From Blepharisma japonicum (taxonomy: Eukaryota; Ciliophora; Heterotrichea; Heterotrichida; Blepharismidae): 64,000 nucleotides of DNA. The DNA lies in NCBI GenBank assembly GCA_949751835.1, contig CATKHK010000074.1:1-64000 (forward strand), in the 5' to 3' direction. A program made the translations under genes and the position numbers. Positions 1 to 64,000 of this stretch are shown piece after piece (the stretch's first letter is position 1; every line of letters begins with the position of its first letter). A model generated the notes under the pieces. The model searched no databases and had not been told where the DNA came from. It saw only the letters and a list, made by a program, of their open reading frames with translations.

Positions 1-54
1 CATGGCTTAATCTTTGAGACAAGCATATGACTACTGGCAGGATCAACCAGATTA
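1..54 (-). rRNA. 18S rRNA, 5' end only (partial)
   Basis: The reverse complement reads CTGGTTGATCCTGCCAGTAG followed by the universally conserved start of eukaryotic small-subunit rRNA up to GATTAAGCCATG. Only the first ~54 nt of the mature RNA lie in the window; the gene continues beyond base 1. It is transcribed leftwards, away from all other genes here. The exact mature 5' end is estimated by family similarity. Confidence 0.95.
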
Positions 55-1663
55 CTATCAATGAAAACGTCAATTCTGACTAATTCACCTCACTCACTCT
101 ATCTAATTGAGACTGGCTATACGAGTATAGCTAGGTCAACTACAGAGCAGCCCTAAGTTACTGCACTTTCTTTCAAAAGTGATACCCAGGCAATTGGCAC
201 AATAACCCTCTTGCAAACAGCTGTGTCCCTGATCGCGAAACAGCTGGAGGTCAAAACTCATTTGTGGAATCTAGGGGTCAGCGCAGTAATAACCTTGAAT
301 CCAAGGTAATACTGCAGCAGAATATGGAAATTTTCGCAGTTCGTTCCTCACATGGGTACTAGCAACTCTTACTCTGTTTCCATTTTTCTTTTCAACCCCT
401 CTTATATATACAAAAAAAAAATTTCCTTATATTTTTGCTATGGAGCCATCTTGGAAAAATGACTAAGTCAAAATGAGTAAAAAATTAAAGATGGCGGAGG
501 ACGAAAGAGATAAAAAAGGAAGTGCTCCAAATCCCATTGAAAATTAAAATTGCATGAAATCACTTGAGATTAGTATAAAGCATCTAAAAATGTATTAGAA
601 TCCTATATTTAGAAGCTTTCCTATTTTAATTCGTTATATTCATAATTTGTATATTTGAAAAGAGATAAATTTATTGGGAAGTAATGGGTCTGTTTGTATA
701 AATATTAGAGAAATTAATATTAAATAAGAAAATATAAACAATTTCAGAAATTATTTTTAGTCAATATTAATTTAAAGAGAAGTGAGTAAAGAAAGTTTCA
801 ACCTATTATTTTGAGAGGTATGATTTTAATCTTTATACGATTTTGTATTGATATTGATGAAGATTTAGAGCTAATCCAATTGCACTTTAAAATTCTAAGT
901 ATGATAAGAAGAAAATTCAAAGATTTATTGATTTAATAAATTTTTTGATAAAATTTATATATGTTGATAATCAATTTTTCATCATACATAATTGCATTAA
1001 TAAAACATAAAAAAATTCAAAACACAAAGTTTAATTGCTATGCTCAACGAAATAAAAGCTTATTTATAATGCAAAATCTATCAAATTTTGCCATTTTAAT
1101 ATTTGAGCGGCAACTATTAACCTTTATAATGAGTACAAATAGAGCCTAATCTAAATATTAGTAATATAAAAGATAAACACATTAATAAATTTTTTATTAG
1201 CTAGCTGGCTTTCAAAAATATATTTTTATTATTAACTTTATTTTCTTTATAACTTATATCGTTTAAAATAAGTTTTATTATCTTTAACTAGCGTTGAAAT
1301 CATTTTTGATATCAGATTTATATAAATAAGATAGATAAGCTTAATTCAAAGTTATATACATCACATCTATCAATATTAAAGGATTTTTAATTATGTGCTG
1401 ATATTTCTTTTATAGCTTTAATACATAATGGCTAATAATCTGCTTAAAGTATCAAATCCCCTTAACTTTCTTTTCTGCCATAAACAATGCCAATAGATCA
1501 AAATAATTTTAATTTATTCCTAAGTATTTAAATCATCACTGTCTTCATAACTCCATCTCATATGTAATGCCTTATTAACTCTATGCACATTTATTAACAC
1601 AAAGCAAGACAAAAGACAGTAGAAATCGATCGAGGATTTTACAGAATTGAGATCGTTAGGAAA
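55..1663. other. rDNA upstream spacer and AT-rich intergenic DNA
   Basis: Bases 55 to about 400 are less AT-rich and lie just upstream of the 18S start, so they probably hold the external transcribed spacer; the rDNA promoter probably lies in or beyond the purine-rich stretch at 480-520. From about 540 the DNA is very AT-rich. A 62-codon frame at 961-1149 has AT-driven composition and no family features, so I do not call it a gene. No telomeric repeat is visible. Confidence 0.5.
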
Positions 1664-2375
1664 ATGGAATTGTTCAAGTCGGATGAAGTCCTGAAGAGCG
1701 AGGATGAGAAAAATTCGCTCACCTCTGAAAAAGAGACACAAAAGAAGCTTGAAGCCCTTCTATTTATCCGAGACTTAGCAATTCAGCTGGGACTTTCTCA
1801 GTCCTGCGTAGCTACTGCGCAAGTCTACTTCCACAAAGTAATACGAGCCATAGTTCGCTGTAACAAACAGCATTGGGAAGTTCGACAGTCTCCACTTAGC
1901 AGGCGCCTGCCTTTTTCTAGCTGCAAAAGCCCTGGAGCAGCCCAAGCACCTGGAAAATGTATGTAGGCGGTTCTACGTGCTCCGTTCAACTATTCAGACT
2001 TCCCTCAACCCCAGGTTACAAGTTCCTCCCTTATCAGATTCGATGCTGAGAAGGCTTGCAAAAAATATTGAATTTTATGAGTTTTGGCTTCTAAATGAGA
2101 TAGGATTTAATTTTGAGATTCCTCTTCCATATCCATACATTCACAATTTTATCTTCCCAATAAGCATATCACCTCAGACGAAGAAAAACGTACTGAGATA
2201 CGCATGCAACTTCGCTAACGACTGTTTCCGAACTACTCTGGCTTTGCAAAAGAGCGCGGAAAATATAGCTGAAGCTTGCATTTTCTTGGCAGTGAAATTT
2301 CTGCAACTTGAGATGCCAGTCCCAGCAGATCAAGATACTGTAGCAATAATCAGGGATTTATATAGACATAGCTAA
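1664..2375 (+). CDS. Cyclin (cyclin K/T/L-like, transcriptional type)
   Basis: 231-aa protein from two exons. A 16-nt intron at 1838-1853 (gtaatacgagccatag) must be removed; the spliced frame then gives a textbook cyclin box: VYFHKF, then GACLFLAAKALEQPK, then a second cyclin fold with AEACIFLAVKFLQLEMP. The family partners a cyclin-dependent kinase; the K/T/L branch usually serves RNA polymerase II elongation kinases. The protein is almost only the two cyclin folds, shorter than animal cyclin K or T. Start is the first ATG before the fold; stop is TAA. The exact branch is inference. It is unrelated in sequence to the cyclin-Y-like array at 14-23 kb. Confidence 0.88.
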
Positions 2376-3245
2376 TTAAATCATGGTTGCTTGTAAAGCA
2401 AACCTATGGATTATTTTCACTTTTTTATTTAGAATTAAAGTCTATTGAGAAGCGTTTAAGAGATTTAAGAAATAGATAGGTAGTCTTTATTTAAGGGCTT
2501 CTGCTACTTTTTCACCATGTATTTCAAATTTTTTGGAGATTTTAATCTTCATATGCTGGAGCTGCTTTCCCATGTAAGGCCTCTCTTTGCAATTAAAGAG
2601 AATTTTTTGATGATTGCTTGCAAGAATGGTTTCACTTTATTTTGAAGAGTTTTCTTTCTTTGTGAAGCGTCTAGGCCTATACTTTATTGTAAAATGAGAT
2701 TTTGATTTAAGTAAAGAAATTCAAAAGTGAAAAAATACGATTAAGCTGTGCAATTCATTGCTCTATGCACAAATGCAAATAGCGCCATCGAGAAGCCTTA
2801 AGAGTAGACCAAAAGTTGGAGTAAAAATGTTTCCATTGGCTATTTTATATTAGTGGACATTTTGATTTAAATCAAATTGCAGCTCTATCTAGCTCTTTTA
2901 AAATCGAATAAAATTATAGTTATTAATGTTGTGCTTTTTATTAATACAATAAATCAATTTGAAGCTATATGACTATTTTTAAATCTATAAGGATAATTAA
3001 TTATATAATGAACTCAAAATAAATCGATTTTTCCATAAAAATTATTATATCTAATCTATCAGATAATGAAATATCTTTCTCACTCTTCAATCACAAATGA
3101 TAAAATCATCAATCAAAATTTTATATAATGGAAAATATTCAAAATATGTAAATCTATAGCAAATTACACAAGCAATATGCTTATACAATTATATTCATTT
3201 ATTATTATTATTATTATTTGCTATTAAAATATAATGACTTAATAA
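2376..3245. other. Intergenic, possible short relic on minus strand
   Basis: AT-rich DNA. On the minus strand a frame ending with TAA at 2487-2489 stays open back to about 2633 and has protein-like composition (MGKQLQHMKIKISKK from ATG at 2573). It has no clear start upstream and no intron that links it to a longer exon, so it may be a relic or an unrecognised small exon. A (TTA)n run lies near 3200. Confidence 0.3.
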
Positions 3246-4328
3246 ATGTCATTTCTCACAAAAGGTTATCAAGACTTATGAAAAGCAATAATCCGCCCCC
3301 CCAGAGACGTTTATGAAACAAAAGAACTGGGACCTACTGAGTTTTGCATTGGAGAACGGAGCTTCAAACGTACCGACATCTCTCTACAAAATCGAAGAGG
3401 ACTAAGGTTGGAATGCTCCCATTTTGAGCCTGTTACAGAAGAGAGAGTCTGTGCTCAGCTACCTTGTGTAATATATCTTCATGGAAATTCAAGCAGCCGG
3501 CTTGAAGCTTTAGCATCAGTCCCAGTACTTCTCCCAGCAAATATTACATTATTCTGTTTAGATACATCAGGATCTGGTTTATCAGAAGGCGAATATATTT
3601 CATTAGGCTGGTATGAGCGTGATGATGTAGATTATGTGGTTGAATATCTGAGGAATTGTGGAACTGTCAGTTGTATAGGACTTTGGGGAAGAAGCATGGG
3701 AGCGGTCACTGCTCTTTTGCATGCAGATAGAGACCCTTCAATTGCTGGGATGGTCCTTGATAGTCCTTTTTCAAACTTAAAAGTCCTTACAAAAGAACTT
3801 GCAGCAATTTATGCTAAAAATATCCCAGGTATTGTGCTTTCAGCTGCAAAATCAATGATAAGAAAAACTATAAAGAAAAAAGCGAATTTTGACAGTAATG
3901 AGCTTGATCCGCTGAAGCACGTAGACAAATGCTTTATTCCTGCTTTATTTGTGGCTGGAGAAGATGACACATTTATAAACCCAAAACATTCTCAGATATT
4001 ATATGATAAATATGCGGGAGATAAAAACATCATAATGGTAGAAGGAGACCATAACAGTGACCGGCCTCAATTTATGCTAGATTCAGTTGCTATTTTTTTT
4101 TATAATACTCTGCAATGTCAATTTTTACCTCAGCTTGAAATAATCCCAAAATCATCTAAAAAACGGAAAAAATTCAACCGCAGCGCAAGAGTATTTGAAA
4201 AATCTAGAGAATTTCAAGACAGTTTATTATCAGAAGAAGAGCTATTAAGGCAAGCTATTGAAGAAAGCCTCAAAATTTCAGATCCTAGAAATGAAGATTC
4301 GGTAGAAAAATCCTATGAATTTTTATAA
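3246..4328 (+). CDS. Alpha/beta hydrolase, ABHD17/bem46-like, with C-terminal ubiquitin-interacting motif
   Basis: 360 aa, no intron. The N-terminal part runs through a TGA read as Trp (LW at residues 11-12) into IRPPRDVYE, the segment that precedes the hydrolase fold in this family. The oxyanion region is YLHGNSSS, the nucleophile elbow is GRSMGA (Ser ~150), the acid is in GEDDTF (~240) and the His in EGDHNS (~268). ABHD17-type enzymes are membrane-associated serine hydrolases, some of which remove palmitate from proteins; no N-terminal Cys cluster is seen here. After a basic linker (KKRKK) the tail SEEELLRQAIEESL (~329-342) fits the UIM consensus (acidic run, Ala, Ser). Ends 24 bp from the convergent RAD51 gene. 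The hydrolase call is firm; the substrate is not known. Confidence 0.9.
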
Positions 4329-4352
4329 TAAATAAAGCGAATTAATTTTATA

Positions 4353-5360
4353 TTACTCAGTATAATCAGCAATCCCTCCTTCTGTAATCATATATGGCGA
4401 CTCTGCTTCAGGCAAATTTGGTGAATCATAAACTTTCATTACTCTACTTTCACCTCTTCCTTTTCTAAGAGAAAGTCTTACAGTAGATGCATGGGCCATT
4501 ATATGTCCACCAATTGGCTTTTTCGAATCTGCCTGGAACATTGCCCCGCCATCTACTTGAGCGACAACTTGATTTGTAATCAGAACCGCTACTCCAAACT
4601 CGTCAGCTAATCTTTGGAGATTTCTAAGAAATCTTCCTAAATGGTTTTGCCTTGCCGCAAGCTCTCCTCTGCCTGTATAATCTGTTCTATATAAAGCAGT
4701 GGCAGAGTCAACAATTAATAAAGAATAATGGCTTTCAGCCATTATAGCGGCTGCTTGTATAAGCAATTGCAATTGATGATCAGAATTGAAAGCACGAGCG
4801 TAGCCGATGTTATCTAATGTTGTCTGAGGGTCAAGTCCAAATCTTCTTGCAATTGATTCTATACGGTCTGGACGGAAAGTCCCTTCTGTATCAATATAAA
4901 TCACTTTACCTGCAGCACCTCCATGAGAAGTAGGTAACTGAGAAGTAACTGCAAGAGTATGACACAATTGAGTTTTTCCTGTTCGGAATTCCCCAAAAAG
5001 CTCAGTTAGTGCACCTGTTTCTAAGCCGCCACCTAATAATTTATCTAATTCTCCGCTGCCAGTCGTGATATAAATTAAGTTTTTACGTATTTCATATTGA
5101 TCGGTCGCTGATATAAAGCCCATTGGTAATAGTTTTCGAACTGCATCGTTGATTTTGTCAGCTTTTGCCTCAGAAATTCCTTTGACTGCTAAAAGAACTT
5201 TTCTTGTTGAATAAGCAACTGATTCGATTGTTTGGAAGCCTGCTTCTTGGAGTTTTGTGATATCAGATTGATTGAGTCCGAAATCTTTAAGTCTTTGAAT
5301 CGGCATTGGCCCTGATTCAACCTCGATATTTTCTTTGTCTACCGCGCGCTGTACCTGCAT
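4353..5360 (-). CDS. RAD51: DNA repair recombinase RAD51
   Basis: 335 aa, one exon, close to the usual RAD51 length. An N-terminal helix-hairpin-helix domain (~20-80) precedes the RecA core. Walker A is GEFRTGKTQ (123-131) and Walker B is [12 protein letters not shown]; the loop regions and the segment [22 protein letters not shown] match eukaryotic RAD51 closely, better than DMC1. The enzyme forms nucleoprotein filaments on single-stranded DNA for homologous recombination in mitosis and meiosis. Start ATG at 5360, stop TAA. It shares the 5361-5743 upstream region with the divergent MFS gene. Confidence 0.97.
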
Positions 5361-5743
5361 TTGAATTTATAAATATGGAAAATGTGGGAAAATTAAATAA
5401 TTTAACCTTTGGAGTTATAATTGCACAAAAAGTAGTTATTTTAAAAATAAATTAATTAAAAATAGTAAACAGCTTTTGCTACTTCTTAAATAATTTTTTG
5501 GTTATTAAATTGTTTAATTATGATAAAATAAATCTTGAGGCTCCTGATGTTTCCTATAACAAAAAATGTGGATTCTCTTAATCTTAAAATTTTAATATTA
5601 AATGAAAGGCAATTAAAAAGTATCCTAATTTTTCTCATTATCTTAATAGCTCATAACGTTTGTACTATTTAAATTATTAATATTTTTAAAAAAATTAACA
5701 GCTCAAGATATACGTTTTTGGCTTAAAAGTAATAAACTTGAAA
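5361..5743. promoter_or_regulatory. Divergent intergenic region, RAD51 / MFS transporter
   Basis: 383 bp of AT-rich DNA between two genes read outward. It must hold both promoters. I see no repeated or palindromic element that stands out. Confidence 0.4.
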
Positions 5744-7156
5744 ATGGATGAGGAAAAACCTAAAGATAATGATTCTACTCCTTTACTTGATAACTCAGAC
5801 TACAAAGATCCATCTTGGTCAGATTACTATAAAAAAAGCTATAAAGACTTATTGGAATCTCCTAATGATTATTGGATGGTGCTATTAATTAAAACAGTTG
5901 GATTTGGAGGATTTTCAATGATTTTAGTATGTGGGGCAATATATATGTCAGAAGTTCAGGATTTCTCAGATACCATGGTAGGATTAATATATGGCTGTGC
6001 AGGTGTTTTAGCTGCAATATATACAATCTCACTTTCAAGTATCCCTGATAGACTAGGAATCAAAATTTCTATGCTTATTTCTATGGGTTGTGGATTTATA
6101 GGATTTCTATTACTTGTATTTATTACAGATAAATTTATCCAGCTATTTATTTTAGGAACACTATTGTTAGTACCTCTTGTATTAACCCCACCAGCTGTAA
6201 AGCTTGCAATTAAAAAATACACCTCAAACGATGCAAGAAGCTTAGGGTTTTCTGTATATACAATGGTATTTTATGGTAGTATTGCTTTAGCAGGAATTGC
6301 TGTAGATCTAATACTTACTTTTGGAGACGAAGATCAAGAAACTTTTAGGATTATTTTTATTATCTCTGCAGTCTTTATGGGAATAGCTTTTCTCTTGTCA
6401 CTTTTATTAAGAGAATTAGATTACTCTTATAGAGGACAAGAACTTGTCAAAATTGATAAAAAAGAAGAAACTTCATGGGATCATTTAAGATCTATATTGA
6501 TATTAAAATCTTTTTGGAGACTTGCAGTATTGTGCCTTGTTCTTTCTATTGTGAGGGCTGTTTATAATCATCTTACAATTACCCTTCCAATTTATATGTA
6601 TCGAGATATTGAAGATGGGGCTCATTTTGGGTATATCATTGCTCTCCACCAAATCCTCATGATAATTTTTACTCCGATTTTAACAATGCTGATTTATGTT
6701 ATGAATAACTATTCATTATTAGCCTTTGGAAGCTTAATTACTGCTGCTTCACCACTCGTATTGCTATTCGGTGCTAGCTATTTAACTGTGTGCATTTTTG
6801 TGTTTTTTGTAAGTTTAGGAGAGGCAATTCATGCTCCAAGGATAATTGATTATACAATGGAAGTTGCCACAAAAGGAAGAGAAGGAGTATTTTTATCAGT
6901 TGCTGCAAGTCCTCTAGCAGTCGGATATATCTTTACAGGTCTGACAGCTGGGCCACTACTTGAAGAATATTGTCCTGAAGATGGAGAAAGAGAATGCTGG
7001 AAAGTTTGGCTTATTATTTCTATTATCACCTTTATAGCAACTGCTATACTTTTTATCTTCCGAAAATGATTGGAGCAGCCTTATTTTGAGTCTCACCCTT
7101 ATATGTCATGTTCTAAAGAAGCTGAAGAGGATAAAAAAGTTCTGGAAAGTCTATAG
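5744..7156 (+). CDS. Major facilitator superfamily transporter
   Basis: 470 aa, intron-free. A hydrophilic N-tail with DNDSTPLL (a dileucine-type sorting signal) is followed by about 12 membrane spans, with an MFS-like loop after span 2 (SIPDRLGIK) and a longer central loop near residue 230. An in-frame TGA (Trp) at 7067 extends the protein by 29 residues to TAG at 7154-7156. The annotated start is the ATG at 5744; two codons upstream only TTG is available. Substrate cannot be told from sequence. Confidence 0.85.
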
Positions 7157-7224
7157 AGAAATGAGATAATTAGTTTCACATTTTTAAATAATTAATTTCT
7201 GTGTTAATTAGGATACCTTGTATA

Positions 7225-8175
7225 TTAAACGTGGAAAATAGTGATGTGGTTGGCAAATAGCATGCTTTTGATATTTCGTTTAGTGTGAAATCTGCTGGTA
7301 GGAACTTTTTGGTGCTGTTCGTGATGTGGGAATCTTTCTTTTATTGGGCTATTTTTCTCAGTTTGAAGACCTTCTGAAGTGTCTTTGATTTCTTCTAGAA
7401 CAGTTTCTAAGTGGTTTAGCTTTTCAATAACATGCTCTGGTATGGTGTTGTCGTTTGAATGCACAACTGACTTGTCATTAGCTGTATTCAGCTCGTCAAA
7501 TAAAGAAGGAAAATTTTTTGAGCTTGATTCATAAGATACTGATAAATCTTTTTTCATCACAATTCTGCCTTGAAAAGTGCAAGGATCGCTACAAAGTTCG
7601 TTTACATTTGCATTTAAGCGCTTTATCTGGCATTCAGTCTGTTTGGAAGCATCTAAATAATACTCAATTAGATCTCTTAATTTGTTTCCAACGTCCAAAT
7701 TTAATTCCAAACTTTCTAAGCATTTTTCTACAACTTTTCCTTGAGATTCAAAAGAATCATGAAACGCGATAATTTCCTCTTTCAACCCATCAAGAGACGA
7801 TTTAAGCTTGTTTGAAAAAGCTTTTGGCTTTTTATTTTTCGTATTCACATTACTAATATACTGACGTAACCGTATGTTTTCATCATTTAAATGCGAAATA
7901 TGCTCTTTTAGAGCTCTGTTCTCATCATTGAGTCCTTTTAATTGATCTGCAGATCTAAATAATCGTTACAGCGTCATTTGATCGATATATTTTTTTCTAT
8001 CTTCTTCAGCTTCTTGGTATTTGTGCGTCAGCTTATCTAACTTATGATGCAAAATGACTATTTCCTGCTTAAGAGGAAACTCAATCCGGCTGACCATCTC
8101 ATCTTTTCCATCATCAAAGAGCTGATGGTCCTGCTCAGGAGGCGTTGTTAAGCGGTGCTCATTTCTACGAAACAT
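7225..8175 (-). CDS. Coiled-coil protein of unknown function
   Basis: 311 aa from two exons joined by a 15-nt intron at 7955-7969 (gtaacgattatttag), which would add an in-frame TAA if kept. Heptad-like stretches lie at ~30-120 (KQEIVILHHKLDKL, DQLKGLNDENRALKEH) and again later. No catalytic motif, signal peptide or membrane segment. ATG at 8175 lies 224 bp from the divergent STT3 start. I do not recognise a family; a structural or ciliary role would be a guess. Confidence 0.8.
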
Positions 8176-8399
8176 ATGGATATAAAATATTTATTAGATT
8201 AAACCTTCAGCAATAAATTAAAAATCTAAACAGCCGTAAAGTAAAGCTTATTAAATTCATAATTTTTATAATAATCATTAAAGCACTAAAATGCCTCCAC
8301 GTAATCTTGCTATTTATAATATCCTACACTAAAGTTTCCTGTCTCTTTTTCTTTAATTCAGGCTTGAGAATTTGATTCCCATTAAGCTCTCCATAAAAC

Positions 8400-10628
8400 A
8401 TGGAATCCAACTTCAAAGGATTTATTGAGAGATGGGCTCCAGTCCTTCGCATAGTCATGCTCGTCATGATCTGCCTTATTGCAGTCTTGATTCGTGTGTT
8501 TTCTGTATTTTTCATTTAGGTCATTCGCTTTGAGAGCATCATTCACGAATTCGACCCCTGGTTCAATTATCGCACAACTCGGTATTTGGCTGAAAAAGGA
8601 GTCTATGAGTTCTGGAACTGGTTTGACTCAAATTCATGGTTTCCGCTTGGCAGAGTCATTGGAGGGACACTTTACCCTGGGATTATGATGACAGCTGGAG
8701 CTTTGCATCAGTGGGCAAATCTTCTTACATTCCCAATCGACATAAGGAATGTCTGTGTCTTCTTAGCACCTATTTTTTCAGCTTTAACAGCACTTGCATG
8801 CTACCTCCTAACTAAAGAAGTAACAGGGAAGACTGAGCCTAGCTTATTTTCCGCACTTTTTATCAGCATTGTGCCATCATATATTTCCAGATCAGTGGCT
8901 GGTAGCTATGACTATGAAGGAGTTGCAATTTTCGCATTACTTTTTACATTTTACTTATGGATTAAAGCAGCAAATACAGTAACATTAAATTAGGGATCCT
9001 TGATATGGTCAGGAATGGCTTCACTTTCTTTCTTCTACATGGCTGCATCCTGGGGTGGGTATGCATTTATTGTCAACATAATCCCAATTTTTGCAATAGT
9101 CCTTATCCTGATAGGTAGATTCAATACAAATACGTATATCGGCTACTGCTCTTTTCACATCCTTGGAACCCTTCTTGCTATGCAGATTCCATTTATAGGA
9201 TTCCAAGCAGTCACAGCATCAGAGCATTTGCCATCTCATACAGTTTTTATCTTCATAAATGTCTACTACTTCTGTGAATGGATAAAAGAAAAAGTAGGCG
9301 AAGCAAGGTTTAACACCCTCAAAAAGGTTGTATTAGGAGCAAGCGCAACATTAATTGTATTGGTCGCTTTGTTTTTGACATTAACTGGAAGGATGAAATG
9401 GACTGGGAGAAGTTTATCTTTACTAGACCCTACGTATGCTAAAAAGTTCATTCCAATTGTCGCGTCAGTATCTGAGCATCAGCCTACAACTTGGTCAAGC
9501 TTTTTCTTTGACTTGCACATTTTGGTTTTCCTTGCCCCAGCTGGATTTTATTATTGCATTATGGAGCATAATAATGGAAAACTTTTCATTGCTTTATATG
9601 GAGTTTTGTCTGTTTATTTTGCATCTGTCATGGTTAGGCTTCTTCTAGTTTTAGCACCTGCATTGTGCATTTTGGCAGGAATTGGGCTTTCAGAGACTAT
9701 CCATAGGTTTGCAAGGCATATACTTCATTTTAAGGAATGGTGGAGCTATTATAACACCCCAGAAGAAGAAAGAGGACATAAGCCTAAATATGGGTATCCA
9801 TTGGAGCTGTCAATCCCTATTTTGGTTATATTAGCTATCAGCGTAATTGCTTATATTAACCACTGTGTGTGGGTCGGTGCAGAAGCTTACTCTTCGCCTA
9901 CCATTATTATGTCCCACAAAGGCCATGATGGGGAAAAAATCATTGTAGACGACTACAGAGAAGCTTATTACTGGCTAAGGATGAATACCAAGCCTGACGC
10001 AAAAATCATGTCATGGTGGGATTATGGGTACCAGATCACTGGAATGGGAAATAGAACTGTTTTGGTAGACAACAACACTTGGAATAATACACATATTGCG
10101 ACTGTAGGTATGATCTTTGCAAGTGATGATGATGAATCAGCAAGACTTTTAAGAAAATTAGACGCAAATTATGTACTTGTACTGTTTGGAGGGCTAAGCT
10201 ATTATTCAGGAGATGATATTAATAAATTCTTGTGGATGATCAGGATTGCATCAGGAGTGTTCCCACATATAAAGGAAGACGATTTCTTAAATAGAGGACA
10301 ATACAGAGTTGATGGGGGTGCCACTGAAACTATGATGAAATGCTTGATGTACAGACTTTCTTATTACAGATTTGGACAAGTAGGAGGAGCTTATGGAAAA
10401 TCACCTGGCTATGATGTGGTCAGACAGACTGAAATTGGGCTTAAAGATTATGAACTGAAGAATTATAGAGAAGTTTATACCACTAAACATTGGATTATTA
10501 GAATTTTTGAAATCTTACCTGAGGATAACAGAGAGATAGCTAGATCTAAAACTCAATACATCAAAAAATCAGAAGATTACTTGTTGCAGTACAACCTCAC
10601 TCGTAGCAAAACAAGACCAAGCAAATAA
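8400..10628 (+). CDS. STT3: Oligosaccharyltransferase catalytic subunit STT3
   Basis: 732 aa from three exons; 15-nt introns at 8505-8519 (gtatttttcatttag) and 8979-8993 (gtaacattaaattag), both carrying an in-frame TAG. The first luminal loop has [14 protein letters not shown], the conserved DPWFNYR-type catalytic loop, and the C-terminal domain has [15 protein letters not shown], the WWDYG signature near residue 527. STT3 moves the lipid-linked oligosaccharide to Asn in N-X-S/T sequons in the ER membrane. Length and multispanning N-terminal half are as usual for STT3. Start ATG at 8400 gives a short cytosolic tail before the first span. Confidence 0.96.
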
Positions 10629-10693
10629 GACTAAACTAAGGATATTTTAGCTAATTTTATTAATATATAGGCTAATTTAAGATCTGTGACTGA

Positions 10694-12682
10694 TTAGAAA
10701 ACGATGCAGTAACAGGATTTAGAATTTGACTTCTTTTTCGGTTTTATATCAACTTCGACGTCATCAGGATTTATGGGCTCTTCCTCTTCTTCCTTTTTTT
10801 TCTTTTTCCTATTTATACCTTACAATGCTTCGGCAATTTCATATTGCACCCTTCCCAAAATATCACCAAGTTGCTGCCTTTCATCAACCATGATTCCGAG
10901 CTCTTTTTCTAAGTGCGCTATATGATTTAAGACAAGCTGCTTCGTTTCGGCATCATCTCTTTTCCTTGTAGCGTATAATCTATCTTCATATTCTTTTTCT
11001 TTCCTTCTTAGCTCTGAAACCTGATCTTCATACTTATCAGCGATATCTTGGAAATATCTGGCAAAAGCGTTATGCTGGTGCTTCCTGGAAAATTGGCTTA
11101 GCGCAATAAACTTTCCAGGCCCAATAGCTTCTTTTTCATATCTTCTCATAGCTACAGCCCAATCAGTTTCAAGGCCATCAAAGCTTTCAAAGTATTTTCC
11201 TTGCTCAAGATCAACCAAAATATCTCTAAAAAGCTTTTCAATTAATGACAAATTAAACGCCTCAGAAGCTGCTTGGTTTGCTTTAAGTGTGAACGTAATA
11301 TCATCATGATAAAACCCTCCGAATTCTTCTCTACATTCCTCTTCTAAAGCTTCATCTTTCAACTGCACCTCTAAAAGCAGCGCAAGTGCTCTATCCTTTG
11401 CAGTTTGCAATTTAATTAACAGCTCAGAATCATCATATGGCAAATTTTGTATCTCCACATCTCTAGCTTTTATATATCTTTTTTTAATATCAGTCATAAG
11501 TTCTTCATATTGGAGTTTTATAACATGGCTTCAGGCTGTATTAATATTTGGTGCAATTCCATCATTAATTGCTTTGACCATTTCATATAAAAAGCTAAGC
11601 AAATTGCTTCCTTGGATTTCAAGCCCATCAAATTTCTTATGAGGACAGTGCTCAAGTGCAGAAAGCTGGAGTTGCTCAAAGCTTTTTTTGAATTTAGGCC
11701 TTAATGAGTCTAACTCAAGCTCTGAAAGTGCTTCCAGCTGCTTTTCTTGCTCAACAGGCCTTGGAAGTGTGATGCAATCTCTATCAGTAAAAATTTCAAG
11801 TATACCTTCTCTTATTTTATTATATTTATCCACATTTCTTCCTATAGAGATCCTATTTGCTAAAATTTTGTCCATATATTGTTTTGAAGTGATCGGGATA
11901 TCTTCTTCATCTACTAATGCTAAATGAAAATCTCTTAATAGCCATATAAATTTAGGTGCTAAAGCTGCCAATCTTCGCTTTATTTCTTCATCTGAGTCGC
12001 TTGGGGTAATTCTTGTTGATATCAATTCTGATAAAGATGCTGCAAAACTCAGTTGGTTAATAGCCTGCTCATCAATGACTCCTTTAGAATTATAAATAAA
12101 TACAGAAGACAGTAAAATAAGTAGCGAAAATATTTTTGCGTCATGATTTGCAGATTTTTCAACACTTTTGCATCCTTCTGAGTCAAGAAAAATGATACTC
12201 ATATTTGTTGCTTGCATAGGTTCTCCCCATATTCAAATCCCTTGTGTACAAGCAGCTACTCTGCTGCCTACCTCAAAGCCAGAGCCAGTCCCATTTGCTA
12301 AAAGATTCATAACAAAGCTTTTTCCACTTCTAGTAGGTCCACCTATTGAAACGACCCCTATTTTCGTTTTTATCCCTTTTAAAAACTCAGCTCCTTTCTT
12401 ACAGACTTCAAAAGTCCCTGAATCAGTTACTTTAATTAGTTGTATAGGGCCTTGTTGGGTTTTTGTCTCAAATGTGGAGCTTTCTTCATTGTTTTGTTCA
12501 TTTGGGTCATATGCAAATTTTTGATGGACTGAGCTGTAAATCGCTTTAAGAGAAAGGTTTTCTGGAATATCTTCGTTTTGCAGCTGAAGAGGTGGGACAA
12601 ATGGATCCACCTCGTCTTGACGCTCTGAAATTTCAGAGATTTCTGATGAAGATTCACTAGAGACAGATGAAGAGTCGGACAT
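10694..12682 (-). CDS. Guanylate-binding protein (GBP)-like large GTPase with CaaX tail
   Basis: 657 aa. A Ser-rich N-tail precedes a GBP-type GTPase domain: P-loop GGPTRSGKS (114-122), a switch region ending TQGIWIWGEP (first W is TGA), FLDSEG, and LLRDFHL matching the family's RD motif. The rest is helical, as in the GBP stalk. Two internal TGA codons are Trp. A 15-nt intron at 10809-10823 (gtaaggtataaatag) lies near the end; splicing replaces an immediate TAA by a KKKKKEEEEE run and a tail ending CYCIVF, a CaaX box (X = Phe suggests geranylgeranylation) preceded by a basic patch. GBPs are dynamin-related GTPases that assemble on membranes. The gene follows the Rab gene by 35 bp on the same strand. 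Confidence 0.92.
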
Positions 12683-12717
12683 TATAGTTATTATCTTAAG
12701 ATATAAATTTATTTAGC

Positions 12718-13375
12718 CTAACAGCATCTATATAGATTTTACTTTTCTTTTTTGGTTGGCTCTCTTTCCATTCTTTTGATCATGAAGCTTTCTTTACTTC
12801 TTTTGATGTAGTCAGGTTTTATTTCCATGCTTGCTACGATTTTGGAGGCCATGAATGTAAAAGTTTCGGAGACACCTTGGCCATCTTTAGCTGAGGTCTC
12901 AAAATAGTGAAGCTTGTGAGATTCTGCTAGGTTTCTACCTTCTTCTTCGGTGACTTGTCTATGGTTTATCATATCAATCTTATTGGCAATGATCACTGTT
13001 ATAGAGTTATCTGAAGAATTTTTTGCAATTTCAGCAAGTCACGATGTTACCATATTAAAGGAGTTTCTGTCAGTGACATCATAAGCAACAGCAATACCAT
13101 GAGAGCCTCTATAAAAGTTGCTAGTAATTGTCCTATATCTTTCCTGGCCTGCTGTATCCCATAGCTGGATCCTAACCCTTTTATCACCTAGCTCTATAGT
13201 TCTACTTTTACATTCGACACCAATAGTACTTATGTAGTTGTGGGAAAAACAATTTTCCTAGATGTAAAATTACAGCAAATCTCATGATAAGAGAGGTTTT
13301 GCCGACTCCTGAGTCACCTATTGTGAGAATTTTGAGAATACAGTCACTGAGTTAATGTTACAAGTCTTCGCTCAT
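12718..13375 (-). CDS. Rab-family small GTPase (Rab1/8-like), doubly Cys-tailed
   Basis: 203 aa from four exons with introns of 15 nt (13347-13361), 16 nt (13258-13273) and 15 nt (12728-12742). Motifs: GDSGVGKT (15-22), STIGVE effector region, [14 protein letters not shown] and ETSAKD. TGA encodes the Trp in VTSWLAE. The last intron (gtaaaatctatatag) hides the end: unspliced reading stops at KKEK, spliced reading gives KEKCC then TAG, the expected geranylgeranylation site. Rabs of this group act in early secretory or exocytic traffic; the exact subfamily is uncertain. Confidence 0.94.
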
Positions 13376-13973
13376 TTTAAAAATAATATAAAATTAATCA
13401 ATAAATTCTCTATTTAATAATAAACTTTAATATTCTCTATGATATATATTTATTAAGGAAATAAGGAACGAAAAATGATTTAACTATATTAAATTTCCAC
13501 TTAACACTATCTTTTTTATGATCGATTTATACTTTATCTATATATAAGATTCGGAGTGAAATCTCTCCAATATTATAAATTAAACTATTGATAAAATAAT
13601 CTTGCTGTAAAACTCTATTGGTAAAAAAATCATTTATTAAAAAAAGAGGTGATCTAGTGTTAAGATGAGCACTAATATTAGTTTAACTTATATATATTTT
13701 TTTATATGGATAGATAACAATCTATCTTTAATTCTTCGAAGGATTCCTTTACTGGATTGGCAGCAGATGTCCACATGAACCAACTTAATTTTAAAATTCA
13801 GTTAAAAAATTTTAATTACTTCAGTTCTATTATTAATAAAGAAAAATTGATTAATGCTTTCTTTTTGCACTTCAATTTTTTATTGATTCATTTGTTCACA
13901 AAAGTTTTAATTCTTTATTGGCTTTTTAGAATTTTCATTATTCTGTATATATTTGTCAGTATAATTAAGAAAG
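13376..13973. promoter_or_regulatory. Upstream region of Rab and of the first cyclin copy
   Basis: 598 bp without a gene. From about 13.5 kb rightwards it resembles the region upstream of the cyclin copies at 18546 and 22188, including two palindromes listed separately. The left part should contain the Rab promoter. Confidence 0.5.
13671..13742. promoter_or_regulatory. Palindrome pair upstream of cyclin copy 1
   Basis: ACTAATATTAGT (13671-13682, a perfect 12-bp palindrome) and CTTCGAAGG (13734-13742; the first base of the 10-bp palindrome seen elsewhere is changed). The second lies 241 bp before the ATG. The same pair precedes copies 3, 4 and 5. Confidence 0.55.
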
Positions 13974-14480
13974 ATGGAAAAACTGGCAACAATCAGTCAG
14001 ACAGTGGATTGTGGTTTCTCAATCCTGACGAGTTTTTAATTGCAATATCAATAAGTTTGAGAGCTAATATCAAAGATAGTTCATATCAAGACTTTGACAC
14101 ACTTCCTTTCGGACTCAAATATTTTTTCAGCGATGAACAATTATTTGAGTTTTCATATGCAACAAAAATAAGATATTCCAATTGAAGAGAGCATTTACAA
14201 CTATCTTTACTTGATTTCGGATGATATGAAATTTAGTATAGAATCATGAATACTGGCTTTAGCTTACTTAGAAAAAGTCTCATTAAAGATCCCATTATTG
14301 GGATCAACCTGAAAAATGCTTGTCACTTTCTCTCTTTATAATTCTCGAAGAATCTATGAAATGAATCCCATAGGATGCTTAGAAAATATAGCAAAAAGAT
14401 CAAAAGAAAATTCCCAAGAAATTGAAATGAAAGCAAATATTTATCTTTTCAAAAGAATGTTCTATATAAATATTGATTAA
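13974..14480 (+). pseudogene. Cyclin-Y-like copy 1, broken
   Basis: Clearly homologous to the intact copies at 17276, 20917 and 22188 from ATG to the final TAA. A one-base loss near 14019 (before FLNPDEF), a one-base gain in the stretch near 14165, and loss of about 200 bp covering the second half of the cyclin fold disable it. It belongs with copy 3 in sequence, and like copy 3 it is followed by the duplicated block with the MGSC gene. Confidence 0.8.
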
Positions 14481-15718
14481 GCAGTTATTAATATATTTAA
14501 AACTGTGTTGATAAATTTGATAAGCTCACTTATTTAGAAATGAGAATATAATACTTTTTAAGTTGAATCTAAATTTTTTATTAACGGAATATATAAAATT
14601 AATTTATATTTATTTAAGAGCACTAATAAAAATAATTCAAAATTAAATAAAATGTAATAGAACATAAAAAAGGATAATTTTTTCATCCTTAAATATAAAA
14701 CTACAGCTTTAATTTGTCTGAATTCTCTTGTAAAATTAAGTTTAATTTGAAGAGTTTTTGAAATTAATCCATCATTATATGAATCAAACTACTTTTTTCT
14801 CTATTTAATCGATTGATAGGAAAATCTATGCAATTTATTCAAATGATACTAAGAGTATTAAAAGAAGCATGCAAATATTTCAAACTATTCCAGTATAAAA
14901 ATAGCTTAGATGATCAGTCAAATATAGCACAAGCCATAAAAGTGCTCGTGTATAAATATTTTTATTTGTGATAAAATTTATATCACACTTTTTTATCGTG
15001 GAAATTTATTTTCTGTTGAGAAATAAAATAAGATTATTTTCTGTTACTTAAATGGATTTTACAAACTAAAAATGAAAAAGGAAAACTAATAAATTTGATA
15101 AAAACAAATTATTCAATTTTATTTTAAAATAAATCTATTCGTCGCATAGAGTGCTTGCTTCAACGCTTACTTTTCCAGAACTCCTTCTAAATCTGATCAA
15201 ACGTTTGCTGTATAAGCTGCTTTCATTAATAGCTAAAATGGGAGCATAAGCTGCCTTTTTAACTCTTATTAAATTTCATTGCATTTTTAAATCAGCAATA
15301 GAATCAATTTTAGAATAACTATAATTGTCATTAAATTGATTATTACTACCTGCAACTGTTTTCAAACCTTTTGTATTCTTAGTATAGCAAGAACCCATTT
15401 TTATTTTACTATAAGCGTTAAATAGCGTTGAAAATTTCTCATAAAATAAATAGGAATAGCTTAATGATGGGCAAAGTCAATTTTTTTTAAAATAAATTTA
15501 AAATTTATTGAAGATATTGACTGAGCAACAAAATGACTATGCGATCTGGTTCATAGCTGTAATTGCCTAGAATTGGAATTTTGCAACTGAATTATCTATT
15601 CAAGAAAAGTAATAAAATTTTTAAAATTCTATAGTTTTTTACCAGTTAAAAAATTTTTTTGAAAGTCAAAATGTGTGCTAAAAATGGAATTTCTTTTTAT
15701 ATCAGAATTCAAAAATAT
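14481..15718. repeat. Duplicated block X1 (pair with 19234-20337)
   Basis: About 1.2 kb that matches 19234-20337 nearly base for base over long runs, with small indels (one of ~78 bp near 14845-14922 and one of ~60 bp near 15560 present only here). It follows a broken cyclin copy in both places, so the duplicated unit is cyclin plus this block. It contains a conserved small gene on the minus strand. Confidence 0.85.
15135..15398 (-). CDS. Small MGSC protein, copy 1 (predicted dual acylation)
   Basis: 87 aa, no intron, one TGA as Trp (MQWNLI), stop TAG. The start MGSCYTK has Gly2 and Thr6, fitting N-myristoylation, and Cys4 next to it, a likely palmitoylation site. The rest is hydrophilic with a basic C-terminal half (RVKKAAYAPIL, YSKRLIRFRRSSGK). 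No known domain. The second copy at 19812-20075 encodes the identical protein; all differences I see in the coding part are synonymous, while flanks carry indels. I infer a real gene under purifying selection, probably a membrane-associated peripheral protein. Confidence 0.75.
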
Positions 15719-17275
15719 CTCTTGAGTTGTAAATAGAAATATGGCTCTTCAAATTTAAAGTATTGATATCTTTATAGAGAACTTCCTCTTTTACCTATGA
15801 GTTAAAGAGAATAAATTCATCAGGCTTTAACTGCGCATAACAATAATGAGCTTGCCTTTTTGTACTAAAGGTAATGTCTTCAATTCTGTTTGTTTTCTTC
15901 AAGTATAATATAATGTGCATGAGTGAGTTTCCTTTGCTGAAAAATGCTTTGATATAAGTATACAAATTTTTTACAAACAATTCAATTGCCTTGGCATCTA
16001 TTTTCATCATAGCTTTATTTAAGGACAAATATGGAGATCACACTGGAGTTAAATTTTTTTCGGTAATAATCTTTTGCATTCCGCACACTGCTGCAATAAA
16101 TGCTCATTCCTAGCAAGTGTCTTTGGTCTATCGAGATTATTTTTCCAGTGCTAGAATTCATTTATTCATTTTGAAGATATTAATCCCTCCGTCATAAACT
16201 GAAGCTGCTCCTGCCTAAATAGTTTGAGTACTTTTACAATGAGAATTGATTATATAGGCAACTAATCATCCAGGTAGATAATATTCAATAAATCCTTCAA
16301 TATCAAAAATCAAGTTAGTTTCTTCAATATTTTCAACTTTTCATGTTTTCTTTTTCATCTTGGTTAACAGAAAAATTACTATTCAAAAAAATTGTTACAT
16401 TTAAGAAGTCTCTTCAATTGTTATTTCCAAAAGCAGTAATTTTACGATCTTCTTTAATAGTTAAGCATCCTTCAACAAATGCTTCATCATGTTTCTTGGA
16501 AAATGCAAGAAGTGCTGGAATTTTGGGGCGATTTTTATGTTTCAATTTGGAATAGCAATTTATGAAAACAATTGTGGAATATCCAGACGATCTTCAGTGC
16601 TGCTACTTTTTAATATTCTTCAGATTTCAGCTTCTGTTTCATTCTTTCCTTTATTTTCATAGAAGAAATTGTCTTCAAACAAAAATCTAAATCTTCAGGC
16701 ACCTCTTTCAACAAAAAACGTTATTGGAGCATTTAGAGTTTCTTCTGAGCTCAAGGAGTTATGAGTGCTCAAATTCTTCATATTGGTGCTTGCAATGGCA
16801 ATTAAAAATCTCAAACTTTGGGAAATTATTGATAAATAAGGTGCTTGTGTGAGATTCGATGGCAGTTGTATTGAATAAAGCATAGAAATCTCTTTCGTTT
16901 GAGTGAGGCCTGAATTTGTTGGCTCTTTGGTAGAAAAAATGACGGTTGAGAGCTGCTGGATTGCGTTTGAGTTCTTTTGCTTCCTTTTCGTAAGCGCTTT
17001 TTGGGCAAAGAGTCCATATTTTTTTATTATATAATAGCCATTAAAAAAAGACCCAAATTTTATTAAATTGATCTAATTTTAATATTAAAGATTGATATAA
17101 AAATATAGCCAGAGCTTAGAGATATTGATGGATTATAAATTAAAGTATTTAATAGTGTTTATTTTCACGATTTATTTTCATCGATATAATTAAATAGTTC
17201 AAAAAAATAAATTCTTTATTCATTTTTTAAAACTTTCAAATATTTTGTATATATTTACCAGTATAATAAAGAAAG
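15719..17275 (-). other. Decayed coding-like region, family unknown
   Basis: The minus strand has protein-like stretches in shifting frames from 17017 (start MDSLPKKRLRKGSKRT) down to 15795 (ending QLKPDEFILFNS), broken by several stops and frame changes. One stretch has a Cys pair (CAECKRLLPKK). I do not recognise the family and cannot tell host gene from mobile DNA. The last ~90 bp (17185-17275) match the DNA upstream of copy 4, so this region was inserted beside, or recombined into, the promoter of copy 2. Confidence 0.4.
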
Positions 17276-17968
17276 ATGGAAGAACTGATAACAATCTGCC
17301 GAATATTGGATTGCGAATTTCTCAATCCTGACGAATTTTTAATTGCAATTTCAATAAGTTTGAGAGCTAATATCAAAGAAAGTGTGTATCAATATTTTGA
17401 TTCACTTCCACTTGGTCTCGAATATTTGTTCGGTGATGAGCAATTATTTGAGTTTTCACATTCAAAAGAAAAAGATATTCCAAGTGAAGAGAGTATTTTT
17501 AGCTATCTTTACTTGATTTCGGATGATATGAAATTTAGTATAGAATCATGAATACTGGCTTTAGCTTACTTAGAAAAAGTCTCATCAAAGATCCCATTAC
17601 TGGGATCAAACTGAAAAATGCTTGCCACTTTCTCTCTTTATAATTCTCAAAGAATCTATGAAGCAAACCCCGTAGAATGTTCCAAATTTGCTAAGTGTAT
17701 TCCTAGTATGCAGCTAATTGATTTTATTTTGATAAATCTTGAGTTTCAAGAAGTGATTCAGGATTATTATGAAGCTTCTATACTCGAATTAGCAAAAACA
17801 ACTGGATTAATTCTTAAAAATTTTAAAGCTGATTTAGGAATCGAATGAAAGATGGCTGATGAATGCTTAGAAAATATAGCAAAAAGATCAAAAGAAAATT
17901 CTCAAATCAATGAAATCGAAGCAAATATTTATCGTTCTGAAAGAATGCTCTGCATAAATATTGATTAA
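17276..17968 (+). CDS. Cyclin-Y/PHO80-like protein, copy 2 (intact)
   Basis: 230 aa, no intron; all three conserved Trp codons (in IESW, SNWK, IEWK) are TGA. After an N-terminal FLNPDEFLIAISISLRANIK segment, the part from PSEESI through WILALAYLEKV, NWKMLATFSLYNSQRIYE and DFILINLEFQEVIQDYYEA lines up with the cyclin box of cyclin Y and PHO80-type cyclins, including the Glu of the LE-F-L helix. Such cyclins activate PHO85/CDK14-like kinases. Its upstream DNA lacks the palindrome pair present before the other copies, so expression may differ. Confidence 0.75.
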
Positions 17969-18545
17969 GCAACTATTAATAGATTTAAGGTTATTTCTTT
18001 TCTATTTAACATATTGCATATTTATAAATAATAGATTGCAATAGAATAGCATTTGCTGTGATTTCATAACCATTATGATTCAAAGTCATAATTTTCTTAA
18101 TGAATTCTCTTCAATAAGTAAACTCTAAAGCTGAAATCCCCAGATATTATAAATTAGTCATTTGATAAAATTCATTTAATATAAAACTCTATTGATAATA
18201 AAAATCATTTTCTAAACAAAGAGCTGATCTACTTGTAAAATGGGCACTAATATTAGTTAAACTTATATATATCTATATGGAATAAATAGCAATCTATCTT
18301 TAGCCCTTCGAAGGATTCCGTTACTTGCTTGACAGCATTTTCCACAGAATCTAGCTTAACTCAGCTTTAAGTTTCAAAAATTTTAATTACTTTATCTTTT
18401 AAATTAAATAATCAAAAAAAGCTTTATGATTTATTTTTGTACTTCATTTTTTATTAATTCAATTCTTCGTAAAAAGGTTTAATTCTTCATTGACTTTTTT
18501 AGATATTCAATATTTTGTATGTATTTGTCAGTATATTTAAGAAAG
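17969..18545. promoter_or_regulatory. Spacer between cyclin copies 2 and 3
   Basis: Non-coding. The left part resembles the DNA after copy 4; it has an inverted repeat ATTATGA-7 nt-TCATAAT (18072-18092) that recurs at 21714-21733 and may be a 3' end signal. The right part holds the palindrome pair of copy 3. Confidence 0.5.
18246..18314. promoter_or_regulatory. Palindrome pair upstream of cyclin copy 3
   Basis: ACTAATATTAGT at 18246-18257 and CCTTCGAAGG at 18305-18314, both perfect palindromes; the second lies 241 bp before the ATG. Confidence 0.6.
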
Positions 18546-19233
18546 ATGGAACCGGCAACAATCAGTGAGACAGTAAATTACAAATTTCTCAATCCTGACG
18601 AATTTTTAATTGCAGTTTCAATAAGCTTAAGAGCTAATATCAAAGAAAGTACATATCAAGATTTTGATTCACTTCCACTTGGATTCAGGCATTTTTTCAG
18701 TGATGAGCAATTATCTGAGTTTTCATATTCAAAAGAGAAAGATATTCCAAGTGAAGAGAGCATTTACAACTATCTTTACTTGATTTCAGATGATATGAAA
18801 TTTAGTATAGAATCATGAATACTGGCTTTAACTTACTTAGAAAAAGTCTCATTAAAGATCCCATTATTAGGATCAAATTGGAAAAATATTGCAACTTTTC
18901 TCTTTATAATTCTCAAAGAATCTACGAAACAAACCCTGTAGAATGCTCTGAATTTGCTAGGTGTATTCTTAGTCTGCAACTAGCTGATTTTATTTTGATG
19001 GACACTGAATTTCAAGAAGTGATTCAGAATTATTATGAAGCTTCTAAATCCGAATTAATCAAAACAACTGAACTAATTCTTAAAAACTTTCAAGCTGATT
19101 TAGGAATCGAATGGAAGATGGCTGATGAATACTTAGAAAATTAGCAAAAATATCAAAAGAAAATTCCCAAGAAATTGAAATAAAAGCAAATATTTATCTT
19201 TCCGAAAGAATGCTCTATATAAATACCGATTAA
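18546..19233 (+). pseudogene. Cyclin-Y-like copy 3, broken
   Basis: Near-identical to copy 5 over most of its length. The N-terminal 90 codons are open, but one base is missing near 18896 (ACTTTTCTCTTT against 13 bases in the sister copies) and another near 19141, where AAAATTAGC replaces AAAATATAGC and creates a TAG. Neither loss can be a 15/16-nt intron. Trp codons are a mix of TGA and TGG. The upstream palindromes are still perfect, so decay looks recent. Confidence 0.75.
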
Positions 19234-20337
19234 GCAGATATTAATATATTTAAAACTGTGCTGATAAAAATCAATAAGCTCAATTATTTAGAAAATGAGA
19301 ATATAATAATTTTTAAGTTGAATCTGAATTTTTTATTAACGGAATATATAAAATTAATTTATATTTATTTAATGAACACAAACGAAAATAATTCAAAATT
19401 AAATAAAATGTAAAAGCATAAAAAAGGATAATTTTTTCATACTTAAATATAAAACAACAGCTTTTAATTTGTTTGAATTCTCCTGTAAAAATAAGTTTAA
19501 TTTTAAGAGTTTTTGAAATTAATCCATCATTATATGAATCAAACTACTTTATTCTCTATTAATCGATTGATAGGAAAATCTATGCAATTTATTCTTAAAT
19601 ATAGCACAAGCCATAAAAGTGCTCGTGTATAAATGTTTTATTTGTGATAAAATTTATATCACACTTTTTTATCGTGGAAATTTATTTTCTGTTGAGAAAT
19701 AAAATAAGATTATTTTCTGTTACTTAAATGGAATTTTACAAACTAAAAATGAAAAAGGAAAACTAATAAATTTGATAAAAACAAATTATTCAATTTTATT
19801 TTAAAATAAATCTATTCGTCGCACAAAGTGCTTGCTTCAACGCTTACTTTTCCAGAACTCCTTCTAAATCTGATCAAACGTTTGCTATATAAGCTGCTTT
19901 CATTAATAGCTAAAATGGGAGCATAAGCTGCCTTTTTAACTCTTATTAAATTTCATTGCATTTTTAAATCAGCAATAGAATCAATTTTAGAATAACTATA
20001 ATTGTCATTAAATTGATTATTACTACCTGCAACTGTTTTCAAACCTTTTGTATTCTTAGTATAGCAAGAACCCATTTTTATTTTACTATAAGCGTTAAAT
20101 AGCGTTGAAAATTTCTCATAAAATAAATAGGAATAGCTTAATGATTGGCAAAGTCAATTTTTTTTAAAATAAATTTAAAAATTATGGAAGACATTGACTG
20201 AGCAACAAAATGGCCATGCGATTTGCTTCATAGAATTTTTAAAATTCCATAGTTTTTTACCAGTAAAAAAAAATTTTTGAAAGTCAAACTGTGTGCTAAA
20301 AATGGACTTTCTTTTTTATATCAGAATTCAAAAATAT
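19234..20337. repeat. Duplicated block X2 (pair with 14481-15718)
   Basis: Second copy of the block after a broken cyclin. It lacks the two insertions present in X1. Similarity ends abruptly after ATATCAGAATTCAAAAATAT in both copies. Confidence 0.85.
19812..20075 (-). CDS. Small MGSC protein, copy 2 (predicted dual acylation)
   Basis: Encodes the same 87-aa protein as 15135-15398. Codon differences seen: CTA to TTG (Leu) near the C-terminus and TAC to TAT (Tyr), no amino-acid change. MGSC start, TGA as Trp at residue 41, stop TAG. Also lies on the minus strand, tail to tail with the broken cyclin copy 3 and head to head with copy 4 downstream. Confidence 0.75.
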
Positions 20338-20916
20338 AAGATTATGAGTTCATATAACCTTCTTTTATTACTAATGCTTAGGAATTTTAAGATTTAGAAA
20401 TTGAAAATTTTTTATTGGAAGAAGAAATAATATCAGATTTTTCATAAAATCGATTAAAAATTTGGGGAAATTGTGCATGATGAAATAATTATTTTTGCAT
20501 CTAAAATTGTTGCATAGAGAAGAGATTAAAGCACTAAGACCTGATAAAATAAATATTTAGTCAATTATGAAATAGAGAGTAGAAAACCATTTTTTATAAA
20601 GCATGGAGCTGACATGCTGCTAAAATGAGCACTAATATTAGCTCAACCCTCTATATATCTATACCAATTTATCTTTAACCTTCGAAGGATTCTTTATAAT
20701 CTTTGCAGCAGATTTCCTTATAATTAGCTTAATTCTAACTTTCAGTTAAAAAATTTAATTACTTCATCTCAATCATTAAATAAACAAAAATTGCTTAATG
20801 AGTTATTTTTGCACTTAGTTTTGTATTGATTTAATAGTTCAAAAAAAATTAATTCTTTATTCACTTTTTAAAACTTTCCAATATTTTGTATATATTTACC
20901 AGTATAATAAAGGAAG
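20338..20916. promoter_or_regulatory. Upstream region of cyclin copy 4
   Basis: Non-coding; the right half is similar to the regions upstream of copies 1, 3 and 5 and carries the palindrome pair. Nothing recognisable at 20338-20580. Confidence 0.5.
20631..20688. promoter_or_regulatory. Palindrome pair upstream of cyclin copy 4
   Basis: ACTAATATTAGC (20631-20642, last base off the palindrome) and CCTTCGAAGG (20679-20688), the latter 238 bp before the ATG. Confidence 0.6.
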
Positions 20917-21609
20917 ATGGAAGAACTGGTAACAATCTGTCAAATAGTGGATTGCGAATTTCTCAATCCTGATGAATTTTTAATTGCAATTTCAATAAGT
21001 TTGAGAGCTAACATCAAAGAAAGTGTATATCAAGATTTTGATTCACTTCCACTTGGTCTCGAATATTTGTTCGGTGATGAGCAATTATTTGAGTTTTCAC
21101 ATTCAAAAGAAAAAGATATTCCAAGTGAAGAGAGCATTTACAGCTATCTTTACTTGATTTCAGATGATATGAAATTTAGTATAGAATCATGAATACTGGC
21201 TTTAGCTTACATAGAAAAAGTCTCATCAAAGATCCCATTATTGGCATCAAACTGAAAAATGCTTGCCACTTTCTCTCTTTATAATTCTCAAAGAATCTAT
21301 GAAGCAAACCCCGTAGAATGTTCCAAATTTGCTAAGTGCATTCCTAGTCTGCAGCTAATTGATTTTATTTTGATAAATCTTGAGTTCCAAGAAGTGATTC
21401 AGGATTATTATGAAGCTTCTAAACTCGAATTAACAAAAACAACTGGATTAATTCTTAAAAATTTTAAAGCTGATTTAGGAATCGAATGAAAGATGGCTGA
21501 TGAATGCTTAGAAAATATAGCAAAAAGATCAAAAGAAAATTCTCAAACCAATGAAATCGAAGCAAATATTTATCGTTCTGAAAGAATGCTCTGTATAAAT
21601 ATTGATTAA
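20917..21609 (+). CDS. Cyclin-Y/PHO80-like protein, copy 4 (intact)
   Basis: 230 aa, no intron, the three conserved Trp again all TGA. Nearly identical to copy 2 (for example RILD against QIVD near the N-terminus, GSNW against ASNW in the fold). Same cyclin-box features. Being intact with its palindromic upstream region, it is the best candidate for the expressed member of its pair. Confidence 0.77.
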
Positions 21610-22187
21610 GCAGCTATTAATATATATAAGGTTATTTCTTTTCTATTTTAACATATTACATATTTATAAATAATAGATTGCAATAGAATAGCATTTGCTG
21701 TGATTTCATAACCATTATGATTCAAAGTCATAAATTCCTTTATGGATTCTCTTCAATAAGTAAACTCTAAAGCTGAAATCTCCTATATTATAAATTAGTC
21801 TATTGATAGAACTCATTTAGTGTAAAACTCTATTGATAATAAAAATCATTTTTCTAAAACAAAGAGCTGACCTGCTTGCAAAATGGACACTAATATTAGT
21901 TCAACTTATATATGGCTATACGGAATAAATAGCAATCTATCTTTAGCCCTTCGAAGGATTCCTTTACTGGCTTGACAGCAAATTTCCACACAATCTAGCT
22001 TGATTCAGCTTTTAGTTTCAAAAATTTTAATTACTTTATCTTTCTAATTAAATAATCTAAAAAAGCTTTATGATTTATTTTTGCACTTCAATTTTTATTA
22101 ATTCAATTCTTCATAAAAAATTTAATTCTTTATTCACTTTTTAGATATTCAATATTTTGTATGTATTTGTCAGTATATTTAAGAAAG
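21610..22187. promoter_or_regulatory. Spacer between cyclin copies 4 and 5
   Basis: Matches the spacer between copies 2 and 3 along most of its length, including the ATTATGA/TCATAA inverted repeat at 21714-21733 and the palindrome pair. Copies 2-3 and 4-5 are therefore two copies of one two-gene unit (1270-1271 bp ATG to ATG in both). Confidence 0.55.
21889..21957. promoter_or_regulatory. Palindrome pair upstream of cyclin copy 5
   Basis: ACTAATATTAGT (21889-21900) and CCTTCGAAGG (21948-21957), 240 bp before the ATG. Confidence 0.6.
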
Positions 22188-22880
22188 ATGGAAGAACCGG
22201 CAACAATCAGTGAGACAGTATATTGCGAATTTCTCAATCCTGACGAATTTTTAATTGCAGTTTCAATAAGCTTAAGAGCTAATATCAAAGAAAGTGCATA
22301 TCAAGATTTTGATCCACTTCCACTTGGATTCAGGCATTTTTTCGGTGATGAACAATTATTTGAGTTTTCATATTCAAAAGAAAAAGATATTCCAAGTGAA
22401 GAGAGCATTTACAGCTATCTTTACTTGATTTCAGATGATATGAAATTTAGTATAGAATCATGAATACTGGCCTTAGCTTACTTAGAAAAAGTCTCCTTAA
22501 AGATCCCATTATTAGGATCAAATTGGAAAATGATTACAACTTTGTCACTTTATAATTCTCAAAGAATCTACGAAACAAACCCCGTAGAATGCTCTGCATT
22601 TGCTAGGTGTATTCCTAGTCTGCAATTCGCTGATTTTATTTTGATGAACATTGAATTTCAAGAAGTAATTCAGAATTATTATGAAGCTTCTAAATCCGAA
22701 TTAATCAAAACAACTGAATTAATCCTTAAAAACTTTCAAGCAGATTTAGGAATCGAATGGAAGATGGCTGATGAATGCTTAGAAAATATAGCCAAAAGGA
22801 CAAAAGAAAATTCCCAAGCAAATGAAATAGAAGAAAATATTTATCATTCTGAAAGAATGCTCTACATAAATATTGATTAA
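22188..22880 (+). CDS. Cyclin-Y/PHO80-like protein, copy 5 (intact)
   Basis: 230 aa, no intron. Trp codons are TGA, TGG, TGG where copies 2 and 4 have TGA three times, which directly shows that TGA and TGG are interchangeable here. The ATG at 22188 is chosen over one 27 nt upstream because it aligns with the start of copies 2 and 4. The N-terminus (MEEPATISETV) differs most between the two subfamilies, the cyclin fold least. Confidence 0.77.
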
Positions 22881-24088
22881 GTATCTATTATATATAATTA
22901 TTACGATTTCTTTTCTATTTTAAAATATCAAATACTTATAAATAAATAGATTGAAATAGAATAACATTAATGTGATATCATAGCCATTATAATTCAATCC
23001 AAATTTAATAATATAAAATTCAGTACTTAATCAAAATTTACCTCCAAATTATTTAAGAAAAAGTACCTGGAATTATATGAATCGAAATTAAGAAAATATA
23101 ACAGCTCATTGATTGTCTTATTATTGAATAATGTTTAACTATGTACAATATGAGAAAATTTGATAAAATAAAAAATGCATCATTAGTTGGATTAGCGGCA
23201 AAATTTTGATTAACGTAAAGGAGACTTATATCTTGTAAAAAAATTCAAAAAGCGCCATTAATTTTATTTTTAATATGAAAATATGAATTAATAATTTTAA
23301 AGAGTAATAGCTTGAGCGATAGTATAACACTATTCTTTAAGAAAAAAATTATGAATCCAATATTGTAAAGCAAGCATTAAAGGCATGCTTTAGATCATAG
23401 ATATTTTGAATGCTGCAGGAAAAACAGAGAGAATTTATAATTGCCTGTAATTTTAGACACAAAATGCTATGACCTATTTGCCTTAAAAATTTTAAATAAT
23501 TTTTTATCTATAACTTATAGCAATACACACGCATTATTTTAGCTCTTATGAGCTTTTCACTCATCAGTCAGTGATTTTTACATCTCTTTTATTGATGACT
23601 TCATGCTTGCTATCCTTTGTCTCCATGCTGCATCACACCTTGTCCTTCAGTACTTTTCATTGAAACCCCTTATTTCTGCATTCGCATATCGTACCACATC
23701 ATCTCAGATATGTATCATTCAAATGCCTCAAGTTTGAGTTCTTCCAGCCTTTTTGTTGGCTCTTTTGTTGATTTCTTTGTTGGCTTCTCTGTTAGTAAAT
23801 TGTCTAGTTCTTTGGTTTACTCTTTTGTTGGTTTTCTTGCTGGTTCTTTGTTAATAAATTTGTGAACTTACTAAGATTGAGAAAAAGCAAAGGTCAAAAA
23901 GAATCCCATTAGAAAAAAAATATAAAGATCTATGACGACTGAAAGTATATAATTTACATATAAGCATAAGCATTCTACTTAGAAGCTTAAAGCAGCTTAT
24001 AGAAAAAAATGTAATATAGTTTTTTGATCGAATTTTAATATAGATTGAGTTGTTAGGCATTAATTAAAATTATTAAATCACATTAAAT
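22881..24088. other. End of cyclin array; no supported gene
   Basis: To about 23000 it resembles the 3' flanks of copies 2 and 4. At 23650-23820 the minus strand has a short Lys/Thr/Pro repeat stretch (TEKPTKKSTKEPTKR) without a start; at 23870-24025 the plus strand has a stretch ending RSLKQLIEKNVI-stop. Both could be relics or exons of a gene I cannot assemble. Confidence 0.35.
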
Positions 24089-25156
24089 TTATGCATTTCC
24101 TGACTGCTCTCCAAGGTATGAATCAATATTGTCACTTCCGAAGCCTTGTGACCTTTCTGGTATAGCTTCAACTCCTGACAATATATTTTGGCTATTTGTA
24201 TTGACTGGCAAGCTTACACCCAAGTCAGTGATTATTTTTTCAGAAATAAAATTTTTCATTATTTCCCATTTCGCGCTACATTCTGGGGTATGGATTTTAT
24301 TTTTACAGCACTCAGCTTTTACTCTTTGAATTAGAGTATTAATATCGCAGTCAGCAAAGATCAATTCAACATGCAGTAGAAACGATTCCAAAACAACTGG
24401 ATTTTCGAAGTATTCTTTGACGAATTTATTATTTCAGCTTTTATGTTCTTCTTTTTTATTTTTTTTGCATCTCCCATCAGTCTTTGGGCCCGATTCTGTT
24501 TTAGAAATTTCTTTAAAAACATTTTTGTATTGATCAAAGTGCTGCTTTATTTTTATAATTATTTCAATTACTGCAGGACTTTTGACATTTAAGTCTCTTA
24601 TAACTTTACAAAGAGGTTTGTTTGCTTCTATGTATCTAAGAAGCTTCTTATGTGAGCGAATTGTTGTGATCCTTAAGTACTCTTTTTTAGGGGAAATATC
24701 TTTGCCTATGGCAAAAAATTGGGATAAAATAATAGTATGCGGGTGGAATCGAGCCCAATTAGTTTTTAATTCAACTTCAACTAGTCTGCCTTCTCTAGTA
24801 CTGGATTCGTCTCTTTGAGCATTGCTATTAGAGCTACTGTTATAGGAGCTGCTAATGCTTTCTTCAAATACATCTGAATCTAATAAATGATCTCCTTCTC
24901 CAAGTCCAGATAATGAACCTTCGATGATCTGAAGATTATTTTCCAAATCATTAGCATCTTCTAGATGAGGCTGCGGAGATTGATGATAGTTGAAATTATT
25001 TGCATCGAGTCGGGGTAAATCATTGTATATAGAATTATTTATAGTTTCAAAAGGAGCAAAGTCCTGAGTTCCAACAATGCATCCCGAGAAAGCTTGAAGG
25101 TCCAACTTTCCTTCTAAATGTGAGCAAATGTCAGCTGTAGAGCTTTGGCTATCCAT
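24089..25156 (-). CDS. Hypothetical protein, possibly lineage-specific
   Basis: 355 aa, one exon with one TGA as Trp (KSWNNKF) that joins two frames. The N-terminal 120 residues are acidic and Ser-rich (SSSYNSSSNSN); the middle (~120-230) has predicted helices with SHKKLLRYIEANKPL and ends in a Lys-rich KKNKKEE segment; the C-terminal part (~240-320) is helical with paired Cys (ECCKNKIHTPEC). No signal peptide, membrane span or known motif. I do not recognise it. Confidence 0.75.
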
Positions 25157-25810
25157 ATTTTATAGAATTGTAAATTTTTATAGAATCTGTGTTTACATTA
25201 AAATAAAGATAATTTAAATTCTTGTTTTAAAAATTTATTAAAATATAATTTATACATTTTTGGACAAATAATAGCCTGAATATAAACTTTTAATAATATT
25301 GAATAAACAAGAATTTTTAATGATTTAAATCATATTTAATATCTCTTCTAATTAATTATATAGCTTTGAATAGAAAAATTTAAGAATTTTAAAAATAATT
25401 TCTTGTAGTTATTTAGATATAACCTTTTCTATAATAAGTGAATAAGAAAACATTCCTGCAAAGGTTTGGATAATTCAGCCCTAATTTATTTTACAATTAT
25501 AAAACTAACCCTTTTAATTATAATTTTGCTCTTGCATATACACTCATTAGCTAATTAATTATTATTAATGATTAATTGTTTTAATAATTGATGATGCTGG
25601 TCTATAAATATTTTTGACTTAATGCAGTTTGAGAATGCTTTAAGTTTCCCCAATTAAAACAATTATAGATTTTAGAGATAATAAACAATTTAATTTTTCT
25701 TTAACTTACTCATCTCATCTGCTTTGAGTCTATATTTTATTATAGCCTCTTAAACAGATAATTATATTTTAGTTTAATAAATAAATCAATGTCTCTTCTT
25801 CTTTATCATA
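25157..25810. other. Intergenic, AT-rich
   Basis: 654 bp between divergent genes. I see no coding frame or repeat; it should hold the promoters of both neighbours. Confidence 0.4.
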
Positions 25811-26380
25811 ATGTCATATTATAGTATCAAAAGAAATCAAGTCCAATATCTTGAGCAACTTCAGCATCAAAACAAGGTAAGAAAGCTAAGAGAATTAAGC
25901 CAGAATAAAACCCGTGAACATTTAATAAAGCGAGAACAAGGATTCCATCTCTTAATGAATGGAGCAAACGAAATAAGAATTAGGGAACATAGGCAAAGAG
26001 AAGAAAGAGAAAGAAGCAAGTCTCCTGTAATGAGAAAAAGATGAAGTCATAAGGCTGAAAGAAATGAACATCATCACATCAATTCAGATATTGAAAAGCC
26101 AACTGAAATAATTGAAAAGCAACCAGATATCCAAGAATCCACAACTGAATCATTACGAGTGCTAAACAAGCCAAGCAATACGGTAACTGCAGGTTTTGAG
26201 GCAAATTCACCAACTGGATCAGCTGTTGTATCGCCTCGATTGGAGTTTTCCCCTGATACTGCAACAGTCTCAAATGAAGATGCTTTAATAGAAGACAAAA
26301 TAAGTGAGCGAATAAAAAACCTTTCTTTAGAAAAGAAGAAGAAATTATTGGAAATTCTAGACGAACTTGAAAAAGAATAA
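25811..26380 (+). CDS. Basic coiled-coil protein, unknown function
   Basis: 189 aa, one exon; the in-frame TGA at 26042 is Trp (KRWSHK). The N-terminal 80 residues are strongly basic and helical (QHQNKVRKLRELSQNK, EHRQREERERSKS), the middle is disordered and Pro/Ser/Thr-rich, and the C-terminus is a short charged helix (LSLEKKKKLLEILDELEKE). It resembles basic microtubule- or axoneme-associated proteins in composition only; family not recognised. Confidence 0.75.
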
Positions 26381-26594
26381 TGATAAAATACTAATAATTG
26401 TTTTATTCAATTATAAACAAATTTCGTCTTATTCTCATCGCTTCTATAAAATATTTTATCCAAATATTATATTTATATTTAGAAAAACAGCCTAAATTCG
26501 TGAATTTGAATAAAGCAATCTTTTAGACTTAGATATTATAAATTGATACTCATATATAAAAGTTGATATATTAAAATCATAATATTTAATTAGA

Positions 26595-26744
26595 ATGGCA
26601 GATAAAAATGAAAGTTTAGAAAATGCTGTTCTGATTGAGTGAATTGTACTCAACTCCATTCTATTTGCTGTAATAGCTGTTCTTCTACTAAAGCATTATC
26701 ACGAAAAGAAAAGAAAAGTTAGAGAAGGGCTGCTTAATGATTAG
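26595..26744 (+). CDS. Small single-pass membrane protein
   Basis: 49 aa with one TGA as Trp (IEWIVLN). An acidic N-tail (MADKNESLENA), one hydrophobic span (about residues 13-33, ending AVIAVLLL) and a basic tail (KHYHEKKRKVR). The charge pattern predicts the tail in the cytosol. No family recognised. Short, but the frame, the clean span and stop TAG support it. Confidence 0.6.
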
Positions 26745-26819
26745 AAAATAATAAATATAAAATTCAGAGCATTTATAACTTCAAATTTTTAAAATGAAAT
26801 AATTTATCATAGCGATGGC

Positions 26820-27461
26820 TTATTCAACCATATCTCTATTTGCTATTTGAATAGTAGGAACAAACTCAGCAGCATTTGGGTTAAGAGACAGCCCTACTGG
26901 GAACTCATGTGTATAAGTGTTCTCACTTCTGGTATATAAAGGTCTCTTCTGAGAATTATACACACTTAGATAAGAATTTAACAATGTCCTCTTTACCTCA
27001 AGACCCAAATTATCCATTTCGCCTAAGAAAAATGATGCTGATTTTATATCATTTTGGTCAAGGGATTTTTGAATAAAATTTTCATAAGCTTCTGTATTTA
27101 ATTTTCCTAAATGTTTAACTGACTCTTCATAAGATTTTTTTAAATCATTTCCCTTCTCTATGCTATTTTGATCTACATGTGCAAAGTTTTCTTTATTATC
27201 ATTTGCTTCCTCTTGCTTAGATTTCGAAGCTTTTTGTTTCGAATTTTTATTCTTTTTAGTTTTCCTGCCAATAAATTTACGTTTCACTTCATCAATTGAT
27301 TTTCAGTCTTTAGGAGGCTTCAAGGAATTTGGGAGATAACTGAGCATGACATCTCGGCTGTAGACCTTGAGATTGGCATTTTTGTCTTGAGGTCTCCATT
27401 TCAATACCATTAACAAGCTGACAACTACAAGGAGGACATAAAAGCTCACCTGGATATACAT
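26820..27461 (-). CDS. Membrane-anchored protein with PAM2 (PABP-binding) motif
   Basis: 213 aa, TGA as Trp at PKDWKS. Start is ATG at 27461, chosen because the hydrophobic anchor (YVLLVVVSLLMVLKW, about residues 8-22) follows at once. Then come a short folded stretch, a Lys-rich linker (GRKTKKNKNSKQKASKSK) and helices. Near the C-terminus LNPNAAEFVP (residues 193-202; bases 26856-26885) matches the PAM2 consensus that binds the MLLE domain of poly(A)-binding protein. The predicted arrangement is an N-terminal anchor with a cytosolic tail that could hold PABP or mRNA at a membrane; this role is inference. Confidence 0.78.
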
Positions 27462-28101
27462 TTTTAAATTTAAATTAAGATATGAATTTATCAATGAAAT
27501 CAGTTTAAATAAATGGGGTAATGACGTTAGCATGTAAGAGGTGCAAATTTAATGTTTTTAAAGAATAAAAAAATTAGGTAAATTATATTCAAACTGAGAG
27601 AGATAGAACGAATTTTTGATATTTTCTTGGAAATAGAATCTAGTCGATTTAGAAGATAGACAAGGCAATTATTGCATAAAAAGACTGATTGGTGTTTACT
27701 GTGCTTTCTTTTAGGTTAATTTTGACTTAAAACCCAATCATCAGAAGATGTAAGAAGAATTTATAGAGGTCTAAAACTTTTAGAGAGCTTCTATTTATGC
27801 TAGACTATTGAATATAGAATAATATAGAACTGTAAATTATAAGAACCATAGCCTTTATATTGTTTATGAAATTGAAAAAATATTTGGAATTTTTATTCGT
27901 CCAAAAAAGTAATAAAATTTAAAGTTATTGAAGTATTTGAGAATGAAGTGTCAATAAATGAAAGCTAATCCATCTTTTATTATAAAGCATTAGAATATTA
28001 AATTTTCGATACAAATTGGGCCATTTTATAGAGCTCCTGCTCTATGCAGCTCCATTGATTATTTATTTGCTCAATTAATATATCCAATAATTTAACTGAA
28101 T
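27462..28101. other. Intergenic
   Basis: 640 bp between divergent genes. Nothing recognisable; no open frame of note with TGA read as Trp. Confidence 0.4.
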
Positions 28102-28560
28102 ATGCTTCATCACTCAGAGAATCAGAACACCTCTACAAGTGAAAACTCTGGCTTCAAAGGAAGAAGGCAAGTTAAATCAAAAACCGTCCCAGCAACACTT
28201 TCCTCAGCCAGAAAGAGCCTCTCAAATAAAAATCTTAATACTTCGGAGGACAATTTTAATGACTCTCTAAGTGTACGCTTTGAAAGAGTATCATTTATTG
28301 CTCAGTGTAAACAAAGATCAATTGCAAATGAGCCACAAGCGAAGAGTATACCAACGTTTTCGACAAAATTTTTAAATACAATGCCTAAAATGCATGTAAG
28401 GGCAAAGACATTGAATATGCCTTACCCTAGACAATTTTCCAATTTAATTGATGAACCTACTTTTGCTGATATTTCTGAGTTGGATCTTCAGCTCGAGACT
28501 GATCCAATCAACGAAACTTATCCAAGGAAGTTATCTCCCTTATCAGCCAGAGTTAAGTAA
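28102..28560 (+). CDS. Hypothetical Ser/Thr-rich protein
   Basis: 152 aa, one exon, stop TAA. Largely disordered by composition, with many Ser next to basic residues (SSARKSLSNK, FKGRRQVKSK), which suggests phosphorylation, and a more acidic end (DISELDLQLETD). No domain recognised. Codon use and the clean frame support a real gene. Confidence 0.65.
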   Translation: MLHHSENQNTSTSENSGFKGRRQVKSKTVPATLSSARKSLSNKNLNTSEDNFNDSLSVRFERVSFIAQCKQRSIANEPQAKSIPTFSTKFLNTMPKMHVRAKTLNMPYPRQFSNLIDEPTFADISELDLQLETDPINETYPRKLSPLSARVK

Positions 28561-28866
28561 TTCAGTAATGATAATGAGCCATTCTTATTTTCACTAAGCA
28601 TATCTTTTATAAAAATAAATCAGCCATTAAAATTACCATAACTAATTTTAATTAAATATGTATTTTTATTTATTAAAATGCAATTATTTGAAGCTAAAAA
28701 CTCATAAATAATTTAAATTAAAATTTTAAACTCAAAATTGAATCTCAAAAAATTCTAAGTTATTCAAAATATTTCCCTTATTTTTCAACATTAAAATAAT
28801 CCCACTTAACCGACTTTCCTCCACTGTAGAATTAAAAGTCTCCTAAAACTTATTTGTCTAATAAAT
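28561..28866. other. Intergenic
   Basis: 306 bp, AT-rich, nothing seen apart from being the upstream region of the R-SNARE gene. Confidence 0.4.
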
Positions 28867-29562
28867 ATGGCATCAATTATATACACCCTTGTGGCATCAG
28901 ATGATTCCACAACTCCTCTAGCAGAAGTTGCAGTAGCAGAAGGAAACTTCCAACTTCTTGCCCTAAAACTTCTAGCTAAAGTAAAACGCAATTCTTCAGC
29001 TTCATATGCATATGAGAACAAATATATGTTCCACTATCACAACGAGAATGGCTTCACTTTCCTTTGCATGGCCGACGCAGGGTTTTCTAATAGAACTGCC
29101 TATTTATTCCTTTTCGATGTAAAGGATCGATTTTATGAGAAATTCGGTGACAAAGCTCGTAATGCGATTGGGTTTAGTGCGAATAAAGAGTTTTCAGAAA
29201 TTATGAAGCAAAGAATTAACTATTTCAACAGCGACCCATCTGCAGATAAATTGAAAACTGCTAGGGGAAATATAGAAAAGACCAAAGATATCATGATTGA
29301 GAATATTGACAAGGTGCTGGCGAGAGGGGAAAAAATTGAATTGCTTGTTAGCAAAACCGCATATATGAGTGAAAGTGCAGTTACAATGAGAAAACAAGTG
29401 AGGATTACTTAGGCTGTCAAAGTGAAAAGACACATGTGATGGAAAAACGCTAAACTCACTGTATTGGTCAGCGTAATTGTTATTGTAAGAAATATTCAGA
29501 TCATTTTATTCTTTGTGATTGTTTTGGCGTGTGGTGGGTTCTCATTCCCGAGATGCAAGTAA
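28867..29562 (+). CDS. VAMP7: VAMP7-like longin R-SNARE
   Basis: 221 aa from three exons; 15-nt introns at 29398-29412 (gtgaggattacttag) and 29485-29499 (gtaagaaatattcag). Residues 1-115 form a longin domain (FTFLCMADAGFSNRTAYLFL). The SNARE motif follows with the zero-layer Arg at ~153 (VLARGEKIELL), then HMWWKN (first W is TGA), a membrane anchor and CGGFSFPRCK, the short luminal end typical of VAMP7. It would drive fusion of endosomal or lysosome-related vesicles. The second intron lies inside the anchor and is the only 15-nt intron here without an in-frame stop. Confidence 0.95.
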
Positions 29563-29588
29563 ACTTATTATTTAACGATATATAGGGA

Positions 29589-31956
29589 TTACAAAAACTT
29601 TAAATCAAGCTTTGATCTTTCTAATGCTGTCATACTTTTGGCTTTATTCACTGTATTTGCAGGCTTTGGGGGTAGCCTTATTCGTTTTGCAATATTTCCT
29701 AGGCGAAGTTGAGATGCATAATAAGGAGAGCTCAGCATTTTTTGATTGATTTCTTTCATATCAATTATAGCTTCACAAGCTGTATTTCTTCTCTCATTCC
29801 CTTTTAAAAAAGCACTGAATGGCCTTGACGATCTTTGTGAATTTGGCCTGGTTTCAAATTTCGAGTTCGCGAGCAAGTTTTCGTATTTTTCTCGAATTGT
29901 TTTAATTTTTGCAAGCTTAAGAGCAGATTCAAGGTTCTGCGCATCTTTTAAGTCTGCATAAAACTGTGCTGAGCTGCTTCCAAAAGCCAATCCACTTGAA
30001 GAATCAGCTATAACGCATTTTCTAATTTCATCAGTAATAGCTACTTCTATATCTCTTCGTTTTTTAAGCTCTTCAATTTCTTTTGTTAATTTTTGCTTAT
30101 AAGTGAAAAACATTTCTGGGCTATCTCTCAGTTGTAAAGATAAAGAATTAGATCCTGATGGCACTGATAAAGAATTTGCAGCTTGGGAAAAATAGTCTTC
30201 AATATCTTCTTTAGCACAATCCATAAACGTTCATAGTCTAGAATTAGGTATTAGATTATCTCTTCAATTTATGCCTCCTTGTATAGCTTTTCATAGTTCT
30301 GGGCCTGCATCAACAGCAAAAGGTAGTTGAATTTTTAAGTTGTTTTTCATTTTTTGGTGAAATTCACAAAACATTAATTGCGGAATAGGATCTTCAGATT
30401 TTTTTTTTCGTATTTGCAAAGATTTCTTAGATCTCTCATTTAGCTGTTTTTTACTGCTTGACTCTCTAACTCTATTAGTTTTCCTAGTATTCATAATTTT
30501 CGAAAACTTAATTATAGGAGATATACATCCTTCATACTTACAAATTGGCTCAATAATTTCTTTATTAGGCGAATTCGGAGATCCCTTTTTGTCAAGCTGT
30601 ACAAAAAGATATTTAGTCGCATTTCCAGTACTCCAATTAACCAAAGAATAAATATATTTGAAATTTTTGATATTTGTTTCAGGGAAAATATCAAGGGTCA
30701 AGCTTAAGCAAGAATTAGGAATTAAATAAGCTTTTTTAAGTTCAATTATTTCTCTTTCTGTTTAAATCTTACGGTTTAAAGGTCGAACGTAATATATATC
30801 CTGATCATTCATGCTGTATTTTGGTATGTCAAAAACATAGAGATTGTGGTCTAATTTTAAGTCTGAAAGCTTTGCAATACTCAATATCCATTTTGTGGAT
30901 TTTGATGAAAAGGACGCCATTTCTTCACTAAATTTTAAGTTTGATATAGAAACTGTTGATGTAATCGATGATTTGACTTCTTCTTCATATCCAATAATGC
31001 CTTCTTCGGCGATTTCTTTGAATTCTGCAGAGAAATTTTGAGCAGTGCTTGTATAGATTTGTAAGCTTAAAGGCTTAAATTCACTTGAGCCGAGGTAAGA
31101 AATGCCTAACGTGTTTTTTACAGCATCTTGATATTATTTGTTCATTTGGATATGAAATTTCAGGAAACTCTTCCTTCGGTTGCTGCAGCGAAGTCAAAAC
31201 TTCTAAAAGGCTATTCCCTTCTCTTTCATTTGTATCTATTTAATCAATACATGTGAAAACGCCATTCCTCATTTTCACCGAAAAATCATTGCATCGGAAA
31301 AGTATTCCTTTTTTGAGCAAAACTTGCATCTTCAAATTTTCCTCTATATCTTTTTTAATTTCTGAATTCGGGAATGCTGAGATTTCTTTTACATGAGAAT
31401 TTCTGAACGCTATAGACTCTATCATCATCGTAAATCGTTTCCACACATATTCTTCTTGTAATGATACCTTTTTCCGTTCAACTTCTCTTACCTCCATTGA
31501 AATTATTTGCTTTACCTTTGCTTTTTCTTTTTCCAGCTGAGAAATTGAGCCAAGCATTCAGTCTTTAGCGGAGTCCATAATCTGTTCATATTTCTTTTTA
31601 ATAATCCTTGATCTTGCTTTTGCGCTTAATCTTCCTTTTTCTAATAGTGAATCTAGCATATCGCCGAATATTTTCTTTTTCAGTTCAATATCAAATGATT
31701 TTTGGGAAAATGCGCGTTTTATAGACTCATTTCATTTCTTATAGAAAAATTGGGTTTTTATTGCAGAATTGATATCTTTTTTGGAACCTGGAATATGAGA
31801 AAGGAACTCCCCTATGCATTTTTCAGTTTTTGTGCCATCAGAGCGGTAATTTAAAGGGCGATCCAGTTCAAGAGCCCCTTTCAAGGAATCAAATAAATAA
31901 TCGAGCCCATTTTGTGATATTTCTTCTTCAATTTCAGAAGACTCTGAATTTGACAT
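29589..31956 (-). CDS. Large hypothetical protein with several 15/16-nt introns
   Basis: 773 aa assembled over three introns (15 nt 31236-31250, 16 nt 31106-31121, 15 nt 30758-30772) and five TGA-Trp codons; each junction restores an open frame. The N-terminal third is helical and charged (MSNSESSEIEEEIS; LEKEKAKVKQIISMEVREVERKK). The centre (~260-520) looks like beta-rich folded domains (LYVFDIPKYSMNDQDIYYVRPLNR) with a Cys motif KYEGC. The C-terminal part has FAVDAGPELWKAIQGGINWRDN and a long basic helix region. I do not recognise a family. The gene ends 26 bp from the convergent R-SNARE gene and starts 42 bp after the ARP2 stop on the same strand. Confidence 0.78.
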
Positions 31957-31998
31957 TGGGTTATTAATAATTATTTAAGTTTACGAACGTAAATAGCA

Positions 31999-33187
31999 CT
32001 AAAACAAGCAACGATCTCCTTCTTCTTGTCATTGCTCCTTTGTTATCCAAGCTTCTGGCTTTCCTTGCAATATTCTGGCAAAGGCTGTTCCTCCCATATA
32101 CACTAAAAATTTCCTATAGGGAGGGTCTTCAATCTTGATTTTTACTTTTGTAGGTTTTTCCCCATGAATTGAATTCTGTTGTTTCCTCATCTGCTTATAC
32201 AAATTTTTTATATCCCCAGTCAGCCTATCTACCATACCTGGAAACATTGAAGTCCCCCCACTAAGTATCATTGACGCTAACAGCGCTTTCCTATTATCTA
32301 TAGGTGATTTCATCACAGACCTAAACACCAGTTCAGCAATCCCTTCTTCATCTCTCCCTATCAAATGTGGCTTAAACAAAGCTTCAACAGCTTCAAATCT
32401 TTCTTGCCCTATTCTAATCCATTCGCCATCAGGTAACTTATAATCAATATCATAAGCACATGTATTTTTACACAGTTCTCTGTCTTCTTCCAAATTACAA
32501 GACACAAAGCAAGTTGCTTCTTTTATATCCCTTACTTGTTCAAAGTCATATGAAGTATTAAAGTTATACCCTCTCCTTGTTAGCAATTCTAACAAATATT
32601 GGGTTAAATCACGCCCAGCTATATCAATTCTTTCTATTTGTGATTTAAATACATTGCCTTCGCATATTGGAATACAATGAGTTACTCCTTCTCCAGAATC
32701 TATAATTAGCCCAGTCATGAGTCCTTGGGCATATAAAGCAAGCGTCGCTTGGAGTTCTACTTTCATCCCAGCAAAGTCAAAAGTCTCAAAGACAATTTCT
32801 GCCATTGTTCGCCGATTGGAGCTTGGATTTAGAGGTGCTTCAGTTAGGAGTAAATTTGTTGATGAGCAGTCAATGTGCATCTAAGTGGTTGGTTACTTTA
32901 TCAGTGAATGTGTAGTCCCAGAGCTTAAGCATTCCGTCTCAGTCCTTTACTATACCATGCTCTAAAGGTCGAGATAAGTCAAGAGAATGCTGAAATGGCA
33001 AAGCTTGGTCTGCATAGTATTCAGTCTATGTAAGATTCACCGCATAGTCAGAACTGTTTGAGCACTCACTTTCGAATTTTTTATTAGGGCGGCCTATGAT
33101 GCAAGGGACTGTATAGTCTGGGTAATTTGTATTACTCCAACCCACTTTTAGATATCCTGTGCCATTATCGCACACAAGTGCATCCAT
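31999..33187 (-). CDS. ARP2: Actin-related protein 2 (Arp2/3 complex)
   Basis: 385 aa from three exons; introns of 15 nt (33026-33040) and 16 nt (32881-32896). MDALVCDNGTGYLKVGWSN is the phosphate-binding loop; IIGRP, RPLEHGIVKDWDGMLKLWDYTF (TGA as a Trp), LLTEAPLNP, IIDSGEGVTH and ILSGGTSMFPG follow in the actin-fold order, with ARP2-type residues rather than actin or ARP3 ones. The C-terminus runs through TGA (KEQWQEEGDRCLF). Arp2/3 nucleates branched actin. Intact, close to the usual 390 aa. Confidence 0.93.
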
Positions 33188-33359
33188 TTACAGATTATAA
33201 AACATATATTAATAAAAGAATCATTCCAAAGGAATTATTTTATTTTCTATATTTTATATTACCAAAATTTATTTTATTTCAAAAATTTATTTATCCAGCA
33301 TCAAAAGTTTATGAAAATCTAGCTATTTAATTTCTATAATAAAAATTCTCTATATTAAT

Positions 33360-34505
33360 ATGGGACAAAAACAATCGAAGCTTCCATGTAGCTACTCCGA
33401 CATTGACTTCCTTTTTCAAATGAAAAAGCAAAACCAAATCAAATTTTTTTCACAAATCCAAGGCTTTTCTGAAATGTCAAGTGAGTGGATTCCTTATATC
33501 CGTGACAGACTTTCTCACTATAACTCTTACATATGGAGGGATGAGCTATTAAAATTTGTCAACACATGGAACGCCCATCAAGATGTCAGAAGTAAAATCT
33601 CAATTGCTTGGCTTTTTTATATGAGAAGCACTCAACCGAAACCGAAAAAACAAATTACAAGGACACAGCTGAGGGATCACACTGGAGAATGTTTAACTTT
33701 TACTATGCTGGTAGATGATAACCCGTATAAAAACTTAGTTTATGAGCAGCTGATGAAAGATGAAAGCAATGCTCTGTATCATATGATTAGAACATTTGGA
33801 ACGGCACTACAAAAAGAGTTTACCAATTATGATTCAAAGGATGAATTTAATGCATTTAATGATTTAAAAGTAAGCGTAAAGCAAGATGCTGTTCAAAATG
33901 CTGAGCTGATTACTAGTTATATCCAAAGTTTTATCTCAATCCTCACAGACTCACTTGATAAATTTTATCTAAACTTAGACCAGCACATTGATATAGAAGC
34001 TCGCGAATTAATAGCAACTCATGCCGTCATCTCAAGTGAAATCCTAGAAATTTTGACCAAAATTTATCTAGAAGCTTATAAAACTGATGAAGACGATTAT
34101 TATGAAAATTTGCAGAGGCTTCATAACAGCAGGTTAAATTCTTTAAGCTTAGACAATTCCCTGAGACTTAACAATGGAGAAGGCTACCTTGAAGCTTTTG
34201 AGAATTTAGTAGGAATTTCTTGCAGTAAATCCTTAAAAGATATGCTAGACGAAGTAAGCCACTATTCAAATAGCATTAAAAGTGCAATTGACAATTTTAA
34301 TCCAGATAAAAGTGTGCTCTTGGAGACTGATAAGTTTATTGAAATATGTATTTTGGTTATCTGCAAGGCTAGTGCTCCAAATCTTCCCACACGAGTGAGG
34401 ATCGCTGAAACATTTTTGCATTCTTTCTTTAGAAACCAAGAAATGGAATATGTGTTAAATACGCTGCAAGGAGCTTTGAAGTTACTTCATACCTGCATAC
34501 CTTAA
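33360..34505 (+). CDS. VPS9-domain-like protein, predicted N-myristoylated
   Basis: 381 aa, one exon. The start MGQKQSK has Gly2 and Ser6, the N-myristoylation pattern, with Cys10 as a possible palmitoylation site. The C-terminal ~100 residues contain DKFIEICILVICKASAPNLPTRVRIAETFL, which resembles the VPS9 core that activates Rab5-type GTPases; upstream is helical as in VPS9 proteins. The classic Asp-Pro-Tyr catalytic set is only partly recognisable, so the exchange-factor role is a moderate inference. 172 bp divergent from ARP2. Confidence 0.62.
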   Translation: MGQKQSKLPCSYSDIDFLFQMKKQNQIKFFSQIQGFSEMSSEWIPYIRDRLSHYNSYIWRDELLKFVNTWNAHQDVRSKISIAWLFYMRSTQPKPKKQITRTQLRDHTGECLTFTMLVDDNPYKNLVYEQLMKDESNALYHMIRTFGTALQKEFTNYDSKDEFNAFNDLKVSVKQDAVQNAELITSYIQSFISILTDSLDKFYLNLDQHIDIEARELIATHAVISSEILEILTKIYLEAYKTDEDDYYENLQRLHNSRLNSLSLDNSLRLNNGEGYLEAFENLVGISCSKSLKDMLDEVSHYSNSIKSAIDNFNPDKSVLLETDKFIEICILVICKASAPNLPTRVRIAETFLHSFFRNQEMEYVLNTLQGALKLLHTCIP

Positions 34506-34586
34506 GTATAAAAATGATGATTAATGCTGCTAATTAATGCTAATATAAAAATATATTTAACTTTATATTTCTTAACGCTTAAAAAT

Positions 34587-36524
34587 ATGGAAATCAAACG
34601 CCCAACGAACTGGGCTGAATCAATATCATCAATTCTCCGAAAAACTGAGCTAAATCTGCTTAAACTCCAACGCCCAAATTTAAATCATGATGAATATGCT
34701 AGACCTCCTTCTATAATGACTCAGCTTGATCTTTCTATGGATCAGCGGCAACATTCAAGCTTTTTTGAACCAACTGATAACTCATCCTTAATCCAACAAG
34801 AGCTCTCAGGATTTAAACAGTCAATCGAAAAAATATTCACAGAAAAATATAAACAGCATCAAAGCGAAATGTATAATCTAGGCTTGAGAGTAGCTGATTT
34901 AGAAGACAAACAACTTGCATTTGAAGATCTTAAAGAAGAGCTTCAAAATACACTTTTAGCAATAGGAAGAAAAACAATAGGAGAAAATAGAAAATTTGAT
35001 GAAAATACAAAGAATTATGTAACAAAAGAAGAGTTAAAATTGGTAGAAGAGTCGTTTCAGCATATAAGGCAGCATCAAATTAACCAAATTGAAATACAGA
35101 TAATGAATATAAAGCAGGAAAATTTAGGGATAAGGGATTACGTTAATAATATTGCTGATGAAAAAAATAAAGAAAACTTAAAAAAATCAATCTCGCCGTA
35201 TGAAATAAGATCAATTAAAGAAGAAATTCAGTATGAGACTAATGTGAAAATAAAAGAAATTGAAAGAAAATTTTTTAATGATATTGAGGATATTGCCAAA
35301 CAATATAAGCAGCAAAATGATGATCATTATAAGTCTTTGAAAGAATTAGCTAATAGTGCTCTCCAAAAATATGATTCACTTTCAAAATTAGTTGATGAAA
35401 CTAAACAAAATTCAGGAAAAATACAAAAAGAGATAAATCTGGAGCTATCACAAATAAAAAATCAAAGCTCACAACTTGATTTTAATACAGCTAATGAGCT
35501 GAAGCAGAATATAGAATATATACAAAATTATGTATCTGAAGAAATAGAAAAGGTTAAAAAAGAATTAAAATCAATAGGAAATTTTAGGGACTCGAAAGAT
35601 ATTGAGCTAGAAATTGAAAGCCTTAAGAAGCGTATTGATAGCATACCAACAGAGCCTGTCTTACAGGATATTACAAATTTCGTTTCAAGGGAGGAGTTTA
35701 GTCAAATCAATATCGTCAAAAAAGATCTCAAACAATTAGAAGACATCGTTAAGAGCAGGGACCTGAATAAAGAAATAGAAGGGCTTAAAATAGAAATATC
35801 TCATATTCGACCTCAAGATTTATCAAATTTCGTTACTAAATCTTATGTAACGGAACAAATAAACGCGATCAAGCAAAATCAAGAAATTTCTCATCAATTA
35901 ACTTCTATACAAATCAAACTAAAAGAGCAAGGCGAAACTTCATCAAAATTAGCCAATAAAATTGATGACTTAGAACACCGTGTAATTCAGATAGAAGAAG
36001 AATTATCTGAAGAAATCATCCTTGATCTAAGCAAAAAAGAAGGAAGTATATTAAAAAATCAAGAGCACCAAAGTGAAGTCAAGTCTGAAGAGATAAAAGA
36101 GTATAGTGGACTAGCGACCTTTGGAAAACCTGAAGAAAGCAAAAATCCAGAAGAATTAGTGGCAATTTCGTTTAATAATTTAGGCGAAAGTGATGATGAT
36201 AGCCAAGGGTTTATTTCGCCATTGATATCTCCAATGAATCAAGTTGTTGTCGGACCTATTGGATCAGCGAAACCTATCAAAAAATTCCAATTTTCTGAAC
36301 CGTTAGTGATAGAAGAAGATGCTCGAGGGGAAGAAAGTTCTTCTCCGCATCAAAGAGCTAATGAAAATAAGAAGGATCTTGATGAATATATAGAGGAGTT
36401 TACAAAAGAACTTATTAGGACAGAGCTTGAAGATGGCTTACTTGTCGTAAAAGAAGTTTTAGATAGACTGCCTAAACCAAAAGTGGGTCAAAGGCATGAA
36501 AAATTATTGCCGAAGAAATTTTAA
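34587..36524 (+). CDS. Long coiled-coil protein
   Basis: 645 aa, one exon. Start is the ATG at 34587 (upstream in-frame codons are not ATG). Residues ~80-490 are almost continuous coiled coil (VADLEDKQLAFEDLKEEL; KIDDLEHRVIQIEEELSEE), then an acidic Ser-rich tail with FISPLISPMNQ. A weak internal repeat is visible: the motif FVTKSYVTEQI and FVSREEFSQINI recur near 380 and 430. Probably structural (cortex, basal body or cilium); family not recognised. Confidence 0.78.
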   Translation: MEIKRPTNWAESISSILRKTELNLLKLQRPNLNHDEYARPPSIMTQLDLSMDQRQHSSFFEPTDNSSLIQQELSGFKQSIEKIFTEKYKQHQSEMYNLGLRVADLEDKQLAFEDLKEELQNTLLAIGRKTIGENRKFDENTKNYVTKEELKLVEESFQHIRQHQINQIEIQIMNIKQENLGIRDYVNNIADEKNKENLKKSISPYEIRSIKEEIQYETNVKIKEIERKFFNDIEDIAKQYKQQNDDHYKSLKELANSALQKYDSLSKLVDETKQNSGKIQKEINLELSQIKNQSSQLDFNTANELKQNIEYIQNYVSEEIEKVKKELKSIGNFRDSKDIELEIESLKKRIDSIPTEPVLQDITNFVSREEFSQINIVKKDLKQLEDIVKSRDLNKEIEGLKIEISHIRPQDLSNFVTKSYVTEQINAIKQNQEISHQLTSIQIKLKEQGETSSKLANKIDDLEHRVIQIEEELSEEIILDLSKKEGSILKNQEHQSEVKSEEIKEYSGLATFGKPEESKNPEELVAISFNNLGESDDDSQGFISPLISPMNQVVVGPIGSAKPIKKFQFSEPLVIEEDARGEESSSPHQRANENKKDLDEYIEEFTKELIRTELEDGLLVVKEVLDRLPKPKVGQRHEKLLPKKF

Positions 36525-36686
36525 ATTTTTAGTTTTATAACATAATTTTATATTACTTTCATGCAAAATTAGAATTAAATAAATTAAATAACTAATGTTA
36601 ATTTAGCAATTTAACACTTTTATAATAAATCAAATATAATTTTCATAGAATTATACTAGAAATATTACATTAATAAATTAATTATA

Positions 36687-37361
36687 ATGAAAGAAGCCAT
36701 CGGGCAATTTATGGACAAGTTTAGAGACATAAGCGAGGAATATCTTTCACAGATGAGATCACTAAGCATGGGCTTATTACTAGGAGGGCTTGCATCACTA
36801 TTTCTTATATATCGTCCACACATGATTTTTACCTATAAAAATGTAAGTCAAATTCCTCAAAGATTTTTTCAGCTTAAAAATCCAAGATTAAAGGGAATAT
36901 TGTATAACCATAACAATGATTCAGGCAGCACTAATGAATTTCTTTTTTATCATATTCCTACATTGAAAATATGAAATAGATTTTCCTGAATAAATAAAAA
37001 TTTAGCAAGCGACGATCTTATTAAATTTCGCATGGCTGGGATTAATTCAATTAATTCTGAAGGAATAAAAAAAATTGGAAATATGATAAATAGAAAGGCG
37101 AAGATTGAAATTATAGGAAGAGATAAAGATAATAATGCGGTGGAGACAATTTTATATACAAGAGGATGAATATTGGAAAAAAATATCAATTTCTGGTTAC
37201 TAGAAATGGGTTATGCAGAAAAAAGACTCCTTTCAGACTCTGACCTAGCTATTTTTTCCCAGAAAAAACTTGAAGATTTAAATGAAAAAATATCTAAAAT
37301 ACAGAAAAAGGAAAAATGGCTCTTCTTCCTCAAGCTAAAGAATCTTTTCTTCAAAAAATAG
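36687..37361 (+). CDS. Membrane-anchored protein with SNase-like domain (C3orf33-like)
   Basis: 224 aa, one exon, three TGA-Trp codons that join otherwise separate frames. One membrane span at ~27-42 (MGLLLGGLASLFLIY) is followed by a beta-rich region: IKFRMAGINSINSEG, KAKIEIIGRD, ETILYTRGWILEKNIN, LEMGYAEKRLL. This order resembles staphylococcal-nuclease-like folds as in the animal C3orf33 family; catalytic Arg/Glu residues are not evident. Role unknown. The family link is tentative. Confidence 0.6.
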
Positions 37362-37432
37362 CTTCCAATACACAATTTAATCTAATTCATGCTAACAGAT
37401 AAATTCCTTTCAATTAAATTAAATTACTAATT

Positions 37433-38863
37433 TTAGGTATTTAATATAGCCTGAGAGTCATCTTCCTTTGATTTCATATAACACCTCACAATTACAGGAA
37501 ACAGCAAAACTTTCAGCACGAAATCAAAGAAACCCATCACAAAAGAAAACCGTTTCGCATTTATTGCAGGATCACTATGCACTTCAAAAACAAGAAATTC
37601 TGAGTCGCATGCAATCCACAATAAATCAAATAAAATCATGGCAGCAAGAGTAATCATCCCTAATCTGTACCTTTTTGTGTCCCATCCTTTTATGATCCCC
37701 ATAAATCCCCAACAAGCCCATGTAACATTTCCAAAATCAGGCTTGTCAAATGATGTCCCAATTCCCAAAATTGCGACCATAAAAATCCCTATAGTTAAAA
37801 TTGTGTTCCAATTTCCAACTGACTATATATTTTTTACCTTAAAATGTTTGTCTGTAAACTCATGCACTTCATGAACCACTTTGCTTTCTAGCCTATCTAC
37901 CCAGCTTTCTTTATGAAACATCCCTAGAGGATTTGTGCCAAGCTTTCTTAGCTCAGACTCTATTCTGTCTTTTTCAGCGACATCCTGGACGACGTCGTTT
38001 TCCATACCTGAAATGATACCTTCGAGGTATTCAGTTTGCCTATGAATTCATTGAAGTGCGAGCATAATTCTTGCATTGGTAACTCGTCCAGTAAGTTGAT
38101 ACCAACCTTCATGTTTTGATTGGTCTCTGAAGTCTTGTAAAGGGATAGAGCAGGTTCCTAAGAGGTCGTCTTTTGAGACTGTTCCTTTATTAAAGACTTG
38201 GACTAGTAGTTCTCCTGTTCCCATAGTTATTTTGAAACTGAAGGTTTCGTCTCAGTTTGGGTTTTTATCAGAGGGTATAGGCTTTGTTGCAATTTGCTGT
38301 CTCTCACATATAAGATTTACATAAGCTGTAGGTCTGCCTGTTACTACATTTAAGTTTTGGGCTTCAATTACTCTGACTGTAAGTGTGCTTCCTTCCATAA
38401 TCCCATAAGTATTCATCTTCTCTACTTTTTTAGCTTCTTCTAACTGTTCTTTTAACGTTGCAAGTTCTTTATTTTTGGCTGCAACTGTTTGATTATATCT
38501 TGCAATAGCTTCAGAAAGGCCATTAACTTGTTCAAGATATCCATTAATGAATTCATCAATACTTACCCCGCCATCCTTATTTACATCCATTGACTCAAAT
38601 ATAGCTTTCACATAATTTTCGTCCACTTCATCGTTAACACCACGCAAAAAATTCAAAATTTCTTCAAGCGAGATCGCTCCACTTTTATCAGCATCAATCT
38701 CAATAAAAGCCTTTCTCAGTTCCAGCTGTCTTTCATGCGAAATTCTTGGATCCAATGCAAATCTCGTGTTAACTTGAAAAGGTGAAGTCTTAATCTTCTG
38801 ATCCACACTTGCCAAGGCCCACTTTGCAAGATTTAGAGGATTTTTCGCAATCTCTTGCTCCAT
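37433..38863 (-). CDS. EF-hand plus C2 domain protein with C-terminal membrane spans
   Basis: 471 aa; one 15-nt intron at 37823-37837 (gtaaaaaatatatag) and two TGA-Trp codons. Two EF-hands: DADKSGAISLEE (~57-68) and DVNKDGGVSIDE (~93-104). A coiled coil follows (~115-150), then a C2 domain (LTVRVIEAQNLNVVTGRPTAYV) with only some Ca-binding Asp, then a linker and about four hydrophobic segments (GFMGIIKGW, MITLAAMILFDLLWIA, VLKVLLFPVIV). The layout suggests a Ca2+-regulated membrane protein. Named family unclear. Confidence 0.82.
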
Positions 38864-38885
38864 TTATATTAAATAAATTTGATCT

Positions 38886-40892
38886 TTAAGATTTAATTAA
38901 GACCAATTGCTTGACTAAAGAAACTGACTCCAATGACAGTGTATCTAGCAAATTTAAGAGTTTCTGTCTAAGGGAAACTTCTTTCAGAATATCATTAACT
39001 TCTTCTCTAGGGAATCCTTTTAATGATTCCAAGCTATTAATGAATTCTTTTAAGTCACCTCTTTCAAGTGCTAATTCAGCATCTCTTAATAGAGAAAAAG
39101 TATCATTATCATCAACTGTCCTGACATTTGGTGGCACAAAATAATAAGCGATATTGGCAGTGACGTAGCTCCATATAGATTTTGACTTCATAAGTGCAGC
39201 TTTTCTAGCTTTATTTGCAGAGTCTTGGAAAGCTTTGTGAAGCTGACTCATTGTGGGGATGCCGTGGTCAATCATTTCTGGGTATAAATCGTCAATTGAG
39301 GCAAGGGCTGATGCAATTGTTTGGTCATCTTTTGCTAGCTTTTTGATAGCAGCGAGATCTTCAGTTAAAGAACCCTTGTCAATATTCATAGTTTTTTGCA
39401 GATTTTCAATATGAATATGCAAATCTTGGATTTGGCTGAGCTTTAGTATAGCACTATAATACTGTTTTTGGATTCCTTCCATATCATTTATTTTTGCCAA
39501 AATTTCATGAAGCTGTCTGATGCGGTCTTCGGTGGTAGCTTTAAGGTCTTCATTAATTTGATGGATTTCTTGTTCATGCCTTTGCACTAAATTCAAGGTT
39601 GTCCTTTGTTCTACATAAGTTTCGTCAATTTTAGCTTGGGCCAAGAAATGCTGCTCTGCATCATAAATTTCTCTTTCAAGGATTTCTTTCCAGTCATGGT
39701 CTCTGAGCTCAATAGCAGCTTTTGCGTCATTTTCGTGCTTTTTTATTGTTTCATTTGATTTTGCTTTGATGCTGCGCTTGATTTCTTGGATTTTTTCAAA
39801 AAAGATGTCAAAGTTTCGAAGCTCTTTTTCTTCGTGCTCTTTTTTTAGCTCTTCTTTTAGCTTGTGAAGGTATTCTTTTATGTTGTGGGCATTTAGCTTT
39901 TGGAGATCTTCTGGGTTAATTAGGGATTTTTCTTGTTGAGAGGGCATTTCTACATGTAAATGCTGCTCTGACTCTGTAGATGTGGATTGAGAAGCTGTTT
40001 TTGGAGACTCGTGGACGTGCTCAGTAACTTTTGGAAGTTCGTGGACAGGCTCAGTAGCTTTTGGAAGTTCTTGGACGTGCTCAGTAGCTTTTGGAAGCTC
40101 ATGAACTTGCTCTGCAGGTTTTGGAGACTCGTGGACATGTTCGGTAGCTTTTTGAGGCTCATCATGAGAAATGACTTTAGGAGAATCTTGATGTTGGGCA
40201 TGGTCATGAGACTCTTTAGGTTGTTCAGTTGTAAGAGAAGCTTGTACTTCTTCTTTAGTTGGATTTTCAAGCTTTATTATTTGCTCTTCTTGAGCTACCT
40301 TTTGAGGTTCCTCAACAATATCAACTTTATGATGCTCTTCTTTGTGGATCTGCTCAGCTGGTTTTTGAGGTGCTTCTTGCTTGAATTCTACTATATGCAC
40401 AATAACTTCAGGTTCCGCTTTAGGAGTCTCCTTTACCGTCTCTTTTTCTTCTTTCTTTTCAACCTTCTCTTCTTTGGCTTTTTCTACTGGAGCTTCCTTC
40501 TTCAATGGTTCAGGCTTAGCAATGCTAGTTGTCTCAGGAAGAGACTTTTTGCTGTTAGTTGTTTCCTTCGCTGTTTTCGATCCATTAAGATTTTCACTAA
40601 CAAAATTCATGAACTTTTCTCTGTCGCTAACTCCTTTTACTTGGTTAAGGGCAAATTCTTCAGGAGTTTTGAGGACTTTTGGCTTTTCTTCGATTTTTGT
40701 TTCTTCTTGGAATTTTATTTGAGGCATATCTCTGAATACTTGGCTTAGTTGTTTATTTTCTTGAACAAAGAAATACCCATAAGCTCCTGTTACTCCAGCA
40801 AGAATGAGTGCTGCAAGAGCTTTTTTACCGCCTCCTCCACCCACTGGGGGTCTGATTGGGGTTGAAAATAGTCTTCGAGTGCCTTGCCACAT
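38886..40892 (-). CDS. MIC60: MICOS subunit MIC60 (mitofilin)
   Basis: 668 aa, one exon. The N-terminus MWQGTRRLFSTPIRPP is a mitochondrial targeting sequence, followed by Gly-rich residues and one span (ALAALILAGVTGAYGYFFV, ~25-43). A long disordered acidic/Pro region with a 10-residue tandem repeat leads into coiled coil (~330-500). The C-terminal mitofilin domain ends with DAELALERGDLKEFINSLESLKG and VNDILKEVSLRQKLL. MIC60 shapes crista junctions in the inner membrane. Intact and of usual length. Confidence 0.9.
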   Translation of the reverse strand: MWQGTRRLFSTPIRPPVGGGGGKKALAALILAGVTGAYGYFFVQENKQLSQVFRDMPQIKFQEETKIEEKPKVLKTPEEFALNQVKGVSDREKFMNFVSENLNGSKTAKETTNSKKSLPETTSIAKPEPLKKEAPVEKAKEEKVEKKEEKETVKETPKAEPEVIVHIVEFKQEAPQKPAEQIHKEEHHKVDIVEEPQKVAQEEQIIKLENPTKEEVQASLTTEQPKESHDHAQHQDSPKVISHDEPQKATEHVHESPKPAEQVHELPKATEHVQELPKATEPVHELPKVTEHVHESPKTASQSTSTESEQHLHVEMPSQQEKSLINPEDLQKLNAHNIKEYLHKLKEELKKEHEEKELRNFDIFFEKIQEIKRSIKAKSNETIKKHENDAKAAIELRDHDWKEILEREIYDAEQHFLAQAKIDETYVEQRTTLNLVQRHEQEIHQINEDLKATTEDRIRQLHEILAKINDMEGIQKQYYSAILKLSQIQDLHIHIENLQKTMNIDKGSLTEDLAAIKKLAKDDQTIASALASIDDLYPEMIDHGIPTMSQLHKAFQDSANKARKAALMKSKSIWSYVTANIAYYFVPPNVRTVDDNDTFSLLRDAELALERGDLKEFINSLESLKGFPREEVNDILKEVSLRQKLLNLLDTLSLESVSLVKQLVLIKS
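39991..40170 (-). repeat. In-frame 30-bp tandem repeat (about 6 units) within MIC60
   Basis: Six consecutive 30-bp units, each encoding about ELPKATEHVH with changes at a few positions (HVHESPK, QVHELPK, HVQELPK, PVHELPK). Exact period 30 keeps the frame. It lies in the intermembrane-space linker, where length is likely flexible. Confidence 0.85.
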
Positions 40893-41153
40893 TAATCTTT
40901 AAAATTCTAGCCATTTAAGATCTATTTTAATGATATCATACAAGACTCTCATTTTAAAGAAACTTATAGCATCCTAATAGGTATTTCTACCTTTTAGTTT
41001 ACTAATAATATTTTTCAGCTTTAATATTAATGTAAATAACTGATTATAATTAAAGATATAGGGAATATTTATATATTTAGCATTAAAATATTATTTATTT
41101 AATATAAGCTTTGATAAATATATTAGTCTTTCTTCATTTCTTTGAAGTTCTAT

Positions 41154-41559
41154 TTACTGTTTACCTTTCTTAATATCTTCAGTTCCAATATTCTCCTGTG
41201 CTTGCAAATTATTTGGAAAAGTTTTTAAATACTCCAACTCTTCAGAATTTACAGAAATAACTATTTCATTTTCATTTTCCAATACATCCTCAATACATTC
41301 GCTTTCTTCACAATATCCAAGCTGCATACAGACATGGCAAGAAGGTTGGCTATATTTTTGATAAAGAATCAAAAACCTACTGTTAGAGTTTTTCAGACTT
41401 TTTACCTCTTCACAAACCTCTCCACAATCAACACAATTTATATCATTTTCTTCTAATTTTTCAAAGTCTAATGCCTGCTTACAAACTATTTTAACCATTA
41501 CCTTCACAAGGCTTTAAACAAGCTAAAACCCCAATTGTCAAGAATAAGACAAATTTCAT
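41154..41559 (-). CDS. Secreted Cys-rich protein, saposin-like
   Basis: 129 aa. A first exon missed without splicing encodes the signal peptide MKFVLFLTIGVLACLKPC; a 16-nt intron at 41486-41501 (gtaatggttaaaatag) joins it to the Cys-rich body. CEVC (18-21), paired Cys near 37-44 and CHVCMQLGYC (69-78) give a pattern like saposin-B domains, though the domain is short (~60 residues). The tail is acidic. Saposin-like proteins bind lipids or membranes in lysosomes or outside the cell. Fold assignment is moderate, secretion is well supported. Confidence 0.7.
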
Positions 41560-41694
41560 TTGAATTAAATATGTCTGTTAGCCAAGTCCTAAACTAATCC
41601 TTAACAATAAAAAATGTCCTATAATTTCAAAAGAATTAAAAAACAATATTTTCTATATTAGCAAGCATCATTTTATAATTATCATTAGCCTTAA

Positions 41695-42762
41695 ATGGAG
41701 TTACGAGTCGGTGGAAAATACAGAGTTGGCCGAAAAATCGGAAGCGGCTCTTTCGGAGAAATTTACCTTGGTACAAACATTCAAACTAACGAAGAAGTTG
41801 CTATTAAGCTAGAAAATGTCCGATCTAAGCATCCTCAGCTATTATATGAATCAAGACTATATCGAATTCTTCAAGGCGGAGTAGGGATTCCAAACATTCA
41901 CTGGTACGGGGTTGAAGGTGACTACAACGTCCTCGTCATGGATCTTTTAGGCCCATCTCTTGAAGATTTGCTTCAGTTTTGTGGCAGAACGTTTAGTTTA
42001 AAGACTGTTTTAATGCTATCAGACCAATTGATCACAAGGATTGAATATATGCATTCTAAGAATTTTCTTCATCGTGATGTGAAACCTGACAATTTTCTTA
42101 TTGGCTTAGGAAGAAAAGCAAGTCAAGTCTACGCAATTGACTTCGGGCTGGCCAAAAAGTACAGAGATCCCAAGACAAATCAACATATTCCATATAGGGA
42201 AGGGAAAAATCTGACAGGAACTGCCCGTTATGCTTCTATAAACACACATCTTGGCATCGAGCAATCTCGTAGAGACGATTTGGAAGGCTTAGGATATGTT
42301 CTTCTCTACTTTTTAAGAGGGTCACTGCCTTGGCAAGGACTTCCAGGGAATAATAAGAAGGAAAAATATCAAAATATTATGGAAAAGAAAATGAGTACAT
42401 CAGTGGAAACACTATGCGCCAATTTTCCAGCTGAGTTTTGTACGTATTTAAATTTCTGCAAAGCATTGAGATTTGAAGATAGGCCTGATTATAGCTATTT
42501 GAAAAGGCTGTTTAAAGATTTAGCGTTTAGAGAGAATTATCAGTATGATTTTCTATTTGATTGGTGTGCATTGAGACAACAGCCAGAAGTTGAAGCTCCA
42601 CAGGTACAGCCAGCTCAAACTCAACCAGCTCAAAGGAATATACATCAGGAAACTCCAGCGCAGGAAGAAACAAAACAGCCGAGGAATGTAATAAAACCAG
42701 CTCCAAAAGTTACACAGCCTGCTCCAAAAATAGTAACAATACCTACAAGAGGGATGAGATAA
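41695..42762 (+). CDS. Casein kinase 1 family protein kinase
   Basis: 355 aa, one exon. Kinase domain 8-280: [11 protein letters not shown] glycine loop, AIKLE Lys, [14 protein letters not shown] catalytic loop, [12 protein letters not shown], and [14 protein letters not shown], which replaces the usual APE motif and is diagnostic for CK1. The C-terminal tail is Pro/Gln/Lys-rich with short repeats ([19 protein letters not shown]) and probably regulatory. Closest to the delta/epsilon type. Ciliates have many CK1 genes, so no orthologue name is given. Confidence 0.96.
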
Positions 42763-42958
42763 GGTTTTAAATAGATTTTATGAATATTGGTAAATTGAAA
42801 TCTTAATATTATTAATTTGTGAGAATTGCATTAAAAATGGATTTTCGGAAATAATTGATATGGTGCCATATTCAAATGGTAATTATTTAAATTATTTTTT
42901 TAAAATTTTATTATAATTATACTTGGAATGGGCTTTATATTGATCTTTATTAGGTTAA

Positions 42959-43546
42959 TTAGAATTCAAAGTTCTCTGGAGTTTTTGGCCTTCTTTTTGG
43001 AATCAAAGGCCTTTCCATCTCAATAGGACTAGCTGCATTATTTTCAGTGCTCTTAGCTAATTGATTTGCAAAAATTTTGTCGAGTTCAGAAATTAGTTGT
43101 TTTACACTTTTTTGTTTATAATCAATAGATCCTCTCTTATTAATCTGGAATTCTTTTGCTTTTTCAATTTTATCATCCAGTTGATTTAATTTCTTTTTCA
43201 TTTCATCAATTCTTTTAGAATTTTCAGTTGAATTTTGTGGAGCATTCGCTTCTTTGAATTTTGGAGTGTTGGGCTTAACAGCAATTTTATCATTTGGAAG
43301 CTCTGCATTGGTATTGTACATTCCAATAGAGTCGCATCTTTTGGATTTTGATTCTGCAGCATTTTTGTCTATGTTTTCTTCTGTTTCTTCTATAACAGTG
43401 CTAATTAATCTGCTGTTATCTTGGGATGTAATTTTTGTTGTATCTAAATCATTTTCTTTAGAAGTAACCAACTCGCCGATTTCAATATCTTTTCTGCAGC
43501 AATCCAAGTTAAATTTGGCGAAAAATCCACAAACTTTTTGCAGCAT
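42959..43546 (-). CDS. Hypothetical protein with N-terminal Cys and coiled coil
   Basis: 195 aa, one exon. Start is ATG at 43546 (MLQKVCGFFAKFNLDCCRK); codons further upstream are not ATG. Residues ~115-150 form a coiled coil (IDEMKKKLNQLDDKIEKAKE) and the C-terminus is basic and Pro-rich (PLIPKRRPKTPENF). The Cys and hydrophobic residues at the start could carry a lipid anchor, but this is a guess. Family unknown. Confidence 0.65.
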   Translation of the reverse strand: MLQKVCGFFAKFNLDCCRKDIEIGELVTSKENDLDTTKITSQDNSRLISTVIEETEENIDKNAAESKSKRCDSIGMYNTNAELPNDKIAVKPNTPKFKEANAPQNSTENSKRIDEMKKKLNQLDDKIEKAKEFQINKRGSIDYKQKSVKQLISELDKIFANQLAKSTENNAASPIEMERPLIPKRRPKTPENFEF

Positions 43547-43630
43547 GAAATTAAAATGATTATTAGCTACAGATAAACTATGAAAAAGGCAATATTTTTT
43601 ATGTATGGTAAACAAAAATTAAAATATTGT

Positions 43631-44509
43631 TTATAGTTTATTATTTCTGCTGCTTTTTAATGATTTACTCATTTTTTTAGGCTGTAAAACTCCTTTTTCC
43701 AATTCGCTTATTTGATCCTGAATGATTCCATCAATCATTCTTTTCTTTTGGTGATATTCGTCAATCTTTCTTTTCTATATAGCTTATACCTGCTCTTCTA
43801 CATACTTTCTTCTCATTTCTTCTTTTTTTCGTAGTTTTTTGTCATCTACTAGAGCTCTTATAGATTCTATTTCTTTAGGCCTTTTTAATTCTTCATGATA
43901 CTCTTTTAGCCTTTGCCTCTGTCTCTCATAATATTGTTTTTGTTTTTCTTCAATTCTTTTTTGCCGTACAATTTCTTGCTCTTCAACTCGTTTAAGTTCT
44001 TCAATTATTTCAATTTCTTTCTTTAATTTTTCCTCTCTATATTTTTCAATTTTTTCTAAAACTTTTAGTCTTTGATATTCTTTATCTATGCCTTTTTCTT
44101 TGGGTCGTCGAGTAACTTCAGCTGAGTTTCCATTGATTTTTCTGTACCTAATATAAAACTCTCTAGGCTCTGGAGAGAAGTGAATTTGTGTAACATTAGA
44201 TGATTTAGGAGTTTCCGATAGACATGTAAAGCTGGTCATCGGAGAATGAGACCTACCTCGTGAAATAGGTTTTATTTCTATCGTTGAAGAATAATGCTTG
44301 CAAGGTAACTTTAAAGTACATATAGGACAACGGCCTTTTGAAGGTAAAATAGATTTAAGTTTGCAACCAGCATTATAAAGGTTCTGTTTTCTTATTTCTT
44401 CGAGTGCTTCATTAAGTTCATTTCCTTTTTTCTGCATCAGAATATCAATGTTATAAGGATCTTCATTTGGTTCAGTGTTATTTTCTTTCGTTGGAATGTA
44501 ATTATACAT
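43631..44509 (-). CDS. Coiled-coil protein with short Cys/His motif
   Basis: 287 aa; start ATG at 44509 since earlier in-frame codons are not ATG. A 15-nt intron at 43775-43789 (gtataagctatatag) adds a last exon ending SKSLKSSRNNKL. Near residue 60 CPICTLKLPCKH could bind a metal ion. From ~140 to 250 the protein is one charged helix (EKIEKYREEKLKKEIEII). Similar layout is common in ciliary and basal-body proteins; this is inference only. Confidence 0.72.
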
Positions 44510-45266
44510 ATAGGAAATATGAAGATATAATAGGGATTGAGGGTAGGAGGTTATATAACTCAAACTCACACTAAAAGCTGAATTATTTGTGACTAAGAAA
44601 GCACTTGTGGATAATCTTCATAGTAGCTACTACTAAAGATTCCTGAAACAAAGAAACTGATCAAAAACGCAATGGCTAATTATATACAGATTGAAGAATA
44701 TCATAGTACTAGTAATTTTTTCAAAAAGGCAGTTTAAGCTCCTTCTCGAAATAAATAATATATTAATCATTGGCAATTTCATTATTAAGTATTTTATCAA
44801 ATTGTAAAGATGAGAGATACTTAGAATCCCTTACTTGAGTATCTAAACTATTTACTTTCTTTAATCCCTCCCATTAAGTGAAATTTTTAAAAAATGTGCC
44901 TCCTGAATGAACAAAGTATCTTTCTCGTTAGGATTAATAAGGGTCTTTTACTTATAGTGGATGCTGCAAATTTTAAATTATTAGTAATGTTTCAATTGAT
45001 TATTGACTGCAGGCCATACTATGATTTTCTATATATATTAACTTTTAATTTTCTCAAAATTATAAAAAACAATTTAATATATGCAAACAAAAATTATAAA
45101 AAATTATTGTCCTCCAATAATTCGCATTAAATTAATAATTTTTATTTGGTCATTTTTTATTACACATTAATTTACCATCTCTACATGATTAATCAGCTCC
45201 TGTATTAATTTTAATCAATCTCTCGATTTTATTAGATAAAAAACGAATTTTGGCTAATAATTTAAG
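44510..45266. other. Intergenic
   Basis: 757 bp, AT-rich. A 78-codon frame at 44894-45130 is Ile/Leu/Asn-rich as AT-rich DNA would give and has no support. The right end is the upstream region of the EF-hand gene. Confidence 0.4.
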
Positions 45267-47051
45267 ATGGCAACCTTCTCTAAACGACTATTTGAAAGCC
45301 TCGAGAAACTGAATGAAATGGGCCAGCTGCTACTGGTTGCTAACAACATCGGTGGAATTAGTGAAGGAGAGAGAAACGCCTTTAAAGAACTTGCCATCCA
45401 GAAGCATCCAGGAATGCTCGCAGGCCTCGAAGTCTTTAAACTAGACAGAAATACTGACCTCCTTGTTGACACCTGGAGACGCTTTATTGGTGAAGCGACG
45501 CCTCAACGTCAAGCTACTCCTCCAGTTCAAGCATCAGCTAAAACTCCAGAGGCCAAAGAAGAAGTCAAAACCAACTTGACAAAAGACGATTTAGCCCAAT
45601 ACTTTTCAGTAAAACTGAAAAATAAAATCCCTGACCCTAACCGAGCTGCAGATACGATTATTGCTCTATTTGGAACTCAAGGAGAGGTTGAAAAAGAAAA
45701 GCTTTTAAACTGGATAAATAATGGTGGACTCAAAAAATTCATCAAATTCAATAGTGAATCTGCTACTGGAAAATTTATAAAAAATGCACTACCTGGATTA
45801 AAAAAAGTGATGAACCCTCTTATTGAGAGCCCAAAAATTGCGGAGGACGAAATTGTAAAACTTAGAGACATCATAGGGCTTGGAGGAGAAAAACCAAAAG
45901 TTTTGGTAAACGATATTAGAAACAAAATGGGCAAAAGACCAGGAATTTCATTAGAAGAATTCACAGAAATTATATTAGGAGTTCAGCAAACTCAAGAAGG
46001 CTGGGAGCAGATGAGAAAAAAGAACGCCTTAAAGATGCTTTTTGAAATCTTAGACGAAAATAAAAACGGTCAATTAGATAACGATGAAATTCTAAACTCA
46101 GTTATCATATTATGCGGTGGGTCTCCTGAAGATAAAATTGAAGCTGTGTTTACTTTATACGACATCAATGGAGATGGCCTTATTTCGTTTGATGAATTAC
46201 TTGCACATCACACTGCTGCCTTTAAAATAATGTTCGCAGCTCGTCCTGAATTACGATCAACATGTGGGGAAACCCCTGAAACGCTTGCCCAAATTACTGT
46301 TGAAAGCATTTTCCAAGAAATTGACGTGAATAATGATAAGGTAATTACTCTTCCTGAGTTTAAAGCTTGGTATAACAAAGAAAATATAACTGATGACCTG
46401 AAAAGTGATAGAGATGCGAAGATTGAAGCTTTTACTAATAGAAAAGAACAGCTGATAAATAGATTGAGAGAAACCAAAAAGCAGTTAACATCTCAAGAAA
46501 ATATTGACTTAGTTATGGAGCAAAAAGAAGCAACAGGACTTGGTGAGGTTAATGTTTATGATGCATTAAGGATATTTAAGGAGCACAACACTACAGGATT
46601 TTTCTCAAGGCAGCAATTTAGCGGAATTCTAAAAGATCTAGTCAATAAGTATTCAGGAATCAAAGTAAACGAAGAAGCTTTCCATGGGGTAGCGTCTCAG
46701 CTGTTTTTGAAATTTGATAATGATGGAAATGGAGTTGTTAGCATAGAAGAACTGTTTTGTGGGCTCTCAGTATTATGTGCAGGAAGCTTAGCTAGCAAGC
46801 TAAAGGCAGCAGTTGAATGCTTTGATCAGTCAGGAGATGGGCAACTGCAGTTTTCAGAAGTAGTTAGATATTTTAAATCAGTATTTAATATGCTGATTCC
46901 TGATGATGTTACTGATATCAAGCCTTCCCAAATTGCTGCAGCCACTGCTAAGAACTTGTTTGCTACAGTGGGTGCTAATATTGAAAGTGACGGAATTAGT
47001 TATGAGATTATCAAGAATTGGGTAGACACGCATCAAAGACAAGGCCTTTAA
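45267..47051 (+). CDS. Multi-EF-hand calcium-binding protein
   Basis: 594 aa, one exon, no TGA. Five EF-hand loops are visible: DENKNGQLDNDE (~263), DINGDGLISFDE (~299), DVNNDKVITLPE (~352), DNDGNGVVSIEE (~489) and DQSGDGQLQFSE (~524). The N-terminal ~240 residues are helical without a motif. Some loops have good Ca ligands at positions 1, 3, 5 and 12. Probably a Ca2+ sensor or buffer of the cortex; ciliates have many such proteins. Its codons are less AT-biased than the neighbours, suggesting high expression. Confidence 0.88.
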   Translation: MATFSKRLFESLEKLNEMGQLLLVANNIGGISEGERNAFKELAIQKHPGMLAGLEVFKLDRNTDLLVDTWRRFIGEATPQRQATPPVQASAKTPEAKEEVKTNLTKDDLAQYFSVKLKNKIPDPNRAADTIIALFGTQGEVEKEKLLNWINNGGLKKFIKFNSESATGKFIKNALPGLKKVMNPLIESPKIAEDEIVKLRDIIGLGGEKPKVLVNDIRNKMGKRPGISLEEFTEIILGVQQTQEGWEQMRKKNALKMLFEILDENKNGQLDNDEILNSVIILCGGSPEDKIEAVFTLYDINGDGLISFDELLAHHTAAFKIMFAARPELRSTCGETPETLAQITVESIFQEIDVNNDKVITLPEFKAWYNKENITDDLKSDRDAKIEAFTNRKEQLINRLRETKKQLTSQENIDLVMEQKEATGLGEVNVYDALRIFKEHNTTGFFSRQQFSGILKDLVNKYSGIKVNEEAFHGVASQLFLKFDNDGNGVVSIEELFCGLSVLCAGSLASKLKAAVECFDQSGDGQLQFSEVVRYFKSVFNMLIPDDVTDIKPSQIAAATAKNLFATVGANIESDGISYEIIKNWVDTHQRQGL

Positions 47052-47626
47052 TTTAATTCTTATTTACTTAAATTTAAATAAAAACCTAAGATTCCTCGAA
47101 TTTCATTGTTCATTAAATGAATACACATCTTGGTATGGAAATTCAACTTTCAGTTGAAAATCTTGAATAAGGGCAAGTCTAGTAATTTGATATTACAAAG
47201 ACGAAGCTTGAAGAAAATATATGCTATGAATTAATTGTTATTAAAATAATACTTAGCTGAATTTTTCAATAGATATCACAACAAAGATCTATTTTTTTGA
47301 ATTTGACAATGACATCATATACCAAGTTATTAATGGATGTGAAAATGGAGGAATCTTGATAGAAACTGAGATTTAATGACTTAAAAATGTTAAAGAGTAT
47401 GCAGAAATCATGGGAGAAGGTGATAAATGAGTCATTAAAGATAAAAGCTCTAGAAATAGCATATATAAATGCATCCATACTTTAAATGTTCAAAGCTGGG
47501 CAAGATGCAGCTCACTAGCTCTTTATGAATGACTCAAAATTTAGCATCTGTGATATGATTTACACAATCCCTAGGTCTAATTTAAACTAAACCCTGCACA
47601 GTATCAATTAAATTAAAATCATGCAA
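47052..47626. other. Intergenic with a possible relic
   Basis: At about 47270-47530 the plus strand, with TGA as Trp, reads KIYFFEFDNDIIYQVINGC, a TAA, then WLKNVKEYAEIMGEGDKW and more without a good start. This looks like decayed coding DNA; no family recognised. Confidence 0.3.
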
Positions 47627-48952
47627 TTATTGTATATCCAGTGATTGATTATTAGATTTATCATAATTTTCCCTATTAAGTTTTCTGATATCTTTAATCA
47701 TCATCTTAAAAAATCTTCTATATTGAGATTTCATGGAAGGGTCTTTTTTTCTCAAATTATTTTCAATAATGAGGGTGAGCTCTTCAGCTTTGTCCCGCTC
47801 GAAACGGTTTTGCATTAGAATTTTTATTATTTTTCTGCAAGCAAGCTTTCTTAGGTCAGGATTTGCAACTGAATCGTCAGTACTTGATCCATGATTGCTT
47901 AAAAGAGGAACATCATATACTTCTTGCTCTATATTAGCACTTTTTGGCTCAGGCAATTGGATTATCTCTTCTTGGACTGCTTTTTTTTCCTCCACTTTTG
48001 GTTTTGGTGGTGGGACTATGACTTCTTTGATTTCATCTTTCTTAATTTCCTTATTAGGCAAATTTTCAAATGAAGAGTTATCTGAAAACTTACATTCTTT
48101 TCTAGATACTTTAATTTTCTCACATATTCCCAGTCTCTCACCAATAATCTTTCTTTTCCAATATAAATAAAGCTTATGCCCTAGCTTTGCAAGAGCTCTT
48201 AAGCTAGGGTCAGAATTATCAATAAATTCTTCTTTAAACAGTTTAACAGATTTCAAAATATCACAAGATTTTAACAAAGATAAGGTAGGTTCTATTTCTA
48301 AAAGCATTTGAAAATACGCATATAGATTTTGAGCCGTCATAGACTCATTCTTAGTCCCATGAGAATTCAAATATAAAAATCCGCTGATTACTTTTTCTAT
48401 CTTCATTATCTTGTTCTAAATGATTGTTACAAGTAATCCTGAAAGATTATCATCCTTTGAGTCAAAATTATTTTCAGAAATTTTTAAATCTAAAGATTTT
48501 TCGATATTTTTCAATTCAGTTGGTAGATCATTAGACTCGGGCTTTATAATAGAGTCCTTTCTTTTTCTAGGAAAAGCAGGCTGATTGATATCGAGGTTGG
48601 CTTTGCTTAGGCTTTCGATAGGTATTTTTCCTCTAAACATTTTATTTGCAGCTTCAATGCTTTTGAGTAGATACTAGGTAAATTTTACTTTATTTTTGGA
48701 AGATGAATAAACATCATAGTTTTCTTTATAGTCACATATACTTGTAATAGGAAGTATAGAGCTACCTATCAATTACCTCGAATTTTCGCCAATAAAATTC
48801 ACGAAAAACTGTCGCTGAGTAATTTTCCCGGTATCTTCATCTTCAACCTCTTCAATCTCAGATATCTTATTAGAAATTACTATGGATGGTCACCATGGAT
48901 ACCCGCGAATTTTAGCCCAAACCATTTGATCTTTTGCAAAGGTCTTTCGCAT
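47627..48952 (-). CDS. PWWP plus TFIIS-domain nuclear protein (LEDGF/HDGF-like)
   Basis: 426 aa over four exons; 15-nt introns at 48762-48776, 48674-48688 and 48416-48430, each with an in-frame stop. An N-terminal PWWP domain (KDQMVWAKIRGYPWWPSIVI; the second W of PWWP is TGA) has the FFVNFIG strand. A linker with RKRK leads to a TFIIS N-terminal-like helical bundle (LLKSCDILKSVKLFKEEF), a KEVIVPPPKPK linker, and a TFIIS central-domain-like segment (LRKLACRKIIKILMQNRF; SQYRRFFKMMIKDIRKLN). PWWP reads H3K36-methylated nucleosomes and TND domains bind elongation factors, so a role at transcribed chromatin is likely. Confidence 0.85.
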
Positions 48953-49382
48953 CGGTTAATTTAAAATATTGGCCATAGATTTTATGTATCGAAGTCGATT
49001 TAGAATAATTTGGGCTTAATAATAAAAATTATATTGCCAGTTTGACAATGCATTCACGAAAAAATATCAGTTCTTTACATAATCAAATACTTGAGAGTGC
49101 TAAGATATTTTTAAATGAAATATTTCAAATAAAAATAGATCTTGTTTTTTGATGAGGATTTCAGAGTTTATTCAGTTTTTCTAATATTTGATTCACCAGC
49201 CTTAAAAATGAGAAATTTTTGTAATTCAATTCTAAACTAAGAAATTAAAATTACCTAAAAAATAAAACCATTAAAGTTTTTAACTAAAAGAGTTAAGTTA
49301 AAACACAAATGATTGACTTTATTTATTAAAATCTTATTCTAGAGAAAATACAATTTTAAATAAATGTAGAGTTAATTTTAAG
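48953..49382. other. Intergenic
   Basis: 430 bp between the start of the PWWP gene and the end of the ketoacyl-synthase gene, both on the minus strand. AT-rich; nothing recognisable. Confidence 0.4.
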
Positions 49383-50522
49383 CTATTCTAGTGATGAATA
49401 AGTTACAGCTGAAGAATGAGTTCCGAATCTCAAATCATGAACTAAAGCGCATTTTTCTTTATGTTTTGCTATTTTCGTTACAAAATTCAAATCAAATTCA
49501 GAATCCTTCAAAGCCAACATTGGAGGAATGATTTTTTGATTCAATGATAATATTGCAATAACACTTTCCGATATTCCTGCAGCTGATAATAAATGCCCAA
49601 TACTTGATTTAATACAACTAACTTTTGCGTTTGGGTATGTGCTTTTAATAATTTCTGCTTCAACAGCATCTTCTTCACCTCCAGACCCATTCGCAAAAAT
49701 AATTCCTGGTGCAAATTCTCCATTTCCAGACGCTTTCAAAACTGCTTCATTTTCTTCTTCCGATTTCACATTAAGTTTACTTCCGAATCCATTAACCTCT
49801 GCATAAATCCTAGCACCTCTTTCCTTCGCATGCTCCAATTCTTCCAGAACAATTGAAGCAGCCCCTTCTCCTAAAATCGTCCCATTTCTTTCCCTTCCAA
49901 AAGGTCTAATTTCATTCTCATTCGACAAAATATTCATCCCATTCATAAATCCTGCTAAATTATCATCAATTTCAGGGCTTCCTCCCGAAACAACCATATA
50001 GTCTGCTTCTCCTCTTTTAATTGTAAAATATGCATCACCGATTGACTGTAATCCACCTGCAATTGAAGAGCATGGTCCTTTTGCTTGAGCAATAATTGCT
50101 GCATTAGAAGCGGCAATTCCTCCAGCGATTTTGAGCCAAAATTTCCTATCAAATGAAGATGAAATAAGAGGTTCAAAAAGATCTTTTGTAGAGCTAGTTA
50201 TTAGGGATTCAATTACTCCACATTTTACTTGCTCAGACTCTGTTTCTGGGGCATAACCTGCGTCATATATAGCTTGGATTGTAGCGTCAATAAATAAAGC
50301 ATTTTGAAGATTTTGGGCTTGCTAAATGAGAATTACTTGTGTGTTTTCAAGAGCAGATTCGAGTGAAAAACTTTGAGGGATTTTTCCAGCTGCTTTTATG
50401 TAGGGAGATGAGACTGGAATAATTCCGATTTCTTTACGACAGAGAGCGTTTCATGAGTCTGCAAGTGTCAAGCCAACAGAGCTGATCATGCCAAGACCTG
50501 TTACCACGACCCTTCTTTTCAT
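49383..50522 (-). CDS. Ketoacyl-ACP synthase (KAS II-like) homologue lacking catalytic Cys and one His
   Basis: 374 aa (KAS II enzymes are ~410-430); one 15-nt intron at 50322-50336 (gtaattctcatttag). The thiolase-fold start RRVVVTGLGMISSVG, GEADYMVVSGGSPEI, FGRERNGTILGEGAASIVLEE and KSSIGHLLSAAG are clear KAS signatures. At the nucleophile position, where KAS has TAC-T-G, the sequence reads GPCSSIAGGLQSIGDA: about four residues are missing and the aligned residue is Ile, with a Cys only beside GP. The first catalytic His (NAHGTST in KAS) is Asn (FANGSGG); the Lys and second His remain. It may be a non-elongating partner or regulatory subunit. No clear mitochondrial targeting peptide. Confidence 0.82.
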
Positions 50523-50825
50523 ATAAAATGGTCATTTTAAAGCAATTTTTGACAGAAAAATGATGATATTAGATATCCATTAAGTGAGTAATATTTAATT
50601 TTTACTTTTAATATTTTTAAAGGTCGTTAAGATGCAATTGATCATAATATCTATTTTTAATTTCACTTGAAATTTCATTATTGATTATAATTTTGTGAAT
50701 ACTTCTTTTATTTTATCTATTTTAATCTTATGCTTGCTTTTATAAATATCGTATTATTTTATTATATTTTCAAGCCTTAAAGAAATGGCAAATTTTCATA
50801 AATTCCACATATATTAAGCAAATAA
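50523..50825. promoter_or_regulatory. Divergent intergenic region
   Basis: 303 bp between two outward-reading genes; AT-rich, no distinctive element seen. Confidence 0.4.
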
Positions 50826-52319
50826 ATGTCCTATTTCCCCATAAGACCAGTTTGATCTTTTTTTCTGAATTCCAAGCCTAGGACTCTAATTAACGGTGAC
50901 ATAATTGGTTTTATTGATAAAATAATTAACGAAGAAGCTCAGATTCTAACCTTTGAAAGCGAGCATGAAGATTTAGAAAATTTTGCACATAAGCGATTTT
51001 CTTCACAATCCAAGCTAAATAATGCTATCAAAATGAAGAGTAGCACTAGAATTTTCGACTGTAAATTATTGAGGTTCATTGCTAAATGATATCACTTTTT
51101 ATTTCCTTCTAACTTATCTTTTATTGGACTATTGACTTTATTATTATTAATTTGACTATCAACCTATTTGCCATCTGACAGAAGCTATACTATGATTGGT
51201 TCTGTCACTATTTTAGCTGCAGTTTTGGTAAAATTGATTTTTTTTAATAGAAAGGCGCATAAAGAATCGGATAAAGAATCCAAATATGCTTTATCCATTA
51301 TCCATAATGGATTATTTTCCGAGCATGATCAAGTTTCATTAAACCCAGGAGATATCATATTAGCTGAATTCAAAACATCAAATTTAAGCAAATACAGTAT
51401 GCCAAGGGAAAAGCATCTAAAATCAAATAAATTGGAAGAACTCCAATCACGAATAATTATCTTTAAGGCTTCTAAAAACTGGCTAAATGATAAAGAAAGG
51501 TTAAATATTTCACAAAGCTTTGCAGAAGATTTAATTAAATGTGAAATGGAGCTTGAATCGAATTTCAATTTAAAGACTTTTTCTCACCTTATACAACTTT
51601 ATACTTATGCAATAATGTTTTATGAAGATATAAAAGAGCCAAAAAGAAAAATTTTCAAGCAGCGTCTTCATTCACTATTATTAAAAACTGATTTAATTAA
51701 GCTTTCAAATTCAGAATTTCAGCATAATGAAGATTGCTCTCAAAAACATCTTAAGATACACTCAAGGCTGCATAAATCTAAGCAAAGAAGGCAGCCTTCA
51801 GACGATTTTTGTATTGAATATTGGCATCCTTATGAAATTTCAGAAATTCATGAAATAAATGCTGAAGAAACTATTGAGAGGCATAACAGCAATAATATTT
51901 CTATTTGAAATAGAGTTCAAGAAGATATGAGAAATCAAGCAGAAAATTTAACCGAGAGAATTAATGGTAGAAGAAAGAGCATTTTTAACCAGTCTTTTAA
52001 TAGTCTGAATATGTCTAATCTGTCAGATCGATCTGATTTGGAAGATTTTGAAGTAAAGTTTGAACTGTATCAAATAGAACTTGAAGCACTGATGGATCAA
52101 TTTGTTGATAAGGCTTTAACAGAAACAATGGAAATAAAAAATAGATATAGAGAAAGTGTTAAGGAATTGGAAGATATTGATAATATTTTTGTGCAAAATA
52201 AAATGAGGGTGGAAGCTGAAAGGATGATGAAAAAAGAAATTGATGAAACAAATCAAAGAATTGATGAAGAAAAAAAGAAGACAATTTTGATTCTAAGGCA
52301 AAAATTCAAATTATTATAA
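50826..52319 (+). CDS. Two-span membrane protein, possibly related to the N-terminus of P4-ATPases
   Basis: 497 aa, one exon with four TGA-Trp codons that join several frames. After ~85 residues comes KWYHFLFPSNLSFIGLLTLLL, a span, a short loop (YLPSDRSYT), a second span and RKAHKESDKESKYALS, then LNPGDIILAEF. This order recalls the first two spans and the following loop of lipid flippases, but the phosphorylation (DKTGT) and ATP-binding domains are absent. The C-terminal part is helical and charged (EAERMMKKEIDETNQRIDEE). It could be a divergent or truncated relative, or an unrelated protein. Confidence 0.6.
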
Positions 52320-52965
52320 ATTAAATTATATAGCTAGCAATTTTAATATTTTAGTAAAATAAAATTTTTAATGAATAAACACTTTTAAAAGGAATCTAAG
52401 TGTAATAAAATACTCATTAATTTTAAATAAGAATATTCATTCATTTAGAAATTAAATCTAAATCATTAAAAATAGCCTGAGAGTTTAATGTCCATTTCTA
52501 AGCAGGAACTAAATTTAGCTATAGATATATTAAGCCTAAAAGATCAAAACCCTTATCATGGATGTGATATATTATAATATAGCCACATTAATTATTTACT
52601 TTACCACTAATCTGATGCCTTTTAATGACTTTTCTAGTTAAGCTTTTATGTCTAAATTAAAATATTTTCCTCATTCATGTTTTTAAGGAAAAGAGAAAAG
52701 AATCGAGCATAGAATTATATTTAAGATTAAGCATATTTATGCCAAAATCAGTAATATAATCCAAGCCAATCTCAAGTTCAGTACATTTTTAAAAGGATTT
52801 AAAAAATTCAAAAAATTGAATTTTTATCTATAACATAGCGAACATATCTCTTGGCTTTCTTGGTTTTAAAAGTATTTGTGCACTAAGCACAAATCGTTTA
52901 TAAAGGTGCTTATCATTAATTCTTAAGAAATTTATATTTCATTATATGTTAGATATAAAAGTAAA
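52320..52965. other. Intergenic
   Basis: 646 bp between genes on the same strand. A 29-codon frame beginning at about 52488 (MSISKQELNLAIDIL) is too short to support. Nothing else seen. Confidence 0.4.
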
Positions 52966-53987
52966 ATGGACCCAAATGAAAACAACAACTCTATTACTTC
53001 TCAAGAGACCCTTCAGTTTTCCCCCAACCATCTAAGTTTTGTTGACGAGATAGAAGCCAAAGAACACTCAATCACAAAGAAAAAGCTCTCCATCTCAAGC
53101 CCAACCAGCTACATCTCCGACAATAGTTCTCAAAACTCCCCATCCACCAAATCTCACACAAAATCGAATTCCTGGACTTTAAAGCCACTTGTAAACTCAA
53201 ACAACAATTTTGGGCTTGAAAAATCCCGGTTTATTGCACATATAGACGATCATTTTATTTGTAAAATATGCTCATATGTGGTAACCAATCCAGTTGAATG
53301 TGAGTCATGTGAAAACCTTGTCTGTAAAAATTGCTGGATAAATGCTGGACGTTGTCCTCATGACTGCGAAGAATTTTCGACCAAAAAAATCGCTAAATAT
53401 GCAGCTGCTGTGTACTCGAATTTCAATTTATGATGCAAGAACCATGCACTTGGCTGCACTTTTACAGGTCTTATACCTGATGTTTTGGCACATGAAATTG
53501 ATTGCTTGTATATTTTTGTGAAGTGCCAAAACCCGCTGTGTAAAAATGATTTACTGAAAGCTGACAAATATAAAGGGCCAAATTCTTTATTGGTTTGTAG
53601 TGACATAGTTTGGGCGCATTAGTAGATTTATAAAGTCTTATGTTTTTATCCTTATTTTCAATTATATGCAAACATATAGTGGAATTTCATCAAGAAAATT
53701 TTGAAGACCCACTAGATTTGCTTAAAAGCTTCTCTTTTCATTTAGAAGAAGCAAAAAAAATTATGGAATTGCAGATAAGAGAAGAAATGAATGATCAAAT
53801 ACAGAAAATTGCAAAGAAAAATAAACAGATCAGTGAGGCAAGCTATGAAAAAGAAAGGCTTGAAGAAAAAATCCATAAGCGGCTGAGTTATTATCATTCT
53901 GGGAGATGGAATGTCAATAGTAGGCTTTGGAGCTGCTGCGGGAATACCAATAAGTATTCAAACGGATGTAGAGAAATAGGCGACTAA
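52966..53987 (+). CDS. RING/TRAF-type zinc finger protein, interrupted by a 59-nt stretch
   Basis: Disordered Ser-rich N-terminus, then a RING-like finger (CKICSYVVTNPVECESC, CKNCW, CPHDC; ~95-140), then TGA-Trp and TRAF-like Cys/His repeats (CKNHALGCTFTG, HEIDC, VKCQNPLCKND). Before the 59 nt the frame ends LLVCSDI; after it, in another frame, it resumes CKHIVEFHQENF, a coiled coil (LEEAKKIMELQIREEM) and a Cys-rich end (RLWSCCGNTNKYSNGC) common in ciliate TRAF-type proteins. The two parts fit as one protein only if 53608-53666 is absent from the mRNA or somatic DNA. Such proteins are usually E3 ligases or adaptors. Confidence 0.7.
53608..53666. other. 59-nt TA-bounded interruption in the zinc-finger gene
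   Basis: Lies between GACATA and TGCAAA; both ends abut TA (53606-53607 and 53665-53666). Removing one TA plus the insert joins the two reading frames exactly. It starts with GT but does not end in AG and is far longer than every other intron in the window. Candidates: a germline-type internal eliminated sequence kept in this copy, an unusual intron with other borders (for example 53597-53679), or a real lesion. Confidence 0.45.
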
Positions 53988-54132
53988 TTATACAATTTAA
54001 TATATACATATAAATCAATTAGTTTTCGTAAAAATAAATTACCATCTGTAAGATATCAAAAGAATTGTAAAAAATCACTCCAATAATTGGCTCCAATTAT
54101 AATTTAAAACATAATAGCTATTATTCAATAAA

Positions 54133-54348
54133 ATGAAAGAATTAATTATCTCAAGCTTATTACTAGGACTTTCAAGAGCAGCATCAACAGATACAGAGAG
54201 CATACCAATTAATCCTGCAGCACTTTCTGGAATCCTCATTGTCTTAATGCTTTTGGTTTTCTTATATGTTGGATTAAATGCACTTGGGAGTGTTGAAGGC
54301 CCAACTACGTACTCAAATGTTCCTCTTATGGTTGGAAAAGAAAAATAA
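54133..54348 (+). CDS. Small type I membrane protein
   Basis: 71 aa. Signal peptide (MKELIISSLLLGLSRAAS, cleavage likely after residue 16-17), a short luminal part, one span (ALSGILIVLMLLVFLYVGLNAL) and a ~20-residue cytosolic tail with EGPTTYSNVPLMVGKEK. The span plus tail resemble the C-terminal end of V-ATPase accessory (Ac45/Voa1-like) proteins, but the match is weak. ATG at 54133, stop TAA. Confidence 0.65.
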   Translation: MKELIISSLLLGLSRAASTDTESIPINPAALSGILIVLMLLVFLYVGLNALGSVEGPTTYSNVPLMVGKEK

Positions 54349-54456
54349 ACTTATCTTACTTATTAAAATTAATGCTTTTGAATGATAAAATTAATTATTA
54401 CGATCATAGTTATTAACGATTTAATTAATTATAATGACTTAATACAGTTAAAATTG

Positions 54457-57400
54457 TTATATGCGCATTCTCCCTGAATTACCTGCTGTGCTTGTTCAAT
54501 ACGACGCATCTATTTTCTGCTTTGAAACTTCATTAAAATCATCAATATAATCATGAATTGATTTAGGGAAAGGCAAGAAAATTTTCATATTTTTAGAATT
54601 TACATCAAATCCTCTAGCTCTTGATGTCATAGGACTTGTAGAATGTGATGAAAAGCATGAAGTCCACGAAAGATCTGCTTTATTTCCACTCTTCCTTTGT
54701 AATGTATTAGATAAATTCAGCCTTTTCCTTTCTATTTCTTTTGCTCTTGCTGAATTGCTGACCCAAACAACAAATGCATTAGCTAATCTTCTGATAAATA
54801 CTTTTTTAAAAAAATAATCAATTTTCACATATTTATAAATTCTTGCCCTTTCACTTTTGTCATAAATTCTGGTAAATCCAATATAAAGATAATCTTTTTG
54901 AGATCTTTTGAAAACATATTGTAGGAGATTATTAAATTTGTAAACTTTGCATGCATTTTTAAGATTTTTGGCATAGGAATAAATTGATCTGAATGAGCTC
55001 TTTTTATCGTTTATACGATGATGCTGGACTATTTTGGAGAGTTTTATTAGTAATGGGCCTGCATTATGAAGGCTGCTTCTTTTGGGTTTTGGTTTATAGT
55101 TTGCTCTATAAGTAGATTTTTTTTGAGAAGAATATTGAACAATTTTGTCAAATCCGCTTTGCATTTGGCTTTGCTTTATTATTTTTTTTATTGCTAATGC
55201 TAATATTTTTGCTGATTTTTCCCTGAATAATTTTTTTTCGTTATAAAATGGATCATCTTGCAATAATCTTGGCTTAATGAATTCTGTTTCTTTTAATGAC
55301 TCAATAGAGTCAAATGAGCAAATGTCGGCGAACTTATTACTGAGCGGTCTTGTTTGGTCTTTTAAAACATTTAAAATGAGTGCTTCAAATAAGCAATTAA
55401 TTCAGTATCTGACATCTGATCTCCTTTCCTCTGTAAAATTTTTTCAATTATTGAATTTCATATATTGAATGAAATGCTCTCGATTCCTCAAAATAATTGT
55501 AATGAACTTCTTGATTTTTTTGATTTTTATTATTAATTTGCTCGTTATTTCAACTGATTCTTGAAGCTCGATATCAAAATCTGCATATTTTGAAGGCAGA
55601 GGCTTGCAGACTAAGAAAGGGCGAGGGCGAATTTCTGTATGATTGGTGACAGAATTTAATGAAAATCTTGAGCTGTCTCTAGTATAGACTTGAGATGGCG
55701 ACGTGTCCGCTGTTTTTATACTTTCAATAGAATCAAATGGATTTTTCTCTTTATATGGTGTGAATACGTTTGGGTTTGAAGGGTCAAAGGATAAGTTTTC
55801 TCTTCGATGATTTTTATTATTAACGATTTTAATTCCCAAAGAATTAATAGGGCCAGAAATATTGCATTTTGAGGTCTTACGTTTTTGATCAAATACAATA
55901 TCAGGTGTTTCTTTGACAGTTACTATAGGAATTTTTTCTGGTTTTGAAGAGTTTTCTTTTGGAATAAAGGGAAGAGCTTCTGCTTTTTTCTTTTCTTTTT
56001 CATTAAGAAGATCTTGGGGTTTTTTAGGTGCTGCTTGTGCTGGCAAGTTAATTATGGAGTCACTAAGCCGATTGTTTTCAATAGCTGGGTGGCAACCATC
56101 TATACCAGGTGAGCTCACTTCTTTTTTTGGGCTTTGGGTGGACACATTAGGCTTCCGCTGTGTCTGTGAAAGCGCCCTTAAGTTTCGTTTTTCTCTATTT
56201 CTTTCTGCAAAGCTTCCAGGTTTCTTTGGCATTTCTAGTTTTATAGAATCTTTTTCTTGGCTGTCTGTGCTATTTTCCTTAATTTCTTCTTTTTCATTTC
56301 TTGGACTAGTTTGAGTGCGCTTTTCAGACTGCACATTTCTTCTTAATTTTGCAATATTTCTTGCAGGTCTTGGAGCTCTTGAACTATCATCTGTTTGTCT
56401 TTTATCCTCTTTCTTAGGAATTTCACCTTTTTCTGAGCTCTGGATAGATGTGTTAATTATATCTTTTATGTCTTTTTCATCCCCAGGCCCAAAAAGGCTT
56501 AAGCTGCTTTCATCACATATTGATCTGCTCGATTCATTGTCAGGGTTAAAAGAGCCAAATGTTTTGCTTAAATCTTCATTATCACTCTTTAAATATCCAA
56601 AAATCGAAATACCTGATAATTGGGAAAAAGAAAGCTTGTTCGAAGAACTATCAATAGGCGAAGCTCCAAAATCTACAAGAGCTTGACTTTGGATTGTGCT
56701 TGTTTTAAAGGAAGGAGTTTCTGCCCCAATTTTTTCAGCATGATTTGGATGAGATGATCTGGCATTTTGATGCTTTGGAGGCTTTCTTGTATCATTTGTG
56801 GGCTTTTCAAATCTTTCTTGTTTTGAGAGTCTGCCTATAATGGCCCTGAATGGCTTTTCAAGAGAAAAGTAAAAAAGGGCTTGCTCTAGTCCGGCAAGAG
56901 CTTTTCTTGCATTATATAAATTTCACTTCTTAGTCGGTGATTGTTGCATTTTTGATGAAGCGGATTTGTTTCTTAAATTAATTTTATTTTTTTTCCAAAT
57001 TTTAAACGGAGATTGGCATCTTTTAATATCAGACTTTTTAATCAGCCTGCAGAGTGCACTCTTTGATCTCAGCTTAGCTTTCCCTCCTATCAAAAATTGC
57101 CCAAAATGCTTCCCCAAGCATCTCTTAAAAATCTTAATACAATTATTCAAAATTCCAATTCATTTGTATTTATTCATCATCATTTTATTTCTCCAATCTA
57201 GAAACGCCTTTTCTTTAATTAATTTTTCGTTTCGATTTTTTAATACTTCACCGATTTCCTTTGTCCTTTTTTTCTTATATGCTAAATAATCAGCATCTGG
57301 TTCGCTTATTCTGCTAAAAACTAAATCACAAGATTTATTCTCATCAATGCGTAAATCATTTTTTCTCGGCTCAGGAGAGCTATAGAAGCTCCTTATTTTG

Positions 57401-57747
57401 TGCTCTGAGATCTGGGATGGGTTTAAAGTTGACTCTCTTTTGAATTCTTTAAAAATACACTTCATCATGTTAAAGGAGAATTTTACCTTTTTCGACATAA
57501 ATTTTCGAGCAATTAAAGAAAATCTCAACGTGAATACAAGACCTCTTGGTTGAAAAAAGCCATCACTATTGTCAGTTAGTGCGTTCAATATTTCAGTGGC
57601 ATGCTCTTCACCAAAGCATTCGTCTAGAAGCATAATGAGCTCAGAAATTAGAGTTTGAACTCTCTGTTGACCTTTTAGCTGCTGTTGACAGACATCACTA
57701 ATTAGTAAGACTGCTTTTCTTAGTTTGACTTCTTTTGACTTGTCCAT
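54457..57747 (-). CDS. Very large hypothetical protein, 1096 aa
   Basis: One exon; four TGA-Trp codons join five apparent frames into one without TAA or TAG. The last 13 codons (after SYW) are included because the final TGA is Trp. The N-terminal ~105 residues form a helical domain (LLISDVCQQQLKGQQRVQTLISELI). A basic helical region (WRNKMMMNKYKW, FKRCLGKHFGQFLIGG) is followed by a long disordered acidic/Pro/Lys stretch, and the C-terminal ~250 residues are again basic helices (IIKIKKIKKFITIIL; FFKKVFIRRLANAFVVWVSNSARAK). No known domain. Size and layout suggest a scaffold; role unknown. Confidence 0.78.
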
Positions 57748-58301
57748 TTTATAAATTTTGATATATGAATGCCTACTAAAATTGCACTATCAATTTAATG
57801 CAAGTTTTTTTAAGAGTAGTTGAATAATTTATTGTTAAATTCGATAAAGATTAATTACTGCACGTTAATTGTGCCATTTTATCAGACACCTTTGCGATAT
57901 AGAATTGCAAGCCGCTTACTTCAAAATTTTAAAAAATGTAATGGAATAGAAGTATTTTAAAATTATTTTCTTATATTACTTCATTACATTTAAAAGATAC
58001 CAAGATTGCCTTATTTGAAGTTTTGCTTTAATAATTCAAACGAAATATACTAATACCATATTTAATTCGATAATTTCGGAGGCGTTATTGTTAATCTTAA
58101 GTTTGTGGAGTTCAATCCTACATGCTTAAGTTTACTATTCATACTATAATAAATTGCTTAGGACCAATTCGTAACAATATCGTGACTGTTTATTAAAGAA
58201 AAAGATTATTTTTGCTATAATGTACAAATAATTCACTGCACGTAAATAGTTAAATAATTATTAGATTAAAATTATTGTTTGTCTAAAGTAATTATATTAA
58301 G
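57748..58301. other. Intergenic
   Basis: 554 bp between two minus-strand genes; AT-rich, nothing recognisable. Confidence 0.4.
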
Positions 58302-59537
58302 TTAACGCATTTTACCTGGCAAAACACTATCCGACATTGACGAAATTTTATAATAAGTGCTTTTTTCACTAAAAAGATGTGTTAGAAATACAAAAACTCC
58401 CATTTGTATAACTGTACAGCCCAAAATAACCACTTTATTTCTCAAATAAGGTGCAAACAGCCATGACATAATAATAAGAATAGGCAATGCTAAAAAGTAA
58501 ATAGATGCCAATACTGCAAATTGTGTAACAAACTGGCCCATTTTGCCATTAACTTTTTTCATCAAGCCTCTAATTAAATAAATAAACCAGCCCCAGAGTC
58601 CAAGCCTTATTAAAATCAATAAAAATCCAATAATTCCTTCATAATCACTGAACTTATAATATGAATCATCTGTAATTCTTCCTAACCCCACAATTACCAG
58701 ATTAAGTAAAACGACCATAAGTCCTACAGGTATATACACATCAGCATCAGGAAAATCTTTTGACTTTAAAGTCCAGCCAGTCGCCATTAAAATAAAGAGA
58801 ATAGTGATAATCAATGTTGAAACAATTTCTAAGGATTGTGAAAAAAAATCAAAAACTGTGATTCCTTTGCCATTGTAAGAGTAGACCCAGAGATGAATGC
58901 ATTGGAAGAAAATCCCTCCGAACTGACAACCTATAGAGGAGTTAAAAAAAATTAAATTTGTTTCAACATCATTGGTTTTCTGGAACATTTTTATCAGCCT
59001 GAATATGTTTCCTGATAAGGCAATTAGATAGAGCACTAGTAGAATAGGGTATATATAGACTAATCCTTTATCTTCAGTAGAAAACTCAGAATGCCCTTCA
59101 TTAACGAAATGCATTTCTACCTTAATTCTTGTTTTGTCTGTTAGCTTGCCTTCACAGTCAGATATAGCGAAATACCATACGTGAGGTCTTATTTTCTGCG
59201 ACAATTTTCCATTTAATTGTTCTGACCATTCTCCATTTGGATTAAGGAATAAAAATCTTTCTCTTCTTGAAAGATCAACTTTTGTTTTGCAGTCGTTTGT
59301 GTCCATAACTTCATCCCAGTTATCATCAATATATACACTAGCGACTAGTGATATATCATCCTTATACGTCTCATTCATAGGTTTATTGAATTTTGCTTTC
59401 AATTCCCATTCCCCAGACCCTACATCTACAGCAAATTTGCTTACATATTTCCATTGCTGGCCAGCCCCTAAAGTGACAACATTTGATACATACTTAGCAA
59501 ATGATGCACTCGCAAGGAAGAAAATGACCAGCATCAT
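58302..59537 (-). CDS. GPR180/TMEM145-like seven-transmembrane protein
   Basis: 411 aa, one exon. Signal peptide (MMLVIFFLASASFA), an extracellular beta-rich ectodomain (~15-160; DISLVASVYIDDNWDEV, two Cys), then seven hydrophobic spans starting at KGLVYIYPILLVLYLIALSG. The layout and SSIGCQFGGIFFQCIHLWVYS match the GOST/intimal-thickness-receptor group (Pfam rhodopsin-like GPCR TM domain). Function of the group is poorly known; roles in trafficking or signalling are proposed. Divergent from the transaminase gene with only 55 bp between start codons. Confidence 0.8.
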   Translation of the reverse strand: MMLVIFFLASASFAKYVSNVVTLGAGQQWKYVSKFAVDVGSGEWELKAKFNKPMNETYKDDISLVASVYIDDNWDEVMDTNDCKTKVDLSRRERFLFLNPNGEWSEQLNGKLSQKIRPHVWYFAISDCEGKLTDKTRIKVEMHFVNEGHSEFSTEDKGLVYIYPILLVLYLIALSGNIFRLIKMFQKTNDVETNLIFFNSSIGCQFGGIFFQCIHLWVYSYNGKGITVFDFFSQSLEIVSTLIITILFILMATGWTLKSKDFPDADVYIPVGLMVVLLNLVIVGLGRITDDSYYKFSDYEGIIGFLLILIRLGLWGWFIYLIRGLMKKVNGKMGQFVTQFAVLASIYFLALPILIIMSWLFAPYLRNKVVILGCTVIQMGVFVFLTHLFSEKSTYYKISSMSDSVLPGKMR

Positions 59538-59592
59538 TTCAATATTTATTGTAATATCCAGAACTTTAATGGGATTTAATCATAAATTATAA
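59538..59592. promoter_or_regulatory. Very short bidirectional promoter region
   Basis: Only 55 bp separate the ATGs of two divergent genes, so core promoters and both 5' leaders must overlap or lie inside coding DNA. AT-rich; no clear element. Confidence 0.5.
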
Positions 59593-60735
59593 ATGATCAG
59601 GAGATTCTTCCGATTCAGCTTTCCTACACTTTATACCCCTGGCCCAGTAAAAACCACTCAAAGAACCAAAGATGCTGTTTTAATTGACTACGGGTCCAGA
59701 GATCCTACATTTAGCAGGATGGTTGAAGAAATTAAAGTTAAGGTACTGAGGATTGCTGAGCTGAATGAAACAGAATATACTACGATTATCATGCAAGGAC
59801 CTGGATCATATGGAGTTGAAGGAGCTCTAGGAGCTATTAAAAGAGATGGGAGCGAAAAAATTCTTGTGGCAAGAAATGGGCATTATGGTATGAATATTGA
59901 AAAAATAGCTAGGACACTTAAAATCCCTTATAAAGTTGTAGAAAAGCCAGAAAATCAGCCAATTACTCCGAGTGATGTCGTAAATGCATTAGAAGATAAT
60001 ATCACCCATTTCTCAATGGTCCATTCTGAAACACCTACAGGAATGCTTAACCCGCTGGGCTCAATTTGTCAAGCTTTAAATGAAACCAAGCCAGGGCTTA
60101 TAAAAATAATTGATGGGATCAGCTCTTTTGGAATGGCACCTATTGATTTAAAATCAGCTAATATCCATTATTACTGCACATCATTCAATAAATTCTTACA
60201 AGGTCACCCTGGCGCTGGGCTTGTCCTTGCAGAACTAAACCAATTAAAAAAGACAAAAGGCCTAGGCCATTCTTTATCTCTTGACTTATATGACCAATGG
60301 GACTATCAACTTAAAAATTACGGCCAATTCAGGTTTACCCCTCCTACACATATGTTGGCAGCTCTCCATGCATCTTTATGTGAAGCTGAAGAAACCGGAG
60401 GAGTTCAAAAAAGACTTGATATTTTAAGAGAAAATCAAAGAATAATGCATGAAGAGCTTCATAAAATAGGGTTTAAGCCTTTCTTAGCTCCTGAAAACCA
60501 AGCTTTATGTGTAACTACATATTATCAGCCTAGCCATCCTAATTGGGATTTTACGACTTTCCAAAATAGGTTATGTGAAAAGGGAGTTTGGATTTACCCA
60601 ACTTGCGTCACTAAAAGTGCTAAGACATTTAGAGTTTCAGTATTAGGAGATCATAACATAGAAAGCACGCTTCATCTTGTGAACAGCATTAAAGAGACTC
60701 TTAAAGAAATGAAAATAGAAATACCATTGAAATAA
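59593..60735 (+). CDS. 2-aminoethylphosphonate-pyruvate transaminase
   Basis: 380 aa, one exon. Class V aminotransferase fold: LYTPGPVKTT at the N-terminus, MQGPGSYGVEGALGA, MVHSETPTGMLNP, IDGISSFG (Asp for the PLP pyridine N), TSFNKFLQGHPG (PLP Lys), SLSLDLYDQW and RFTPPTH. These are the signatures of PhnW-type enzymes rather than of serine or alanine-glyoxylate relatives. It interconverts 2-aminoethylphosphonate plus pyruvate with phosphonoacetaldehyde plus alanine. MIRRFFRFSFPTLY could target mitochondria. Ciliates are known to be rich in aminoethylphosphonate lipids, so this may serve synthesis or salvage. Confidence 0.88.
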   Translation: MIRRFFRFSFPTLYTPGPVKTTQRTKDAVLIDYGSRDPTFSRMVEEIKVKVLRIAELNETEYTTIIMQGPGSYGVEGALGAIKRDGSEKILVARNGHYGMNIEKIARTLKIPYKVVEKPENQPITPSDVVNALEDNITHFSMVHSETPTGMLNPLGSICQALNETKPGLIKIIDGISSFGMAPIDLKSANIHYYCTSFNKFLQGHPGAGLVLAELNQLKKTKGLGHSLSLDLYDQWDYQLKNYGQFRFTPPTHMLAALHASLCEAEETGGVQKRLDILRENQRIMHEELHKIGFKPFLAPENQALCVTTYYQPSHPNWDFTTFQNRLCEKGVWIYPTCVTKSAKTFRVSVLGDHNIESTLHLVNSIKETLKEMKIEIPLK

Positions 60736-60768
60736 TTCATTCAGAGTAATAGTGATTTTAATTTAAAT

Positions 60769-61779
60769 ATGGAAGGGACATATTGGTTTTACAACTGCCA
60801 TGAACAGAGAAGACTGGATGAGATTGCAGCACTAGGATACAAGTGTACAGGAAGGCTGTGGAATGACTTGGCGAATATAATTCAAGCCCTTTCTGCGTAT
60901 ATGCATCCTTCTTTTAAAGAGCAACTAAGAGATATGTCTACATCATCTGGCCAAGAAATCGAGATACCTAATTTCTTAGCGACTTCTTTCCATTTTGATA
61001 TTTTTTCATTCAAAATTTTGATTTTTGCGTTAACTACAGATCCTGTGAGAATGCTTAGATTCAATAATTGTGGGCTAAGTGAAGAACTTGTAGAAATGTT
61101 ACAAAGCATTATTCATTTAGATCATATAAATTGGATACAGCTTGACTGGAATCCTGGACTTCCTGATCGAAAATATATAGATTTTCTCAAAGAAGGCACA
61201 AAACTGCAGACATTGTCATTAAGATGCTGCAATCTTGGAAATGAAGCAATTCATGGGATCTGTGAAGCGCTGAAAACAAATAAAACCATTAAAGCATTGG
61301 ATTTGTATGGAAATAGCTTCAATACATTAACTGATTTTGCTAGTGTTTTAGAAACAAATAGATATCTAGTGCATTTAAATTTGGCAAAAAACCATTTAAC
61401 TGATGATCACATTGCGCCTTTTGTAGGGGTGTTTGGGAGATTGCATTTCCCTGATGATAAAGTGGAAGAGTATAGAAAAAAAGAAAAAGATCTTGCAAAG
61501 GCAAAAGCACTAAAATCAAGGGGAAAGCAAGTAGAGCCCGAGCCACCTGCAGATGAATTGATGCAGGATGAAGAATCAAAGCAGTTTTATTTGATAAAAA
61601 ATAAGGTATTCAAAAGACTGAATTTATCTTTAAACAATATTTCAAGCGATCATTACTTAAGGCAACTCTTGCATCAAGTTTTGCCAAATTTCAAATTGGT
61701 ATTGCAAGTGAATCCAATCCCAGAATCAGTTAAAAGGCAGCTAGCGATGGGATTTGCAGATATTCTGATACTTAACTAA
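60769..61779 (+). CDS. Leucine-rich repeat (ribonuclease-inhibitor-like) protein
   Basis: 336 aa, one exon, 33 bp after the transaminase stop. About five LRR units from ~120 to 235 (LRFNNCGLSEELVEML, IQLDWNPGLP, LSLRCCNLGNEAIHGICEAL, LDLYGNSFN, LNLAKNHLTDDHI), then a charged helical insert (EEYRKKEKDLAKAKALKSRG) and a last LRR (LNLSLNNISSDHYLRQLL). Typical of ciliary LRR proteins such as TCTE1/DRC5-like ones. Partner unknown. Confidence 0.8.
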   Translation: MEGTYWFYNCHEQRRLDEIAALGYKCTGRLWNDLANIIQALSAYMHPSFKEQLRDMSTSSGQEIEIPNFLATSFHFDIFSFKILIFALTTDPVRMLRFNNCGLSEELVEMLQSIIHLDHINWIQLDWNPGLPDRKYIDFLKEGTKLQTLSLRCCNLGNEAIHGICEALKTNKTIKALDLYGNSFNTLTDFASVLETNRYLVHLNLAKNHLTDDHIAPFVGVFGRLHFPDDKVEEYRKKEKDLAKAKALKSRGKQVEPEPPADELMQDEESKQFYLIKNKVFKRLNLSLNNISSDHYLRQLLHQVLPNFKLVLQVNPIPESVKRQLAMGFADILILN

Positions 61780-62614
61780 TAAATAGATTTAGCAATTTTT
61801 AAAAATTTACAATTGGAAATAAAAAAGGGTAATTTTGTGAAAATTTATAAGTTTAAAGATTATGCAAAAAGATTGAGTGCAATTATGAAGGTAAGTTTTA
61901 TTATTGTGTTAGCCTTTAACTGAATTTTTATTAATAGTGAAGAATTCATATAATTAGTTTAATCATGCAGAGATGGATAAAACTTCAGTTTAGTAATTAA
62001 TTCCGACCATATTGTATCAATTTCTAAAGAATTTGTATTATTATTAGATGCTTATAAAAGTTTAGAATTATGAAAATAGAAGTTTTGATAATAAATCTTT
62101 AGCATCAGAGGTTGTAAGTATTTTTTTTATCGTCAACTTTTAAGAATTAAACTTATTAAAATAAACAACTTATAATTACACCTTTGCAATTTCTTAGACT
62201 TTAAAACTTAAATTTTACCTCTTGTAGGACAGAATACCAATTATTATTATAATTACTATTTCAATCTTCAGCTCCTATTTTACACAGTTAATTAATATAA
62301 ATTTATAATTATCCTATTTCCAATTAAATAGCCCCATATAACCTTTCCTCTTCCCATCCTAAGTCTTTAAAACTCAACCGCCTTCTTAACACCCTCTAAA
62401 CCTTTATCCCTGCAAACTTTCATCAATGTACTCTTTTTCCCTCTGAGTTGCCATTTCCATATCAATATGAGAATAATTTAAGTCTATATAAGGCCAAACC
62501 GAACTTTTTCCATATCCAGCCTCTTCTGATTTGTTGTTAAAGTTTAAATTTGAAAATCCATATTAGCGCAAGTATCTCACGTCAATAGGAACGTGTAGGG
62601 TGCATATTTATAAA
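61780..62614. other. Intergenic with possible small ORFs
   Basis: 835 bp. On the minus strand, 62404-62556 is open and protein-like (GKSSVWPYIDLNYSHIDMEM) but lacks an ATG upstream; a possible 16-nt intron just before its stop would extend it to a second protein-like stretch (GVKKAVEF). On the plus strand a 22-codon signal-like frame begins at 61886. Neither is firm enough to call. Confidence 0.35.
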
Positions 62615-62992
62615 ATGAGTGGAGTTCTTACGAGATTCATGAATAATGCAGAGAAATGTGGGATTTGCCTGAACCCTGTTTCCTATCAAGGCAAGCTAAG
62701 TTGTTGCAATCACAATTTTTGCTTTGATTGCATTACGAAGTGGTCTCAAGTAATGCTAACTTAGACTGAAAATTCATGCCCACTATGCAAAGATAGGTTT
62801 CATACAATTACAAAAATTGTCAAACGAACTCAGTATCGTAACACCAGGGCGGATCGCCCTGTGGTGGTTGAAGTGACCCACAAAAATCAATGCGCAGCGA
62901 TGAGAGAAAGCGAAATGGTCAATATATTAGAGCTCATGCTTACACATGAACTTGATCGTCTCTTTGAATTATTAGATAGATTAAATGTATAA
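62615..62992 (+). CDS. Small RING finger protein
   Basis: 120 aa from two exons joined by a 15-nt intron at 62750-62764 (gtaatgctaacttag, in-frame TAG). RING finger of C3HC4 type: CGIC (15-18), CCNHNFCFDC (30-39), CPLC (50-53). A basic segment (KIVKRTQYRNTRADRP) follows, then a C-terminal helix. The intron lies inside the RING between Cys pairs, so unspliced RNA gives no working finger. Likely an E3 ubiquitin ligase; substrate unknown. Confidence 0.8.
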
Positions 62993-63773
62993 TGAGTCCC
63001 CTATAATTTTACATCTTTATTAGCTTAATTCGAATAGCAAAATCTTAGCTGCAGCGAAGAAACTCCTATTTATAGAGATGATTTAAGAATATTTTAGAGA
63101 GCAAGGGTTGATTTATTTGGGGGTTTGGAATGTTGCTACTTTTGAACATTTTTCTTAGAGATAGAAATGAATAGCAGTGGCTTATACTGCTTAATAGTTC
63201 ATAACAATATCTTTAAATCTCAATGGAATTTCAAAGATGGCTAAAGATTTTTAGAAGGTTGAATTCTGTGAAACTCTAGATATTTTAACTTAAAAATTCC
63301 AAATATAAAATATACCAACCCATTGCATATTTTTGATAAAATTAGTCTTAGTTTATAATTATAAGGATTAAAAATGCAAAACACTCTTAAAGTCTATACT
63401 ATTTGTAGCTGAATTTTTCTTTTCATTAATAAAATAATAATGAATTTTTAAAAATGCTGAATAAAAAACTCGACACTTTGAAAATTTAAAATCAAAAAAT
63501 TTCAGCTCTAATTAAAATTGCTTAAATTAATTGCTTTAGTAATAAATATAATGATAATTCAATTAAAATCTCTATTTATAAGAATTTTTATATAATTCCT
63601 TTTCAAACTGGCCTTATTAAATTTCAGTAATTTTTTTTATATATTAATCCACCAGAATTCTATTTCTTTCTTTACTTCTAGTCTATTCTAAAATTTCCAA
63701 TTATTGACTCCTCCGAATTTATATCTAATTAAGATTCCCTTCCATAATAGCCAGTCATTTATTAATATACGTC
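62993..63773. other. Intergenic
   Basis: 781 bp, AT-rich, nothing recognisable; the right end is the upstream region of the carboxylase gene. Confidence 0.4.
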
Positions 63774-64000
63774 ATGATTAGAAGAATCCTGATCGCAAAC
63801 AGAGGCGAGATCGCCTGCAGGGTCATGAGGACAGCCGAAAGAATGGGCATTGAGTGCGTCGCTGTCTACTCTGAGCCAGATCGAAAGTGTAAGCACGTAC
63901 AGATGGCTGACAAGGCTTACTTGATTGGACCTGCTCAATCTACTAAAAGCTACTTAGACATGAACAAAATATTGTCTGTGTGTCTTGACGCCAAGGTTGA
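63774..64000 (+). CDS. Biotin-dependent carboxylase, biotin carboxylase subunit (partial, runs off the window)
   Basis: First 75 codons only. [44 protein letters not shown] and [11 protein letters not shown] are the N-terminal ATP-grasp signatures of biotin carboxylases and resemble the alpha chains of propionyl-CoA or methylcrotonyl-CoA carboxylase. Which of these (or pyruvate carboxylase) cannot be told without the rest. There is almost no room for a targeting peptide, unless the true start is upstream. Confidence 0.88.

Follow-up and report, generated by a model that had tools for sequence, protein, structure and literature searches.

A family of small ciliate proteins with a predicted lipid-anchor start and a conserved candidate docking core

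Membrane anchors of the Src/MARCKS type combine a myristoyl lipid with basic charge, and the inner membrane complex of Toxoplasma has sub-compartments that are marked by ISP proteins. Among short docking sequences, the strict DCC-type pattern of MAP kinases reads [RK].{2,4}[LIVP]P.[LIV].[LIVMF]. A loose consensus has been described for the MAP kinase D-motif (PMC4670726), and calcineurin docks to a plasma-membrane complex via PxIxIT, for example PSISIT in FAM126A (PMC8523714). Apicomplexan ISP proteins depend for their membrane targeting on residues at the N-terminus with predicted myristoylation and palmitoylation (PMC2936552). The MGSC proteins described here share with them a predicted N-terminal myristoyl and palmitoyl targeting. 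However, no sequence relation to ISP was seen (44 members, no Pfam model below E 0.02), and whereas the abstract on the latter names ISP1, 2 and 3 (PMC2936552), the MGSC family numbers at least 45, with an invariant core of short length.

In the window, which is the whole stretch of 64,000 nucleotides of Blepharisma japonicum DNA that was analysed, two minus-strand open reading frames at 15135..15398 (copy 1) and 19812..20075 (copy 2) encode the same 87-residue protein, each with one TGA read as tryptophan, as the first-pass annotation had reported. Copy 1, identified by its reading frame and family membership, carries this TGA at codon 41 and ends in TAG; copy 2 has an identical protein and 3 silent differences. 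Pattern matches to repeats of CCCTAACA number 168 in the genome and, among the matches listed, those near position 1 lie at contig ends, as do those on contigs with known extent. Since CCCTAACA is the telomere repeat reported for Blepharisma stoltei together with UGA as tryptophan (PMC9942806), the TGA-Trp reading fits the source genome. As MGSC shows, a scan with the standard code can overlook small genes that contain TGA. Both genes lie in a duplicated unit (no strand assigned), the first copy of which (13561..15700) holds a broken cyclin-like gene and the MGSC block, and the second (18131..20330) a frame-shifted cyclin-like gene and the MGSC block. Within the window, the length spectrum of tiny introns showed no clear peak at 15-16, and an Rfam scan of positions 13500-23000 returned two sub-threshold snoRNA matches, neither inside the MGSC block.

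The window protein has 15 matches in its own genome when used as a query. A search for further homologues, which the first-pass annotation had proposed for heterotrich genomes, found at least 45 members in this genome (E <= 0.001), spread over 17 contigs, when the window protein was combined with further single-member queries and a core-only profile that left out the N-terminus. These proteins are 73-113 residues long, and their genes include two inverted arrays of 16 and 6. Members without M-G-x-C may have escaped, as the loci were located with full-length queries; in 11 cases the first match to a locus started no earlier than query residue 25 (4, 6 and 1 over three queries). Calling members from open frames under-counts broken copies, and in one member (C3:735656) a TAA cuts off the end of the tail. 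Selection across copies was also borne out: pN/pS was 0.17-0.63 in 23 paralogue pairs with more than 45% amino acid identity, the window pair left out and three of the pairs repeating a comparison with the second window copy. On this sequence evidence, at least 45 members with a shared start and core and these pN/pS values, MGSC is a real protein family under purifying selection, and the proposal of a real, conserved small protein stands, with M-G-x-C in 45/45 members. Pfam searches with 44 of the 45 members (one straddling two loci was left out) gave no match below E 0.02, the best being E 0.023, with seven families matched by one member each; PDB profile searches with 24 and with 44 members gave no match at E <= 10. 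With the window protein as query, and at the level of close relatives only, prokaryote and viral collections yielded 149 and 20 pattern matches, none of them confirmed. No paper was found on MGxC with myristoylation and palmitoylation, or on Blepharisma with myristoylated, and no title or abstract opening in the broader literature was recognisably on the MGSC family.

The M-G-x-C start is common to 45/45 members, with Met-Gly at the start of the reading frame, Cys close to Gly2 as Cys4, and M1, G2 and C4 invariant. In the window, the Met-Gly-Ser-Cys codons at 15387..15398 and 20064..20075 (both minus strand) specify a predicted lipidation site, with myristoylation at Gly2 and palmitoylation at Cys4. 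Among controls, 0/255 non-family ATG reading frames begin with MGxC and 2/2,876 non-family Met residues precede GxC. Within the sequence around the loci, the Met of M-G-x-C is the first in-frame Met in 42/45 members and has an in-frame Met further upstream in 3; the frames of C26 and C28:409878 extend to the edge of the sequence examined for a start Met. N-myristoyltransferase favours a small residue or Ser/Thr at position 6, which in the family is occupied by Ser (14), Gly (11), Thr (8), Asn (4), Cys (3), Ala (2) or another residue (3; n=45), Ser/Thr thus accounting for 22/45 vs a shuffled mean of 7.3. The genome encodes an N-myristoyltransferase (PF01233 at C78:110022-110498, 235 bits vs a cut-off of 25). 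The 45/45 occurrence of M-G-x-C and the presence of this gene lend good support to the earlier prediction of myristate plus palmitate, and the protein is probably membrane-bound, as had been suggested. We predict with good confidence a myristoyl group on Gly2 and a palmitoyl group on Cys4, with further affinity for acidic lipids coming from the basic core.

The core, K-A-x2-A-P-x-L-x-[IL]-x2-[NS]-x-L-[YF]-x2-R, is found in all 45 members and is a candidate docking peptide, encoded on the minus strand by codons 48-66 of copy 1 (15201..15257) and at 19878..19934 in copy 2. K48, P53, L55, L62 and R66 are invariant (45/45), N/S60 is likewise present in 45/45, and A52 and Y/F63 are each present in 42/45. 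Net charge is positive in 45/45 (+1 to +15, mean +7.9; core mean +5.9), and Ser/Thr content is 18% in the linker, 25% in the tail and 6% in the core. Like Src/MARCKS-type anchors, MGSC proteins pair a predicted Gly2 lipid with net positive charge, but their basic stretch is the conserved core and not a separate effector domain, and Cys4 is invariant. The relaxed pattern P-x-[ILVF]-x-[ILVFM] occurs in 43/45 members vs a shuffled mean of 6.0; the copies share descent, which the shuffles ignore, so that such motif counts measure conservation and not partner identity. The strict DCC pattern fits 2/45 (shuffled mean 0.7), or 44/45 when Ala is allowed before Pro, and a general D-motif pattern fits 34/45 (shuffled mean 23.5, maximum 31). 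The core resembles DCC-class MAP kinase motifs in having a basic residue and a short linker followed by P-x-phi-x-phi, but unlike them has further invariant residues downstream (L62, R66). As a candidate binding site it shares P-x-L-x-[IL] in the same register with calcineurin PxIxIT sites, but its first hydrophobic position is always Leu and the last-position Thr is not conserved. PxLxI resembles kinase or phosphatase docking sites, a partner of this kind being putative. An amphipathic helix before the core was not supported (moment 0.204 vs 0.279 shuffled), and an AlphaFold model of the MGSC protein alone, from a single sequence, was uninformative (mean pLDDT 37.1).

The window pair contains the identical proteins and synonymous codon changes described in the first-pass annotation, the coding sequences differing at 3/264 positions, all silent, with two in one Leu codon and one in a Tyr codon. 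The use of this identity as the main argument was nevertheless overstated, since the adjacent flanks are nearly as similar (1/204 aligned positions and 2 gap columns downstream; 4/132 positions upstream), and it is the family-wide data that carry the case. Similarly, large indels around the genes are present as noted, but only outside a stretch of about 600 bp in which the near flanks are almost CDS-like. The two copies could therefore be non-functional passengers of the repeat, identical merely through recent duplication or gene conversion. Flanks as similar as the coding sequence (5/336 vs 3/264) led us to reject pair identity as proof of selection, and non-silent changes do not differ significantly from near-flank changes (0/210 vs 5/336, P = 0.16). 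Furthermore, the low-divergence island (about 14761-15460) runs on into 3' flanking DNA, so that gene conversion could explain the identity. We consider the passenger status unlikely, however, because both MGSC frames remain open and retain start, core and tail, whereas the two cyclins in the duplicated unit are broken, the cyclin half is 5-33% diverged per 100-base bin, silent sites have changed and non-silent sites have not (3/51 vs 0/210, Fisher P = 0.007), and the family as a whole is under selection. Three random changes would all be silent with P = 0.0125, and against the near plus farther 3' flank the non-silent comparison gives P = 0.0015 (0/210 vs 26/686). The window pair is best explained as an offshoot, akin to some C3 array members, that was duplicated along with a cyclin-like gene.

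That shared unit underlay the earlier suggestion that MGSC and the cyclin unit work together, which is not supported: 43/45 members lie outside the window unit, where both cyclin copies are broken and both MGSC genes intact. A functional partnership with neighbouring cyclin-like genes is accordingly very improbable, even though a weak hint comes from C113, which carries cyclin-like genes at 82-96 kb and, ~10 kb away, an MGLC member at 105.7 kb, and a cyclin paralogue on C5 passes the Pfam Cyclin_N cut-off (24.5 vs 23 bits). The window cyclins fall below that cut-off (14.4 bits or no match), and C155 holds a cyclin cluster, yet no MGSC match there is among those listed; conversely, among the listed window cyclin matches at E <= 0.001 (at least 25), none is on the C3 or C8 MGSC arrays. 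The cyclin-binding RxL pattern is [RK].L.{0,1}[FYLIVMP], and the window copies contain a K-R-L-I string that we take to resemble it, but RxL-type strings occur in 21/45 members vs a shuffled mean of 24.6, and an RxL motif was rejected as not enriched. The AlphaFold model of the cyclin-like protein with three open window copies was uninformative (mean pLDDT 35.0). Two other functions concern the core itself. MGSC proteins may be dual-acylated structural proteins lining pellicle or cortical membrane domains, in the manner of the ISP proteins of Toxoplasma, the core binding a cytoskeletal partner and not a signalling enzyme; this is possible but doubtful. Net positive charge in 45/45 is compatible with it, and a family rich in paralogues whose tails vary would match a multiplicity of cortical domains, whereas the lack of Pfam and PDB matches at the above thresholds, together with a 19-residue core of five invariant residues and no recognised domain, suggests a docking peptide more than a structural unit. 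Alternatively, [NS]-x-L-[YF], which we liken to the NPxY sorting motif, could make the proteins membrane adaptors in vesicle traffic. It occurs in 42/45 members vs a shuffled mean of 3.5 (common descent ignored), with Pro at the second position in 9/45. This is quite unlikely, since that Pro is not conserved and the equally invariant upstream K48, P53 and L55 are left unexplained.

We tentatively favour a docking function, and the window reading frames are probably genes of a large family of tiny basic proteins at the inner membrane face with a candidate docking core. Two lipids plus basic charge would hold the small proteins on the membrane, and the variable Ser/Thr-rich linker and tail might, with low confidence, allow the core to work as a docking peptide tethered to the membrane. 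As equally tentative steps, its K-A-x2-A-P-x-L-x-[IL] part would fit into a groove on a partner, for example a MAP kinase or a calcineurin-type phosphatase, and each paralogue would recruit or sequester the partner at a membrane domain or life stage of its own. More speculatively, the family may be a lineage-specific, heavily expanded set of at least 45 lipid-anchored mini-adaptors that spreads one signalling enzyme by means of one 19-residue docking peptide, which every member would present at the membrane. If so, mini-adaptors differing mainly in linker and tail would serve, in a large ciliate cell, numerous membrane domains or stages of the life cycle. The invariant anchor start and 19-residue core offer a ready-made test of how such a cell places its signalling or cortical partners, and the core is small enough for direct use as a peptide bait.

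Upstream of the two window genes, minus-strand stretches at 15399..15445 (copy 1) and 20076..20122 (copy 2) align with DNA upstream of the most closely related paralogues and are candidate promoter elements, a putative function; seven such stretches, aligned without a chance control, give the consensus CAACnCCATTAAA ... TATA. Weak matches elsewhere in the genome, at C11:417989 (E 0.56), C60:76051 (E 1.06), C6:817674 (E 1.34) and C20:247863 (E 3.55), all lie in long frames and, because they stand outside the count, 45 members is a lower bound.

The two MGSC copies, minus-strand ORFs at 15135-15398 and 19812-20075, encode the same 87-aa protein with TGA read as Trp. As the first-pass annotation had claimed, they differ by synonymous changes only: three of 264 positions, all three silent. 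If three changes fell at random in this gene, the probability of all being silent would be 0.0125; the changed sites number 3/51 among silent and 0/210 among non-silent positions (P = 0.007). Both frames are intact, unlike the two cyclin-like copies with which they share the duplicated unit (13561-15700 and 18131-20330), each of which is spread across two or more frames, the first having about 185 bases fewer than the second (gap columns). Between the units, divergence per 100 bases is 5-33% where they are cyclin-like. It falls to 0-2% in almost every bin of an island around MGSC (about 14761-15460), the exception being a bin of just 42 aligned positions, at 4.8%. In the near flanks 5/336 positions differ, relative to which the extra conservation of MGSC non-silent sites is not significant (P = 0.16); relative to the near and farther 3' flank together (26/686) it is (P = 0.0015). 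Such an island is what purifying selection, gene conversion, or the two combined would produce. The 3' flank of copy 1 (14930-15134; 204 aligned bases, one mismatch and two gap columns against copy 2) has changed less than the gene has at its silent sites, and has no match in Rfam; it may be a tract of gene conversion or an element not yet recognised.

The further homologues expected of a conserved protein were found in its own genome, where at least 45 paralogues starting Met-Gly-x-Cys (the MGxC family) lie on 17 contigs. The window protein alone gave 15 matches; the remainder came from seven more single-protein searches, the last of which added nothing except one weak match, from frame scans of fetched arrays and from a core-only profile. 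This count derives from full-length genome queries, which members without M-G-x-C could escape, and from open frames, so that broken copies are under-counted. The M-G-x-C start occurs in all 45 members and was not simply selected for, since the member-calling profile excluded the N-terminus, and the first match to 11 of the loci was through the core only; of 2,876 Met in non-family frames two are followed by GxC, and none of 255 non-family ATG ORFs starts MGxC. Position 3 is Ser in 23 members and Leu in nine.

The MGxC frames are under selection as coding sequence. Of the 24 paralogue pairs more than 45% identical, one is the window pair; the remaining 23 have pN/pS of 0.17-0.63, three of them being comparisons made over again with window copy 2. 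Many of these pairs approach saturation at silent sites (pS 0.46-0.81), and these uncorrected ratios therefore probably overestimate dN/dS. In the core (codons 48-66 of MGSC), K48, P53, L55, L62 and R66 are invariant, position 52 is Ala (42) or Val (3), position 60 Asn (26) or Ser (19), position 57 mostly Leu (22) or Ile (21) and position 63 mostly Tyr (38) or Phe (4); one member, C8:478506, has an extra residue within it.

In the ISP proteins, G2A and Cys mutants are reported to be mistargeted (PMC2936552); by analogy we infer that Gly2 would be myristoylated and Cys4 palmitoylated. An NMT gene is present in the genome, all 45 proteins carry a net positive charge (mean +7.9), and their tails are Ser/Thr-rich (25%). 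The core is a candidate docking peptide, a role we suggest with low confidence. Its P-x-L-x-[IL] after Lys resembles a loose MAPK D-motif consensus (PMC4670726) and also the PxIxIT site for calcineurin (PMC8523714), but the strict DCC-type pattern fits only 2/45 members. As partners, a kinase, a phosphatase, a sorting adaptor and the cytoskeleton would all suit these observations equally.

Dual-acylated small membrane proteins are a known kind. The MGxC family itself looks new, as do its size and core, when judged against Pfam (no model at E below 0.02, 44 members scanned), PDB (no chain matched), prokaryote and viral collections (no confirmed match to the window protein) and the literature (nothing found on the family).

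The suggestion that MGSC works together with the cyclin is not supported, the two adjoining only in the window unit, whose cyclin-like copies are broken. On contig C113 a cyclin-like cluster (81969-95763) lies about 10 kb from a Leu-3 member at 105677. Taking about 21 MGSC and 9 cyclin sites beyond the window, a reach of 10 kb to each side and a genome of 45 Mb, a rough calculation by hand puts the chance expectation at about 0.08 such neighbourhoods, which makes C113 a weak hint of a link. The window neighbours are plausibly divergent cyclins: they fall below the Pfam Cyclin_N cut-off, and a C5 paralogue 28% identical to a window cyclin lies above it. Five cyclin-like copies occupy 13974-22880 (open at 17276, 20917 and 22188; broken at 13974 and 18519), and their relatives cluster on C155 and C113.

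Sixteen members form an all-minus array on C3 (713-740 kb) and six an all-plus array on C8 (469-481 kb); besides these and the window pair there are 21 members. Of the six on C8, four group with C3 members (support 0.86-0.99), their order on one contig being the inverse of that on the other, and a similar gene flanks the corresponding end of each array (C3:711153-712217 and C8:481736-482800; compared by eye over the first 50 residues). One array therefore probably arose from the other by an old duplication, and the likeness of the flanking genes suggests that a segment or the genome was duplicated long ago. In the tree, built with copy 1 alone of the window pair, that copy falls (SH-like support 0.94) with the C3 members 730026, 733614, 735656 and 737798; both window copies align with those four in their upstream DNA as well. 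The tail of C3:735656 is shortened by a TAA, past which similarity continues. Several scattered members are also paired (C7/C54, C26/C45, C1/C28, C2/C59, C2/C100, C3/C102, C6/C24).

We take the sequenced genome (45.2 Mb, 224 contigs) to be a Blepharisma macronuclear genome, since its CCCTAACA repeats and TGA=Trp match those reported for the 41-Mb macronuclear genome of Blepharisma stoltei (PMC9942806). The repeat has 168 pattern matches; among the first places, which are those listed, the ones near position 1 and the ones on C6 and C7 fall at the ends of contigs. In the window, the lengths of short GTA..TAG spacings have no clear intron peak at 15-16 bases. The minus-strand stretch 15714-17000 is about 90% similar to C87:180278-181599 (contig end) and C37:38172-38982; it reads in broken pieces, and its C87 counterpart is an open 221-aa frame with no Pfam match. 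At 10820-12682 the minus strand encodes, with TGA read as Trp, a guanylate-binding-protein-like GTPase (Pfam GBP, 176.5 bits).
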